DNA from: Solirubrobacterales bacterium
GTDB lineage: Bacteria; Actinomycetota; Thermoleophilia; Solirubrobacterales; Solirubrobacteraceae
Direction: 5' to 3'
NCBI GenBank assembly: GCA_003137075.1
Contig: PLES01000181.1
Span: 15,612-64,447 of the forward strand
DNA length: 48,836 nt
A model generated the notes under the pieces. That model had not been told where the DNA came from. It did not search any database and was given only the letters and a program-made list of their open reading frames with translations. The translations under genes and the position numbers were made by a program. Every line of letters starts with the position of its first letter. The first letter of the stretch is position 1. This document shows, one piece after another, positions 1 to 48,836 of this stretch.

Positions 1-212
1 CGCTCACAGGTGTCGACTGGCCAGCTTTCGAAGCGGGGCGCCAAGCAGCCGAAATGCTGATTGACAAACTCACTGGCAAGGACACGGCTCCGCGTCAAAA
101 TCTCGTCCCAGCAGAGTTAACGGTTCGCGAGTCGACCGGCCCCGCACCACGCGCGAAACGCTTCACCACAAAACGGCAGCGACACCGGAACGTGTTTGTC
201 AGCCCAAGATGA
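1..212 (+). CDS. LacI-family transcriptional regulator, C-terminal end (partial)
   Basis: The frame starting at base 3 is open from the window edge to a TGA at 210-212 and gives about 69 residues. It contains the typical end of a LacI/GalR sugar-binding domain: a stretch reading TGVDWPAFEAGRQAAEMLI followed by PAELTVREST, the usual 'lvvReST' close of the family. The DNA-binding part lies outside the window. The residues after REST are a basic tail of unknown role. The gene points towards the lactonase, which is on the opposite strand. Its target cannot be told from here; a role in the neighbouring sugar genes is inference. Confidence 0.75.
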   Translation, partial: LTGVDWPAFEAGRQAAEMLIDKLTGKDTAPRQNLVPAELTVRESTGPAPRAKRFTTKRQRHRNVFVSPR

Positions 213-308
213 GCCGCAGTGCCCCTCATCCCCGCGACCGGCCTCGTGCGTGCGGCCACCTTCCCAGTGCCAGCGACCCCGCGCCTTGGCTTCGGCTTGC
301 GTGACGGC

Positions 309-1145
309 TTACTTGAGCCCGTAGGTGACGGTGGCAGTCCCTGCCAGGACGGCGTCTCTATCCTCGGGTCCCAGATCAGCGATCGCATCAAGCACCACGT
401 CGAACCACGCGCTAGCGCTCGTTTCGAGTGTTACCACGGGCCAGTCGCTCGCAATCATGCATCGCCGCGCCCCAAAAATCTTTAGGGCGTGCTGCAGATA
501 CGGACGCGCATCCTCTGTACCTCTCCCACGGGCGGCCTCGGTCGCTAAGCCGGAGAGCTTGCACACTAAGTTAGGCGAGGCAGCCAGCGTCTCGAGGTCC
601 GCGCGCCACGGGTCGAAACCCAGCTCACGCACAGGCGGCTTGCCCACATGATCCAGCACAAACCGTGTTTCCGGGCACGCGCGAACGAGCTTAGAGGCCT
701 GAGCCAGCTGGTCGTGGGTCACGCATAGGTCGAACGTCAGCCCCGACTCGGCCAGCATGCGAACGCCCGTGATCAGTTCCGGGTCGGTGAACGTCGTGGG
801 CGGGAGTCCCTGCAAAAGACGGCGGACGCCGACGACCAGCGGCTCGCCGGACAGCACGCGCAGGTGGCCCGCGGCCGCACCCCCGAGGTGCACTGGAGCG
901 TAGGCGACGATCCCGCAGATCAGCGGCCAATGGGCCGCGAGGGACTGGACCCAGTGAACCTCGTCGAGTGCCTCGTCGTCCCGGCAGTCAGCCTGTACGA
1001 AGACGACACCTGTCAGCTCGTGCTCGCCAGGATCGAGGTCCGCCGGTCCTAATCGTCTTCCGAGCGCCGGCACCTGCTCAAGCCAGTCGTAATTGCGTGC
1101 TTCTGGATCCCAGAAGTGCACGTGGGCGTCGAGAATCTTGCTCAT
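309..1145 (-). CDS. Amidohydrolase-2 family sugar lactonase (L-fuconolactonase-like)
   Basis: This 278-residue protein belongs to the COG3618 metal-dependent TIM-barrel hydrolases. It opens with the metal-binding HxH motif (DAHVHFWDP, His8 and His10). It also has conserved LDHVGKPP (about residue 165) and ASDWPV (Asp near 235) segments. Characterised members include L-fucono-1,5-lactonase and L-rhamnono- and galactaro-lactonases, which open the lactone made by an NAD(P)-dependent sugar dehydrogenase. It is divergent from the sugar mutarotase gene, with a palindrome at 1200-1211 between them, so the two are probably co-regulated. The oxidised sugar is inferred from context; L-fucose is the leading candidate. 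The enzyme should be cytosolic, as there is no signal peptide. Confidence 0.8.
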   Translation of the reverse strand: MSKILDAHVHFWDPEARNYDWLEQVPALGRRLGPADLDPGEHELTGVVFVQADCRDDEALDEVHWVQSLAAHWPLICGIVAYAPVHLGGAAAGHLRVLSGEPLVVGVRRLLQGLPPTTFTDPELITGVRMLAESGLTFDLCVTHDQLAQASKLVRACPETRFVLDHVGKPPVRELGFDPWRADLETLAASPNLVCKLSGLATEAARGRGTEDARPYLQHALKIFGARRCMIASDWPVVTLETSASAWFDVVLDAIADLGPEDRDAVLAGTATVTYGLK

Positions 1146-1199
1146 GTGGGCTCCGTTCGTTGCAGCCGATTCGCGTCAGGGTTCGCTTTGGGTCACTTG

Positions 1200-1211
1200 T
1201 CAGACGTATGA
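1200..1211. promoter_or_regulatory. Candidate GntR operator, TCAGACGTATGA
   Basis: This site matches 11 of 12 bases of the palindrome TCATACGTATGA. It lies between the divergent lactonase (start 1145) and mutarotase (start 1239) genes. It is one of a family of similar sites spread over the first 20 kb. Confidence 0.6.
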
Positions 1212-1238
1212 TCTAGCCTAGAACTACGGGAGGACAAA

Positions 1239-1556
1239 TTGAGCGAGTACGTCACGCTACGAACGCGGCTGAGAGCCGGAATGGCGGAAGCCTACGACAA
1301 GGCACACGCAACGATCTGGCCGGAGATGCGGGCGGCACAGCAAGAGGTCGGGATCAAGCGATGGATGATCTTCCGCGATGGCCTCGACCTTTTCCACGTC
1401 GTCGAGTGCGACGACTTCGACGGAGCCATGGCAGCGCTCGAGAGCATGCCCGTCGACCAGCGGTGGCAGGCCGAAATGGCCAAGTTCGTGGTACAGCGTG
1501 ATGACGGTCGCGGGGGCGCCACGGTTCGGCTCAAGCTGGTCTACGACGGCGGCTGA
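1239..1556 (+). CDS. L-rhamnose/L-fucose mutarotase family protein
   Basis: The 105-residue product is a COG3254 (RhaM-like) mutarotase, which interconverts the alpha and beta anomers of a 6-deoxy sugar. Tyr19 and His23, followed by IWPEM, correspond to the catalytic Tyr-x3-His and the IWPEM block of RhaM. The start is a TTG at 1239, chosen because GGGAGGA sits at 1228-1234 and no ATG is placed as well. The length is that of the family. The gene runs divergently from the lactonase, and a candidate operator lies 28 bp before its start. With a lactonase and no isomerase or kinase of the classical rhamnose route nearby, it probably feeds an oxidative route. L-fucose mutarotases of this family are known in such clusters. 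Confidence 0.85.
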   Translation: MSEYVTLRTRLRAGMAEAYDKAHATIWPEMRAAQQEVGIKRWMIFRDGLDLFHVVECDDFDGAMAALESMPVDQRWQAEMAKFVVQRDDGRGGATVRLKLVYDGG

Positions 1557-1633
1557 CCAGCGCTTTGGGCGAGTGACGGCAGCCATTGAAGACGGTTGTT
1601 ACGTCCTCATTCGGCGGCGCGCCGCCGCCACAG

Positions 1634-1660
1634 CCCGACGGGGAACTCGATGTCGTCGGG
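1634..1660. terminator. Candidate bidirectional terminator hairpin
   Basis: CCCGACG at 1634-1640 pairs with CGTCGGG at 1654-1660 around a 13-base loop. It lies in the gap between the convergent mutarotase (end 1556) and permease (end 1664) genes. A GC-rich self-complementary stretch, CGGCGGCGCGCCGCCG, lies just before it. There is no T run, so the call is modest. Confidence 0.35.
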
Positions 1661-1663
1661 GCT

Positions 1664-2551
1664 CTACTCCTTAGTCGCGCCCGTGAGCATGCCTGTTACA
1701 AGCGTCCGTTGGGCGAACAGGAAGACGATCAGTACGGGAGCGATCGCGATGATCACCGCCATCGCAAGATCCGGCCGGTGAAGAACGACGATGCTGGTAC
1801 CGGCCGAGTAGTTGGCGGGATTGAATGACGCCGTCGAGCCGATCAGCTGCTGCAGTCCGACTTGGAGCGGGTATTGCGAGTTGTCGTACGTCATCACGAA
1901 CGGTAGGAAGAAGTTGTTCCACGACGCGACGAACGCGAAGAACCCGACAAGACCGATGATCGGACGCGCGAGCGGCACCGCGATATAGCGGAACACGCCC
2001 CACTCGGTGGCCCCGTCGATGCGCGCCGCTGCGAGTAAGTCCTTCGGGATCGTCGATGAGAAGTAGATGTAGGCGAGGTAAACGCCGAAAGGGAAGAACC
2101 CGAACGGCAGGATGAGCGACCAGATCGTGCCGTACAAGCCGAGCTTGTTCATCTCGAGAAACAGTGGGAGCACGAGCGCGGTTGCCGGCATGATCATCAC
2201 GATGAGCGTGATCGAGAGCAGCAAACGCCGCCCTATGAACTGGGTGAGCGCCAGCCCGTAGCCGGCCGGGATCGCGGCAATGACAGCAAGCGCCGTGCCG
2301 CCGAACGAGTAGATCGCTGAGTTCTTCAGCCAGATCAGAAGGCTGTCACCGTCGTAGGTGACGATCCGGTGGAAAGTGTGCGCGAGCGTGCTGAGGCTGC
2401 CGAACGCGAACGGTGAATCCGATACGAGTTGGCCGTCGGTCTTGGTTGGCGCGAGGAACAGCCAGATCATCGGCACGAAGAAGAATGCCGTGAACAGCAG
2501 CAAGATCGCGAGGCCACCAAAGCGCATGGCGTGACGTCGAGGAAGAGTCAT
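1664..2551 (-). CDS. Sugar ABC transporter permease (MalG type)
   Basis: This 295-residue integral membrane protein is the second permease of a CUT1-type sugar importer. It begins with a membrane segment (about residues 13-33) and has about six in all. The cytoplasmic EAA loop that docks on the ATPase is seen as LLAAARIDGATEWGVFRYIAVP. Its start ATG overlaps the stop of the upstream permease (TAATG), so the two are translationally coupled. It is the last gene of a minus-strand operon: dehydratase, binding protein, permease, permease. No ATPase lies in this operon; the UgpC/MsmK-type ATPase at 11854-12954 is the likely partner. It is clearly related to the permease at 13213-14025. Confidence 0.9.
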   Translation of the reverse strand: MTLPRRHAMRFGGLAILLLFTAFFFVPMIWLFLAPTKTDGQLVSDSPFAFGSLSTLAHTFHRIVTYDGDSLLIWLKNSAIYSFGGTALAVIAAIPAGYGLALTQFIGRRLLLSITLIVMIMPATALVLPLFLEMNKLGLYGTIWSLILPFGFFPFGVYLAYIYFSSTIPKDLLAAARIDGATEWGVFRYIAVPLARPIIGLVGFFAFVASWNNFFLPFVMTYDNSQYPLQVGLQQLIGSTASFNPANYSAGTSIVVLHRPDLAMAVIIAIAPVLIVFLFAQRTLVTGMLTGATKE

Positions 2552-3495
2552 TATTCGACCTCAAACAGCCTTCCGCGCCAGACCAGAAGTGCGGCGACCA
2601 TGAGACCCAGTACGAGCAGTACGAGCGAGAGGGCGGCCGCCTCGTTGAAGTTGTCGTACTCGGACGCGATGAACCAGGCGAGTTGGTTCGGTGACCAGTA
2701 TTTGCTGATGCCGACCCCTAGTGCAGCGGATCCAAGCACCGTCGGCTCGACGAACAGCTGGGTTCCTCCGGCAAACGAAAGAACCAGCATGTAGACGATC
2801 CACTTCCGGATCAGTGGAAGCTTGATCTGCATCGCAGTTTGGAACGCGTTCGAGCCATCGATCTGGGCAGCTTCGAGCAGCTCGTGAGGGATGTTGTTGA
2901 GGGCGCCGTACATCACCACGATCCACCCTCCGGCCCCGGTCCAAAAGGCCATGATCGCGAATATCGGAGGCAAGTTGCCCGGCGCGACTGTGTTATCGAA
3001 CTGCGCGTAACCGAGCCAGTGCAATATGAATCCGAAGGGGCTCGCGGTCGGGTCGAGCATGAACAGCCAGACGATCACGCTCGCGGCGCCCGCAAGCGCG
3101 CCCGGGATATAAAAGAGGAACCTGAAGGCCGCGCCGACGCGCTGAGACAGGTTATGCAGCATCAGGACGAGCGCCACAACGAGGAAGGTCTGGCTAACGA
3201 GCCAGATGACCATGAACTCGAGAATGTGCTCAAACGCTGATGCGAAGCGAAAGTCGCTGAAAGCAGACGTAAAGCTCGAAGTCAAGCCGCCGGAGCCGCT
3301 TAGCGCGAGGTACACCGCGTACACGACGGGCGCGACGCCGAGCAGCAGCAGCAGCAGGACATAGAGGGCTACGAAGAAGTAGCCGGCAGAACGGGAACCG
3401 CCGGGCGCGAGCTGCTCACGCGTCCCCGCGGCCCGGCCGCCTCGAGCGGCACTCTTGCGCCCGCTCGTGACAGCCGGAGCCGAAGGAATACTCAC
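2551..3495 (-). CDS. Sugar ABC transporter permease (MalF type)
   Basis: The 314-residue product is the first permease of the importer. A cytoplasmic Arg/Gly-rich N-terminus of about 35 residues precedes the first membrane helix (YFFVALYVLLLLLLGVAPVV). The EAA loop is LLEAAQIDGSNAFQTAMQIKLP. The C-terminal block WSPNQLAWFIASEYDNFNEA is nearly repeated in the second MalF-type permease at 14025-14885, which points to duplication of the permease pair. The gene follows the binding-protein gene after 38 bp and overlaps the next permease by one base. The substrate is unknown; the sugar-oxidation genes around it suggest a plant sugar or oligosaccharide. Confidence 0.9.
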   Translation of the reverse strand: MSIPSAPAVTSGRKSAARGGRAAGTREQLAPGGSRSAGYFFVALYVLLLLLLGVAPVVYAVYLALSGSGGLTSSFTSAFSDFRFASAFEHILEFMVIWLVSQTFLVVALVLMLHNLSQRVGAAFRFLFYIPGALAGAASVIVWLFMLDPTASPFGFILHWLGYAQFDNTVAPGNLPPIFAIMAFWTGAGGWIVVMYGALNNIPHELLEAAQIDGSNAFQTAMQIKLPLIRKWIVYMLVLSFAGGTQLFVEPTVLGSAALGVGISKYWSPNQLAWFIASEYDNFNEAAALSLVLLVLGLMVAALLVWRGRLFEVE

Positions 3496-3533
3496 TGTGT
3501 TTCTTTCCTATCTACTAATGGTTTCGCAGGTCG

Positions 3534-4895
3534 CTACTTCTTGACCTGCCAGCCGGCACTCTGCGCAGCGGACGAAATATTCGTCGAGAGTGCTGTCAGA
3601 GCCGATGAGAAGCTGCCGCCGGCGATAAGTCCCGGCGTGGCAACGTCGCCAAAGATGGACTCAACGCTCCATGGCACTGGGCTCCATCCGGTCCAGATCT
3701 CGCCTGCCGCTTTCTTGATCGCAGCCTCGGTCGCGCCGGAGTTGGCGAAGACTCCGTTGAGTGACTTCAGCCACTTGTCCTGGTCGGGTGCGTAGGCTGG
3801 CAAGCCCTGCGTGATCGTCGGGTTCTCCTGGATCTGCGGACTTGTGTCCATGTACTCGACCAACGCTGCGGCGGCCTTGGGCTGCTGGGTGTGCGACGTT
3901 ACCATCCAAAGTCCACCACCAATCGAGCCCGTCACATGAGCGCCGTTGGTCGCGACCGGCGGCGGATAGGCCTCCATCACGTTCGTGCCAGGGCCATTGG
4001 AGCCGGTACCGGACGCGTAGATCGCGGAACCCTGCCAGATTGCTCCAATGTCCATGACCATCTTCTGAGCGGTGCCGTCCGTAACCCACGCCGTTGTGAA
4101 CGGGCCGTTTGGCGTGAACGCACCCAGTGCCGAGTCGATCAAACCAGCGATCTTGGTGCAGTTCGGCGAACTCGGGTTGTCCGTGAGCACCTGGTTGCCG
4201 GAGGCTTCATTGATTGGGCACTCGTTGCCCCACAGGTAGGTCTCAGCGTCCCAAGGCTGACCAAACTCACCGATGTAGTAGCCGGGGTGGCTCTTGATCA
4301 GCGCCTGGCCGTCCGCGGCGTACTGTGCCCATGTGGTCGGGGGTGCCTGGCCGGGGAAGAACTGGCTCCACAGCTTCGTGTTGACCCAGAGCACGTTTGC
4401 GGCATCGTCGTTACGCAGGCAGACGAGCTTGCCGTCGATCAGACAGTCGCCCAAGCCGTCGTCCTTACTCCAGACGCTCTGGGAGATGTATGGCTTCAGG
4501 TTGAGGAGGTCGTTGTACGGCGGCTCACCGAGCCAGCCTCCTTCATAGTTCTCCTCGTCGAAGACGACGTCGGGCGCCACGCCCGGCTTCCAGCCGACGC
4601 GGTTGTAAAGGGCAAACTTCGACTGCAGCGTGCCGTCGCCGTTAGCGTCACCGCTGTAAAGAACCCACTTGACGTTGGCGCCCGGGTGGGTCTTCTTGTA
4701 CTCCTTCACGAACGCCGCACGCGCAGCGTCGTACCAGACGACGAGCGGGGCGCTCGAAGTCTTCGCCTTTGCCGACGCCGACGGTACTGCCACAGCCAAT
4801 GCGCTTCCCACGCTCGCACCGGCAACGACCAAAACCGTGAGCATCGCCCACAGCGAGTGCCCTCGCCAGAGTTTGCGGTGAATAAGTGACCTCAT
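3534..4895 (-). CDS. Extracellular sugar-binding protein of ABC importer
   Basis: The 453-residue product is a family 1 solute-binding protein. It has a Sec-type signal peptide: a basic MRSLIHRKLWR region, a hydrophobic LTVLVVAGASVGSALA core and a probable cleavage after PSASA. The mature start, APLVVWYDAARAAFVKEYKKTHP, is typical of the family. The start at 4895 is chosen because GGGAGAGG stands eight bases before it; a longer frame to 4946 would bury the signal peptide. There is no lipobox cysteine, which is unusual for a Gram-positive-type binding protein. It lies between the dehydratase and the two permeases of one operon. A 10/12 match to the regional palindrome lies at 4943-4954. Confidence 0.88.
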   Translation of the reverse strand: MRSLIHRKLWRGHSLWAMLTVLVVAGASVGSALAVAVPSASAKAKTSSAPLVVWYDAARAAFVKEYKKTHPGANVKWVLYSGDANGDGTLQSKFALYNRVGWKPGVAPDVVFDEENYEGGWLGEPPYNDLLNLKPYISQSVWSKDDGLGDCLIDGKLVCLRNDDAANVLWVNTKLWSQFFPGQAPPTTWAQYAADGQALIKSHPGYYIGEFGQPWDAETYLWGNECPINEASGNQVLTDNPSSPNCTKIAGLIDSALGAFTPNGPFTTAWVTDGTAQKMVMDIGAIWQGSAIYASGTGSNGPGTNVMEAYPPPVATNGAHVTGSIGGGLWMVTSHTQQPKAAAALVEYMDTSPQIQENPTITQGLPAYAPDQDKWLKSLNGVFANSGATEAAIKKAAGEIWTGWSPVPWSVESIFGDVATPGLIAGGSFSSALTALSTNISSAAQSAGWQVKK

Positions 4896-4942
4896 GGTGC
4901 TTACCTCTCCCTTACTACGTGTGATTGATGTGACTACGCCCC

Positions 4943-4954
4943 TCATGCGTATGT
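4943..4954. promoter_or_regulatory. Weak candidate operator, TCATGCGTATGT
   Basis: This site matches 10 of 12 bases of TCATACGTATGA. It overlaps the stop codon of the dehydratase gene and lies about 50 bp before the binding-protein start. It could mark an internal promoter for the transporter genes, but a chance match inside coding sequence is possible. Confidence 0.3.
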
Positions 4955-6016
4955 CTTGCCGGGGGAATCCCTTACAAAGTCGGGCAGCGCGATCCCTGGA
5001 GCGGTCGGCGCCTGCACAAGCCCGTCCGGTCCGACACGTGACTCACGTGTCACCGGATTTGATGTGACCAGCGATTCGTAGTACGTGCAGTTTGGAATTG
5101 CCATGCAAAGGTGCACGGCGGGCTCGGTGGGCCCATGCACTTCAGCTCTCAGACAGTAGGAGTCTGCGAGGTGAGCGATCCGCATAGCACCAGTCATGCC
5201 TCCGCGATGGTTGGCGCTTGTGCGAACGTAGCTGGCGCAACCCGCGGCGATGAAGTCGGCGGTATTCAGGTGCGCACCGTCTGAGGTCTCCGCGACCAGC
5301 AGCGGGACGTCAACGCGCTCTGCCAGCCACCGGTATGCGGTCACGCTGAACTCGCGCATAGGCTCCTCGTACCAGAGGTAGTCCGCCTCGGCGAGAGCTC
5401 GGCCGAGGTACTCCGCACTCGGCAGGTCAAACGCCGCTGAGCCGTCATACATCAGCTCGACGTCAGGCCCGACGTGCGCCCGCAGGCGCTGGCAGAGGTC
5501 GGCGTCGGCGCGTCGATCGCCCCAGGCATGGAGCTTGATTGCCGGATAGCCGAGCGCGAGGCACTGATCAGCTACGTCGAGGTACTCCTCGACCGTTGAG
5601 AAGGTGGTGGTCGACGCGTAGGCCGGAATCGCGTCCCTATACGTGCCAAGTAGACGATGTGCCGGAACTCCAAGCACGCGCGCTTCGAGGTCCCACAGCG
5701 CGACATCCACGATGCCAAAGAGCCAGATCGGGAACTCGTCGGTTCGGTCCAGCTCCCAGAGGCGGTGCCAGAGCCACTCGCGCCGGTCGGCCCGCTCGCC
5801 GACAAGCTCTTCTCGCAGGATGCGGTCGACGACATCGGCGAGCATCGGGCCGCTCCATTCGTGGTAGGCCTCGCCGATCGCGCCGTCGTCGGTCGTGATA
5901 CGCAGGACCGCGGTCGTTCGCGCCGGTAGGGAGCCGCGGAGCCCGCGGCGCCACGCAAATGGCGGACTGACAGCCGGAACGGGTATCAGCTCGACGTCAA
6001 CAGCTGCGATTTTCAT
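4943..6016 (-). CDS. Enolase-superfamily acid-sugar dehydratase (mandelate racemase-like)
   Basis: This 357-residue protein has the enolase-superfamily capping domain (about 1-125) and barrel (about 130-330). Visible catalytic residues are a Lys161-x-His163 pair (YPAIKLHAWG), metal ligands Asp191, Glu217 and Glu243, and a candidate general base His294 (VHGPTE). These belong to the mandelate racemase subgroup, whose many members dehydrate sugar acids to 2-keto-3-deoxy acids. The KxH in place of KxK argues against the best-known L-fuconate dehydratases, so the exact acid is open. It heads the operon with the binding protein and permeases and is divergent from the GntR regulator. A candidate operator lies at 6060-6071. 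Confidence 0.8.
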   Translation of the reverse strand: MKIAAVDVELIPVPAVSPPFAWRRGLRGSLPARTTAVLRITTDDGAIGEAYHEWSGPMLADVVDRILREELVGERADRREWLWHRLWELDRTDEFPIWLFGIVDVALWDLEARVLGVPAHRLLGTYRDAIPAYASTTTFSTVEEYLDVADQCLALGYPAIKLHAWGDRRADADLCQRLRAHVGPDVELMYDGSAAFDLPSAEYLGRALAEADYLWYEEPMREFSVTAYRWLAERVDVPLLVAETSDGAHLNTADFIAAGCASYVRTSANHRGGMTGAMRIAHLADSYCLRAEVHGPTEPAVHLCMAIPNCTYYESLVTSNPVTRESRVGPDGLVQAPTAPGIALPDFVRDSPGKTYA

Positions 6017-6059
6017 GTCGGTTCGCGAATCTCATTTGTGTGTCCTGTCAGGTCAGTTG

Positions 6060-6071
6060 TGTGACGTATGA
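6060..6071. promoter_or_regulatory. Candidate GntR operator, TGTGACGTATGA
   Basis: The right half, ACGTATGA, is perfect; three bases of the left half differ from TCATACGTATGA. It lies between the divergent dehydratase (start 6016) and gntR (start 6247) genes, as expected for autoregulation. Confidence 0.5.
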
Positions 6072-6246
6072 CGAATCAGCCACGGGGAAGATAGATCGAA
6101 CGCCTCGCGCTGTCAAGGCTCGATTTCTGACGCTCCGAACACGGAAGACGACAAACCGACTGAGATGCGCGACCTTTGCTCAGCAGGTAAATTCCCACCA
6201 TGTTCTTTACCAATGCGCTAACTGGAGTCCTGAGTTGAGGGTCCAG

Positions 6247-6981
6247 GTGACGCACGACGGGAACCGTTCGGCTCGGCCAGCCCGGCTGGCTTCGGTTGTC
6301 GTGGACGAGCTTTCCCACCAAATCATTGGCGGAGAGATCCCGGCTGGCACGGTTCTGCCGACAGAGGGAGCGCTTGGAGAACAGTTCGGCTTCAGCAGGA
6401 CCGTGATGAGAGAGGCCTTGAAGCTGCTAGAGGAGCGCGGCCTGGTCAAGGTCGAGCAGGGTCGCGGGACCAAGGTGCAGCCGCGGGACTCGTGGGCGCT
6501 GCTCGACGCGGGCGTGCTTCAGATCGCGCTCGAGTACGACGACGACCTGGTTCTGCTCGACGACCTAATGATGGTCCGGAGCTTGCTCGAGTCCGTCATG
6601 GCGCAGGTTGCGGCGGTGAGTCTGACTGACGATGATCTCGCTCAACTGGCCGACAACGTCGATCAGATGACAAGGGCCACCACCGATTTCGAGACTTTCC
6701 GGCGGCTAGATCTCTCCTTCCATCGAGTCGTGATGCGGGCGTCCGGCAGCGAGATTGGCTGCGCGATCGTGGGGACGATCCACGCTTACGGGGGACGCAG
6801 GCCGCAGCTGAACGATCCCACCGACCCGGCAACGCTCGAGCGCACCGCCGCAGAACACCAAGCGATTCTCGCCGCCCTCGTCGCACGCGACGGCGCTCTG
6901 GCGGCTCAGCGTGTCGCGGCACATATCGACTCCTCGTGGGCCGAGCGGCGCACGGGTCGTGTTGCCGAGCGGCCGGCCTGA
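6247..6981 (+). CDS. GntR-family transcriptional regulator, FadR/FCD subgroup
   Basis: The 244-residue product has an N-terminal winged helix: about residues 14-75, with LPTEGALGEQFGFSRTVMRE and EERGLVKVEQGRGTKV. An FCD effector domain follows (about 95-230). Asp-x3-His (DLSFH) and two later histidines (AEHQ, AAHI) are the usual FCD metal-binding set, which often senses a carboxylated sugar. The GTG start at 6247 follows TGAGG by six bases and gives the family length. A longer frame to an ATG at 6040 would place the operator at 6060-6071 inside the gene; a TTG at 6235 is also possible. It is the obvious candidate to bind the TCATACGTATGA sites of the region. Confidence 0.88.
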   Translation: MTHDGNRSARPARLASVVVDELSHQIIGGEIPAGTVLPTEGALGEQFGFSRTVMREALKLLEERGLVKVEQGRGTKVQPRDSWALLDAGVLQIALEYDDDLVLLDDLMMVRSLLESVMAQVAAVSLTDDDLAQLADNVDQMTRATTDFETFRRLDLSFHRVVMRASGSEIGCAIVGTIHAYGGRRPQLNDPTDPATLERTAAEHQAILAALVARDGALAAQRVAAHIDSSWAERRTGRVAERPA

Positions 6982-7028
6982 CGTACGCCGACCGTCGTCG
7001 GGCCGTTTTCGCGCCTCTCGTAGCATCA

Positions 7029-7040
7029 TCATACGTATGG
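7029..7040. promoter_or_regulatory. Candidate GntR operator, TCATACGTATGG
   Basis: This is an 11/12 match to TCATACGTATGA. It lies in the 193-bp gap between gntR and the zinc dehydrogenase that starts the catabolic operon at 7175. Confidence 0.65.
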
Positions 7041-7174
7041 TGTTTACTGTGGGTTGGCTGAACGTTCGAAGCTGGCAGCGGCCGCGCCCCTGACCCCTAA
7101 AAGTCTTCCGGCGAATGCCGCGCCCTGCGTGAACTAGCAGGCCGTGCCAACTGACTACATCTGGGAGGAGCAGC

Positions 7175-8197
7175 ATGAGGGCTGCCTGTTATGCCGGCGA
7201 TAGGACACTGGAGCTGGTCGAGGTGGGTCGTAACGATCCAGGCCCTGGGGAAGTGCGGATCACGGTGGCATTCACAGGGATCTGCGGCACGGACTTACAT
7301 ATCTGGCACGGCGCCATGGATCGCCGTGTGACGATGCCGGCGATCCTTGGCCACGAGATGTCAGGGACGATCGCGGCGATCGGCGAGGGTGTCGCGGACT
7401 GGCGTGTCGGCGACCGGGTCACAGTGATGCCACTCGTGTGGTGCGGCGAGTGCCCGGCATGCCGCGCGGGACACCAGCACATCTGCCACAACCTCAACTT
7501 TGTTGGGATCGACTCGCCCGGCTCCATGCAGGAAAGCTGGACAGTCTCGCAAGACGTGCTCGTAGCGCTCCCGCCGACCCTCTCGTTGCAGGTCGGCGCG
7601 TTGGCAGAGCCGACCGCGGTCGCAGTCCACGACGTGCGTCGCGCTCAGCTCCTGCCCCGTGAGCGAGCAGTGGTGGTCGGCGGTGGGCCGATCGGCCTCC
7701 TGATCGCGAGCGTCGCTCAAGCCCAAGGAAGCGACGTGCTGCTGATGGAGGTCAACGAGCAGCGTCGCGCGGTCGCTCATTCGCTCGGTTTTGCCGTATT
7801 AGACCCCGCCACCGCCGACGCTGATTCCATCCTGGACGGCTGGAGCGCTGGAGCCGGAGCTGACGTCGCGTTCGAAGTCTCGGGCGCTGTCGCCGGGCTT
7901 GAAACAGCGATCCAGTCGCTCGCTACGCGCGGCCGTCTGGTGGTAGTAGCAATTCACTCCGAACCGCCGCCGGTGAATCTCTTCAGGGTGTTCTGGCGGG
8001 AGCTCACCTTGATCGGCGCGCGGGTCTACGAGCGCGCTGACTTCGAGGACGCAGTCGAGCTTCTTGCCAGCGGCGCCATCCCGGCAGCACAGCTGACGAC
8101 CAGCATCGAATCGCTAGACCATGTCGCGGCCGCGTTCGCCGAGCTGGAGACAGGACAAGCGATGAAGATCCTGATCGATTGCCAGGCAGGCGCCTGA
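7175..8197 (+). CDS. Zinc-dependent medium-chain dehydrogenase (sorbitol/threonine dehydrogenase-like)
   Basis: The 340-residue protein is an MDR-superfamily alcohol/polyol dehydrogenase. Catalytic zinc residues are Cys37 (GICGTD) and the His60-Glu61 pair (GHEMSG). The structural zinc cysteines Cys90, Cys93, Cys96 and Cys104 are present. A Rossmann nucleotide loop VVGGGPIGLL follows near residue 170. GGAGGAG stands a few bases before the ATG. It is the first gene of an operon with a short-chain dehydrogenase, an aldolase, a kinase and an aldo/keto reductase. A site like the regional operator lies 135 bp upstream. It probably oxidises a hydroxyl of the sugar or of a keto-deoxy acid; the step is not settled by sequence. 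Confidence 0.85.
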   Translation: MRAACYAGDRTLELVEVGRNDPGPGEVRITVAFTGICGTDLHIWHGAMDRRVTMPAILGHEMSGTIAAIGEGVADWRVGDRVTVMPLVWCGECPACRAGHQHICHNLNFVGIDSPGSMQESWTVSQDVLVALPPTLSLQVGALAEPTAVAVHDVRRAQLLPRERAVVVGGGPIGLLIASVAQAQGSDVLLMEVNEQRRAVAHSLGFAVLDPATADADSILDGWSAGAGADVAFEVSGAVAGLETAIQSLATRGRLVVVAIHSEPPPVNLFRVFWRELTLIGARVYERADFEDAVELLASGAIPAAQLTTSIESLDHVAAAFAELETGQAMKILIDCQAGA

Positions 8198-8198
8198 G

Positions 8199-8990
8199 AT
8201 GAACAGCACTGGTCCAAACTCGGGTCAGGCACAGGCGATGTTCGACCTCAGCGGAAAGGTTGCGCTGGTGACCGGCGCACGCCGTGGAATCGGGCTCGCG
8301 ATGGCCACCGCGCTAGCAAACGCCGGCGCCGACATCATCGGTGTGAGCGCGCAACTTGAAGCGACCGGCAGCGAAGTGCAACAGCGGGTTGAAGCGGCTG
8401 GCCGCAGTTTCTCTGGGTTCCAGGTAGATCTGGCCGACCGCGCCGCCGTCACGGAGTTGGCAGCCTCGATCGCCGAAAGCTCTCGGATCGACATTCTTGT
8501 CAACAACGCTGGAACCATCGCAAGAAGCCCCGCCGCGGAGCACGACATCGCAACCTGGGACACGGTTCTGGACGTCAATCTCCGTGCCCCGTTCGTGCTT
8601 GCACAAGCAGTCGGCAGGTCGATGATTGAGCGCGGCTACGGAAAGATCATCTTCACGGCGTCGCTACTGAGCTTCCAAGGCGGGATTCTCGTCCCAAGTT
8701 ACACCTCCGCCAAGTCCGGGCTTGCCGGGCTGGTCAAGGCACTCGGAAACGAGTGGGCGCCACTCGGTGTGAATGTCAACGCGATCGCACCAGGGTATAT
8801 CGCGACCGACAACACCGAAGCGCTCCGCGACGATCCGCAACGAAGCTCCGCGATCCTCGCGCGGATCCCCGCAGGCCGCTGGGGCGACGCAACCGATCTG
8901 GCGGGCGCGACAGTATTTCTGGCAGCCCCGGCGTCTGATTACGTATGCGGAGCGATCATTCCGGTGGACGGCGGATGGCTGGCACGCTGA
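8199..8990 (+). CDS. Short-chain dehydrogenase/reductase (gluconate or KDG dehydrogenase-like)
   Basis: The 263-residue product is a classical SDR. The nucleotide motif TGARRGIG is at 25-32, NNAG at 102-105, and the catalytic set is Asn127, Ser155, Tyr168 and Lys172 (YTSAK). The C-terminal PVDGGW is typical. The start at 8199 follows the upstream stop by one base; an in-frame ATG at 8238 (MFDLSGKVALVTG) is an alternative. In oxidative L-fucose routes an SDR of this kind oxidises 2-keto-3-deoxy-L-fuconate or the sugar itself. In uronate routes SDRs reduce keto-sugar acids. The context does not separate these. It overlaps the aldolase start by 16 bases. Confidence 0.85.
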   Translation: MNSTGPNSGQAQAMFDLSGKVALVTGARRGIGLAMATALANAGADIIGVSAQLEATGSEVQQRVEAAGRSFSGFQVDLADRAAVTELAASIAESSRIDILVNNAGTIARSPAAEHDIATWDTVLDVNLRAPFVLAQAVGRSMIERGYGKIIFTASLLSFQGGILVPSYTSAKSGLAGLVKALGNEWAPLGVNVNAIAPGYIATDNTEALRDDPQRSSAILARIPAGRWGDATDLAGATVFLAAPASDYVCGAIIPVDGGWLAR

Positions 8991-9628
8991 CGACCAACGG
9001 GGTCCTCGAGGGCATCTGCCACTACGGCGTCATCCCGGTCCTGATCCCTGAAGATCTCCAACGTGTGCGGAGGCTAGGGATCGCACTGCGCGCCGGCGGG
9101 CTCCCGGTGATCGAGATCGCGTTCAGAACGGACTCAGCCGTAGAGGCGTTGCGAATGCTCACGCTAAACCCTCAGATGCTCGTCGGAGCGGGCACAGTCC
9201 TGACCGCTGAACAGGTTGACCTCGCTTACCACGCAGGCGCGCGGTTCATCGTCACACCCGGCTTCACGACGGCGGTGATCGAGCGATGCCAGCGCCTCGG
9301 AATGCCCGTGATCCCTGGCGCCGCCAACGCCACCGACATCATCGCCGCGCTAGATCATGGGATCCGGCTCTTGAAATTTTTCCCAGCGGAAGCAGCAGGC
9401 GGCATCAGAGTGCTGCGGTCACTGCAGGGACCGTTCCCAGACGTCCGATTTATTCCCACCGGTGGCATCGATGCCAGCAATGCGGGCAGCTACCTATCCC
9501 AACCCTTCGTTGCGGCGGTCGGGGGAAGCTGGACGGTCGCGTCCGAGCACGTTCGTCACGGCGATTTCGGCACGATCACGAGCCTCGCCGCCGAGGCGAT
9601 CCAGATTGTTCGACAGGCGCGCGCGTGA
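8975..9628 (+). CDS. eda: 2-keto-3-deoxy-6-phosphogluconate aldolase family (Eda-like)
   Basis: This 217-residue TIM-barrel aldolase has the family catalytic set: Glu47 and Arg51 in VIEIAFRT, GAGTV at 71-75, and the Schiff-base Lys134 in RLLKFFPAE. The PTGGI phosphate loop comes near residue 160. It should split KDPG, or the galacto epimer, into pyruvate and glyceraldehyde 3-phosphate. The start at 8975 is inside the SDR gene, with GGTGG seven bases before it. The kinase start overlaps its stop (GTGA). With the kinase it forms a two-gene KDG-to-triose module that the uronate cluster at 32-37 kb lacks. Confidence 0.9.
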   Translation: MAGTLTTNGVLEGICHYGVIPVLIPEDLQRVRRLGIALRAGGLPVIEIAFRTDSAVEALRMLTLNPQMLVGAGTVLTAEQVDLAYHAGARFIVTPGFTTAVIERCQRLGMPVIPGAANATDIIAALDHGIRLLKFFPAEAAGGIRVLRSLQGPFPDVRFIPTGGIDASNAGSYLSQPFVAAVGGSWTVASEHVRHGDFGTITSLAAEAIQIVRQARA

Positions 9629-10725
9629 CCGGTCTAACGATCAGACCGGCTGACGAGTGCCGCTACGACCTTGTGGCTCTCGGAGAAGTGATGCTGCGCC
9701 TCGACCCCGGCGAACAGCGCATACGCACCACGCGCGAATTCAGGGTCTGGGAGGGCGGGGGTGAGTACAACGTGGCACGCGGCTTGCGACGCTGTTTCGG
9801 GCTGCGAACAGCAATCGTGACCGCTCTGGCAGATAACGACGTCGGATGGCTACTCGAGGACCTTCTCCTACAGGGCGGCGTCGATATCTCACTCGTGCGT
9901 TGGGTGCCCTGTGACGGCATCGGACGCACAGTCCGCAACGGGCTTAACTTCGTAGAACGAGGGTTCGGTGTCCGCGGCGCCCGTGGGGTTTCCGACCGTG
10001 GCAACACAGCCGTCTCACAACTCGCACCCGGACAGATCAACTGGGACCACTTGTTCGGCGAGCTCGGTGTCAGATGGCTGCATACCGGCGGCATCTTCGC
10101 GGCACTCTCTGATACGACGCCGGCGGTCATTGAGGAGGCGTTCAGCGCCGCCCGGCGACACGGAACCGTCGTCTCTTACGACCTCAACTACCGACCTAGC
10201 CTCTGGGAAGCGACAGGTGGCATCGACCGAGCGCGGGAAGTCAACCGACGACTCGCCCCCCAAATTGATGTGATGATCGGCGTTGGCGAGGACCTTGCTG
10301 CCTTGGAGTCAAGCCTCAAGGGGGCTGGTCCCAACGGCTACCCCTCCGGCGTCGCCGCGTTTCAGGCGACGATCGGCCGCGCCGCCAGCGAATTTCCTAG
10401 CCTCAATGCAGCAGCATCGACCCTTCGCACGGTGACAAGCGCCACCCTCAATGACTGGTCGGCGATCGCATGGTCACGCCAGGACGGCTTCAGCGAGGCG
10501 ACACAGCGCCCGAACCTCGAAATCCTCGACCGCATAGGCGGCGGTGATGGCTTCGCATCCGGGTTCATCTACGGACTTATGAACGGCCGGGACCTACACA
10601 GTGCCGTCGAATACGGCGCTGCTCATGGCGCGCTCGCCATGAGCACCCCGGGAGATACGTCCACCGCCACACTCCAGGAGGTAGAAGCACTTATGCACGG
10701 AGCCGAAGCCGGGGTTCAGAGATGA
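9625..10725 (+). CDS. kdgK: PfkB-family sugar kinase (2-keto-3-deoxygluconate kinase-like)
   Basis: The 366-residue ribokinase-fold protein begins in the usual way (YDLVALGEVMLRLDPGE, then EGGGEYNVARGL). It ends with the kinase signature IGGGDGFASGF, in which Asp308 is the expected catalytic base. Its position straight after a KDPG-type aldolase makes KDG (or 2-keto-3-deoxygalactonate) the likely substrate. The GTG start at 9625 overlaps the aldolase stop by four bases; the same frame is open well upstream but there only shadows the aldolase. It is somewhat longer than typical KDG kinases, with extra sequence around residues 230-290. Confidence 0.82.
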   Translation: MTGLTIRPADECRYDLVALGEVMLRLDPGEQRIRTTREFRVWEGGGEYNVARGLRRCFGLRTAIVTALADNDVGWLLEDLLLQGGVDISLVRWVPCDGIGRTVRNGLNFVERGFGVRGARGVSDRGNTAVSQLAPGQINWDHLFGELGVRWLHTGGIFAALSDTTPAVIEEAFSAARRHGTVVSYDLNYRPSLWEATGGIDRAREVNRRLAPQIDVMIGVGEDLAALESSLKGAGPNGYPSGVAAFQATIGRAASEFPSLNAAASTLRTVTSATLNDWSAIAWSRQDGFSEATQRPNLEILDRIGGGDGFASGFIYGLMNGRDLHSAVEYGAAHGALAMSTPGDTSTATLQEVEALMHGAEAGVQR

Positions 10726-10802
10726 GCGACGTCTACGCCATCGAGACCGGGACCAACCTTTCACCAATGGTTCCCGACCTCCAGACCCACTACCAGCCGT
10801 GA
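10722..10802 (+). CDS. 26-residue ORF coupled between kinase and aldo/keto reductase
   Basis: An ATG at 10722 overlaps the kinase stop (ATGA) and opens a 26-codon frame beginning MSDVYAIETGTNLSP and ending DLQTHYQP. Its TGA at 10800-10802 overlaps the GTG start of the aldo/keto reductase (GTGA). Without it the kinase and reductase would be separated by 73 untranslated bases. The double overlap suggests it is translated, at least as a coupling leader. I recognise no family. It may be the remnant of a larger gene lost between the two. Confidence 0.45.
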   Translation: MSDVYAIETGTNLSPMVPDLQTHYQP

Positions 10803-11794
10803 GACGTTCAGCTATAGGCGGCACGGGAGTCAGCGTTACAGATCTCGGGTTCGGCGGGTCCCAGATCGGGAACCTCTACCGAGCAGTCGACGATGACACT
10901 GCGCTCATGGCTGTCGCTGCTGCATGGGACGGTGGCATCCGCTACTTCGACACCGCTCCCCACTACGGTCTCGGTCTATCCGAGCGGCGCCTCGGAGCCG
11001 CCCTCAGCGAATACCCGCGTACGGAGTTCACGCTCTCGACGAAGGTGGGTCGTTTGCTTGTGCCCAACGACACACCGACCGGCTCCGACCTGGAAACCGG
11101 TGGGTTCGCTGTCGAGGACACGCTCCGGCGTGAGTACGACTACAGCCGTGATGGCGTCCTGCGCAGCCTCGAAGCGAGCCTCGATCGCCTCGGCGTTGAC
11201 CGGATCGACATCGTCTACGTGCACGATCCCGAAGACCACATGCCAGCTGCACTCGAGCACGCGATACCGACGCTTATCGGATTGCGTGACGAGGGAGTGA
11301 TCGGCGCTGTGGGTGTCGGCATGAATCTCGTGGCACCGCTCCGTCGCTTCGTTGCCGAGAGCAACGTTGATGTGATCATGGTGGCTGGCCGCTGGACGCT
11401 CATTGACCGCTCCGCCGGGCAACTACTTAAGGAGTGTGTGGACCGCGGCGTCGCGGTCGTCGCAGCCGCCCCGTTCAACTCGGGCCTGCTTTCCAGTACC
11501 GAGCCCCCAGACGACGCGAACTTCGACTACGGACCCGCACCGCCGCAGGTACTTGCCGCGGCGCGCGAGTGCGCCAGCGCGTGCGCCGCGCATTCCACAA
11601 CCCTGCCTGCCGCGGCACTTCAGTTTCCGCTGCTACATCCCGCGGTGTGCACCGTGGTCGCGGGAATGCGAACCGCCGACCAATCTGCTCTGAACCTCGA
11701 GTGGGCCAGCGCCAAAATCGACCGACAGCTGTGGTCCGCACTGCCGGACGCGCTGCGCTGGAACCTGGAGCCGCAGACGAGCCCGGCATCCTGA
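10799..11794 (+). CDS. Aldo/keto reductase, D-threo-aldose 1-dehydrogenase (L-fucose dehydrogenase)-like
   Basis: The 331-residue TIM-barrel oxidoreductase has the AKR tetrad: Asp51 and Tyr56 (FDTAPHYG), Lys82 (LSTKVGR) and His142 (YVHDPED). The pattern, with a long insert after STKVGR, resembles the group containing D-threo-aldose 1-dehydrogenase/L-fucose dehydrogenase and pyridoxal 4-dehydrogenase. Such an enzyme oxidises L-fucose, L-galactose or D-arabinose to the 1,5-lactone. That would supply the lactonase at 309-1145. The GTG start overlaps the stop of the 26-codon ORF. It ends the operon and converges on the importer ATPase. Confidence 0.85.
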   Translation: MRRSAIGGTGVSVTDLGFGGSQIGNLYRAVDDDTALMAVAAAWDGGIRYFDTAPHYGLGLSERRLGAALSEYPRTEFTLSTKVGRLLVPNDTPTGSDLETGGFAVEDTLRREYDYSRDGVLRSLEASLDRLGVDRIDIVYVHDPEDHMPAALEHAIPTLIGLRDEGVIGAVGVGMNLVAPLRRFVAESNVDVIMVAGRWTLIDRSAGQLLKECVDRGVAVVAAAPFNSGLLSSTEPPDDANFDYGPAPPQVLAAARECASACAAHSTTLPAAALQFPLLHPAVCTVVAGMRTADQSALNLEWASAKIDRQLWSALPDALRWNLEPQTSPAS

Positions 11795-11818
11795 CGCGGC
11801 CCAGGAGTCGGCAGCACC

Positions 11819-11857
11819 GTGATGCCTGGTGAGCTCGCACCTTCACCGCAGCATCAC
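11819..11857. terminator. Hairpin between convergent operons
   Basis: GTGATGC at 11819-11825 pairs with GCATCAC at 11851-11857, and inside it GGTGA at 11828-11832 pairs with TCACC at 11843-11847. The hairpin lies between the aldo/keto reductase and the importer ATPase and overlaps the ATPase stop codon. It could terminate both. Confidence 0.4.
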
Positions 11858-12954
11858 TCGGGAACGATGCGTGCTCCAGTATCAGCATCAAAGAGCTGGA
11901 CGGACTCTTGCTGGATGTGCAGCTCGATCCGGCGGCCGCTGGGCGGCGCGCTTTTCGGGTCGACGCGCACGACAAAGTCTGGTGTCTCCTCGCCGCTGCG
12001 ATCGGCGGCTGTGTGCTCGAGCCGCGCATAGATGTATGCCTCAGGACCGAGCTCCTCAACGATGTTGACGGTTGCCGGGACGCCGGCACCGTCACCGGCC
12101 AGCGTGACTGCTTCAGGGCGAACGCCGACCGTGACCCTGCCGGTACCGGCGGTCTCTCTGAGCTCGCGCGGTAGCTGGACGGTTGTCGAGCCGACGGTCA
12201 CACCGTCGGGACCGATGATTCCGTCGAGGAGGTTCATGCCAGGGGATCCAATGAAGCTCGCGACGAACGCGTTGGCTGGCGTGTCGTAGAGAACGCTCGG
12301 AACGTCGACCTGCTGCAGCACACCGTCTTTGAGCACAGCAACTCGGTCACCCATCGTCATTGCCTCGACCTGATCGTGGGTCACATACAGGGTCGTCACA
12401 TCCAGGCGGCGTTGTAGAGCCGCGATCTGCGACCGTGTGGCGACTCGGAGCTTGGCATCCAGGTTCGAGAGCGGCTCGTCCATCAGGAACACCCGCGGCT
12501 GACGGACAATCGCTCGACCCATGGCCACTCGCTGACACTGCCCCCCGGACAACTGAGCCGGCTTCCGGTCCAAGCACTCTTCGAGGCCAAGCGTGCGTGC
12601 CGTTTCAATGACTCGGTCCTTGATGGCAGACTTGCTCAGCTTCGCTATCTCCAGCGCAAAACCGAGGTTCTGTGCCACTGTCATGTGCGGGTACAACGAA
12701 TAATTCTGGAACACCATGGCGATATCACGTCGTTGTGACGGAACGCCGACCACGCTCTGATCGTCAACGAGAATGTCGCCCTCATCAACGGGCTCGAGTC
12801 CGGCGAGCATCCGCAGCGTGGTCGTCTTGCCGCAACCGGAAGGCCCGACGAGCACAAGAAGTTCGCCGTCACGAATCTCTAGATCGAGCTGGTTGACGGC
12901 CTTCGGCACCTTCGGATAGATACGCGAGGCGGCCCTAAAGGTCACGGTTGCCAT
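11854..12954 (-). CDS. Sugar ABC importer ATP-binding protein (UgpC/MsmK type)
   Basis: The 366-residue ATPase has Walker A GPSGCGKTT (37-45), a Q-loop (FQNYSLYPHMT), signature LSGGQ (135-139), Walker B VFLMDE (155-160) and the His switch YVTHDQVEAMT. The C-terminal third is the MalK-like TOBE regulatory domain. Such ATPases often serve several CUT1 importers. It is the only importer ATPase in the window and could energise both permease pairs. It is monocistronic, and two overlapping operator-like sites lie at 13002-13020, about 50 bp upstream. Confidence 0.92.
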   Translation of the reverse strand: MATVTFRAASRIYPKVPKAVNQLDLEIRDGELLVLVGPSGCGKTTTLRMLAGLEPVDEGDILVDDQSVVGVPSQRRDIAMVFQNYSLYPHMTVAQNLGFALEIAKLSKSAIKDRVIETARTLGLEECLDRKPAQLSGGQCQRVAMGRAIVRQPRVFLMDEPLSNLDAKLRVATRSQIAALQRRLDVTTLYVTHDQVEAMTMGDRVAVLKDGVLQQVDVPSVLYDTPANAFVASFIGSPGMNLLDGIIGPDGVTVGSTTVQLPRELRETAGTGRVTVGVRPEAVTLAGDGAGVPATVNIVEELGPEAYIYARLEHTAADRSGEETPDFVVRVDPKSAPPSGRRIELHIQQESVQLFDADTGARIVPE

Positions 12955-13001
12955 GTGGTCTTTTCGATCCCCCCTACGTCGAGCCGATCATGCTCTCTAC
13001 A

Positions 13002-13020
13002 TCATACGTCATACATCTGA
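13002..13020. promoter_or_regulatory. Two overlapping candidate operators before importer ATPase
   Basis: TCATACGTCATA (13002-13013, perfect left half) and TCATACATCTGA (13009-13020, 10/12) overlap by five bases. They lie about 50-65 bp before the ATPase start at 12954 and resemble the regional TCATACGTATGA palindrome. Confidence 0.5.
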
Positions 13021-13197
13021 TACGTTGGCAACGCGGTAACGCTTCAACTCCTCCTCCACAGCCGCTGCGCTCGCGTCATCGCGACGCGGGCGCAGCGCTT
13101 TGCCTGATGAGAACCGCGCCGGAGCCGGCTCCATGTCCAAGGCGCTCTGGCGGCCGACGCGAATCGTGATGACATCCTCATACGCGCCGTTCAGCAT
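13009..13197 (-). CDS. Small hypothetical ORF, possibly a gene remnant
   Basis: A 62-codon frame with strongly GC-rich third positions lies between the second permease pair and the importer ATPase, on their strand. It begins 15 bases after the permease stop with no clear ribosome binding site. The end, EEELKRYRVANVSDV, looks like the start of an RraA/HMG-aldolase-type protein (rlrri.tatvsD) and stops there, where the operator sites begin. It may be a truncated gene or a chance frame. Confidence 0.25.
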   Translation of the reverse strand: MLNGAYEDVITIRVGRQSALDMEPAPARFSSGKALRPRRDDASAAAVEEELKRYRVANVSDV

Positions 13198-13212
13198 CTG
13201 ATCTAGTTGTGC

Positions 13213-14025
13213 TCAGCGAAAGACACCCTGTAGCTGGCTCGAGCCGATCCAACGTTGAGCGAGGGCGAAGACGATCAGCACCGGCGCGCACGTCACGAGC
13301 AGCAGCAGCGCGATATAGCTCGGGGATGAAGCGGTGTGCAGTTGGATCAGCGCTCCGTAGAAACTGGCCCCCTTTGTCGTGTCCAGTTGCAGGGCAATGC
13401 CGAGCGCCAGGGGGTAACGGCTCGTGGTATCAAACGACCAGTACATGACCCACGGAAGGAAGAAGTTCGTCCAACTGGCGACGAAGTTGAGGAAGGCGAT
13501 CAGTGCCGAGACAGGCAGCGAAAGCGGCAGGACGATCCGCTTGAAGACGTGCCATTCGCTGCAGCCGTCCATGCGTGCCGTTTGAAGCAGAAGCTCGAAG
13601 CGGCCGGTGTTGAAGTACAGGTAGGCGAGATAAACGCCGAACGGGTAGAGCCCGTACGGCAGAATTACTGCTAGCGGGCTCGTAAGCAGGTGCGCCGCGT
13701 GGGCTTCGAGGAACAGCGGGAGCACGAGTGCGTTAGGAGGGATCAGCATCACGAGGATCGTGACGATCAGGACCGCGCGACGGCCCGGGAAGTCGTGGGT
13801 CGCGAGACCGTAGCCTGCGGGGATGCAAAGGGCCACGGCGATGGCGGCCCCCGCGGTCGAGTAAAACGCCGAGTTCAACAGCCAGTGGAGCGCGGTTCCG
13901 CCGATCGCCTCGAATACGGCCCATACGATCGGTACCGCAAAGAACACGGCCATGAGCGACAGCACAGACAGTGCCATGACCTGCGTTGCCGACGCGCGTC
14001 TGAACCGCTCCGCGAGCGCTCGCAT
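13213..14025 (-). CDS. Sugar ABC transporter permease (MalG type), second set
   Basis: The 270-residue membrane protein is a MalG-type permease with about six helices. Its EAA-like loop is altered to LLLQTARMDGCSEWHVFKRIVLP, with the first EAA residues replaced. The start at 14025 overlaps the stop of the upstream permease (TGATG); a longer frame to 14277 only shadows that gene. It is similar throughout to the permease at 1664-2551. No binding protein is encoded in this operon. It is the last gene after an ABC-2 exporter pair and a MalF-type permease. Confidence 0.88.
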   Translation of the reverse strand: MRALAERFRRASATQVMALSVLSLMAVFFAVPIVWAVFEAIGGTALHWLLNSAFYSTAGAAIAVALCIPAGYGLATHDFPGRRAVLIVTILVMLIPPNALVLPLFLEAHAAHLLTSPLAVILPYGLYPFGVYLAYLYFNTGRFELLLQTARMDGCSEWHVFKRIVLPLSLPVSALIAFLNFVASWTNFFLPWVMYWSFDTTSRYPLALGIALQLDTTKGASFYGALIQLHTASSPSYIALLLLVTCAPVLIVFALAQRWIGSSQLQGVFR

Positions 14026-14885
14026 CAATCGCTCACCCGGAACAGCCCCGTGCGTAGCAAGACAACGGCCGCCGAGATCAGCGCGATCGCCAGCAGGTCC
14101 ACAGCGATCGCCGCGGCGTAGTTGAAGTTGTCCAACTGGAATGAGAGGAAGTAGGCGAGCTGGTTTGGTGACCAGGTCTGGTTGAGGATCCCCCCAGTAG
14201 CTTCGCTGATCAGCTGTGGTTCGGCGAACAACTGCGTGCCGGCAGCGAACGCACCGATCAGCATGTACGCGACCCATCGCTTAATCAACGGCAGCTTGAT
14301 ACGGGTCGCCGTGCGCCAGGGCCCGGCACCGTCAAGTCTCGCCGCCTCGAGCACTCCGTGTGGGATCGTCGCCAGAGCCCCGTACATCACAACGATCCAG
14401 CTTCCAGCACCGCTCCAGAAAGCGATCACCGCAAAGATCACGGGCAGGTTTCTCTCCGCGATCGAATCCCCGAGTGTGCCGTAACCAAGCCAGTGCAGAA
14501 CGAACGTCCACGGACTCACCCCTGGCTCGAGCATGAACAGCCACAGCATCACACTCGCCGAACCGGCAAGTGCCGCTGGCAGGTAAAACACGAACCGAAA
14601 CGCTGCGCTGATCCGTCGGTCCAACGAGTGCAGGATCAGCGAGAGTCCCACGACCAGCACGACCAGCGCAGTCAGCCAGATCGCTAGAAATATCCCGATG
14701 TGCTCGAACGCCGGGAGAAACTCCGGATCCTGCCACGACTTGATGAAGTTCCTGGCCCCAGAGAAATGCGCTGTCAGCGAAGTCAACGCCAGGTGCAACG
14801 CATACGCCATCGGATAGATGCCAGCCACCACCAGCAGCACGACATACGGAGCAATGAAGAGATAGCCGGACTTGCGTGGGCGCAT
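14025..14885 (-). CDS. Sugar ABC transporter permease (MalF type), second set
   Basis: This 286-residue permease starts directly with a membrane helix (GYLFIAPYVVLLVVAGIYPM). It has the EAA loop VLEAARLDGAGPWRTATRIKLP. It shares long blocks with the permease at 2551-3495, such as WSPNQLAYFLSFQLDNFN, but lacks that protein's basic N-terminal tail. The start lies one base after the stop of the ABC-2 permease, so exporter and importer genes form one transcription unit. The pair may share the binding protein at 3534-4895, or its own may lie elsewhere. Confidence 0.9.
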   Translation of the reverse strand: MRPRKSGYLFIAPYVVLLVVAGIYPMAYALHLALTSLTAHFSGARNFIKSWQDPEFLPAFEHIGIFLAIWLTALVVLVVGLSLILHSLDRRISAAFRFVFYLPAALAGSASVMLWLFMLEPGVSPWTFVLHWLGYGTLGDSIAERNLPVIFAVIAFWSGAGSWIVVMYGALATIPHGVLEAARLDGAGPWRTATRIKLPLIKRWVAYMLIGAFAAGTQLFAEPQLISEATGGILNQTWSPNQLAYFLSFQLDNFNYAAAIAVDLLAIALISAAVVLLRTGLFRVSD

Positions 14886-14886
14886 A

Positions 14887-15711
14887 TCAGTCCTTGAGTC
14901 CCTGACCGCGGCGGAACAGCCGTAGCGACCATGCGCTCAGAAGCAGCGCGACCCCCCAGACAACCGTGAGCGCTCGTGCCACCGGGATGTCGCCTGATCC
15001 GAGCATCCCGATACGCAGCGATTGCACGATGTAGAACATCGGGTTTGCCTGGGTGATCAGACGCCACCCGTGGGGCAGTTGCGAAAGCGAGTAGAAGGTC
15101 CCGCCGAGAAATATGACCGGCTGGACGATGAGGTTCTGGATCATCGACACGTGATCCATCGTGCGCACATAGATGCCGACCAGGACGCCGCACTGCGCCG
15201 CAAGCAGCATCATCCCGAGGAGCCCAGCGATCAACACGACCGGCCGGTGGATCGTGCCCCCCACGATCGGCAGCGACACGGCGATCATCCCGAGGAACGT
15301 GAGCCCTGCGCGTGAGACGCCGGCGACTACGACTGCGAGGTTTATCTCCCACCACCGCAGCGGGCTGGAGAGCACATCATTGATGTAGCGGTCACGCCTG
15401 CCCTCAAAGAGGGTCGTGGAACCGTTGAAGTAAGCCGTGGTAAACACGGCCTGGGCGATCAAGCCTGCGGCGATGAACCGGTCGTAGGGCACCCCACCGG
15501 CTCCCACGACCTTATGGTCGAGTGCGAGACCTAGGACAACGAGCATCAGTACAGCTGCGACGATCGGACCGAACAACGAGTACGGCCAGATCTTCAGATA
15601 GCGAACTACCTCGCGCTCAACCAGCCAGCTGAAAGGCGAGCGCGTTGCGTGGAAGCGGCCGTCGACGACGCCGCTCTGGGAGGGCCCTGTCCCGCCGGTC
15701 GTCGCGCTCAT
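14887..15711 (-). CDS. ABC-2 type exporter permease (DrrB/NodJ-like)
   Basis: The 274-residue product has about six membrane helices and the ABC-2 permease layout, with a cytoplasmic N-terminus of about 45 residues. Motifs include RDRYINDVLSSPLRWWEI and the C-terminal QANPMFYIVQSLRIG. The start at 15711 is preceded by GAGGGCAG; the frame is open further upstream inside the ATPase gene but does not look coding there. It starts 13 bases after the ATPase stop. Related systems export drugs, lipids or polysaccharides. What it exports in a sugar-uptake operon is unclear. Confidence 0.87.
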   Translation of the reverse strand: MSATTGGTGPSQSGVVDGRFHATRSPFSWLVEREVVRYLKIWPYSLFGPIVAAVLMLVVLGLALDHKVVGAGGVPYDRFIAAGLIAQAVFTTAYFNGSTTLFEGRRDRYINDVLSSPLRWWEINLAVVVAGVSRAGLTFLGMIAVSLPIVGGTIHRPVVLIAGLLGMMLLAAQCGVLVGIYVRTMDHVSMIQNLIVQPVIFLGGTFYSLSQLPHGWRLITQANPMFYIVQSLRIGMLGSGDIPVARALTVVWGVALLLSAWSLRLFRRGQGLKD

Positions 15712-15724
15712 TCGCTGCCCTCGC

Positions 15725-16516
15725 TCATGTGGCCGTTCCGGACTCGGACTCTGTCGTGGCCATCGCTTGGGCATAGACCTGCGCGATGTCGGAGGCGCCA
15801 AACTGCAGGCGTAACCGTTCGGCAGTGTCGCGCGCGACGACACACCCGGCACGGATCAGTGCGATCTCCTCGCACAGTTGTTCCGCCTCTTCGAGGTAGT
15901 GCGTTGTCAGCAGAACGGTCGTCCCGTCGGCGTTGAGCCCACGGATGTATTCCCAGAGCTCATATCGCAGCTCGACGTCCACCCCGGCGGTCGGCTCGTC
16001 GAGGATCAACAGCGATGGGCGGTGCATCAGCGCACGCGCAAACAGAAGCCGCCTGCGCATGCCTCCGGAGAGCTCATTTGCGCGGTTGCTCGATTTGGCG
16101 CTGAGATGGAAGACATCCATCAGTTCGCGCGCCCGCTGGCGCGCTTCTTTCCGGCCGAGCCCGTGATACCCAGCGTGGTACACAAGGATCTCGAAGACGC
16201 TGAGGAAGCGATCGACATTCACATCCTGCTCACACAGGCCGATCAGTCGACGCGCCTCGCGGGTCCGATGATCGAACCCGAACACGCTGACCCGCCCGGC
16301 CGTCGGCACCACCAGGTTGCAGACCGACCCGATCAGCGTCGTCTTACCCGCGCCGTTCGGCCCAAGCAATCCAAAGAAACTACCCGCCGGAACCTCGAGG
16401 TCGAGGTCGTACAAGGCGGTGAAGCCACCGCTATATGTCTTACGCAGCCCGGTCACAGAAAGCGCTGACGGCGAGCCCGGAACGGACGGTACGTGCGTAT
16501 CGCGTGATCCCATCAT
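15725..16516 (-). CDS. ABC-2 type exporter ATP-binding protein (DrrA/NodI-like)
   Basis: The 263-residue ATPase carries Walker A GPNGAGKTT (52-60), signature LSGGMRRR, Walker B LLILDEPTAGVD and the His switch TTHYLEEAEQL. The GGM signature and single short domain are typical of the DrrA/NodI export group, unlike the TOBE-bearing importer ATPase at 11854. It heads the minus-strand operon of exporter pair plus importer permeases. The first codons are ATGATG at 16516-16511, and no ribosome binding site is visible, so the message may be leaderless. An operator-like site overlaps the start. Confidence 0.9.
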   Translation of the reverse strand: MMGSRDTHVPSVPGSPSALSVTGLRKTYSGGFTALYDLDLEVPAGSFFGLLGPNGAGKTTLIGSVCNLVVPTAGRVSVFGFDHRTREARRLIGLCEQDVNVDRFLSVFEILVYHAGYHGLGRKEARQRARELMDVFHLSAKSSNRANELSGGMRRRLLFARALMHRPSLLILDEPTAGVDVELRYELWEYIRGLNADGTTVLLTTHYLEEAEQLCEEIALIRAGCVVARDTAERLRLQFGASDIAQVYAQAMATTESESGTAT

Positions 16517-16526
16517 CTACGTATCA
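16515..16526. promoter_or_regulatory. Weak candidate operator at exporter operon start
   Basis: ATCTACGTATCA keeps the core TACGTAT of the regional palindrome (8/12). It overlaps the first codon of the ABC-2 ATPase, as might be expected of a leaderless repressed promoter. Confidence 0.3.
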
Positions 16527-16544
16527 GTCCAGTTCGCCCCAAGA

Positions 16545-16579
16545 CGGACCGGACACCCCACCGTCGAGTGCCCGGTCCG
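16545..16579 (-). terminator. Terminator hairpin after the secreted beta-helix gene
   Basis: CGGACCGG at 16545-16552 pairs with CCGGTCCG at 16572-16579, extended by CAC/GTG after one mismatch. It lies just downstream of the stop of the minus-strand gene ending at 16601. There is no T run. Confidence 0.45.
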
Positions 16580-16600
16580 CGATCGCTAGCGTTCGGCGAC

Positions 16601-19600
16601 CTACGGCGTGAAGTCCTGGTTGGTGCCAGGCGCGTTCTTGCACGGCCACTGATCGAGTTGCTGACCGAGCGTGGAGACGTTCCCGGTCACGTCCAGGCAC
16701 AGCCCGCTGTTGTCGTTCTTGAACTCGTACGAGCCGTCCGACTGCTGCTCTGGCAGCCATTGGCTTGCTGCGTTACCGTTCACCGGCTCTTGCACGATGT
16801 CCGCCACGCCCTGAGTGGTCGAGCTGTTGAGTACGGTCACGTCCTGACCGGAGTTCTCGACCTCCAGCTCGCCGTAGCCGCCAGAGGTAGCGACGAACTG
16901 GAACGCTTGGTTTTGCCCGCCGTTGCAGGTCCACTGGTCGATCGCAGCACCCGCGTTAGACGTGTTGCCTGAGTTGTCCAGGCAGAGGCTGTCGCTGCCG
17001 ATCGTGAGCTTGCTGTAACCGGTGGGGTAGCTGCCTCCCGACATGACCGCGTTGATGCCTGTGACGGCGGTGTCCAGCCGGCCTTCTAGCTGGATGGCGT
17101 TCGCGTCTGCCTCTGTCGGGGCCCCGGCCGCCGTTCCGTTGAACCAAACCGTCGTGTAACTGCCGGATGGGCCGACGAACTTGACCAGATAATGGTCAGT
17201 GTCCAACAACGCCAACGCCCCAGGCACCACGCCGTCCATCTCATATGACCCGTTCGCCGTAGTACAAGCCGATGCGAGCGCCGTGGATGTCGTTGGATTG
17301 ATGTACAGGTACGCACAGATGTTGGCTAGCGGCAGACCAGTTGAGGCGCTCGTCACCCGCCCTGTAACGGTGACGGTGGTCGATGTCGGAGCTTGAGCGA
17401 GCACCGTGAGCGTGAACGCCTGCGTCGCCGCGTCGCCCGAGCCGTTGGAGGCAGTTATCGAGACCGGGTACGTGCCGGCGCTTCCGGACGCAGGCGTGCC
17501 TGCGAGCTTGGCGGTGCCGTTTGCATTGTCTGTGAATGCCACTCCGCTTGGCAGCGTCCCAGTCTCAGTGAAGCTCGGAGTCGGCGACCCGCTGGCGAAC
17601 AGCGTGTAGCTACCCGCCGACCCAACGGTCATCGTGGCCTTCCCAAGCGTCGTGATTGCCGGCGCTGGATAACCAAGACCCGATGCCAGGCCGGCGCTAT
17701 CGATGACCTGCGTCGCAGCGGTCGGCCAAGAGGTGCCCGCAACCAGTGTGTTCGCGAACACCACGTTGTAGTGCGGGCTACCGGTGCCCGTCGACGAGTT
17801 GACGGTCGCCGAATTGTTGTACCAGTTGCTGTAAAAGAGGTTGTCGTCGGCGTTGTTGCCAGAGTCTGAGTTGACCCCAGCCCACGACGTCGACCCTTGG
17901 ATCACATTGTCCTCGTAGGTTGTGAACCGCGAGCCTTCGTCGTTGTACATCCCCCCTTGGCTCGGGTTATTGCCGTACATGTAGTTGCCGCTCACCACGG
18001 CAAACGGATCGGCTGAGAGGTTGTAGAACGGGCCGGCGCAGCAAGAGAAGCTCCCGGTGCCCAAGCCCGTGTCGTAGATCACATTGTCGGTGACGTCGTT
18101 GTACTGCTGCGGCGTCGGTGTGGTGTTGATCGAGTAGTAGTTGTAGGTGCCTCGGCTTTCGTAGTCCTGGCTTCCTCCTGGATCCTCGACACCCCACCCG
18201 AAGCCGGTACCGATACCGTCATAGGGGATGTTGTCGATTTGGTTGTTGGCGATAACCGCGTGAGTGGTATCACTCTCTTGAACGCCATCAGAGTCCAGGT
18301 AATTGGTACCAGTGGTGCTGATGTTGTTGTTCTCAACCACAACGTTCTGCACGAGCGTCTGCGGGTTCGAGGGGTCGGAGTCCGCAGACTGGATCCCACC
18401 GATCATGATGCCGGTTCCCGCGATCTGGCTGAATGTGTTATTCGCGACGGTGATGTTCTGTGCGCCCAATCCGACGCCCGACGTGTTGGCGTCAGCGTCC
18501 TCTCCGATGCCAAGCGCCGCGGAACCCAGGTCTGAGAACGTGTCGCCACCGAACGTGACCCCATTTGCCGCCGAGACCTGGATGGCGCCCGGCACCTCGT
18601 TCCACTTGCCACGCGTAGCCTCAAACAACGAGCACCCGCCGGTGCACGAGCCGAAGCTCGGGTAGCCGGTCGAGTAGGTTCCGGCTGAATACCAGTTCTG
18701 CTGCTGGTCGGCGTATCCACTGGTTGAGCTCGGCGCAAGCCAGCTTGAGTTCGAGAAGTGGATGCCTTGGAAGCTGAGGTTCTGGACGGGGCTGGCGTAT
18801 GAGCCGCTGATGTCTACGAGCGATTGAACAAGCGGCAGATCGATGGTGAGGCTCGACGGGTTCGTGCCCGAGGCTGCCTCGTAGTAGAGCTCGCCTGTTT
18901 GCGAATCGAGGTACCACTCGTTCGGCTGGTTCAGGAACGCAAGCGAGTTCTCGATGTAATCGCCGGACGTCGAGTCGCCCGTGTCCCAGCCCATTGTGTT
19001 GTCTTCCCAGCAAGGCTGCGCCATGTTCAGCGCGGTGCCGGAGATGGACGACACCGGACAATAGTGATCAGTCCACGTACCACGATGCTCGATCTCAACC
19101 TGGCTCTGGTCCGGAAGCGCGTCAAGCGTGCTCTCAAGGCTTGAGTTGCTGATCGTGAAGCCGGTGCTGGTCGCCGTCAGATAGCTGCTGGTCACGGCCG
19201 CAGAGCCGCCGAGCGGCGAACCTGCGATTGGCGCCTCGACACCGTTGACGTACAGGTTGCGGCTGTTCGTGCCGACACCGACGTTCGTCTCGTAGATATT
19301 CTGGCCTGAGTTGTAGACGGACCAGTCGCTTACCTGCTCACCGCCGGAAATGACCGGCGTGGCCCCTGGTGCAGCCTCCCACGTGACGTAATGTCCGTTT
19401 TGCCCGCCGTCGGTAGCGCCGAATGTCAGCGGTGCAGTGACGTTGTACGTGCCGGTAACCAGCTCGACGGTCACATTTTGGGAGCCATTGTTCTGTTCGA
19501 CGGCCGTCTTCGCGGCGCTCAGGGTCGAAACGACCTGATTGCATCCCGAAGGTTGGGTTCCCCCGGACGGCACCACGCAAATCTCGTAGTTAGACGCGGC

Positions 19601-19720
19601 TTCAGCCTGTGACGACCAAGTAGCCGCCACTGCGACGCACAAAATCAACACGCCACTCAGGGCGAACAGCCTCATCCGCATCTTGTGGCACGCAAGCGAC
19701 CACCACGAGTTCCCGAACAC
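16601..19720 (-). CDS. Secreted right-handed beta-helix protein with Ig-like and ricin B-type lectin domains (GH141-like)
   Basis: This 1039-residue extracellular protein has a signal peptide (LFALSGVLILCVAVAATWSS, cleavage near AEA-AS). The beta-helix region covers roughly 40-670. Its N-terminal part (GTYNVTAPLTFGATDGG, then PVISGGEQVSDW and NLYVNGVEAPIAG) resembles GH141/GH120-type glycosidases. A putative-Ig (He_PIG) domain follows near 680-770, then a carboxypeptidase-regulatory-like domain near 775-880. A C-terminal ricin B-type lectin has LCLDNSG and LCLDVTG repeats with DQW. The GTG at 19720 follows GGAGAGAGG by six bases; ATGs at 19681 and 19753 are alternatives. GH141 includes alpha-L-fucosidases and xylanases, so it may release the sugar used by the neighbouring operons. 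The activity is inference. Confidence 0.82.
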   Translation of the reverse strand: MFGNSWWSLACHKMRMRLFALSGVLILCVAVAATWSSQAEAASNYEICVVPSGGTQPSGCNQVVSTLSAAKTAVEQNNGSQNVTVELVTGTYNVTAPLTFGATDGGQNGHYVTWEAAPGATPVISGGEQVSDWSVYNSGQNIYETNVGVGTNSRNLYVNGVEAPIAGSPLGGSAAVTSSYLTATSTGFTISNSSLESTLDALPDQSQVEIEHRGTWTDHYCPVSSISGTALNMAQPCWEDNTMGWDTGDSTSGDYIENSLAFLNQPNEWYLDSQTGELYYEAASGTNPSSLTIDLPLVQSLVDISGSYASPVQNLSFQGIHFSNSSWLAPSSTSGYADQQQNWYSAGTYSTGYPSFGSCTGGCSLFEATRGKWNEVPGAIQVSAANGVTFGGDTFSDLGSAALGIGEDADANTSGVGLGAQNITVANNTFSQIAGTGIMIGGIQSADSDPSNPQTLVQNVVVENNNISTTGTNYLDSDGVQESDTTHAVIANNQIDNIPYDGIGTGFGWGVEDPGGSQDYESRGTYNYYSINTTPTPQQYNDVTDNVIYDTGLGTGSFSCCAGPFYNLSADPFAVVSGNYMYGNNPSQGGMYNDEGSRFTTYEDNVIQGSTSWAGVNSDSGNNADDNLFYSNWYNNSATVNSSTGTGSPHYNVVFANTLVAGTSWPTAATQVIDSAGLASGLGYPAPAITTLGKATMTVGSAGSYTLFASGSPTPSFTETGTLPSGVAFTDNANGTAKLAGTPASGSAGTYPVSITASNGSGDAATQAFTLTVLAQAPTSTTVTVTGRVTSASTGLPLANICAYLYINPTTSTALASACTTANGSYEMDGVVPGALALLDTDHYLVKFVGPSGSYTTVWFNGTAAGAPTEADANAIQLEGRLDTAVTGINAVMSGGSYPTGYSKLTIGSDSLCLDNSGNTSNAGAAIDQWTCNGGQNQAFQFVATSGGYGELEVENSGQDVTVLNSSTTQGVADIVQEPVNGNAASQWLPEQQSDGSYEFKNDNSGLCLDVTGNVSTLGQQLDQWPCKNAPGTNQDFTP

Positions 19721-20486
19721 GACACACCTCTCTCCTCGACATGTTTTCGTCATGCATTGCTGGCACTGCTGGGTTAGGTCAACGCCGAACGGCCGGGCAG
19801 TGCGGGCGTCGGTCCCACGTCGGAGGGGGTTCGGCTCTGCCCAGCGCCGTTGCGACCGCGTTGATCTGATCCCCTTGGTTGGCCGTGTTCACGCGGCAAG
19901 GGAGCCCGATGCGGCTATCCACGATTCGATCGACGCAGCGTTGGGTCTCGTTCCCGCGTTACACACGCTGATTAGGTGGCAATCAACCGAGATGTCAGTG
20001 ACGCGTGCGGGCGCGTCGGAAGACCCGACGACGCTCGCATCCTCGGCTCGGATACGAGTCATGGCAAGCTCGAGACTTGCGGTCCCTCTCCTCATACGTA
20101 TGATGATAGTAGGACTTCGAACGTGTTGTCAAACCGAGTCCCCAAAGGGCCCGCGGCTCGTCGAAGCCGGTGTCGGACCTCGCCATGACGATCTGGCCGC
20201 GGTCGTACCCATCCGAGTTGCAGGCGCCAGCGAGGGTGGCATCGGCGCTCGGCAAGGCAGCTCTCGAAACGTGATATGGCCAACTCTCGCGCCGCCGCGC
20301 TCGTCCTGCCACCCGTGCCCATCAAGGAAGCCTGCTCGCGCGTCGCCGTTTGGATCAGGGTCCAAACCGCGAACGAGCGACGACCGCTCTTATCAAAGCA
20401 ATCACGCGCAACGCAGCGCCCCGCCGCCGAAGCGTCCGTCCGATTTGAAGGACTTAGGCGAAAGCGCGGGCGTTTACTAAGTGCCC
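19721..20486. other. Long non-coding stretch upstream of the secreted protein
   Basis: These 766 bases hold no convincing gene on either strand. They contain a perfect palindrome at 20092-20103 about 370 bp before the secreted-protein start. If transcription begins there, the leader is unusually long. A minus-strand frame at 19889-20095 (68 codons) begins within the palindrome and is followed by AGGAGAGGG; I do not recognise it. Confidence 0.4.
20092..20103. promoter_or_regulatory. Perfect candidate GntR operator, TCATACGTATGA
   Basis: This is the only exact copy of the 12-bp palindrome. It lies upstream of the secreted beta-helix gene, tying that gene to the sugar regulon. GATGAT follows on the right side. 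Confidence 0.65.
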
Positions 20487-20852
20487 TCAGCCTCCGGTCA
20501 GGACGGTGTCCTCATGCGAGTAGGCAGGTGCGCAGCAGCACAGCAGCACCAGCGGCCCGGTGCCTGTGTTCCAAAGCTTGTGCACGATCCCGGGTGGGAT
20601 CACTACGCAATCACCCTCCCTGATCTCCGCGTCCTCGGAACCGAGACGCATCCGCCCACTACCCGAAGTGAAGTAATAGATCTCCTCAGACCGAGGGTGG
20701 AAATGCTCGGCCGTCTCACCACCAGCCTCGACGGTAGCCTCCGCGAGGCTCTGATTGCGCACCATCGTCCAACCAGGCCCAGCAAGCTCACGAATCCCCG
20801 AACCATCCGCAGTGACAAACGACTCCCGATCCAAAAGGCGAGCGATCTCCAT
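20487..20852 (-). CDS. Cupin-domain protein
   Basis: The 121-residue product is a single small cupin barrel. It has the first cupin motif (GGETAEHFHPRSEEIYYFTSGSGRM) with His and Glu metal ligands, and the second motif (GDCVVIPPGIVHKLWN) with the last His. Such proteins bind a metal and act as isomerases, dioxygenases or sugar-binding proteins; the substrate is not readable from sequence. The start at 20852 (MEIARLLDRESF) is chosen because residues upstream in the longer frame do not look coding. It is divergent from the RNA helicase by 120 bp. Confidence 0.8.
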   Translation of the reverse strand: MEIARLLDRESFVTADGSGIRELAGPGWTMVRNQSLAEATVEAGGETAEHFHPRSEEIYYFTSGSGRMRLGSEDAEIREGDCVVIPPGIVHKLWNTGTGPLVLLCCCAPAYSHEDTVLTGG

Positions 20853-20972
20853 CCACCGATTGAAACACGCCCCGCCAAGCGACACCCGCAACCACGCGCA
20901 AGCCGAGCCGGGAGCACGGGAGCGTTGAGGGACGTGACCTACAAACGGTCGGCGTCGTAACGTGGAGGTCAA

Positions 20973-22610
20973 ATGACGACCTTTTCCGACCTTGCGCTCC
21001 GTGAGGAATTGCTGCAGTCACTGACTGAGCTCGGCTACGAAGAGCCGACGCCGATCCAGGCCGAGACGATCCCGCCACTCGTCCGTGGCGCTGATCTGCT
21101 CGGGCAGGCCGCCACCGGCACCGGCAAGACCGCCGCGTTCGCGCTGCCGCTGCTGCAACGCATCAAGCTCGGCGGCCCACGTCCGCGGGCGCTCGTGCTC
21201 GTCCCGACGCGTGAACTGGCGGCCCAGGTCTCTGAGGCCATCCACAAGTACGGACGCCACCTCGGCGCGCGCGTCCTGCCGATCTACGGCGGCGCCCCGA
21301 TCGTCCGCCAGATCAAGTCGCTGGAGCGCGGTGTCGACATCGTGGTCGCTACGCCGGGACGAGCGATCGACCATCTCACGCGTAGGACGCTCAACCTCCA
21401 GGACGTTGAGGTCGTCGTTCTAGATGAGGCGGATGAAATGCTGGACATGGGTTTCGCCGAGGACATCGAGACGATTCTTGACGAGACCCCAGCGACGCGC
21501 CAGACCGTTCTCTTCAGCGCGACGATGCCGCCGCGCATCAAGCACATGGTCAAGCAGCACCTGAGAGACCCGATCACCATCAGCGTCGGCCTCGGGCGCG
21601 CCGAACCCGGCGTGACGCCGAAGATCCGCCAGATTGCGTATGTCGTCAACCGCGCCCAGAAGTCTGCTGTGCTGAGCCGCATCCTCGACATCGAGCAGCC
21701 TGGGCAGGCGCTTGTTTTCTGTCGCACCCGTGCAGACGTCGACGAGCTGACAGAGACGCTCAACGGCCGTGGCTACCGTGCCGAGGCGCTGCACGGCGGA
21801 CTCAGTCAGGAGCAGCGCACGAAGGTGCTCGGCCGCTTGAGGTCGGAGACCGCCGACTTGCTGATCGCCACCGATGTCGCCGCCCGTGGTCTCGACATCG
21901 AGACGCTCACCCACGTCGTGAACTTCGACGTGCCGTCCGCGCCAGAGTCATACGTCCACCGGATCGGCCGAGTCGGTCGTGCCGGCCGTGAGGGTACCGC
22001 GATCACACTGGCCCAGCCGCGCGAGCACCGGATGTTGAAGACGATCGAGCGGCTCACCAAGCAGCCGATCGCCATCGAGACGGTTCCTACTGTCGCCGAT
22101 CTCAAGGCGCGCCGGCTGGAGCTCACTCGCGCCGCGCTGCACGAGTCGCTGCTCGAGGACAATCTCGAGCCGTTTCGTGTTGTGTTCGACACGCTCTCGG
22201 ATGAGTTCGACCCCTTGAACGTCGCGTTGGCCGCGATCAAGCTGGCACACGAGGCGACATCCGTCGGCGGCGACGAGGACGCCGAGCTGGACGCTCCGCA
22301 AATGGCTGTGGAACGCGACAGGCAGGACACCACCGCCCGCCGCCCGCGGCGCAACGGCGCGGGAGAGACGGCACGGGTCTTCATCGGCCTAGGCCGTGTT
22401 GCGCACGTTCGGCCCCAGGACCTCGTTGGCGCGATCACCGGCGAGACGACGCTCCAGGGCCGAGAGATCGGGGCAATCGAGATTGCCGATCGCTTCAGCC
22501 TGGTGGAAGTCGCCGTGGACCGTGTCGATGAGGTCATCCAGGGACTCAGGAAAACGAAGCTCCAGGGTCGCAAGGCCACTGTGCGCCGGGAGAAGTTCGA
22601 CCGCAAATAA
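20973..22610 (+). CDS. DEAD-box RNA helicase with DbpA-type RNA-binding domain
   Basis: The 545-residue protein has every helicase motif: Q motif PTPIQ, Walker A AATGTGKT (46-53), PTRELA, TPGR, DEAD (151-154), SAT, HGGLSQEQR, ATDVAARGLDIE and HRIGRVGRAGR. The C-terminus (about 465-540, RVFIGLGRVAHVRPQDLVGAI) is the DbpA/CsdA RNA-binding fold. These enzymes unwind rRNA and mRNA during ribosome assembly and cold growth. GGAGG lies five bases before the ATG. The gene converges on the sigma factor with only three bases between stops. Confidence 0.95.
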   Translation: MTTFSDLALREELLQSLTELGYEEPTPIQAETIPPLVRGADLLGQAATGTGKTAAFALPLLQRIKLGGPRPRALVLVPTRELAAQVSEAIHKYGRHLGARVLPIYGGAPIVRQIKSLERGVDIVVATPGRAIDHLTRRTLNLQDVEVVVLDEADEMLDMGFAEDIETILDETPATRQTVLFSATMPPRIKHMVKQHLRDPITISVGLGRAEPGVTPKIRQIAYVVNRAQKSAVLSRILDIEQPGQALVFCRTRADVDELTETLNGRGYRAEALHGGLSQEQRTKVLGRLRSETADLLIATDVAARGLDIETLTHVVNFDVPSAPESYVHRIGRVGRAGREGTAITLAQPREHRMLKTIERLTKQPIAIETVPTVADLKARRLELTRAALHESLLEDNLEPFRVVFDTLSDEFDPLNVALAAIKLAHEATSVGGDEDAELDAPQMAVERDRQDTTARRPRRNGAGETARVFIGLGRVAHVRPQDLVGAITGETTLQGREIGAIEIADRFSLVEVAVDRVDEVIQGLRKTKLQGRKATVRREKFDRK

Positions 22611-22613
22611 GGG

Positions 22614-23191
22614 CTATCCGCCGCGGCTCGCGACGGGCCGTGAAGCGTCGGAGGTATCGGCATCCTCGCCGGCGTCGCGCGGAGCCAGAAGCACCCGTAA
22701 CCGGGTCCGTGCTCGGTGTGCGCGGATTCTCACCGCGTTCGGCGACAGACCGAGGACCGATGCGACCTCCCGCGGCGCTAAGCCATCCCACGAAAGCATC
22801 GTGACTATCTCCTGGTCCAGTGGTGAAAGCTCGGACAGCGCGGCGGCGACCGCGCTGTCCTTTGGGGCTGTTGTCGGGTTCGACCGCTCAGCCGCGAGCG
22901 CAAGCTCGTGTGATGTCACAGCCGCCCGCTCTGCGCCGGCTCGCTCTCGCCGACTGACGTTCCTCGCGATCCCGAAGAGCCACGGCCGAGCCTCGTCGCC
23001 ACCCGGTGTGCGGTTGCGCTTCTCCCACGCGATCCGGTAGGTCTCTGCGAGACAGTCAGCCGCGTCGTCGGCGGTCGAGCAGCGCCGCAGTAGGAACGCG
23101 AGTAGGTCCTGGCTCGTCTCGTCGTAGAGCGGCTGAATCGCTCGCTGTCGTCGGGTGTAGGGCGACCCGCTCGCACAAAGAACCCGCTCAT
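22614..23191 (-). pseudogene. ECF-type RNA polymerase sigma factor with a frameshift
   Basis: Two frames together make one sigma-70 protein of about 190 residues. The ATG at 23191 overlaps the stop of the upstream gene (TGATG) and gives MSGFFVRAGRPTPDDSERFS. At about 23128-23133 the reading must move by one base to continue LYDETSQDLLAFLLRRC (region 2), ARPWLFGIARN, and the region-4 helix-turn-helix (REVASVLGLSPNAVRIRAHRAR). The downstream frame has no ATG, GTG or TTG start before region 2. One missing C would explain the break. It may be a sequencing error, a real inactivating mutation or, less likely, programmed frameshifting. It sits in an operon with the CU044_5270-type protein. Confidence 0.72.
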
Positions 23192-24561
23192 CAGTTCTGT
23201 GAAGAGGTCGTGGTCTGCGATGCCGGCGTGGTTGTCTGCGGGGCTGATGCGGTGGTTTGCGGTGCCGGCGTGGTCGTCGGCGGGCTTGACGTCGCGGTCG
23301 GCGGGGTTGACGTCGTGGTCTGCGGTGCGGGGGTGGTCGTCTGTGGGGTCGAAGTCGTGCTCTGCGATGTGGTCGTCTGCAGGGTTGGCTTCATGGTCCC
23401 CGTTGTCAGGCCCACCGTCTGGGTCGCCGATGTGAGCGGCTGGCTGCCGCCACCGGGCAGGGTGGTATCGGAATTCACGATCCCGCGCTGCAAGTAGACC
23501 TCTCGCTCCGACGCGGTGCCGTTCGGGATAGGCGCGGGGTGCTCGTCTTCGAGTAGGTATCCAGTGGTGGGCGACACGATGATTGTGTCCGTCCCGCTAT
23601 TGGCATAACCCGACGTAAATTGGATTGCGACGCCAGGCCGGCCGAGCTGGTCTGTGCGGTTACCGAGTACCTTCGTTCCTGGCACGTACGACAGCGCTTG
23701 GTACGCCGTTGCGCGCAGTTGCGCGTTGGTCGAGTCCCTCAGGATTGTGAAGAGGCCAGCCCAGAGATCTTCGGGTTGTGCGTCGAGGGAGGCCGTGAGA
23801 TCCGCGAGCAGTGCCTGCGGGCCACTTGGCCGCTCAGTTCCAGCGACGACGTCTTTTTGTAGCTGCGATGAGAATGACCCATCTTCCTTGGGGCCGCGGG
23901 GCGGGTACACCCAGTCGTAGAGAAGCCCCGGAGCCGTTGTGTTCCCAGCTGGGAAATCCGCGTCGTCCGACTTGGAGAACTCGCTTTCGAACGCGGACTT
24001 GTTGGCGAGGTAGTTCGCTTGGTCCTGCGGAGTGGCGAACGAGATGCCGTCGCTCGTTATCCGTTCCCTCCCCTCGCCGGCAAGCTTCGGCGCGTCCCAG
24101 TCCTGCAGGGTTTGGTCGTACGTGAAGTCGACGCTCGCGTTCCCAAAAGAGAGGTCCGCGGTGATTTCGCTCTTGTACGCCAGGTATTCCAACTGGCCGG
24201 GACCGGGCGTCAGCTGGCCAGCGGCCGCGCGAGCGACCTTGCCGAGCTGCGCGGCAGCCGCCGGCGACACCGCAAGCGGCAAGCCTGAGCTTCCCGTTCC
24301 ACCCGTCAGCGTCTCAACACCCACTAGTGATGCGACGGCCAGGGCCGTCGTTGCCGCCCCGAGCGTGATCCATCGCCGCCGGTACACAGGCCGCCGGACC
24401 AAGTGCGACGGTGCGTCCCGATGCGCGCCCGACTCCACGCTGCGGCGTACCGAAGCGAGCGCCGCACGAACGCCCTCATCCTCAAGCGCAGCGCGACTGA
24501 CGGGGTTGCTCTTATGGAGCCGGTAGTCCAGCTCGTTCTCCGACAGCATTTCTCTATCCAC
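23191..24561 (-). CDS. CU044_5270-type membrane-anchored protein with Thr/Pro-rich tail
   Basis: The 456-residue protein has a cytoplasmic N-terminus (about 1-65) and one membrane helix (WITLGAATTALAVASLVGV). An extracellular domain of about 300 residues resembles the actinobacterial CU044_5270 family, usually encoded next to an ECF sigma factor. About 75 C-terminal residues are Thr/Pro/Gln-rich repeats of the type PQTTTPAPQTTTS, probably a flexible wall-spanning stalk. AAAGGAG precedes the ATG. It overlaps the sigma-factor start by one base. A role as a sensor or anti-sigma partner is inference; the N-terminus shows no clear zinc anti-sigma motif. Confidence 0.75.
   Translation of the reverse strand: MDREMLSENELDYRLHKSNPVSRAALEDEGVRAALASVRRSVESGAHRDAPSHLVRRPVYRRRWITLGAATTALAVASLVGVETLTGGTGSSGLPLAVSPAAAAQLGKVARAAAGQLTPGPGQLEYLAYKSEITADLSFGNASVDFTYDQTLQDWDAPKLAGEGRERITSDGISFATPQDQANYLANKSAFESEFSKSDDADFPAGNTTAPGLLYDWVYPPRGPKEDGSFSSQLQKDVVAGTERPSGPQALLADLTASLDAQPEDLWAGLFTILRDSTNAQLRATAYQALSYVPGTKVLGNRTDQLGRPGVAIQFTSGYANSGTDTIIVSPTTGYLLEDEHPAPIPNGTASEREVYLQRGIVNSDTTLPGGGSQPLTSATQTVGLTTGTMKPTLQTTTSQSTTSTPQTTTPAPQTTTSTPPTATSSPPTTTPAPQTTASAPQTTTPASQTTTSSQN
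23196..23400 (-). repeat. Tandem repeats encoding Thr/Pro/Gln-rich stalk
   Basis: The 3' end of the membrane-protein gene is built of imperfect repeats of roughly 24-30 bases, reading gtggtctgcggtgccggcg and variants on the plus strand. Such tracts change copy number easily and are prone to assembly error. Confidence 0.6.
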
Positions 24562-24732
24562 GGTGGTCTCCTTTAGAAGCTCTCACCTATACATCTCTGC
24601 GAAGGCCGATTTCATTTCGCGCGCATCTTCACGCCGAAGATCAGGCCGTGGGCGGCGAGCGCGATTGTCCGCCGAGGGACTGGAGGTGCTGCCGGGCTCA
24701 ACCTCGAGAACCCGAATGCCGAAAAGTGATTT

Positions 24733-25755
24733 ATGAGTGCGCTTTCCGAGACTCGCACGCTTGCGATTATCGAAACCCAGAGCGCGATCGCCGCGAGATC
24801 ACCGACTTTGGACGGGGTGATGGCGCTGGTCGTGTCTCGCGCGCAGCAGATCACAGGTGCCGCTGCGGGCGTGGTACTGCTGAACCAGGGTAATGAGATG
24901 GTCTATCACGTGGTCAGCGGCGCTGCCGAGCCTTTCGCCGGCATGCGTTTGGACGTGACCGCGAGCCTTTCAGGTCGCTGCGTGCTTCAGAACGAGGTGC
25001 TGCTCTGCGACGACGCCAGCGATGACCCGCGAGTCGACCGTGAGGCCTGCCTGAAAGTGAGCGCCAGGTCGATACTTTGTGCCCCGCTGATTCATGGCGA
25101 ACAGACAGTCGGCGTGTTGGCGGTGTATGACCCCAACGCGTATGTCTTCGGGGAGGCGGACGTGACCACGCTGCGCGTTCTCGCTGGGATCATCGCGACT
25201 GCGATGGCCTACACGGGCAAGTTCGAGCCACATCGTCGCGAGAGCAGTCACGATCCGCTGACCGGATTGCCAAACCGTCAAGCGTTCGACGAGCAACTCG
25301 AGCGGGAGATCGCCCGTGCAAGCCGCTACAGAGGCAAGCTGACCCTGTGCCTGGCAGATCTCGACGGCCTACAGGCAATCAACGACAACCGCGGGCTTGC
25401 CGCGGGCGATGCCGTCTTACGCACCGTTGCGACCATGCTGAGGCGGCTCCGCGACAGCGACCAGGCGTTCCGCTTCGACGGCGGCAAGTTCGCCGTGATC
25501 TTCCCAGGCGTCGACTACGTCAGGGCGCGGACAGCCGTATGTCGCGCGCAAAAGGCCGTTGAGCGCGATCCTGTATGTCTGGGAGTTGCTCTCTCCTGGG
25601 GGCTCGCGGGTCTCTCAACGGACGACGAGGAGACGCTCTTGGCGCGGGCAGACGCGGCGCTCTACAAGGGCAAGGAAGACGCGCGTCGCACGCCCGTCTC
25701 GTCGGACACCCGGCGCGACCAGCTGGCCGCCGGCGCATATAGCGCTAAGCGATAG
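24733..25755 (+). CDS. GAF-domain protein with degenerate GGDEF domain
   Basis: The 340-residue protein has a GAF sensor domain (about 15-160) and a GGDEF-fold domain (about 165-330). The latter begins with the standard DPLTGLPNR (174-182) and has the metal-site region DLDGLQAIND. The signature loop is DGGKF (249-253) instead of GGDEF, so the catalytic Asp/Glu are missing and cyclase activity is unlikely. An inhibitory-site RxxD (RDSD, 240-243) is kept at the normal five-residue spacing, so it may bind c-di-GMP as a receptor. No ribosome binding site stands out. It has no operon partner. Confidence 0.85.
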   Translation: MSALSETRTLAIIETQSAIAARSPTLDGVMALVVSRAQQITGAAAGVVLLNQGNEMVYHVVSGAAEPFAGMRLDVTASLSGRCVLQNEVLLCDDASDDPRVDREACLKVSARSILCAPLIHGEQTVGVLAVYDPNAYVFGEADVTTLRVLAGIIATAMAYTGKFEPHRRESSHDPLTGLPNRQAFDEQLEREIARASRYRGKLTLCLADLDGLQAINDNRGLAAGDAVLRTVATMLRRLRDSDQAFRFDGGKFAVIFPGVDYVRARTAVCRAQKAVERDPVCLGVALSWGLAGLSTDDEETLLARADAALYKGKEDARRTPVSSDTRRDQLAAGAYSAKR

Positions 25756-26084
25756 CTCCAGGCACCGGCGGCGAGTCGCGCTAATCGGGGGCGTTGGGCT
25801 CCCGAGATGCGAGGACTGCGTAGGTCCCTGCCGGGTGCGCGCAAGCTTGTAGCCAGGCCCAAAGGATCGAAACGGCTCATCCGCGCGAAAAGTTCGGCGT
25901 TTCTTCACTGAATCACAAGATCTCCGAACCTTCAGTGGACAGATCCGTGGATATCTGCGAAACCTTTTCAGAGCGACGATTGCACGGACCCCCGCGCGTG
26001 AGTCGCACCGGGCCGACCTCGACCTGATCACTGACCGCACCCGCGGCAGCTACCAACCGAGCATTTCCCAAGGAGCTGACCCAG
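25756..26084. promoter_or_regulatory. Upstream region of isocitrate lyase
   Basis: These 329 bases hold no gene. A perfect inverted repeat, CACTGAA at 25906-25912 and TTCAGTG at 25931-25937, may be a regulator site or a stem-loop. AAGGAG at 26069-26074 is the ribosome binding site of the lyase. Confidence 0.4.
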
Positions 26085-28388
26085 ATGACAACCCTCTCAG
26101 ACATTGCCCCGAACACCTTCGATGAGAACGTCGCGAACGTTCAGGCGTTCATCGACGACGAGCGCTTCTCTGGCGTGACGCGGCTCTATTCGGCCCGCCA
26201 GGTTGCCGAACAGCAGGGCACGATTCCGACCGATTATCGAGTGGCACGTGAGAACGCTGCCGCGTTCTACGCGCGGCTCCGCGAGCTGTTTGCGGAGGGC
26301 AAATCGATCACGACGTTCGGTCCGTACTCGCCTAGCCAGGCGGTGACGATGAAGCGCATGGGGATCGAGGGCATCTACCTCGGCGGATGGGCGACCTCTG
26401 CCAAGGGATCCATCACCGAAGATCCGGGCGCTGACCTCGCGAGCTACCCGCTCTCCCAGGTTCCAGATGAGGCGGCGTCGATCGTCCGCGCGCTGCTGAC
26501 TGCAGATCGGAATCAGGCCTTCACGCGCTCGCGCATGACACCTGAGCAGCTGGAGGCCGCTCCCGCTGCGATCGACTACCGGCCATTCATCGTCGCCGAC
26601 GCCGACACCGGCCACGGCGGCGACGCGGCGGTCCGCAACCTGATCCGACGTTTCGTCGAGGTCGGCGTGACCGGCTACCACATCGAGGACCAGCGTCCCG
26701 GAACCAAGAAATGCGGCCATCAGGGCGGCAAGGTCCTGGTGGGTGTCGACGAGCAGATCAAGCGGCTCAACGCGGCCCGTTTCCAGCTCGACACGATGGG
26801 CGTTCCTGGCATCATCGTTGCCCGTACCGACGCCGAGGCGGCGAACCTGCTGGACAACTCGGGTGACGAGCGTGACCACGCCTACATCCTTGGCGCGACG
26901 ACGGCGAACATGCCGTCCTACAAGCTGACGACGCTCGCTTTGATGCGTCTGTTCTTCAACGCCGGTCACGAGATCTTCAACGGCTTCAGGCTCTATCAGG
27001 TCACAGACGCTGAGTACGCTGCCGCCGACGTCTGGCTCGAGAAGACTGGCCTGCGCAGTCAGGCGCAGGAGACGGCCGCCGCCGTCAGTGGCGCGGAGGA
27101 ACCGCGCGTTGAGGAGGCGTACGACAAGCTCGCCACCGCGATGGTCGAGCGCTGGGAGCTCGACGCCGGCCTGATGACGATCGGCGAAGCGGTGCTCGCG
27201 GCGATCAAGACCCAGGAGGAAGACGGAACCAGGGCCCCGATCAGCGTTGAAGAGTGGTCGACGTTCGCGAAGACCGCGTCTTTCTGGAGCGTGCGCGACA
27301 AGGCGGCTGAACTGGGGGTCGACTTCTACTGGGACGCAGAGGTTGCTCGCACGCCCGAGGGCTTCTACCAGGTCCGGGGTGGCCTCGAATACGCGATCTG
27401 CAAGTCACTCTCGGTCGCTCCATACGCCGACATCATCTGGATGGAAACAGCGTCCGCCGACATTCACGAGGCGCAGGAGTTCGCCGACGCGATCCACGCA
27501 CAGTTCCCTAATCAGCTGCTCGCGTATAACCTCTCGCCGTCTTTCAACTGGGATTCCACCGGGATGACCGACGATCAGATGCGCGCCTTCCCGCAGGAGC
27601 TGGGCAAGGCCGGCTTTGTGTTCAACTTCATCACCTACGGCGGGCACCAGATCGACGGCGTCGCAGCAGAAGAGTTCTCGACCGCGCTGCTACACGAAGG
27701 CATGCTCGCGCTCGCCCAGGTGCAGCGCAAGCTTCGCCTGCTCGAGTCGCCGTATCGCACGCCGCAGAGCCATGTCGGCGGCCCGCGTCTCGACGCCGCC
27801 CTCGCCGCCTCATCGGCGCGCACCGCGACGACCAAGGCGATGGGCAAGGGTTCGACGCAGGTCCAGCACCTGGTCCAGACCGAACTGCCGAAGAAGGTGC
27901 TCGAGGATTGGCTCGCAGACGCCGTCGAAGTCAACGACCTAGACGCGCAATTCAAGGTGCGCCTGAGGCCAAGTCATGAAGGCGCGGACCTGCTTGAGCT
28001 CGAAGTGCTCGACGGGAACGACGAGAAGAAGTTGAACGTCGTGTTCGCGCCGATCCACGACCGCCGCGGCCGTACGATCCTCTCGGTTCGAGACCAGAAC
28101 ACGTTCGATACCGCGCTGCGTCAGAAGCGACTGATGACGCTCGTGCACCTCTACCTGCTCGACCGCTACAAGGTCAGCACCGTCCACTACGTCGCGCCAA
28201 CCGACGACAACGCCGCGCAATGCGAGCGGATGAAGGCCTGGGGCATCTACAGCAGCGTCAGCAACGAGGTCGGCGCGATCATCGTCGCCCAGGTCGATCT
28301 CGAGGCGGTCAACATGCTGACCGCCTCAGGCAGCGGTGGGGTCTCCAACCTAGTCCGCAAACAGGATCTGACCCCGGCCTCAGCATAG
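26085..28388 (+). CDS. aceA: Isocitrate lyase, long ICL2-type
   Basis: The 767-residue enzyme splits isocitrate to glyoxylate and succinate in the glyoxylate shunt, and may also act on methylisocitrate. The active-site loop KKCGH is at 208-212, with DADTGHGG (172-179) and the later YNLSPSFNW. Its length matches mycobacterial ICL2 (about 766) and is far above the usual 430 residues. The extra C-terminal domain (about 600-767) is known in ICL2 to give activation by acetyl- or propionyl-CoA. The gene is monocistronic and ends in a strong hairpin. It allows growth on fatty acids or acetate. Confidence 0.95.
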
Positions 28389-28402
28389 GGTGCGCGGGTT
28401 CT

Positions 28403-28431
28403 CTGGGCGGCGGCCGCACGCCGCCGCCCAG
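28403..28431 (+). terminator. Strong terminator hairpin after isocitrate lyase
   Basis: CTGGGCGGCGGC at 28403-28414 pairs perfectly with GCCGCCGCCCAG at 28420-28431 over a five-base loop. It starts 14 bases after the stop. No T run follows, as is common in high-GC actinobacteria. Confidence 0.65.
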
Positions 28432-28512
28432 CACGCATGGGCCCGAGAACCTTCGCAATCTTTTGCTCGGGCCGTTACCCGGTCTTGCGAGCGCCGCTTT
28501 TGGCCGGGCGCT

Positions 28513-28971
28513 TTAGCTGCCTTCAGGCTGGTTCGCAATGGCCGCAAAGGTGGGAAGGTAGATGTGCTGAGGGACGATCCGAACGATCACTCGTTCTGCC
28601 CCGGGTTCGGGTGGAGGAGTGGCGCCGCCCATGTGGAGGTCGTACATCTCTTGGTGAAATTTCCCTTGTGGATCGTCGGTGAGTTGCACGGTGCCGGAGA
28701 TGGCCGCGTAGTTCGGGCCGTCGCCGGCGTGGTTTGGGCGGTCGGTCGGGAGTCCGTGGATGAGCAGGTTGACACGGGGATCGCGGCTCATGTTGATCGT
28801 TTTGCGACGTGCTTTGATGGTGCTGAACAGGATGTCGCCGCCGTCAGGTTTGACGAAGATCACCGACGTTTGGGGCTTCCCGTCCGGATCAGCGGTGCTG
28901 AGGACACTGAGATGGCTGCCGTGAAGGATGTGGCGCACGGCCTCGGGGAGATTCTTATCTGGAGAGGACAT
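28513..28971 (-). CDS. PPOX-class F420-dependent oxidoreductase
   Basis: The 152-residue split-barrel protein shows the usual opening (LSVLSTADPDGKPQTSVIFVKPDGGDILFST) and KARRKTINMSRDPRVNLLI, typical of small flavin/F420-binding PPOX proteins in actinobacteria. These reduce diverse substrates or bind the deazaflavin F420; the substrate here is unknown. It is divergent from a SigX5-type sigma factor with 82 bp between the starts, so the sigma factor may control it. Confidence 0.85.
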   Translation of the reverse strand: MSSPDKNLPEAVRHILHGSHLSVLSTADPDGKPQTSVIFVKPDGGDILFSTIKARRKTINMSRDPRVNLLIHGLPTDRPNHAGDGPNYAAISGTVQLTDDPQGKFHQEMYDLHMGGATPPPEPGAERVIVRIVPQHIYLPTFAAIANQPEGS

Positions 28972-29053
28972 ACATGTTTGGACTCGCGAAGAGACGCGGA
29001 CGAATCGTTGGCGCGCCGATTCCTTTCAAGACCCACGAGAGTCAACATTGGCG

Positions 29054-30115
29054 ATGGCTATTAACGACCGGCAGCCAGGGCGTTTCGAGGCAGCGACCGA
29101 TCCGTTGCGGCGGGAGATGCTCGCTCACTGCTACCGCATGACCGGCTCGCTCCAGGACGCCGAGGACTTGGTTCAGGAGACCTACCTGCGGGCCTGGCGG
29201 GCATTTGACCGTTTCGAGTCACGCTCCTCGGTGCGGACCTGGCTTTACCGGATCGCTACTAACGCATGCCTGACCTTCCTGACCGGCGCACCGCGACGGT
29301 CGTTGCCGTCCGGGCTCGTCCCGCCATCCTCAGACCCCTACGGGCCAGCCGTCCCTTCATCCAGTGACGTCTCATGGCTGGAACCAGTCCCCGACACGCT
29401 GGTCATTGATGAGCGAGCCGACCCCGCGACGGTGACCGCCGCACGCCAGAGCGTGCGTCTCGCGCTCGTTGCGGCCGCACAGATTCTCCCGCCGCGGCAG
29501 CGCGCGGCTTTCTTTCTCTGCGACATCCTTGACCAATCCGGGGCCGAGGCGGCCGAGGTGCTTGGCATCTCGGTCCCGGCCTTGAAAAGCCTGCTCCAGC
29601 GGGCACGGGCGCGACTCAACCAGCAGACCATCGGCGACGAGCAGTTCGCCGAACCCACCGACAAGCGGGCGCGATCAGTCCTAGACCGTTACATGGCGGC
29701 GTTCGAGCAGTCAGATATCGCGGCCATCGAGCGCCTGTTGGCAGACGACGCGATTCTCGAGATGACGGGCGCCGCCACCTGGTTCTCAGGCAAAGCGACA
29801 TGCGTTCCATTTATCGCCACGCAAGCCATCGGGCCGCCGGGCACCTGGCGAATGTTTCCGCTTCACGTCAACGGCCAACTCGGGGCCGCCGCCTATCTCC
29901 TAGCCGAGGATGGCAGCTACCACCCATACGGGATCGCTGTACTGGCCACGACCCTTACCCACCTCAGCCGAATCTCGCTGTTCGCCGAGCCCATGCTGCC
30001 AAAGCGTTACGGCAAGTTCGGAGTTAACGCGCGGAGCTCACCAGTCGGGCTTTCATCACTTGGTAAGTATGCGCTTAGTCACGAAGCTGCAGGCGCCAAC
30101 CCAGTCGAAGGGTAA
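29054..30115 (+). CDS. SigX5-type ECF sigma factor with SnoaL-like C-terminal domain
   Basis: The 353-residue product starts with sigma region 2 (LLAHCYRMTGSLQDAEDLVQETYLRAW, then FESRSSVRTWLYRIATNACL). Region 4 follows (LPPRQRAAFFLCDILDQSGAEAAEVLGISVPALKSLLQRARARL, about 150-195). The rest (about 210-320) is a SnoaL/NTF2-like domain. In this TIGR02960-type family the C-terminal domain usually regulates the sigma factor in place of an anti-sigma protein. The ATG at 29054 is used; a TTG at 29048, better spaced from GAGAG, is an alternative. The last 25 residues run beyond the usual family end. Confidence 0.87.
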   Translation: MAINDRQPGRFEAATDPLRREMLAHCYRMTGSLQDAEDLVQETYLRAWRAFDRFESRSSVRTWLYRIATNACLTFLTGAPRRSLPSGLVPPSSDPYGPAVPSSSDVSWLEPVPDTLVIDERADPATVTAARQSVRLALVAAAQILPPRQRAAFFLCDILDQSGAEAAEVLGISVPALKSLLQRARARLNQQTIGDEQFAEPTDKRARSVLDRYMAAFEQSDIAAIERLLADDAILEMTGAATWFSGKATCVPFIATQAIGPPGTWRMFPLHVNGQLGAAAYLLAEDGSYHPYGIAVLATTLTHLSRISLFAEPMLPKRYGKFGVNARSSPVGLSSLGKYALSHEAAGANPVEG

Positions 30116-30211
30116 GCGCTCATGCTCACATGACGACGCCGACGAAGCGAGATCGCACGGTGCCGACTGTAAGCTCAAGATTCGGTACAACCCCGCCCAT
30201 TGGAGAGGTCA

Positions 30212-30442
30212 GTGACGCACACCGAAACCAACGTTCAACGGCCGTTGTGGCGATCGCCGCGAGCGACCGCTCTGATCGCGATCAGCCTGGGGACGGTCGG
30301 CGTGGCGCAGCGCGACATTCACCGTCGCGCATCCTCTGAGATTCGAGGCAGCAAAGTGCTTTGGCGTCTGGTCTCGCTCAACGCCGTCGGCGCGCTTGCC
30401 TACCTCAAGTGGGGCAGGACCGACTCGATAACCAGCGATTGA
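30212..30442 (+). CDS. Small two-helix membrane protein, PLDc_N-like
   Basis: The 76-residue protein has two probable membrane segments (ATALIAISLGTVGVA and VLWRLVSLNAVGALAYLKWG). The end, WRLVSLNAVGALAYLKWGR, resembles the PLDc_N module found at the start of cardiolipin synthases and as small free proteins in actinobacteria. The GTG start follows GGAGAGG closely; a TTG at 30200 is possible. The function is unknown. It lies 24 bp before a DUF427 gene and probably shares its transcript. Confidence 0.6.
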   Translation: MTHTETNVQRPLWRSPRATALIAISLGTVGVAQRDIHRRASSEIRGSKVLWRLVSLNAVGALAYLKWGRTDSITSD

Positions 30443-30466
30443 CGAACCACAAGAGAGGACAAAGGC

Positions 30467-30769
30467 ATGAATGCATCGATTGACGGAGTCGTCGTAGCTG
30501 AGGCAAGCGACGCTGATCTGATCACGATTGAGGGCAACTACTACTTTCCGCCGTCGTCGCTGAAAGCTGAAGCCTTCAGCGACAGTGCGACGCCGTACAC
30601 CTGCCCATGGAAAGGCGTCGCCCAGTACCACGACATCACCGCCGCCGGTTCAACCCACCATGACGCCGCGTGGAGCTACCCAACCCCGTACCCGGCCTCG
30701 TTTGACCGAGTCGGCGGCGACTACAGCGGCTATGTCGCGTTCGACAAGCGACAAGTCACGGTCAGCTGA
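30467..30769 (+). CDS. DUF427 domain protein
   Basis: The 100-residue protein matches the DUF427 family, seen in EGNYYFPPSSL and TPYTCPWKGVAQYHDI and in the closing SFDRVGGDYSGYVAFDKRQVTV. The fold is a small beta-barrel; the function is not established. GAGAGGACAAAGGC precedes the ATG. It has the full length for the family. Confidence 0.85.
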   Translation: MNASIDGVVVAEASDADLITIEGNYYFPPSSLKAEAFSDSATPYTCPWKGVAQYHDITAAGSTHHDAAWSYPTPYPASFDRVGGDYSGYVAFDKRQVTVS

Positions 30770-30949
30770 GCGAAGCCTGCCCCCCGCGGGCATCAAGAAA
30801 TGGTTGCCCGTTTTGTGCTTCCCGGCCAGAAGCCGGGTGCGAGCTTTGTCAGGCCGATGGCTTCGAAAGCGGCTGTACACGCAATCCTGCGGTAGAACAT
30901 CCCTTGCGGGACCGCGGTCGCGGTCAAAACCAAGCCGACTGGAGTGGAT

Positions 30950-32335
30950 ATGGCCGTCAATTCGCCTGTAGTGCTCGATCCCGAGCGGGTTCAGAAGCTG
31001 ATTGAACGCGAGAGCGCGGCGCTCGACGAGCGCACCCGCGGCTCGGCTGAGATGTACAAGCGCGCACGCAACTCACTCAGCGGCGGCGTCGCGTCCACTT
31101 ATCAGAGCCGCGACCCGTGGCCGATATACCTCACCACCGGCCAGGGGCCGACCGTACGTGACGTAGATGGAAACCAGATGTGGGATTTCCATAACGGCTT
31201 CGGCTCGATGGTTCAAGGCCACGCCCATCCGGCGATCAATAAGGCTGTCGCGGAGCGTGTGTCTCTGGGCACCCACTTCGCCGCCACCACTGAGGACGGA
31301 GTAGTCGTGGCCGAGGAGCTGCAGCGTCGCTGGGGTCTTGAGCAATGGCGCTTCGTGAACTCCGGCTCCGAAGCGACGATGGATGCGATCCGGATCGCCC
31401 GCGCCTACACCGGCCGCGACACGATCATGAAGATCTTCGGGTCATACCATGGTCATCACGATGCGGTGATGGTCTCGATCGGCGTTCCGTATGACCGCAT
31501 CGGAGACCGCGAGAACTACGCTTCGCTCCCCTACGGCGGTGGCATCCCCAAGGCCGTCAGCGACCTCACCATCGCGGTCCCGTTCAACGACGCCGGCGCG
31601 ATGGAACGGCGGATTGAGCGCCTTGATGCCGAAGGCCGCAAGCCTGCCTGCGTGATCATGGAAGCGGCGATGATGAACCTCGGCGTGGTCCTGCCGCAGG
31701 ACGGCTACCTCGCCGAGGTCAGGGAGATCACCCGCCGTCACGGTGTCGTACTGATCTTCGACGAGGTCAAGACCGGGCTGGCGATCGCGGCCGGTGGCGC
31801 GACCGAGCGCTTCGCAGTCAAACCGGACCTGGTCACACTCGCCAAGACCCTTGGTGGTGGCCTGCCCGCAGGCGCCATCGGCGGGAGTGCAGAGGTGATG
31901 CACGTGGTTGAGGACGGCACCGTCTTCCAGGTCGGCACCTACAACGGCAATCCGCTGACGATGGCCGCCGCGCGTGCCAGCCTGCTTGAAGTCCTGACCC
32001 CGGAGGCCTACCGCCATATGGATGCCCTGAACGACCGGATCGTCTCAGGCTGCCAGACCGTGATCGAGCGGTACGGCCTTCCCGGATACGCGGTGGGGAT
32101 CAGCGCCAAGGGTTGCGTGACCTTCTCAACCGTCCCGATCGTGGACTACGAGAGCTTCAAGGCCAACCAGGACGTCGCGGTCACCGAGCTCGCTTGGCTC
32201 TTCAACATGAACCGCGGGATCTTCATGACCCCCGGCCGTGAAGAGGAGTGGACGCTTTCAGTCACGCACACCGATGAGGCGATCGACGCCTACGTGGCCG
32301 TCTTCGACGAGATGGCGAGCGAGCTCACCGCTTAG
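30950..32335 (+). CDS. Class III aminotransferase, glutamate-1-semialdehyde aminomutase-like
   Basis: The 461-residue PLP enzyme has the class III motifs: FVNSGSEATMDAIRIARAYTG, a cofactor-binding Asp in LIFDEVKTG, and the Schiff-base Lys299 in LAKTLGGGLPAGAIGG. It resembles HemL most but is longer than HemL (about 430) at the N-terminus, and no tetrapyrrole genes are near. It is more likely a paralogue, for example a beta-amino-acid or omega-aminotransferase. The ATG at 30950 is preceded by GGAG at the right spacing. It is monocistronic. Confidence 0.85.
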   Translation: MAVNSPVVLDPERVQKLIERESAALDERTRGSAEMYKRARNSLSGGVASTYQSRDPWPIYLTTGQGPTVRDVDGNQMWDFHNGFGSMVQGHAHPAINKAVAERVSLGTHFAATTEDGVVVAEELQRRWGLEQWRFVNSGSEATMDAIRIARAYTGRDTIMKIFGSYHGHHDAVMVSIGVPYDRIGDRENYASLPYGGGIPKAVSDLTIAVPFNDAGAMERRIERLDAEGRKPACVIMEAAMMNLGVVLPQDGYLAEVREITRRHGVVLIFDEVKTGLAIAAGGATERFAVKPDLVTLAKTLGGGLPAGAIGGSAEVMHVVEDGTVFQVGTYNGNPLTMAAARASLLEVLTPEAYRHMDALNDRIVSGCQTVIERYGLPGYAVGISAKGCVTFSTVPIVDYESFKANQDVAVTELAWLFNMNRGIFMTPGREEEWTLSVTHTDEAIDAYVAVFDEMASELTA

Positions 32336-32389
32336 GCAGTCGATCGAAACGGAGGCTAGAAACCAGCAGCGAGACGACGGCGCCTGACA

Positions 32390-33790
32390 TCACAGGCGGA
32401 ATGTCTCGCGAGGGATTTCGCTGACCAGCGCGTGCGCGAGCGCGTGCGCCTCGGACTCGGGTAGTTGATGATCTACGACGAGGCTCGCTAGGTAGGCAGC
32501 GTCAAGACGGCGGCTCATATCGTGGCGTGCGGGGATCGAGCACAGTGCGCGCGTGTCGTCGATGAAACCTGAGGTCTTGTAGAAGCCTGCAGTCTCCGTC
32601 ACCGCAGCTCGATATCTGGCTACAGCCGCCGGAGCGTCCAGGAACCACCACGGTGCCCCGGCGTAGACGCTTGGATAGAACCCCGCGAGCGGCGCTATGT
32701 CGCGAGAGAACGCGGTCTCGTCGACTGTGAACAGCACGATCCGGAAGCGTGGGTGCGTGCCCACGTCGTTCAAGAGATCGCGCAGCGGCTCGCTGTAGGT
32801 GGTCACAGCCGGCAGGTCGTGGCCCGTGTCAGGGCCAAAGCGGTCAAACGTTGGGGTGTGGTGATTGCGAATAACCCCGGCATGGAGCTGCATCACAAGG
32901 CCATCCTCTGCCGCCATCCGCCCGAACTGGAAGAGCATGTTGCGGCGGTATGCGCGGGCGCCCTGCGCAGTGATCGTGCCGTCGAGCCCCTGGCGGTGCA
33001 GAGCGTTCGCCTGTTGGTCGCTGAGCAGGGTCGCCCATGCGTCCGCAACACCGCAGTCGGTGGCGGTCGCGCCGTGCTCGGCAAACACCTGGCGTCGCTC
33101 ACGGATCGCGGCAAGCAGCCCTTCGTACGTCTGGCAATCATGGCCGCTGGCGGCGGCCAGAGCCTCCAATCGCTCGCGCCACACGCCCGCATCGGGCGAC
33201 ATGTAGCTATCCGCCCGCAGCGTGGGGATCACACGCGTGCTGACTGCCGGGTCGGCGGCTAAACGGCTGTGGTACTCGAGTGAATCAGCGGGATCGTCAG
33301 TTGTCGCGAGCACCTCGACACCGAAGCGCTTCAGTAACTCGAGCGGCCGGTATTCGGCTTGGGCCAGACGGTCTGAGAGCTCGTCGTAGACGTCATCTGC
33401 AGTGGCAGGTCCAAGTTCAACAGCGAGGGCGAAGACCCGCGCCAGCGTATCTTCAAGCCAGTAACGCACGGGAGTGCCGGCGAACCGGAACCAGTTTGCG
33501 CAGAGCGTCCGCCACACCTCGCGCGGTGCCGCTGCCGCCTCGCCCAGCCCCAGCTGATCCAGCGGGATTCCGGAAGCGTGCAGCAGCCGGGTCACGTAGT
33601 GGTCGGGAGTCACGAACAGCTCAGCTGGGTCGGCGAAGGGCTGGTTGGCCGCGAGCATCTGTGCGCTGAGGTGACCGTGCGGCGAAATGATCGGAGCCTG
33701 GGCGGCCACGCCATACAGCTCGCGCGCGATCTCGCGAGCGACCGGATCGACACCGAGCAGACGGTCGGGGTGAGGGTGACCAGCGGTCAT
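32390..33790 (-). CDS. uxaC: Glucuronate/galacturonate isomerase (uronate isomerase)
   Basis: The 466-residue protein is an amidohydrolase-superfamily uronate isomerase, which turns D-glucuronate into D-fructuronate or D-galacturonate into D-tagaturonate. The N-terminal metal motif SPHGH (His38, His40), then APWWFLDAPAAVARYR and ETAGFYKTSGFIDDTRAL near the C-terminus, are diagnostic. Its ATG overlaps the stop of the LacI gene (ATGA), so regulator and isomerase are coupled. It is divergent from the oxidoreductase/dehydratase pair that performs the next two steps. Confidence 0.95.
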   Translation of the reverse strand: MTAGHPHPDRLLGVDPVAREIARELYGVAAQAPIISPHGHLSAQMLAANQPFADPAELFVTPDHYVTRLLHASGIPLDQLGLGEAAAAPREVWRTLCANWFRFAGTPVRYWLEDTLARVFALAVELGPATADDVYDELSDRLAQAEYRPLELLKRFGVEVLATTDDPADSLEYHSRLAADPAVSTRVIPTLRADSYMSPDAGVWRERLEALAAASGHDCQTYEGLLAAIRERRQVFAEHGATATDCGVADAWATLLSDQQANALHRQGLDGTITAQGARAYRRNMLFQFGRMAAEDGLVMQLHAGVIRNHHTPTFDRFGPDTGHDLPAVTTYSEPLRDLLNDVGTHPRFRIVLFTVDETAFSRDIAPLAGFYPSVYAGAPWWFLDAPAAVARYRAAVTETAGFYKTSGFIDDTRALCSIPARHDMSRRLDAAYLASLVVDHQLPESEAHALAHALVSEIPRETFRL

Positions 33791-34818
33791 CGGTCTGCGG
33801 GTCCGGTCGAGGCTCGGATCGCCAGATGCGTGGGCAGTGTGACGGTGTCGGGTGCCCGCCGCGGATCCTCGAGCCTCGCCAACAGGACCTGAATGGCGGT
33901 TCGGCCGACCAGCTGCAGGTCGCCGGCAACGGTCGTCAGCGGCGGACTGCAGAAGTCCGCACCAAAGATGTCGTCACAGCCAATGACGTTGATCGCGCCG
34001 GGCACCTCGATCCCGCGCTCGCTCAGCCGGCGGACCACGCCGATCGCCAGCAGGTCGTTGAACGCGATGCAGGCGCTGGCGCCGCTGTTGATGACGGCAT
34101 CGGCGGCAGCCGCACCGGTCGCGAAGGTCGGTGCGAACGGACCCAGCTTGATGGTCGCGGCGTTGGCGGCACGGCCCGCGGTGCGAACTGCACGCCAACG
34201 GATCCGGTCAGACCACGATCCGCTTGGTCCCGAGACGTAGGCGATCCTGCTGTGACCGAGTGAGACGAGGTGATCAACGGCCTGGCGGAATCCGCCCCCG
34301 GTATCGAGGCAAACCGACGCGAATCCGTCGATTCGACGGTTGATCAGGACGAGCGGCGTGTCCCGCCCTGCCGCACACAGCTGTGCGTCGGCGAGGCGGC
34401 TGGCGGTAAGTACAACCCCATCGGCCAGTCCGCCGACGCGGGCCAGCGAGCGCTCCTCGACGGCGGCGGACTCTTCGGTGTCGGCCAGGATCTGGGTGAA
34501 ACCCGCAGCGGAAAGCTGGAGCTGCGTACCGCGGGCGATCTCGGAATAGAACGGGTTCGCAATGTCGGGGATCAGCAGCGCGACCGAGCCGCTCCTCAGA
34601 GTCGCTCCTGCCGGCGCACGGTGGCCCGTTCGGTAGTCAACGTCGCGTACCGCCCGAGCGATCCGCTCGCGCGTCTCGGGATGCACCCGAGCGGGGTCCG
34701 AGAGGGCGCGGGAGACCGTGGAGGCGGCGACGCCGGCGTGGGCAGCTACGTCACGAATCGTCGCCCTGCGCCCGTCCTGCCGACCGTGTGCGCTAATCGC
34801 GCTGCTCCGAGGCGTCAT
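33787..34818 (-). CDS. LacI-family transcriptional regulator of the uronate cluster
   Basis: The 343-residue protein has the LacI helix-turn-helix at about 19-45 (TIRDVAAHAGVAASTVSRALSDPARV) and a periplasmic-binding-type effector domain (SVALLIPDIANPFYSEIARG to the end). The start at 34818 is chosen because upstream residues in the longer frame look non-coding; no good ribosome binding site is seen, so the message may be leaderless. It is translationally coupled to uxaC and divergent from the mannonate genes. It probably represses both units through the repeats at 34832-34867. Confidence 0.9.
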   Translation of the reverse strand: MTPRSSAISAHGRQDGRRATIRDVAAHAGVAASTVSRALSDPARVHPETRERIARAVRDVDYRTGHRAPAGATLRSGSVALLIPDIANPFYSEIARGTQLQLSAAGFTQILADTEESAAVEERSLARVGGLADGVVLTASRLADAQLCAAGRDTPLVLINRRIDGFASVCLDTGGGFRQAVDHLVSLGHSRIAYVSGPSGSWSDRIRWRAVRTAGRAANAATIKLGPFAPTFATGAAAADAVINSGASACIAFNDLLAIGVVRRLSERGIEVPGAINVIGCDDIFGADFCSPPLTTVAGDLQLVGRTAIQVLLARLEDPRRAPDTVTLPTHLAIRASTGPADR

Positions 34819-34831
34819 GTGTAGGAGTGTA

Positions 34832-34867
34832 TGGCAACAACGTGCAACAAATTGCCGTTCGTTGCCA
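34832..34867. promoter_or_regulatory. Candidate LacI operator pair
   Basis: TGGCAAC at 34832-34838 and GTTGCCA at 34861-34867 are a perfect inverted pair. They form the outer parts of two imperfect 16-mers, TGGCAACAACGTGCAA and TTGCCGTTCGTTGCCA, in opposite orientation. LacI-type operators are often of the form TGGCAACGTTGCCA. The site lies in the 89-bp gap between the divergent lacI and oxidoreductase starts. Confidence 0.5.
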
Positions 34868-34907
34868 GTGTCCCGTAACGTGTCGCTTGAACAGTGGATC
34901 CAGCCAG

Positions 34908-36221
34908 ATGACATCCGTTCGCCTTGACCGCTCAAGCTGGGCCGCGCCACCGCGGCCGGTGCGCATCGTGCATATCGGCGTCGGGAACTTCAGTCGCGCT
35001 CATCAGGCCTGGTACACGGCGAGAGCGGATCCGACCGGCGCTTGGGGAATCGCCGGGTTCACCGGGCGCAGCGCCGCGGTGGCCGACACGCTTAGCCGGC
35101 AAGGCGGTCTCTACACGCTGATCGAGCGCGGCCCGGACCTCGATCGGCTCGAGGTCATCGACTCGATCTGTGAGGTGCGCCCGGCCTCGGACCTCGCCGA
35201 CCTGGCAGCGGCCGTCGCCGCCGCGCCGACCTCGGTGGTCACGCTCACCGTGACGGAGGCCGCCTACGCACCAGCTCCGGCATCTGGCGCGCTTCCGGCA
35301 GTCCCCGACCGGTTGGTGACCGCGCTCGCGGCACGCTTCGACGCCGGGGCGGGACCACTCGCGATCGTCAGCTGCGACAACATCAGCGCGAACGGTTCTG
35401 TGCTGCGGGATCTGACGCTTGCGGCCGCCGATCGACGTAGGCCTCTACTGGGCGCCTGGATCGACGCCGAAGTCTCGTTCGTCAGCACCTCCGTCGACCG
35501 CATCACGCCCCGTACAACCGAAGATGACCGCCGTCTTGTGCAAAGTGAGCTCGCCCTGGTAGACGACGCGCCCGTGGTTTGCGAGCCGTTCACGGACTGG
35601 GTGCTGTGCGGCGAATTCCCGGCAGACCGCCCGCACTGGGAAGACGCCGGTGCACGCTTTGTGAGCGACATCGAGCCGTGGGAGCGCCGCAAGCTCTGGC
35701 TGCTAAACGGCGGCCACTCGCTACTCGCGTATCGCGGTCTGCTCCGCGGCCACGCGACCGTTTACGACGCGGTCGGGGACCATACGCTTGGCGCCGCTCT
35801 CGAGCGCTTTTGGGACCTGGCCGAACGGCACTTACCCGCGGCGGAGCTCGACCTCAACGTCTACCGTCGAGATCTCAAACGGCGCTTTGCAAACAGCCGC
35901 ATCGGCTACCCGCTGACCCAGATAGCAGCAGACGGCCTCGGGAAGCTACGCAGCCGAGTGGTCCCGGTCATCGAGGCGGCGACGGAGGCAGGGGAATCTC
36001 CGGAGCCGGCTCTTCAGGTAATCGCAGCATGGGTCCAGTGGTTGGAGAACGTCCCTGATCTCGCCGCGGTCGACGCGAGCACCGACGAGCTGCGGCCGGT
36101 GCTCAGAACAACTGGCGGCGAAGATCGAACCCGCGCACTGTTGGGGTTGCTGGCGCCCGGATGGGGATCGCGTGACGAGCTCGTCACTGCAACCGAGCGG
36201 TTACGCATAGACCTCAGCTGA
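34908..36221 (+). CDS. Mannitol dehydrogenase-family oxidoreductase (fructuronate reductase-like)
   Basis: The 437-residue protein belongs to the polyol-specific long-chain dehydrogenases. It has the nucleotide-binding [13 protein letters not shown] (22-34), SCDNISANG (155-163) and the catalytic Lys262-x4-Asn267-x2-His270 (KLWLLNGGH). Beside uxaC and mannonate dehydratase it most likely reduces D-fructuronate to D-mannonate with NADH, as UxuB does. Altronate formation from tagaturonate (UxaB) is less likely because no altronate dehydratase is present. The start at 34908 is the first ATG after the operator region. Confidence 0.85.
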
Positions 36222-36268
36222 CCGCCGAGACCAAGCGCAACACAACTAACCACGAAGGTGAACATGAA

Positions 36269-37498
36269 ATGAAGATCGCCTCAGCCGAAGTGCTCATCAC
36301 CAGCCCTACCCGCAACTTCGTCACGCTGAAGCTGACGACAGACGGCGGGATAACAGGGCTCGGCGACGCGACCGTGAACGGCCGTGAGTTGGCCGCGGCG
36401 TCCTATCTGCGTGATCACGTGGCGCCGCTACTTCTCGGGCTTGATCCGCATCGGATCGAGGACACATGGCAATACCTGTATCGCGGCGCTTACTGGCGGC
36501 GAGGGCCCATCACCATGGCTGCGATCGCGGCTGTTGATATGGCGCTTTGGGACATCAAAGGGAAGATCGCGGGCTTGCCGGTGTACCAGTTGATCGGCGG
36601 CGCATCGCGCAACGGCCTGCTTGCATACGGACACGCCTCCGGAACCTCCCAGTCCGGACTCTCCGAGTCGATCCACGAGCACCTGGAAAAGGGCTACCGG
36701 GCGATACGCGTCCAGAGCGCGATCCCAGGCATCCACGCTCTCTACGGCGTCGCCGACCAGCCGCAGGCTTCAGGCGAGCGCTACGACTACGAGCCAGCGG
36801 GACGCGGGGCCCGGCCGGTCGAGGAGGACTGGGACACGGCGGCCTACATACGTCACGTTCCGCAGGTGTTCGAGGCTGTCAGACAGGAGTTCGGCGCCGA
36901 ACTGCCGCTGTTGCATGACAGCCACCACCGACTGACGCCGATTGAAGCCGCCAAGCTCGCCCGAAGGCTCGAACCGTACGACCTCTTCTGGTTGGAGGAT
37001 TGCACCCCCGCCGAGAACCAGCAGGGTTTGCGGATCGTGCGCCAGCACACCACCACGCCGCTGGCGATCGGAGAGGTCTTCAACACCGTCTGGGACTTCC
37101 AGCAGCTCATCACGGAGCAGTTGATCGACTACGTTCGCGCTGCTGCGACCCACTTCGGCGGCATCACGGCGCTGCGCAAGGTGATGGACCTGGCGGCCCA
37201 GTACCAGATCCGGTCTGGCTTTCACGGACCAACCGACATCTCGCCGGTCGGCTTCGCCGCGCAGTTGCACGTCGGCCTGGCGATCCACAACTTCGGCATC
37301 CAGGAATACATGGAGCACAGCAGCGCCACCAACGAAGTCTTTCGCCAGAGCATGACCTTCAAAGACGGATATCTACATCCGGGCGAAACACCTGGCCTCG
37401 GGGTCGAGTTCGACGAGAGCGCCGCGGCGCAGTTTCCTTATCAACCGGCGTACCTTCCGGTCAGCCGCCTACACGACGGCACGATGCATGATTGGTAA
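36269..37498 (+). CDS. manD: D-mannonate dehydratase, enolase superfamily (ManD/RspA)
   Basis: The 409-residue protein dehydrates D-mannonate to 2-keto-3-deoxygluconate. It has the hallmarks of the ManD subgroup: Arg147 (AIRVQ) and Tyr159 (HALYG), the positions used in characterised ManD; metal ligands Asp217, Glu243 (WLEDCTP) and Glu269 (AIGEVFN); and His319 (FHGPTD). Length and the end (LHDGTMHDW) fit the family. Some members have low activity or use D-gluconate. Here the position after the fructuronate-reductase-like gene supports mannonate. KDG kinase and aldolase are not in this cluster. Confidence 0.92.
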
Positions 37499-37551
37499 AG
37501 CCCGGCAAAAGTAGAGGAGCCGTTAACTTCGGGTGCTGGCGATGATCGAGC

Positions 37552-38193
37552 ATGGTGCCCATGCGTGAGCTGCGTACCGGAGTCTGGTTTTGGCAGTCTC
37601 TTCATCCAGGCTGGAACGAGCAGCAGTGGTGGCCCCAGCTCGTTTCGTCGTACGGCATCGAGGTCCGCGATGACTTCCTGTTGTTCGACCCGCTCGGCGT
37701 TCCGGCTGAGCTGCAAGAGCGCGCCACCGCCGTCCTCCTCACCGCCCCCTACCACGAGCGCGATGCCAGTCGGCTTGGCCTGCCTGTGTATACGCCGCCG
37801 GCAGACACCTGGCAGGATTGGGTCGAGAAGTTCGGCGTCGACCCCGAGCGCGTGCGCGGCATGCAGAGTGACGATCTGACCTCGCTGCGGTCCGGCGAAG
37901 CCGACGGTCACTTCCACGGTCCCGGACCGTGGCCGTTCGGCATCAATGCCTACGCGGGCCGTGAGGACAACGATCTGATCCTCTGGCTGCCGTCGATCAG
38001 CGCAATCGTTACCGGCGACTCGCTCTCAGATTTCGGCGAAGGGCTGGACATCCAGCTCGGCGGGCGCAAGCACGTCACGCGCGACGATGTGGTTCGACGG
38101 CTCCGCCCGCTGCTCGACCTGCCGGTAGAGCTTGTGCTGCCCGCGCACGGCGAGCCGACCGACCGCGCCGAGCTTGAGCGCTTGCTGTCCTGA
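37552..38193 (+). CDS. Metallo-beta-lactamase-like hydrolase, metal motif eroded
   Basis: The 213-residue protein has the order of secondary elements of an MBL-fold protein and a C-terminal VLPAHGEP like the usual last metal-binding region. The HxHxDH motif is replaced by TAPYHERDASRL, so two of its histidines are missing. GDSLSDFGEGL corresponds to the conserved Asp loop. It may be a weakly active or non-catalytic member. The start could be at 37552 or at the ATG three codons on. No operon partner is evident. Confidence 0.65.
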   Translation: MVPMRELRTGVWFWQSLHPGWNEQQWWPQLVSSYGIEVRDDFLLFDPLGVPAELQERATAVLLTAPYHERDASRLGLPVYTPPADTWQDWVEKFGVDPERVRGMQSDDLTSLRSGEADGHFHGPGPWPFGINAYAGREDNDLILWLPSISAIVTGDSLSDFGEGLDIQLGGRKHVTRDDVVRRLRPLLDLPVELVLPAHGEPTDRAELERLLS

Positions 38194-38292
38194 GCGTCGG
38201 ACGGGCGAGGGCGTCAGCGATGACGATCAACTCACGACCCTGCGATCAACCGGCTGACGAGGATCCTCGGCGATCTGGGTTCTCGCGACAGA

Positions 38293-38979
38293 TCAGGAGA
38301 TCTGGTAGGCGGCCAGGGTGGCCAGCCCAACCACGGTGCAGGCGGCCAGCGACGTTGAGAGAGCGCCGACGCGGCCGCGCAGGTACCGCCGCGAACGCCA
38401 TACCGGCAACCCGACCGCAAACGCCGCGCCAAAGACGAGCTGCGCGTGCCAGTAGTCGGCTGGGCTTGAAAACCTGAGGTCGGTGAGCCCATACACCGCC
38501 TCACCGACCAGCAGCCCGCCGAGCGTGCCGGCGCCGAGCGCCGCCGTCGTTCGACCGCCGCCTCGTAACGAGCCAGCTGCCAGACCGACCAACGGGCCGA
38601 TCGCCACGCTGGCGACAGACCAGAACGCGACCTGATGCCGCGGCACCCCCCAACCACGACCGGCCTCGACCACGTAGAACCCAAGGACAAGGGTGAGCAG
38701 TGTGACCACCGCCAGCATCAGCGACTCCCACTTCCCGCGACCGGTCAATGCCACGGCGAAAGCGATGAGTACCCAAGGGGCTGCGCTGTTGGCCAGCGGT
38801 TCGAGTGAGAACGGGAGATGTGGCACCGACCACTCGGTCAATCCCCCAAGAGCCAGCCCGATCACGATCGCCGCGGCGAGCCGGGCGGCCCGCCTAGACC
38901 AAGCAGATATGGGGCCTGGACCGCGGACGCCACCGCGGGCGCTCGACGGGTCGGCTTGTAGGGCCTCAGCGTTGCGCAC
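38293..38979 (-). CDS. Multi-pass membrane protein of unknown function (DUF6518-like)
   Basis: The protein of about 228 residues has six or so membrane segments, among them LAAAIVIGLALGGLTEW, APWVLIAFAVAL, LMLAVVTLLTLVLGFYVVEAG and VAIGPLVGLAAGSL. The conserved look, with GWGVPRHQVAFWSVAS and ADYWHAQLVFGAAFAV, recalls small actinobacterial membrane families such as DUF6518. The start is uncertain: the frame is open to a TTG at 39105; a GTG at 38979 near GGAGG is used here. The function is unknown. Confidence 0.6.
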   Translation of the reverse strand: MRNAEALQADPSSARGGVRGPGPISAWSRRAARLAAAIVIGLALGGLTEWSVPHLPFSLEPLANSAAPWVLIAFAVALTGRGKWESLMLAVVTLLTLVLGFYVVEAGRGWGVPRHQVAFWSVASVAIGPLVGLAAGSLRGGGRTTAALGAGTLGGLLVGEAVYGLTDLRFSSPADYWHAQLVFGAAFAVGLPVWRSRRYLRGRVGALSTSLAACTVVGLATLAAYQIS

Positions 38980-39141
38980 AACCTCCGACGATAGCCACGG
39001 ACCGAGCGCGGATTCAGCCGCGTCGCGCCCGCTGGCTGCCCTTCTTGAGGTACGAGCGATAGCGATCTTGCACGCGGTCGAGCAGTGCGCCGTTGCGGAC
39101 CTCAATTGGGAGGGTCCGACTCGCCCGGTCTCGCTTGCTTC

Positions 39142-39597
39142 TCAGCTGAGACCGGCGTGGTCGGCGACCCGCCGAAGTAGTCGCGCGAATTCGCGTGCTT
39201 CATCGCCATCAAGTGGCGCGGTGAAGTAGGCCTCTTGGTCGTCGGCGGCACGTCGCGCCTCTGAAAGCAGCTCCCGGGCCTTGTCGGTAAGCGCGATCGC
39301 ATGCGCGCGGCGGTCAGCCGGATGCGGTCTGCGCTCCACGAGCTTCCGGGCTTCGAGGCCATCGACGAGTTTGACCATCTGGTTTCGGTGAAGACCCATG
39401 GCGTCGGCGAGCTGCTGCTGGGAGAGCCCTTCTGCATCAGCCACGTAACTCAGAAGCTCGAAGTGTCGTGCTCCCAGTCCCAGGGGAGCGAGCCGCTCTG
39501 CGAGCCGGTCAGTCGCGCAGAAACCGAGCTTGACCAACAGAAAGCCAACCCGCTCGCTCAGCGGACTGTTGTCATCGGTGCTTGAGGGTTTCGACAT
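39142..39597 (-). CDS. MarR-family transcriptional regulator
   Basis: The 151-residue protein is a winged-helix MarR regulator: LGARHFELLSYVADAEGLSQQQLADAMGLHRNQMVKLVDGLEARKLVERRPHPADRRAHAIALTDKA covers helix-turn-helix and wing (DRRAH). The start at 39597 is the ATG of MSKPSSTDD. It is divergent from a YceI gene; the 87-bp gap is AT-rich and carries GCAATCA and ACAATCA repeats that could be its site. Confidence 0.9.
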   Translation of the reverse strand: MSKPSSTDDNSPLSERVGFLLVKLGFCATDRLAERLAPLGLGARHFELLSYVADAEGLSQQQLADAMGLHRNQMVKLVDGLEARKLVERRPHPADRRAHAIALTDKARELLSEARRAADDQEAYFTAPLDGDEAREFARLLRRVADHAGLS

Positions 39598-39684
39598 TGC
39601 ATGAGGAAACGCTACCCCATATATTTGCAATCAACGATGACAATCATGCATAGTGATTACCTGGAATCGACGACAGGAGAAGTA

Positions 39685-40212
39685 ATGACCACGACCGCTC
39701 AGACCACAGACCCACAGCTACCGCCCGGACGCTGGATCCTCGACGCCGCGAAGTCGCGCGCCGAATTCCGCGTCAAACACACCTGGGGGCTGGCCAGCGT
39801 CAAGGGGCACATCAAACCCCTAAGCGGCTTCCTCACGATCAACGAGAATCAGCAGTGGTCGATGGAACTGATCCTCGACGCCACGAGCGTCACTACCGGC
39901 AACGGAATGCGCGACAAGGACCTACGTTCCGACAAGTTCTTCAACATCGAGCACCACCCGACTGTGCGTTTCGCCTCAACGAGCGTGCTCCATGACCAAG
40001 GCCGGCTACGCGTGACCGGAGAACTCAACGCGGGCGGAAATGGCGCCAAGATTGAACCCGAGACGACGCTCCGCATGAACGGGCCCGAAATAGAGCTCGA
40101 CGCAGAAGCGATCCTCGATCAACGTGTGCTCGGAATGACCCACAGCCCGCTAGGCATGGTCAAGACGCCCAGCATCTTGCGCGTTCACGCCGTCCTACGC
40201 ACCGAGCAATAA
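39685..40212 (+). CDS. YceI-family lipid-binding-like protein
   Basis: The 175-residue protein has the YceI lipocalin-like barrel: GRWILDAAKSRAEFRVKHTWGLASVKGHI, DLRSDKFFNIEHHPTVRFAS and the closing TPSILRVHAVL. Members bind isoprenoid chains or fatty amides. There is no signal peptide, so it is probably cytoplasmic, unlike E. coli YceI. GGAGAAGTA precedes the ATG at 39685. It is divergent from, and likely controlled by, the MarR gene. Confidence 0.9.
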   Translation: MTTTAQTTDPQLPPGRWILDAAKSRAEFRVKHTWGLASVKGHIKPLSGFLTINENQQWSMELILDATSVTTGNGMRDKDLRSDKFFNIEHHPTVRFASTSVLHDQGRLRVTGELNAGGNGAKIEPETTLRMNGPEIELDAEAILDQRVLGMTHSPLGMVKTPSILRVHAVLRTEQ

Positions 40213-40301
40213 CGTTGCGTCAACTCGGCTATCCCGCGGCCGCCCAGAATTTGGCCCCGCGTACATTGCTTCGAGTGCTCAAACCTAGTTAGCATTACGC
40301 C

Positions 40302-41219
40302 GTGTCGGTCCTACCGAGTCCGAAACGGTCGCTACGCGCGAGCCTCTCGCGCATGTTTGCCGCGGCAGCAACTCCTCCTGAAGATCGATACGCAAGTAGT
40401 TTCGGTGTGACGGTCGCAGGAGCACTCGCGTTCGTAATGGCCGCGTTGCTCGCCTCAGCGCTAGTCAACCTCTGGCCAGTCGTAGACCCAACGGCTACCG
40501 CCGCGGGCAGTCCAGTAGCGGCAGCAAGCGCGGTAAATCGGGTGGCGTTCGCGTGGGGTCTGTTCACCGTCAGCGCCACGCGATCGACGGCCCTACTGCT
40601 TCTAGCGATGATCATGGGGGCTATAGGCGGCTACGTGCATGCCGCGACCTCATTTGTGTCTTACATCGGCAACCGGCAGTTCAAGGCGAGCTGGGGGTGG
40701 TGGTATGCCCTCCGGACGACCATCGGAGGCGCTCTTGCCCTCATGATCTACGTCGCTTTTCGAGCGGGCTTGCTGACAACGTCAGGGTCAGGCGCGGATG
40801 CGCAAATCGATCCGTACGGTGTCGCAGCCGTATCGGGTTTGGCCGGGCTTTTCTCCAAACAGGCGACTGACAAGCTTGAGGAGATATTCAATACCGCGTT
40901 CCGCACAGCGCACGAAGCAGGCGATGCAACCCGCGGCGACAAGCTCAAACCGGGAGCTCCGCTGATAACGCGCCTTGACCCCGAAGTGCTTCTGCCAAAT
41001 ACCGCCGGACGGCTCACGATTTTCGGCTCCAACATGGCTAACGGAGCGCGGATCGCTCTCGATGACACTGAGCAGCCTGCCGTGGCTGACACCCAGGGCA
41101 GGCTCTACGTGGAGATCACGGCGGAGCAGTTCGCTACTCCGCGAACTGTTCAGGTCACGGTCGTCAATCCTGACGGCGAACGCTCAAAGCCCCGGCCACT
41201 CGATGTGCGCTCTGCGTGA
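40302..41219 (+). CDS. Membrane protein with C-terminal IPT/TIG domain
   Basis: The 305-residue protein has three or four membrane helices (about 32-57, 84-115 and 137-157). A soluble stretch follows that begins AVSGLAGLFSKQATDKLEEIF. The last 85 residues read LDPEVLLPNTAGRLTIFGSNMANGARIAL and TVVNPDGERS, an IPT/TIG immunoglobulin-like module normally found outside cells. The GTG start at 40302 is the first good one. I know no function for this arrangement. Confidence 0.7.
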   Translation: MSVLPSPKRSLRASLSRMFAAAATPPEDRYASSFGVTVAGALAFVMAALLASALVNLWPVVDPTATAAGSPVAAASAVNRVAFAWGLFTVSATRSTALLLLAMIMGAIGGYVHAATSFVSYIGNRQFKASWGWWYALRTTIGGALALMIYVAFRAGLLTTSGSGADAQIDPYGVAAVSGLAGLFSKQATDKLEEIFNTAFRTAHEAGDATRGDKLKPGAPLITRLDPEVLLPNTAGRLTIFGSNMANGARIALDDTEQPAVADTQGRLYVEITAEQFATPRTVQVTVVNPDGERSKPRPLDVRSA

Positions 41220-41565
41220 GAGAGCGTTGCGACCCGTAACACGGGGCTGATAATGCGGCCGGCCAGCTTCCACGCGTATGCGATCAGCCGCTTGCACTTG
41301 GCCGCCGTCGACCCCGCGCTCGAGATCTTGTAGGCGAGGCCTGTCGAGCCCTTGGTGGAGGCCCCGGCGACAGTTGGTGGAATCTTCACGAGCCTGTCCG
41401 GCAGCACGGCGCCGGGAGGTGCCGCCGCTCCTTTTGGTCTCGGAGACCTGCTTGTGGCCCGAGGCCTAGGGCGCTCACGCTCTGGCGCCAAAACTATCTC
41501 CCGGCGTCAGCGAGGGAGCGGGTCTGCGAACCCGGGGCGGACGGCGCCTCGGCTCCTCGCGTTGA
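41220..41565. other. Gene-free stretch
   Basis: These 346 bases separate two convergent genes. Frames of 60-110 codons exist on both strands, but none has a recognisable product or a ribosome binding site. I see no clear terminator. Confidence 0.35.
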
Positions 41566-42825
41566 CTACTTGAAGGGGACGGTGACCGGCCCAGGCCTCT
41601 TGGCGAAGACTGCCATGAAGTCACGATCGTCGGGGACGAGATAGCGGTCTGGTGACTGCTCGGGCTGGGGTTCGACCATCGTCGGTCCAAGACCGTCCTT
41701 GTGGGAGTAGGTGATCATCGTGTGCCACGCAGGATTGATATCGAACTCCATACCGCGCACCGCCCCGATGTGCTGAAGGATCTGGGCGAGCGAGATCACG
41801 GTCGCCTCCGACGCGACTACGAACATCACATTGCCATGGGCGTCGATCCCTACGGCGGTCCGCGGGGTGAAGGTGGCTCCGCCCAAGCTGTAGCCCCACT
41901 GCGTGCTGTTCGGGTCGGTGCTCAGCTCAGGGTTGAGCTTGCGGTCCCAGAGGATCGGCGTGAGGCTCTGGCGTGCCCAGGCGACATCGGCCGGGGCGCT
42001 CGGGCCTCCGGTCCACTTGACGATGTTGACTCTTCCATCGCGATAACCGACGAGCGTGGCATTGCCGTCGATCAGTGGCTCGTTGGTGTGCCCATCGACC
42101 GCTGAACCGTTATCGGTGTCGACGTGGGTGAAGCCCGCGTTGAAGGTGGCGAGCAGCCGGTAGCGCTGGTCGATTGGCACCATCATCGGCCCCCGATCGA
42201 CGGCGCTCGGCGGCTCATAGCGGCCCGGGTAGTAGGCGAGGTCGGTGCGAACGTGGTCGATCCACAGGACGTAGGCGACGATCGAGGGGTACTCCGTGTT
42301 CGGTCGGTATGACGTCACGAGCACCGGTGGCCCGTCATCGACTGACGGACCCGTACGGCGCCAGACACCTTCGCCGCGCAGCGGCGTAGCGAAGACCGGT
42401 TTGATCGGCGGCGGCCTGTAGGCGACGTGAGCGGCGTGCTTGACCACAGGCCGTACCGGGCTGAGGCCGACGCTGGGCAGTCGTAGAAGGCCAGGCCCGC
42501 CCTTACGGGGCGCATCCGCCGTGTCGCGCTCGGCGGTATCGATGATCCAGTTACCGAAGGGCACGTCGTCGCGCACCCACTCCGCGGAGCGCTCGGAGAA
42601 GGTCTCGCTCGTCGGCTTGAGCATGTAGTCCGCGTAGGAGATCGCGAAGTAGAGGACCACCAGCACAAACGGGGCCAGCGACCCCAAAATGATCCAACGG
42701 CGGCCAAGCCGCCGCGCATCGGCTCCAGGCCCGCTGAGCTCGGGACCGTCGAGCAGCGGCCCTGCGGACGGCACCGAGTCCCGGAGCGGGCTGCCCTCCC
42801 CGTGGTCTAGTTCTCGGGTCGCCAT
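41566..42825 (-). CDS. Membrane-anchored phosphodiester glycosidase-family (NAGPA-like) protein
   Basis: The 419-residue protein has a single N-terminal membrane helix (WIILGSLAPFVLVVLYFAISYA) and an extracellular domain of the NAGPA type. The family features are ATFNAGFTHVDT, then TAVGIDAHGNVMFVVASE and SLAQILQHIGAVRGMEFDINPAW, where others have a 'nLDGG' motif. Relatives remove GlcNAc from phosphodiesters or act on wall polymers. The start at 42825 (MATREL) is chosen; the frame is open to 42927 and a second ATG lies at 42846. Confidence 0.72.
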   Translation of the reverse strand: MATRELDHGEGSPLRDSVPSAGPLLDGPELSGPGADARRLGRRWIILGSLAPFVLVVLYFAISYADYMLKPTSETFSERSAEWVRDDVPFGNWIIDTAERDTADAPRKGGPGLLRLPSVGLSPVRPVVKHAAHVAYRPPPIKPVFATPLRGEGVWRRTGPSVDDGPPVLVTSYRPNTEYPSIVAYVLWIDHVRTDLAYYPGRYEPPSAVDRGPMMVPIDQRYRLLATFNAGFTHVDTDNGSAVDGHTNEPLIDGNATLVGYRDGRVNIVKWTGGPSAPADVAWARQSLTPILWDRKLNPELSTDPNSTQWGYSLGGATFTPRTAVGIDAHGNVMFVVASEATVISLAQILQHIGAVRGMEFDINPAWHTMITYSHKDGLGPTMVEPQPEQSPDRYLVPDDRDFMAVFAKRPGPVTVPFK

Positions 42826-43052
42826 GGTGACTGGGCTCGGGACCATATACGCGGCGATGAATCCTTGTGGCGGTCGCAGATAAATGCAATCAGACAACGC
42901 GGTCACGCGGCCCGCCATGACAGCCACACTATGACGGTGAAGCGAAATCGGCGATCGGACAGTGACGGCTCCTCTGGCGAAGCCGACACGGCTGTCGTGA
43001 GACGTGTTTCACTCGACGGCGGACACCTCGTGAAGTGACGATCAGCGTCCGG

Positions 43053-43274
43053 CTACCGGTTGTCAGCTACGGACTGGCTGGCAGTGAATGGCGTTCCCTC
43101 GGGATCCGTCAGTACGGTCAGGCGAACGTAGGGAGCGTCGACGGGTGCAACGAGCACCTGGCCGCCGAGCTTCGTCGCCTCGGCGGCAGCCACGTCGGCA
43201 TCGTTGACTGCGAAGGTGACATGCCAGTGCGGCTGCTCGTTTCGTGATGCCGCAAACCGTACGTTCGACTTAGC
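43053..43274 (-). pseudogene. VOC/glyoxalase-family protein, C-terminal remnant
   Basis: A frame between two stops encodes about 73 residues with no usable start. It contains PHWHVTFAVNDADVAAAEA, then GGQVLVAPVDAPYVRLTVLTDPEGTPFTASQ, the last half of a VOC-superfamily domain with its metal-binding His and the 'DPeGt.F' motif. The N-terminal half is absent. The rest of the gap (42826-43330) holds nothing else I can identify. Confidence 0.6.
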
Positions 43275-43330
43275 TCAGTACCGGTCCGCGATCTCAACAA
43301 GGCGGGAGAGTGACCGCCAGCAGGCAGATC

Positions 43331-44833
43331 TCAGCTCACGGGTGCCGGCGGAAGCCCGGCTGGCCCCTTGAAGGCGAAGACCTGGTCGGTGCCCGGCAGC
43401 AGCAGGAGGCCGTCGCCGACTGAGGGAGTCGGGAAATGGTTCGCACTAGCGCCGAACGAGATCGAGCCGACCTCTTTGCCGTTGGCCGGGTTGAGGGCGT
43501 GGACCGCATCGTCGGTACCGATCGTCCAGATCAGTCCATCCGCGACGATCGGCGGGCCATGCACACCGTCGCTGTCAGTCCATAGCTGTTTCAGGTACGG
43601 GCGCTTGGTCGAAACCCTGATCGCTGTCAGCCCGTTCGGGCACGGTATGTAGACAACGGAGCCCATCACTGCGTGTCCACCGTCAGGGTCGCCGCTGCAC
43701 ACGTGAAGCGACGCGATCTCACCCTCGGAACCGCCGAGGTGTCCCTGACGCAACAGATAGCCGATGTCCGTCTTGCCGATCTGGAACACGAAACCATCCA
43801 CAAGGGCTGGGTCCCCGGTCCCGAGGTCCAGATCGTCGGCGCTCAGTGTCTGCCAGTCCTTGGGGTGGAACAGCGACTTAAGGTGCATGGTCGGTGACAG
43901 CTCGAGCACCGCGTCACTGTCGTCGTATCGCTGGTGCGGCCCTTGGTTGTAACCGTCGGCGCTCGCCACGTACACGTTCCCTTGAGGGTCGATGACCGGA
44001 GAGCTTCCGCCCATCCAAACCGCCCCCCGATCCGAGCCGTGACTGATCTGGAAGTAGTTGAGCTGTCCGCCCTGCTCCGGGATCGAGACGACATAACCGT
44101 GCGCAGGACCGTTAGGGCCGGGGCAGTCGCCCCAGTTCTGACCGTAGGCGATGACCACCAGACCGTTGTCCAGTGCGAGCCCCGGCCTTTGGAGCTGGGC
44201 AAGCTGATCTTCGCCGGTGTTCGGCATCGCCTTCTCGTTCAGCTCAACCTTGCCCGTGAGCAGGTTGAGCCCGTATAGATGGTGCGACGCTTCCACCCCG
44301 TGAGAGGCGGCGGGACCCGCTATCAGGGTGTCTGCGACGACGAAGATCTCGTCGCGCTTCAAGTCGACCACCGGGGTGCCCGTGATGCCGACGTCGGGCG
44401 AGATGTCGCCGCACGGCAGGTCACCGGCTGGCACCGGCTTCGCCAGGTGCCGCGACCATAGGATCCGGCCGCTGCGCGCTGCCATCACATAAACGGTGTC
44501 GTTCTCCGTCGCCGCGATCACCCGGCCATCAGCCACAAGCGGCTCGCCATACACCTGCCCGTCAAGTTTCGGCGAGGTCCAGGCTCGTCGTGACGGCCGC
44601 AGCGTGGTTTTTGCCGCATCGAGTCCGGTCGCCTCAGCACTCCCGTGGTAGGTGGTCCAGTCAGAAGCAGAGCCGGAACTCTGCGACACCGAGCTCGATC
44701 TCGCTGTCCCGGAGGCCGCGGCGCCGAAGAGGCAAAGCAGGGCCACAGCCATCGCTGCGCCCACAGCAAGAGCCGCTCGCAAACGCCTGCGGGCTCGACG
44801 CCACGCAACAACTCGCAGAATCTGTGCTCTCAC
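43331..44833 (-). CDS. Secreted or membrane-anchored PQQ-type beta-propeller protein
   Basis: The 500-residue protein has an N-terminal export signal: a basic VVAWRRARRRLRAALAV stretch, then VGAAMAVALLCLFGAAASG. The body is a propeller of PQQ-enzyme-like blades, such as VIAATENDTVYVMAARSGRILWSRHL and LIWTIGTDDAVHALNPANGKEVGSI. It starts with DWTTYHGSAEATGLDAAKT, as in many extracellular propeller proteins. No quinoprotein dehydrogenase active-site motif is evident, so a binding or scaffold role is as likely as an enzyme. It is monocistronic. Confidence 0.8.
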   Translation of the reverse strand: MRAQILRVVAWRRARRRLRAALAVGAAMAVALLCLFGAAASGTARSSSVSQSSGSASDWTTYHGSAEATGLDAAKTTLRPSRRAWTSPKLDGQVYGEPLVADGRVIAATENDTVYVMAARSGRILWSRHLAKPVPAGDLPCGDISPDVGITGTPVVDLKRDEIFVVADTLIAGPAASHGVEASHHLYGLNLLTGKVELNEKAMPNTGEDQLAQLQRPGLALDNGLVVIAYGQNWGDCPGPNGPAHGYVVSIPEQGGQLNYFQISHGSDRGAVWMGGSSPVIDPQGNVYVASADGYNQGPHQRYDDSDAVLELSPTMHLKSLFHPKDWQTLSADDLDLGTGDPALVDGFVFQIGKTDIGYLLRQGHLGGSEGEIASLHVCSGDPDGGHAVMGSVVYIPCPNGLTAIRVSTKRPYLKQLWTDSDGVHGPPIVADGLIWTIGTDDAVHALNPANGKEVGSISFGASANHFPTPSVGDGLLLLPGTDQVFAFKGPAGLPPAPVS

Positions 44834-44959
44834 CTCGCCACCCGAGTAGCTACCACGTTCACTGAGTGTAAGCGCCGCAGCGCCTCGGAATGTCGGCTTT
44901 CCGAACGCCGGCCGCCGTGGTCACCGATCGAAACGGTTCGTTGAGCGGCAGGGTGTAGA

Positions 44960-45241
44960 TTGCGACGCGTGGCGAAAATCAAGCTTCACCGGTGCTCCTA
45001 TACGTTCCTGCACGTCGACATGGACATGTGCTGGCGACTGCAGAAGGCCCTCGATTCGCAGGGGGTCGACTACGAGATCGTCAAGCACGGCTATGGCAAG
45101 AGCGAGAAGTCGCGAGCGAGCGTAGTGGAGCTGAGCGGCCAGAAGTACCTGCCGGTACTCGAACTCCCCGACGGCACCGTTTACCGGGATGAGACGGACG
45201 AGATGGTCGCGAGGGTCAAAGCCGGCGAGCTGTCCGCTTAG
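44960..45241 (+). CDS. Glutathione S-transferase N-terminal (thioredoxin-fold) domain protein
   Basis: The 93-residue protein is a stand-alone thioredoxin-fold domain of the GST-N/glutaredoxin type: IKLHRCSYTFLHVDMDMCWRLQKALDSQGVDYEIVKHG, then the cis-proline region KYLPVLELPDG. A CxxC motif is absent; Cys near the first strand is single. The helical GST C-domain is missing. The TTG start at 44960 fits AGGG spacing; a GTG at 44969 is an alternative. The function is unknown. Confidence 0.72.
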   Translation: MRRVAKIKLHRCSYTFLHVDMDMCWRLQKALDSQGVDYEIVKHGYGKSEKSRASVVELSGQKYLPVLELPDGTVYRDETDEMVARVKAGELSA

Positions 45242-45291
45242 CGCTCGGCAACAGAGCGTCCGCGACCGTTGGCGTCGGCACGCCGCACCTT

Positions 45292-45729
45292 TCAGTTCTG
45301 GTTCAGCGTCCCCAGGAAGTTCTGGAGTTCCTTCACATGCGCTGTGTTGACGGTTGCCGCACATAGGGCGTAGATGACCCCGCCGAGGGTGCCGCCCTGG
45401 TAGATGTCGGACTCGCTAAGACAAAAGGCTGCGCGGTACTTGAGCCAGGCGTCGTTGCCGCTGATGAAGTCTCGCTTCCCGCTGGTGCTCAGGCCACTGA
45501 AGATCTGCGCGTTCAAGGAGTCGATCGTCTTGTCGCTCCTGAGGATCTGCTGCTCGGCACAGGCTTCCATCCCAACAGTCGTCTGAGCATGGGTGCACTT
45601 CAGCGGCGTGAAGAGCTCCTTGATCACAGGCGGTTGCAGCGTTGCCGCACCCGCACTGGCGGCGGTGGCCAACACAAGCACAGCAACGACGACACCGACG
45701 ACGGCGGGAACCCGATTGCGAGTCTGCAT
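45292..45729 (-). CDS. Secreted LprI/DUF1311-like protein
   Basis: The 145-residue protein has a signal peptide (VPAVVGVVVAVLVLATAASAGA) and a mature domain. It contains CTHAQTTVGMEACAEQQILRSDKTIDSLNAQIFSGL and DAWLKYRAAFC, the DUF1311 (LprI, lysozyme-inhibitor-type) pattern with paired cysteines and W-x-x-YR-x-x-x-C. The start at 45729 (MQTRNR) is preceded by GGGAGG at a rather long distance. LprI of mycobacteria inhibits lysozyme; here that is only suggested. Confidence 0.7.
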   Translation of the reverse strand: MQTRNRVPAVVGVVVAVLVLATAASAGAATLQPPVIKELFTPLKCTHAQTTVGMEACAEQQILRSDKTIDSLNAQIFSGLSTSGKRDFISGNDAWLKYRAAFCLSESDIYQGGTLGGVIYALCAATVNTAHVKELQNFLGTLNQN

Positions 45730-45917
45730 GACGAGGTATGTCCTCCCGGAATGGTTTGGGTCGACGCCCAGCTTGAGCGACGGGGCACACGCACACGGTG
45801 ACGGGAAGTTTGAGCTGGCTACCCGGCTCCGAGCGCCTGATCGTCGATTGTTGCTGGCGTGGAAGATGGATCGTGCGCCGCTGAACCACCGGAACACCAA
45901 AGCACGGTGACGCTCGA

Positions 45918-46895
45918 TCAGCGTGCGTCCAGCAGGCCGAGGTCGCGGAGGCTGTCGGCGGTCTCCACGATCGAGGTCGTGGCGGGTCGCGGTTGCCAGA
46001 CGAGTTCCCGCTTGGCGCGGTCGTTGTGGATCGTCAGCGGCGACGGCTCCTCACCGGGCGCCTCGTCGGTTGTGACTCGCTCGCCTGCAGGCCCGAGGTG
46101 GTCGCGGAGGATCTGTGCCAGCCCCAGCCAAGTGATGGTCGGGCCGTCTGCCAACAGCAGGTAACGCTTGCCGGCCGCATCCGCTGTCGCCATCGCACGG
46201 ATATGAGCGTCGGCGACATCACGTACATCGACAACGCCGAAGCGCTGGCGTGGCAGCGCCGGCATCGTGCCCTCGATGATCGCCTTGAAGCCGTTCAGGC
46301 TCGAGCGCAGTGACGCCACCAACGACGGGCCTGCGATGAATGTCGGATTAACCACCACCAGCTCGGTGTCGTGTCCTTCACTCTCGATGAAGTCCCAAGC
46401 AGCGCGCTCGGCGATCGCCTTGGAACGCGGGTACGGCAGCAGACCCGGTGTATCCGGGTCGGTCCAGTCTGCTTCGGTGTAGTCGCGCACCGGTTTAGGC
46501 GAATACCCGACCGCCGCGAATGAGGAGGTGAGGACGACCCTGCGCGCGCCGGCGTCGCGGGCCGCCTTCAGGACGCGCACAGTGCCCTCACGGGCGGGGA
46601 TGATCAACTCGTCGGGGTCCTTGGGCTGCGCTGACGGGATCGGCGAGGCTACGTGGTGGACTTCCTCCACACCTTCAAGCGCGGCCAGCCAGCCGTCGTC
46701 GGAGGACAGATCTGCGGCCACTAGCTCCAGGGCGGTGTCGTCCACACCACCGCGGCGCACGGCAGCACGCACAACTTCCTCTCCATCCAGCGACCGCACC
46801 GTGGCGCGTACATCACGCCCGTCACCTAGCAGCGCGGCGATCAGCTGCGTTCCCAGATATCCGGATCCACCTGTCACCAACACCTTGGAGCTCAT
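45918..46895 (-). CDS. NAD(P)-dependent epimerase/reductase, extended SDR
   Basis: The 325-residue protein has the extended-SDR nucleotide motif TGGSGYLG (8-15) and the active-site Tyr155-x3-Lys159 (YPRSK) with Ser124/125. Sequence around VVLTSSFAAVGYSPKPVRDYTEADWTDP is typical of dihydroflavonol-4-reductase/aldehyde-reductase-like members. The start at 46895 follows GGAGGTGG. It overlaps the MerR stop by four bases (ATGA), so the regulator is upstream in the same operon. Confidence 0.87.
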   Translation of the reverse strand: MSSKVLVTGGSGYLGTQLIAALLGDGRDVRATVRSLDGEEVVRAAVRRGGVDDTALELVAADLSSDDGWLAALEGVEEVHHVASPIPSAQPKDPDELIIPAREGTVRVLKAARDAGARRVVLTSSFAAVGYSPKPVRDYTEADWTDPDTPGLLPYPRSKAIAERAAWDFIESEGHDTELVVVNPTFIAGPSLVASLRSSLNGFKAIIEGTMPALPRQRFGVVDVRDVADAHIRAMATADAAGKRYLLLADGPTITWLGLAQILRDHLGPAGERVTTDEAPGEEPSPLTIHNDRAKRELVWQPRPATTSIVETADSLRDLGLLDAR

Positions 46896-47335
46896 CCGAG
46901 CACCACCTCCGCTAGCCGTGGAAGCATCTTGTGTACCTGCATGTTCGCCTCGATCTCCGCACCCGCATCGGCACGGTCGCGGGCATCCCAAAGCGCCGCC
47001 TTCGCCCGAAGGTAGTCGAGGTGGGTACCGAGCTTCGCGATCTCGCCTGCGACCCGATCGGCGTGCCGCAGCAGCAGATCGCGCTGTTCCCCCGCCGCCA
47101 GATGCCCAAGCTCTCGGTTCGCCTGATACCTACGCATGTCCTCGATCCCAACGCCCATCGCGCGCAGGCAAGCGAGCGCCTGCAACGTGTCGAGTTCTTT
47201 CTCGCGATACCGGCGGTGTCCGCTGCTTGGATCACGGGCGATCGGTCCGATCAGCCCCACCTCTTCGTAGTAGCGCAGCGTCGGCTCACTGAGCCCGCTG
47301 CGCCGAGATATATCCCGGATTGTGAGCGCTGTCAT
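46892..47335 (-). CDS. MerR-family transcriptional regulator
   Basis: The 147-residue protein has the MerR winged helix at its start (LTIRDISRRSGLSEPTLRYYEEVGLIGPIARDPSSGHRRY) and a coiled-coil helix after it. No cysteine metal site is visible. It resembles MerR proteins paired with SDR or aldo/keto-reductase genes that respond to reactive small molecules. The ATG at 47335 is used; it is coupled to the downstream reductase gene. Confidence 0.9.
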   Translation of the reverse strand: MTALTIRDISRRSGLSEPTLRYYEEVGLIGPIARDPSSGHRRYREKELDTLQALACLRAMGVGIEDMRRYQANRELGHLAAGEQRDLLLRHADRVAGEIAKLGTHLDYLRAKAALWDARDRADAGAEIEANMQVHKMLPRLAEVVLG

Positions 47336-47555
47336 ACCGACAGCAAAACACACCTCAAGCGCTTGAAGTCAAGGGCGCTCGACAAGTTTTGACGGGAGTA
47401 CCACCGCCGGATGTCCGTGAGTACTCCAAGCAGGCGGCTCCGAAGACTGAGTCAACGGACTCGATCAAGCGCTCGGCGTCGTGGACTTCGCGATCTTCCC
47501 GCACCTCGATCGTGAGTACCTGCCCGACAACTGCCGCAGGCCGGAGCGGTCAACT

Positions 47556-47598
47556 CGTTGGCCATACCAACGCTCCTGTATCGTTGGTATGGCCAACG
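47556..47598. promoter_or_regulatory. 17-bp perfect inverted repeat before MarR-like gene
   Basis: CGTTGGCCATACCAACG at 47556-47572 and its exact reverse complement at 47582-47598 flank nine bases. Each arm is itself an interrupted palindrome CGTTGG-N5-CCAACG. This fits two regulator dimer sites, or one arm set of an RNA switch. Confidence 0.75.
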
Positions 47599-47607
47599 AT
47601 ACAGGAG
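47573..47607 (+). promoter_or_regulatory. 15-bp inverted repeat that would sequester the ribosome binding site
   Basis: CTCCTGTATCGTTGG at 47573-47587 pairs perfectly with CCAACGATACAGGAG at 47593-47607 over a five-base loop TATGG. The right arm contains AGGAG of the AGGAGG ribosome binding site (47603-47608). It uses the same bases as the 17-bp repeat, so the two hairpins exclude each other. Confidence 0.7.
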
Positions 47608-47614
47608 GTCCTTC

Positions 47615-48028
47615 ATGCCGTCCCTTCCCCAGGTCACCGGTCCAACCGAGCATGCGTTACGCGCTCTGCTAGACCGCGAACTCGCCTCCTCGTCGATCCC
47701 CGACTACCTAGCCTGGGTCTGCTTGAACCTCGCGACCGGATCCACGAGTCGCGTAGACCTTGAGGCAAAGCTCGAACAAGCGACGAGGTCCACGCCCGGC
47801 CTCGCCGCTCGCACAACCAAGCGACTTATCGCTCTCGGCTTGCTTACAAGCCAAGCGCAGCCAACCGCAGCGGGCCAAGCCGATCTTGATGCGACCCGGC
47901 AACGCGTGAAGGCGACCACCGACCAGCTCACGGCCGGCCTGCCTGATGCCGACCTCACGACAGCGATTGAGGTTTTGGATCGCGTCAGAGCCCGTGCCGA
48001 AGCCATGCTCGATCAACCGCTTGTGTGA
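47615..48028 (+). CDS. MarR-like winged-helix regulator
   Basis: The 137-residue protein has a MarR-type arrangement: an N-terminal helix (PTEHALRALLDREL), a winged helix (LAARTTKRLIALGLLTSQAQPTAAGQADLDATR) and a C-terminal dimerisation helix (AIEVLDRVRARAEAML). It is shorter and more divergent than classical MarR. The ATG at 47615 is well placed after AGGAGG. The inverted repeats directly before it suggest autoregulation. No operon partner is clear; the next gene starts 157 bases on. Confidence 0.7.
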   Translation: MPSLPQVTGPTEHALRALLDRELASSSIPDYLAWVCLNLATGSTSRVDLEAKLEQATRSTPGLAARTTKRLIALGLLTSQAQPTAAGQADLDATRQRVKATTDQLTAGLPDADLTTAIEVLDRVRARAEAMLDQPLV

Positions 48029-48185
48029 GCCGACCCAAACACGGGCGTGCTGCGGCTTCTCAAACGGCTTCGTATCGATTCGCGTTACGGGCGCACCCGG
48101 CTGCGCAGTACTCGACAAATTGGTGTGCATCGCCGATCATGGCGACGATGGCGACCGTCACAGCAATCTTGATCGGGGAGACCCT

Positions 48186-48716
48186 ATGAGCGACGTCGTT
48201 GCGGACTTCACGTCTGGGGAAGAGTTCCGCATGGACTTGGACTTAGCGGACAACCGGTATGTCGTCAGGGATTCAGACGGGCGCATTGTGGCGCTCTTGC
48301 CGATGGGCGTTGGCGGCGAGGTATACACGCGTACCGACCGTTGGAACATCAAAGTCGAGCGCCATAACGTGAGCTGGGCGGTGGTTGCACAAACCGTCGA
48401 AGGTGTCGAAGTAGGCGGTATCACCGAGGGCCTGATCCCGGATAGCCACAAGCTCTGGGTCGGCAGCGACACGGTTTACCACGTGACCGATAACCCGCTC
48501 AACGGCAACTGGAGCATCAAGGACGGACACGCTCACATCGCACGCCTCACGAACCTCACGCTCTCAAGCAGCACCATCACGACGCTCGATCAACCAGCCG
48601 ATCCTGCGTCCCTGTCGCTTGCAATCATCCTCATGCTGGAACTGATCAAGGCCGAATCCTCGATCCCCGGTGTCGCGGCCTACGGGGCCGGCGCTGGCAC
48701 TCCTTACGCGCCCTGA
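48186..48716 (+). CDS. Uncharacterised protein, possibly LURP-one/scramblase-like
   Basis: The 176-residue protein begins MSDVVADFTSGEEFRMDLDL after GGGGAGA. The N-terminal two-thirds look like a beta-rich barrel with YVVRDSDGRIVALLP and the strand pattern of LURP-one/scramblase-related proteins. The C-terminus is a helix of hydrophobic character (LSLAIILMLELIKAES) followed by a Gly/Ala tail. The family link is weak, and no function can be given. Confidence 0.5.
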   Translation: MSDVVADFTSGEEFRMDLDLADNRYVVRDSDGRIVALLPMGVGGEVYTRTDRWNIKVERHNVSWAVVAQTVEGVEVGGITEGLIPDSHKLWVGSDTVYHVTDNPLNGNWSIKDGHAHIARLTNLTLSSSTITTLDQPADPASLSLAIILMLELIKAESSIPGVAAYGAGAGTPYAP

Positions 48717-48742
48717 CCCGCCAGCGAAGGCTCTGGCCCAGG

Positions 48743-48836
48743 ATGCGTGAGAGCGCGGAGTCGGGGTCGCGGGCATTGCATGTCGACGGGCTCGCCAATT
48801 GTCGTGACCTTGGCGGCTTGCGGCGGAGTGATGGGA
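48743..48836 (+). CDS. Tyrosine-protein phosphatase (PF13350-type), N-terminal end (partial)
   Basis: An ATG at 48743 opens a frame that runs off the window. Its 31 codons contain HVDGLANCRDLGGLRRSDG, the conserved opening 'l.Gl.NfRDLGG' of bacterial tyrosine phosphatases of the PtpB/IphP type. The active-site CxxxxxR region lies beyond the window. The start lacks a strong ribosome binding site. Confidence 0.7.
   Translation, partial: MRESAESGSRALHVDGLANCRDLGGLRRSDG

Follow-up and report, generated by a model that had tools for sequence, protein, structure and literature searches.

The operators of the marO type, which are bound by regulators such as MarR, SlyA and HucR, are short palindromes lying on promoter elements, often two or more of them, upstream of a MarR gene and its divergent target. 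RNA thermosensors, riboswitches and attenuators rely on mutually exclusive hairpins, one of which lies over the Shine-Dalgarno sequence, and hairpins described for some transposase genes mask the ribosome binding site and so keep read-through transcripts silent. The locus described here comes from a Solirubrobacterales bacterium (assembly GCA_003137075.1, contig PLES01000181.1, positions 15,612-64,447 of the forward strand; this whole stretch of 48,836 nt is called the window below) and shares traits with each of these systems. As in the marO type, its palindromes, by comparison with related loci, lie over promoter elements and belong beside MarR genes with divergent targets; unlike in the marO type, the regulated small gene of the window is located away from the gene of its likely regulator, and its two sites mirror each other exactly, which creates long inverted repeats. 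On paper this locus, too, can form exclusive hairpins of which one would mask the Shine-Dalgarno sequence, just as in the thermosensors, riboswitches and attenuators, but the stems are neither conserved nor covarying, have no Rfam match at the gathering score, and have their left arms upstream of the predicted transcript start. As with the transposase-gene hairpins, the AGGAGG would be paired in a transcript entering the locus from upstream, yet the nearest upstream gene is divergent. Our analysis favours two MarR operators in tandem, acting at the level of transcription, a reading to which we give a probability of roughly 0.86. The locus comprises the following features:

47555-47599, no strand: long inverted repeat 1, arms of 18 bp (47555-47572/47582-47599), 9-nt loop, 100% complementary
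47573-47607, no strand: long inverted repeat 2, arms of 15 bp (47573-47587/47593-47607), 5-nt loop, 100% complementary
47556-47572, no strand: operator site 1, CGTTGG-CCATA-CCAACG, an exact match to the pattern, with equivalent first sites upstream of relatives
47582-47598, no strand: operator site 2, CGTTGG-TATGG-CCAACG, an exact match to the pattern, overlapping the predicted -10 box
47579-47584, plus strand: predicted -10 box TATCGT, the commonest hexamer at the equivalent place in other loci (20/45)
47603-47608, plus strand: Shine-Dalgarno sequence AGGAGG, from the sequence, 6 bases from the ATG
47615-48028, plus strand: small gene for a predicted MarR-fold protein of 137 aa, with its ATG at 47615-47617; homologue alignments begin at the same Met

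The first-pass annotation of this DNA had drawn attention to a 17-bp inverted repeat (47556-47572/47582-47598) interlocked with a 15-bp one. The latter is perfect, as described; the former is present, but its arms are 18 bp long. Among the distinct perfect hairpins of the window with loops of 3-12 nt they rank first and second in length, the third having arms of 12 bp, and are as improbable by chance as had been supposed, the longest arm among 300 dinucleotide shuffles of 47300-47800 being 9 bp. In the window, the two operator sites (47556-47572 and 47582-47598) are the only places that fit CGTTGG-N5-CCAACG without mismatch, and reverse-complementing one of them yields the other exactly. Hairpin 1 consists of site 1 paired to site 2, and hairpin 2 of site 2 folded on itself and prolonged outward by a further 9 bp, into the AGGAGG. 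This outer arm is unique to the window locus (none of 156 other sites extends outward by more than 5 bp) and is beyond what the operator reading explains; it may have arisen by chance or through template-switch correction of a quasi-palindrome or, with low probability, belong to a lock at the RNA level. We regard the long hairpins as a by-product of two operators that are mirror copies by chance, together with the locus-specific outer arm.

The view of the repeats as tandem CGTTGG-N5-CCAACG operators, also raised in the first pass, is borne out by comparison between genomes, in which the same sites precede many MarR-family regulator genes. The tandem pattern TTGG-N5-CCAA-N10-18-TTGG-N5-CCAA was found in 12 of 399 genomes of the class and 14 of 146 of the family, making a union of 15 genomes with one place each, and its reversed control gave 0 in every genome listed. 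One of these 15 places is the window itself (L057) and one (L055) lies inside an open frame of 205 aa; 12 of the other 13 have a divergent MarR homologue and the remaining one a MarR fragment at a contig end. The regulated neighbour at these 13 loci is a gene of the small MarR-fold family in three cases and a SnoaL-like gene in 10, with Pfam SnoaL_4 confirmed for two example neighbours. The association also holds in the other direction, starting from regulator loci gathered by a protein pattern, independently of the operator (the best 80 of 199 confirmed loci, of which 79 were usable once L066 had been dropped as too short). Among these 79 of the best 80, at least one site is present in 62 and at least two in 42 (61/78 and 41/78 without one of the duplicates L077 and L079), 17 have no site, and the reversed control gave 0/79, with a background of 0.004 per kb. 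Divergent targets include SnoaL-like proteins, a protein with an epoxide-hydrolase N-terminal domain, and a little-described family of MarR-fold proteins that lack the charged wing motif. Among the titles and opening lines of abstracts listed from the open-access literature, none was about a GTTGG-N5-CCAAC operator.

Comparison also places the sites on a promoter. In a set of 94 regions, consisting of the window and 93 comparison regions (79 named regions, 12 tandem loci, L016 and L019; the tandem loci L055, which is coding, L057, the window itself, and L060, a near-duplicate of L059, were left out), sites could be counted in 77. A TANNNT hexamer on the target strand overlaps the left half of the site at 45 of 158 sites, compared to 11 of 158 in a mirror control, and at 45 of the 77 loci, the window included; the hexamer found in the window, TATCGT, is the commonest form of this overlap. 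From this conserved box we infer that transcription would start around 47591, with a leader of about 24 nt, and neither left arm of the hairpins would therefore be transcribed. A generic sigma-70 scan of 47330-47700 found no promoter-like site, so the -10 box is a claim made purely by comparison.

The gene downstream had been called MarR-like. This is right as far as the predicted fold goes: AlphaFold2 gives the 137-aa protein a MarR-like fold (pLDDT 81.3, pTM 0.69), and its best Foldseek matches are MarR proteins (probability 1.00, TM 0.65), with a best E value of 1.7e-3 and none below 1e-3. It does not hold at the level of sequence families, since the protein reaches no Pfam cut-off, has no MarR model among its Pfam hits and matches no NCBIfam model. 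Upstream of the ATG, its frame stays open and contains a TTG at 47558. Remote relatives were found in 6 of the 146 family genomes, our genome included, with 33-38% identity in the best-aligned cases, and further members adjoin regulator genes in Streptomyces, Nocardioides and Micromonospora. The upstream regions of the relatives contain CGTTGG-N5-CCAACG-like sites, usually two to four, with differing spacers, and a divergent MarR homologue is present at all 11 related small-protein loci listed in this upstream comparison, one of the homologues being cut by a contig end. L166, a more distant relative, has no TTGG-N5-CCAA site and no MarR gene in 2001 bases, and L167 has no such site in the 1037 bases that end at its contig end. 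A plasmid search with the 137-aa protein gave no match, and a scan of genome contigs with it gave 317 pattern stretches, of which 0 were confirmed.

The first-pass annotation had proposed that the hairpins act as a translational switch in the RNA, one of them burying the ribosome binding site and the other freeing it, and on paper the two structures are just as described, including the AGGAGG and the ATG. The RNA of 47545-47630 folds at -39.0 kcal/mol (z -6.3; 0/200 shuffles equally low), and forced folds of 47540-47640 give -42.2 kcal/mol for hairpin 1 and -43.5 kcal/mol for hairpin 2, making these perfect hairpins mutually exclusive and nearly isoenergetic (about 1 kcal/mol). The Shine-Dalgarno sequence is, moreover, mostly paired when the transcript begins at 47573 or further upstream (mean unpaired probability 0.15-0.21), compared to 0.41 for a start at 47591. 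Comparison does not bear the switch out: spacers, long arms and the arm hiding the Shine-Dalgarno sequence all lack conservation in related loci. The stem of hairpin 2 shows no covariation beyond that of shuffled alignments (score 0.130 versus 0.114 in 12 aligned sequences; 112/500 shuffles as high), and its outer 7 pairs, disrupted in 4 to 9 of these sequences, are mostly absent in the 11 related upstream regions. Hairpin 1 would require inverted spacers, and the match to inversion in 80 other adjacent pairs from the 93 comparison regions (mean 1.64) is close to the null (1.52, sd 0.11), with exact inversion in 2/80 (0.27 expected). These two pairs, in L073 (Nocardioides) and L138 (Phytomonospora), are both upstream of a regulator gene. 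An Rfam search of 47300-48100 returned four chance-level matches, none near the gathering score. The first pass had itself set two observations against the switch, namely homologues keeping the operator halves only, which is what we find, and a start downstream of 47573, which the -10 box predicts at about 47591 on comparative grounds. The divergent orientation of the nearest upstream gene also speaks against a switch, as does the negative sigma-70 scan, which equally misses the promoter proposed here. We consider a translational switch very unlikely, and the results on covariation, on the inversion of spacers, on the outward extension and on the position of the promoter led us to reject it as the main function. 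It is quite unlikely, as a single combined proposal, that the locus is locked at two levels, being a MarR operator as DNA while any stray transcript from upstream folds and hides its Shine-Dalgarno sequence, and that the wing-less MarR-fold product might in turn inactivate the MarR repressor by pairing with it; the gene would then be translatable only from its own repressor-controlled start. A long perfect inverted repeat could also stem from a mobile element or act as an intrinsic terminator, which is scarcely credible here given that the repeat is present as a single genomic copy (the only other match to a 517-base query in the genome was its own reverse strand) and that a scan found no terminator-like site.

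The identity of the regulator is the point at which the operator reading meets some opposition, since the divergent neighbour in the window is a MerR gene (46892-47335, minus strand) and not a MarR gene, and the regulator would therefore act from another contig. Our candidate is the product of the C30 MarR gene (L003, G000:C30), which passes the Pfam MarR cut-offs and is directly preceded by CGTTGGTGCGGCCAACG. With a regulator profile built without C30 (from 7 of the 9 other rows), this protein is the best of 21 matches in the genome, at 160.7 bits, the next having 107; it also ranks first, at 202 bits, with a profile that has C30 as its first row, a rank that is partly built in. The shorter pattern GTTGG-N5-CCAAC occurs six times in this genome (two in the window, a third directly ahead of the C30 MarR gene, and the other three within ORFs of 220-520 aa), and because its reversed control gives more single sites (9 versus 6), single sites alone mean little there. 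In L003:1480-1517, before the C30 MarR gene, TAGATT can be seen by eye 7 nt ahead of the ATG, and the sequence suggests that the mRNA of this gene may be leaderless. The window contains another MarR-family gene (39157-39567, minus strand), which matches the regulator profiles more weakly (62.8 and 64.1 bits); no exact CGTTGG-N5-CCAACG lies near it.

Where the first pass had suggested the MarR-like protein encoded at the locus as the binder, a true MarR protein whose gene lies in another part of the genome is more likely, and the C30 protein probably binds the window sites. Autoregulation by the small protein would fit its MarR-like predicted fold and the position of its gene directly downstream of the sites, and is unlikely because the sites track the true MarR gene, with a SnoaL-like regulated neighbour at 10 of the 13 tandem loci, and because the charged wing motif D-x-x-D-R-R-R-N, invariant in the aligned regulators, is absent from the small-protein family; this absence makes DNA binding by the small protein doubtful. 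The adjacent MerR regulator is the nearest true regulator gene, and the sites could be its own, were it not that they recur next to MarR genes and that the MerR gene has a palindrome of its own at its 5' end (ACCTCAAGCGCT/AGCGCTTGAAGT, 47352-47369), which presumably resembles a MerR-type operator; we judge it highly improbable that the sites belong to MerR.

According to the MarR operator model, both CGTTGG-N5-CCAACG palindromes would be bound by a dimeric repressor of the MarR family, for which the C30 protein is the most likely candidate, and which would repress rather than activate the small gene. Within the promoter, site 2 would cover the -10 box and site 1 would fall in the -35 region, and through this overlap repressor bound at both sites would exclude RNA polymerase until a ligand releases it. 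The same repressor would also control its own expression via the one site that precedes its gene. The identification of the eye-catching repeats as, very probably, a transcriptional operator settles what they are and reveals a regulator/operator pair that is common to several actinobacterial genera. The wing-less MarR-fold family encoded opposite MarR regulators may, for its part, represent a partner or an antagonist of the repressor.
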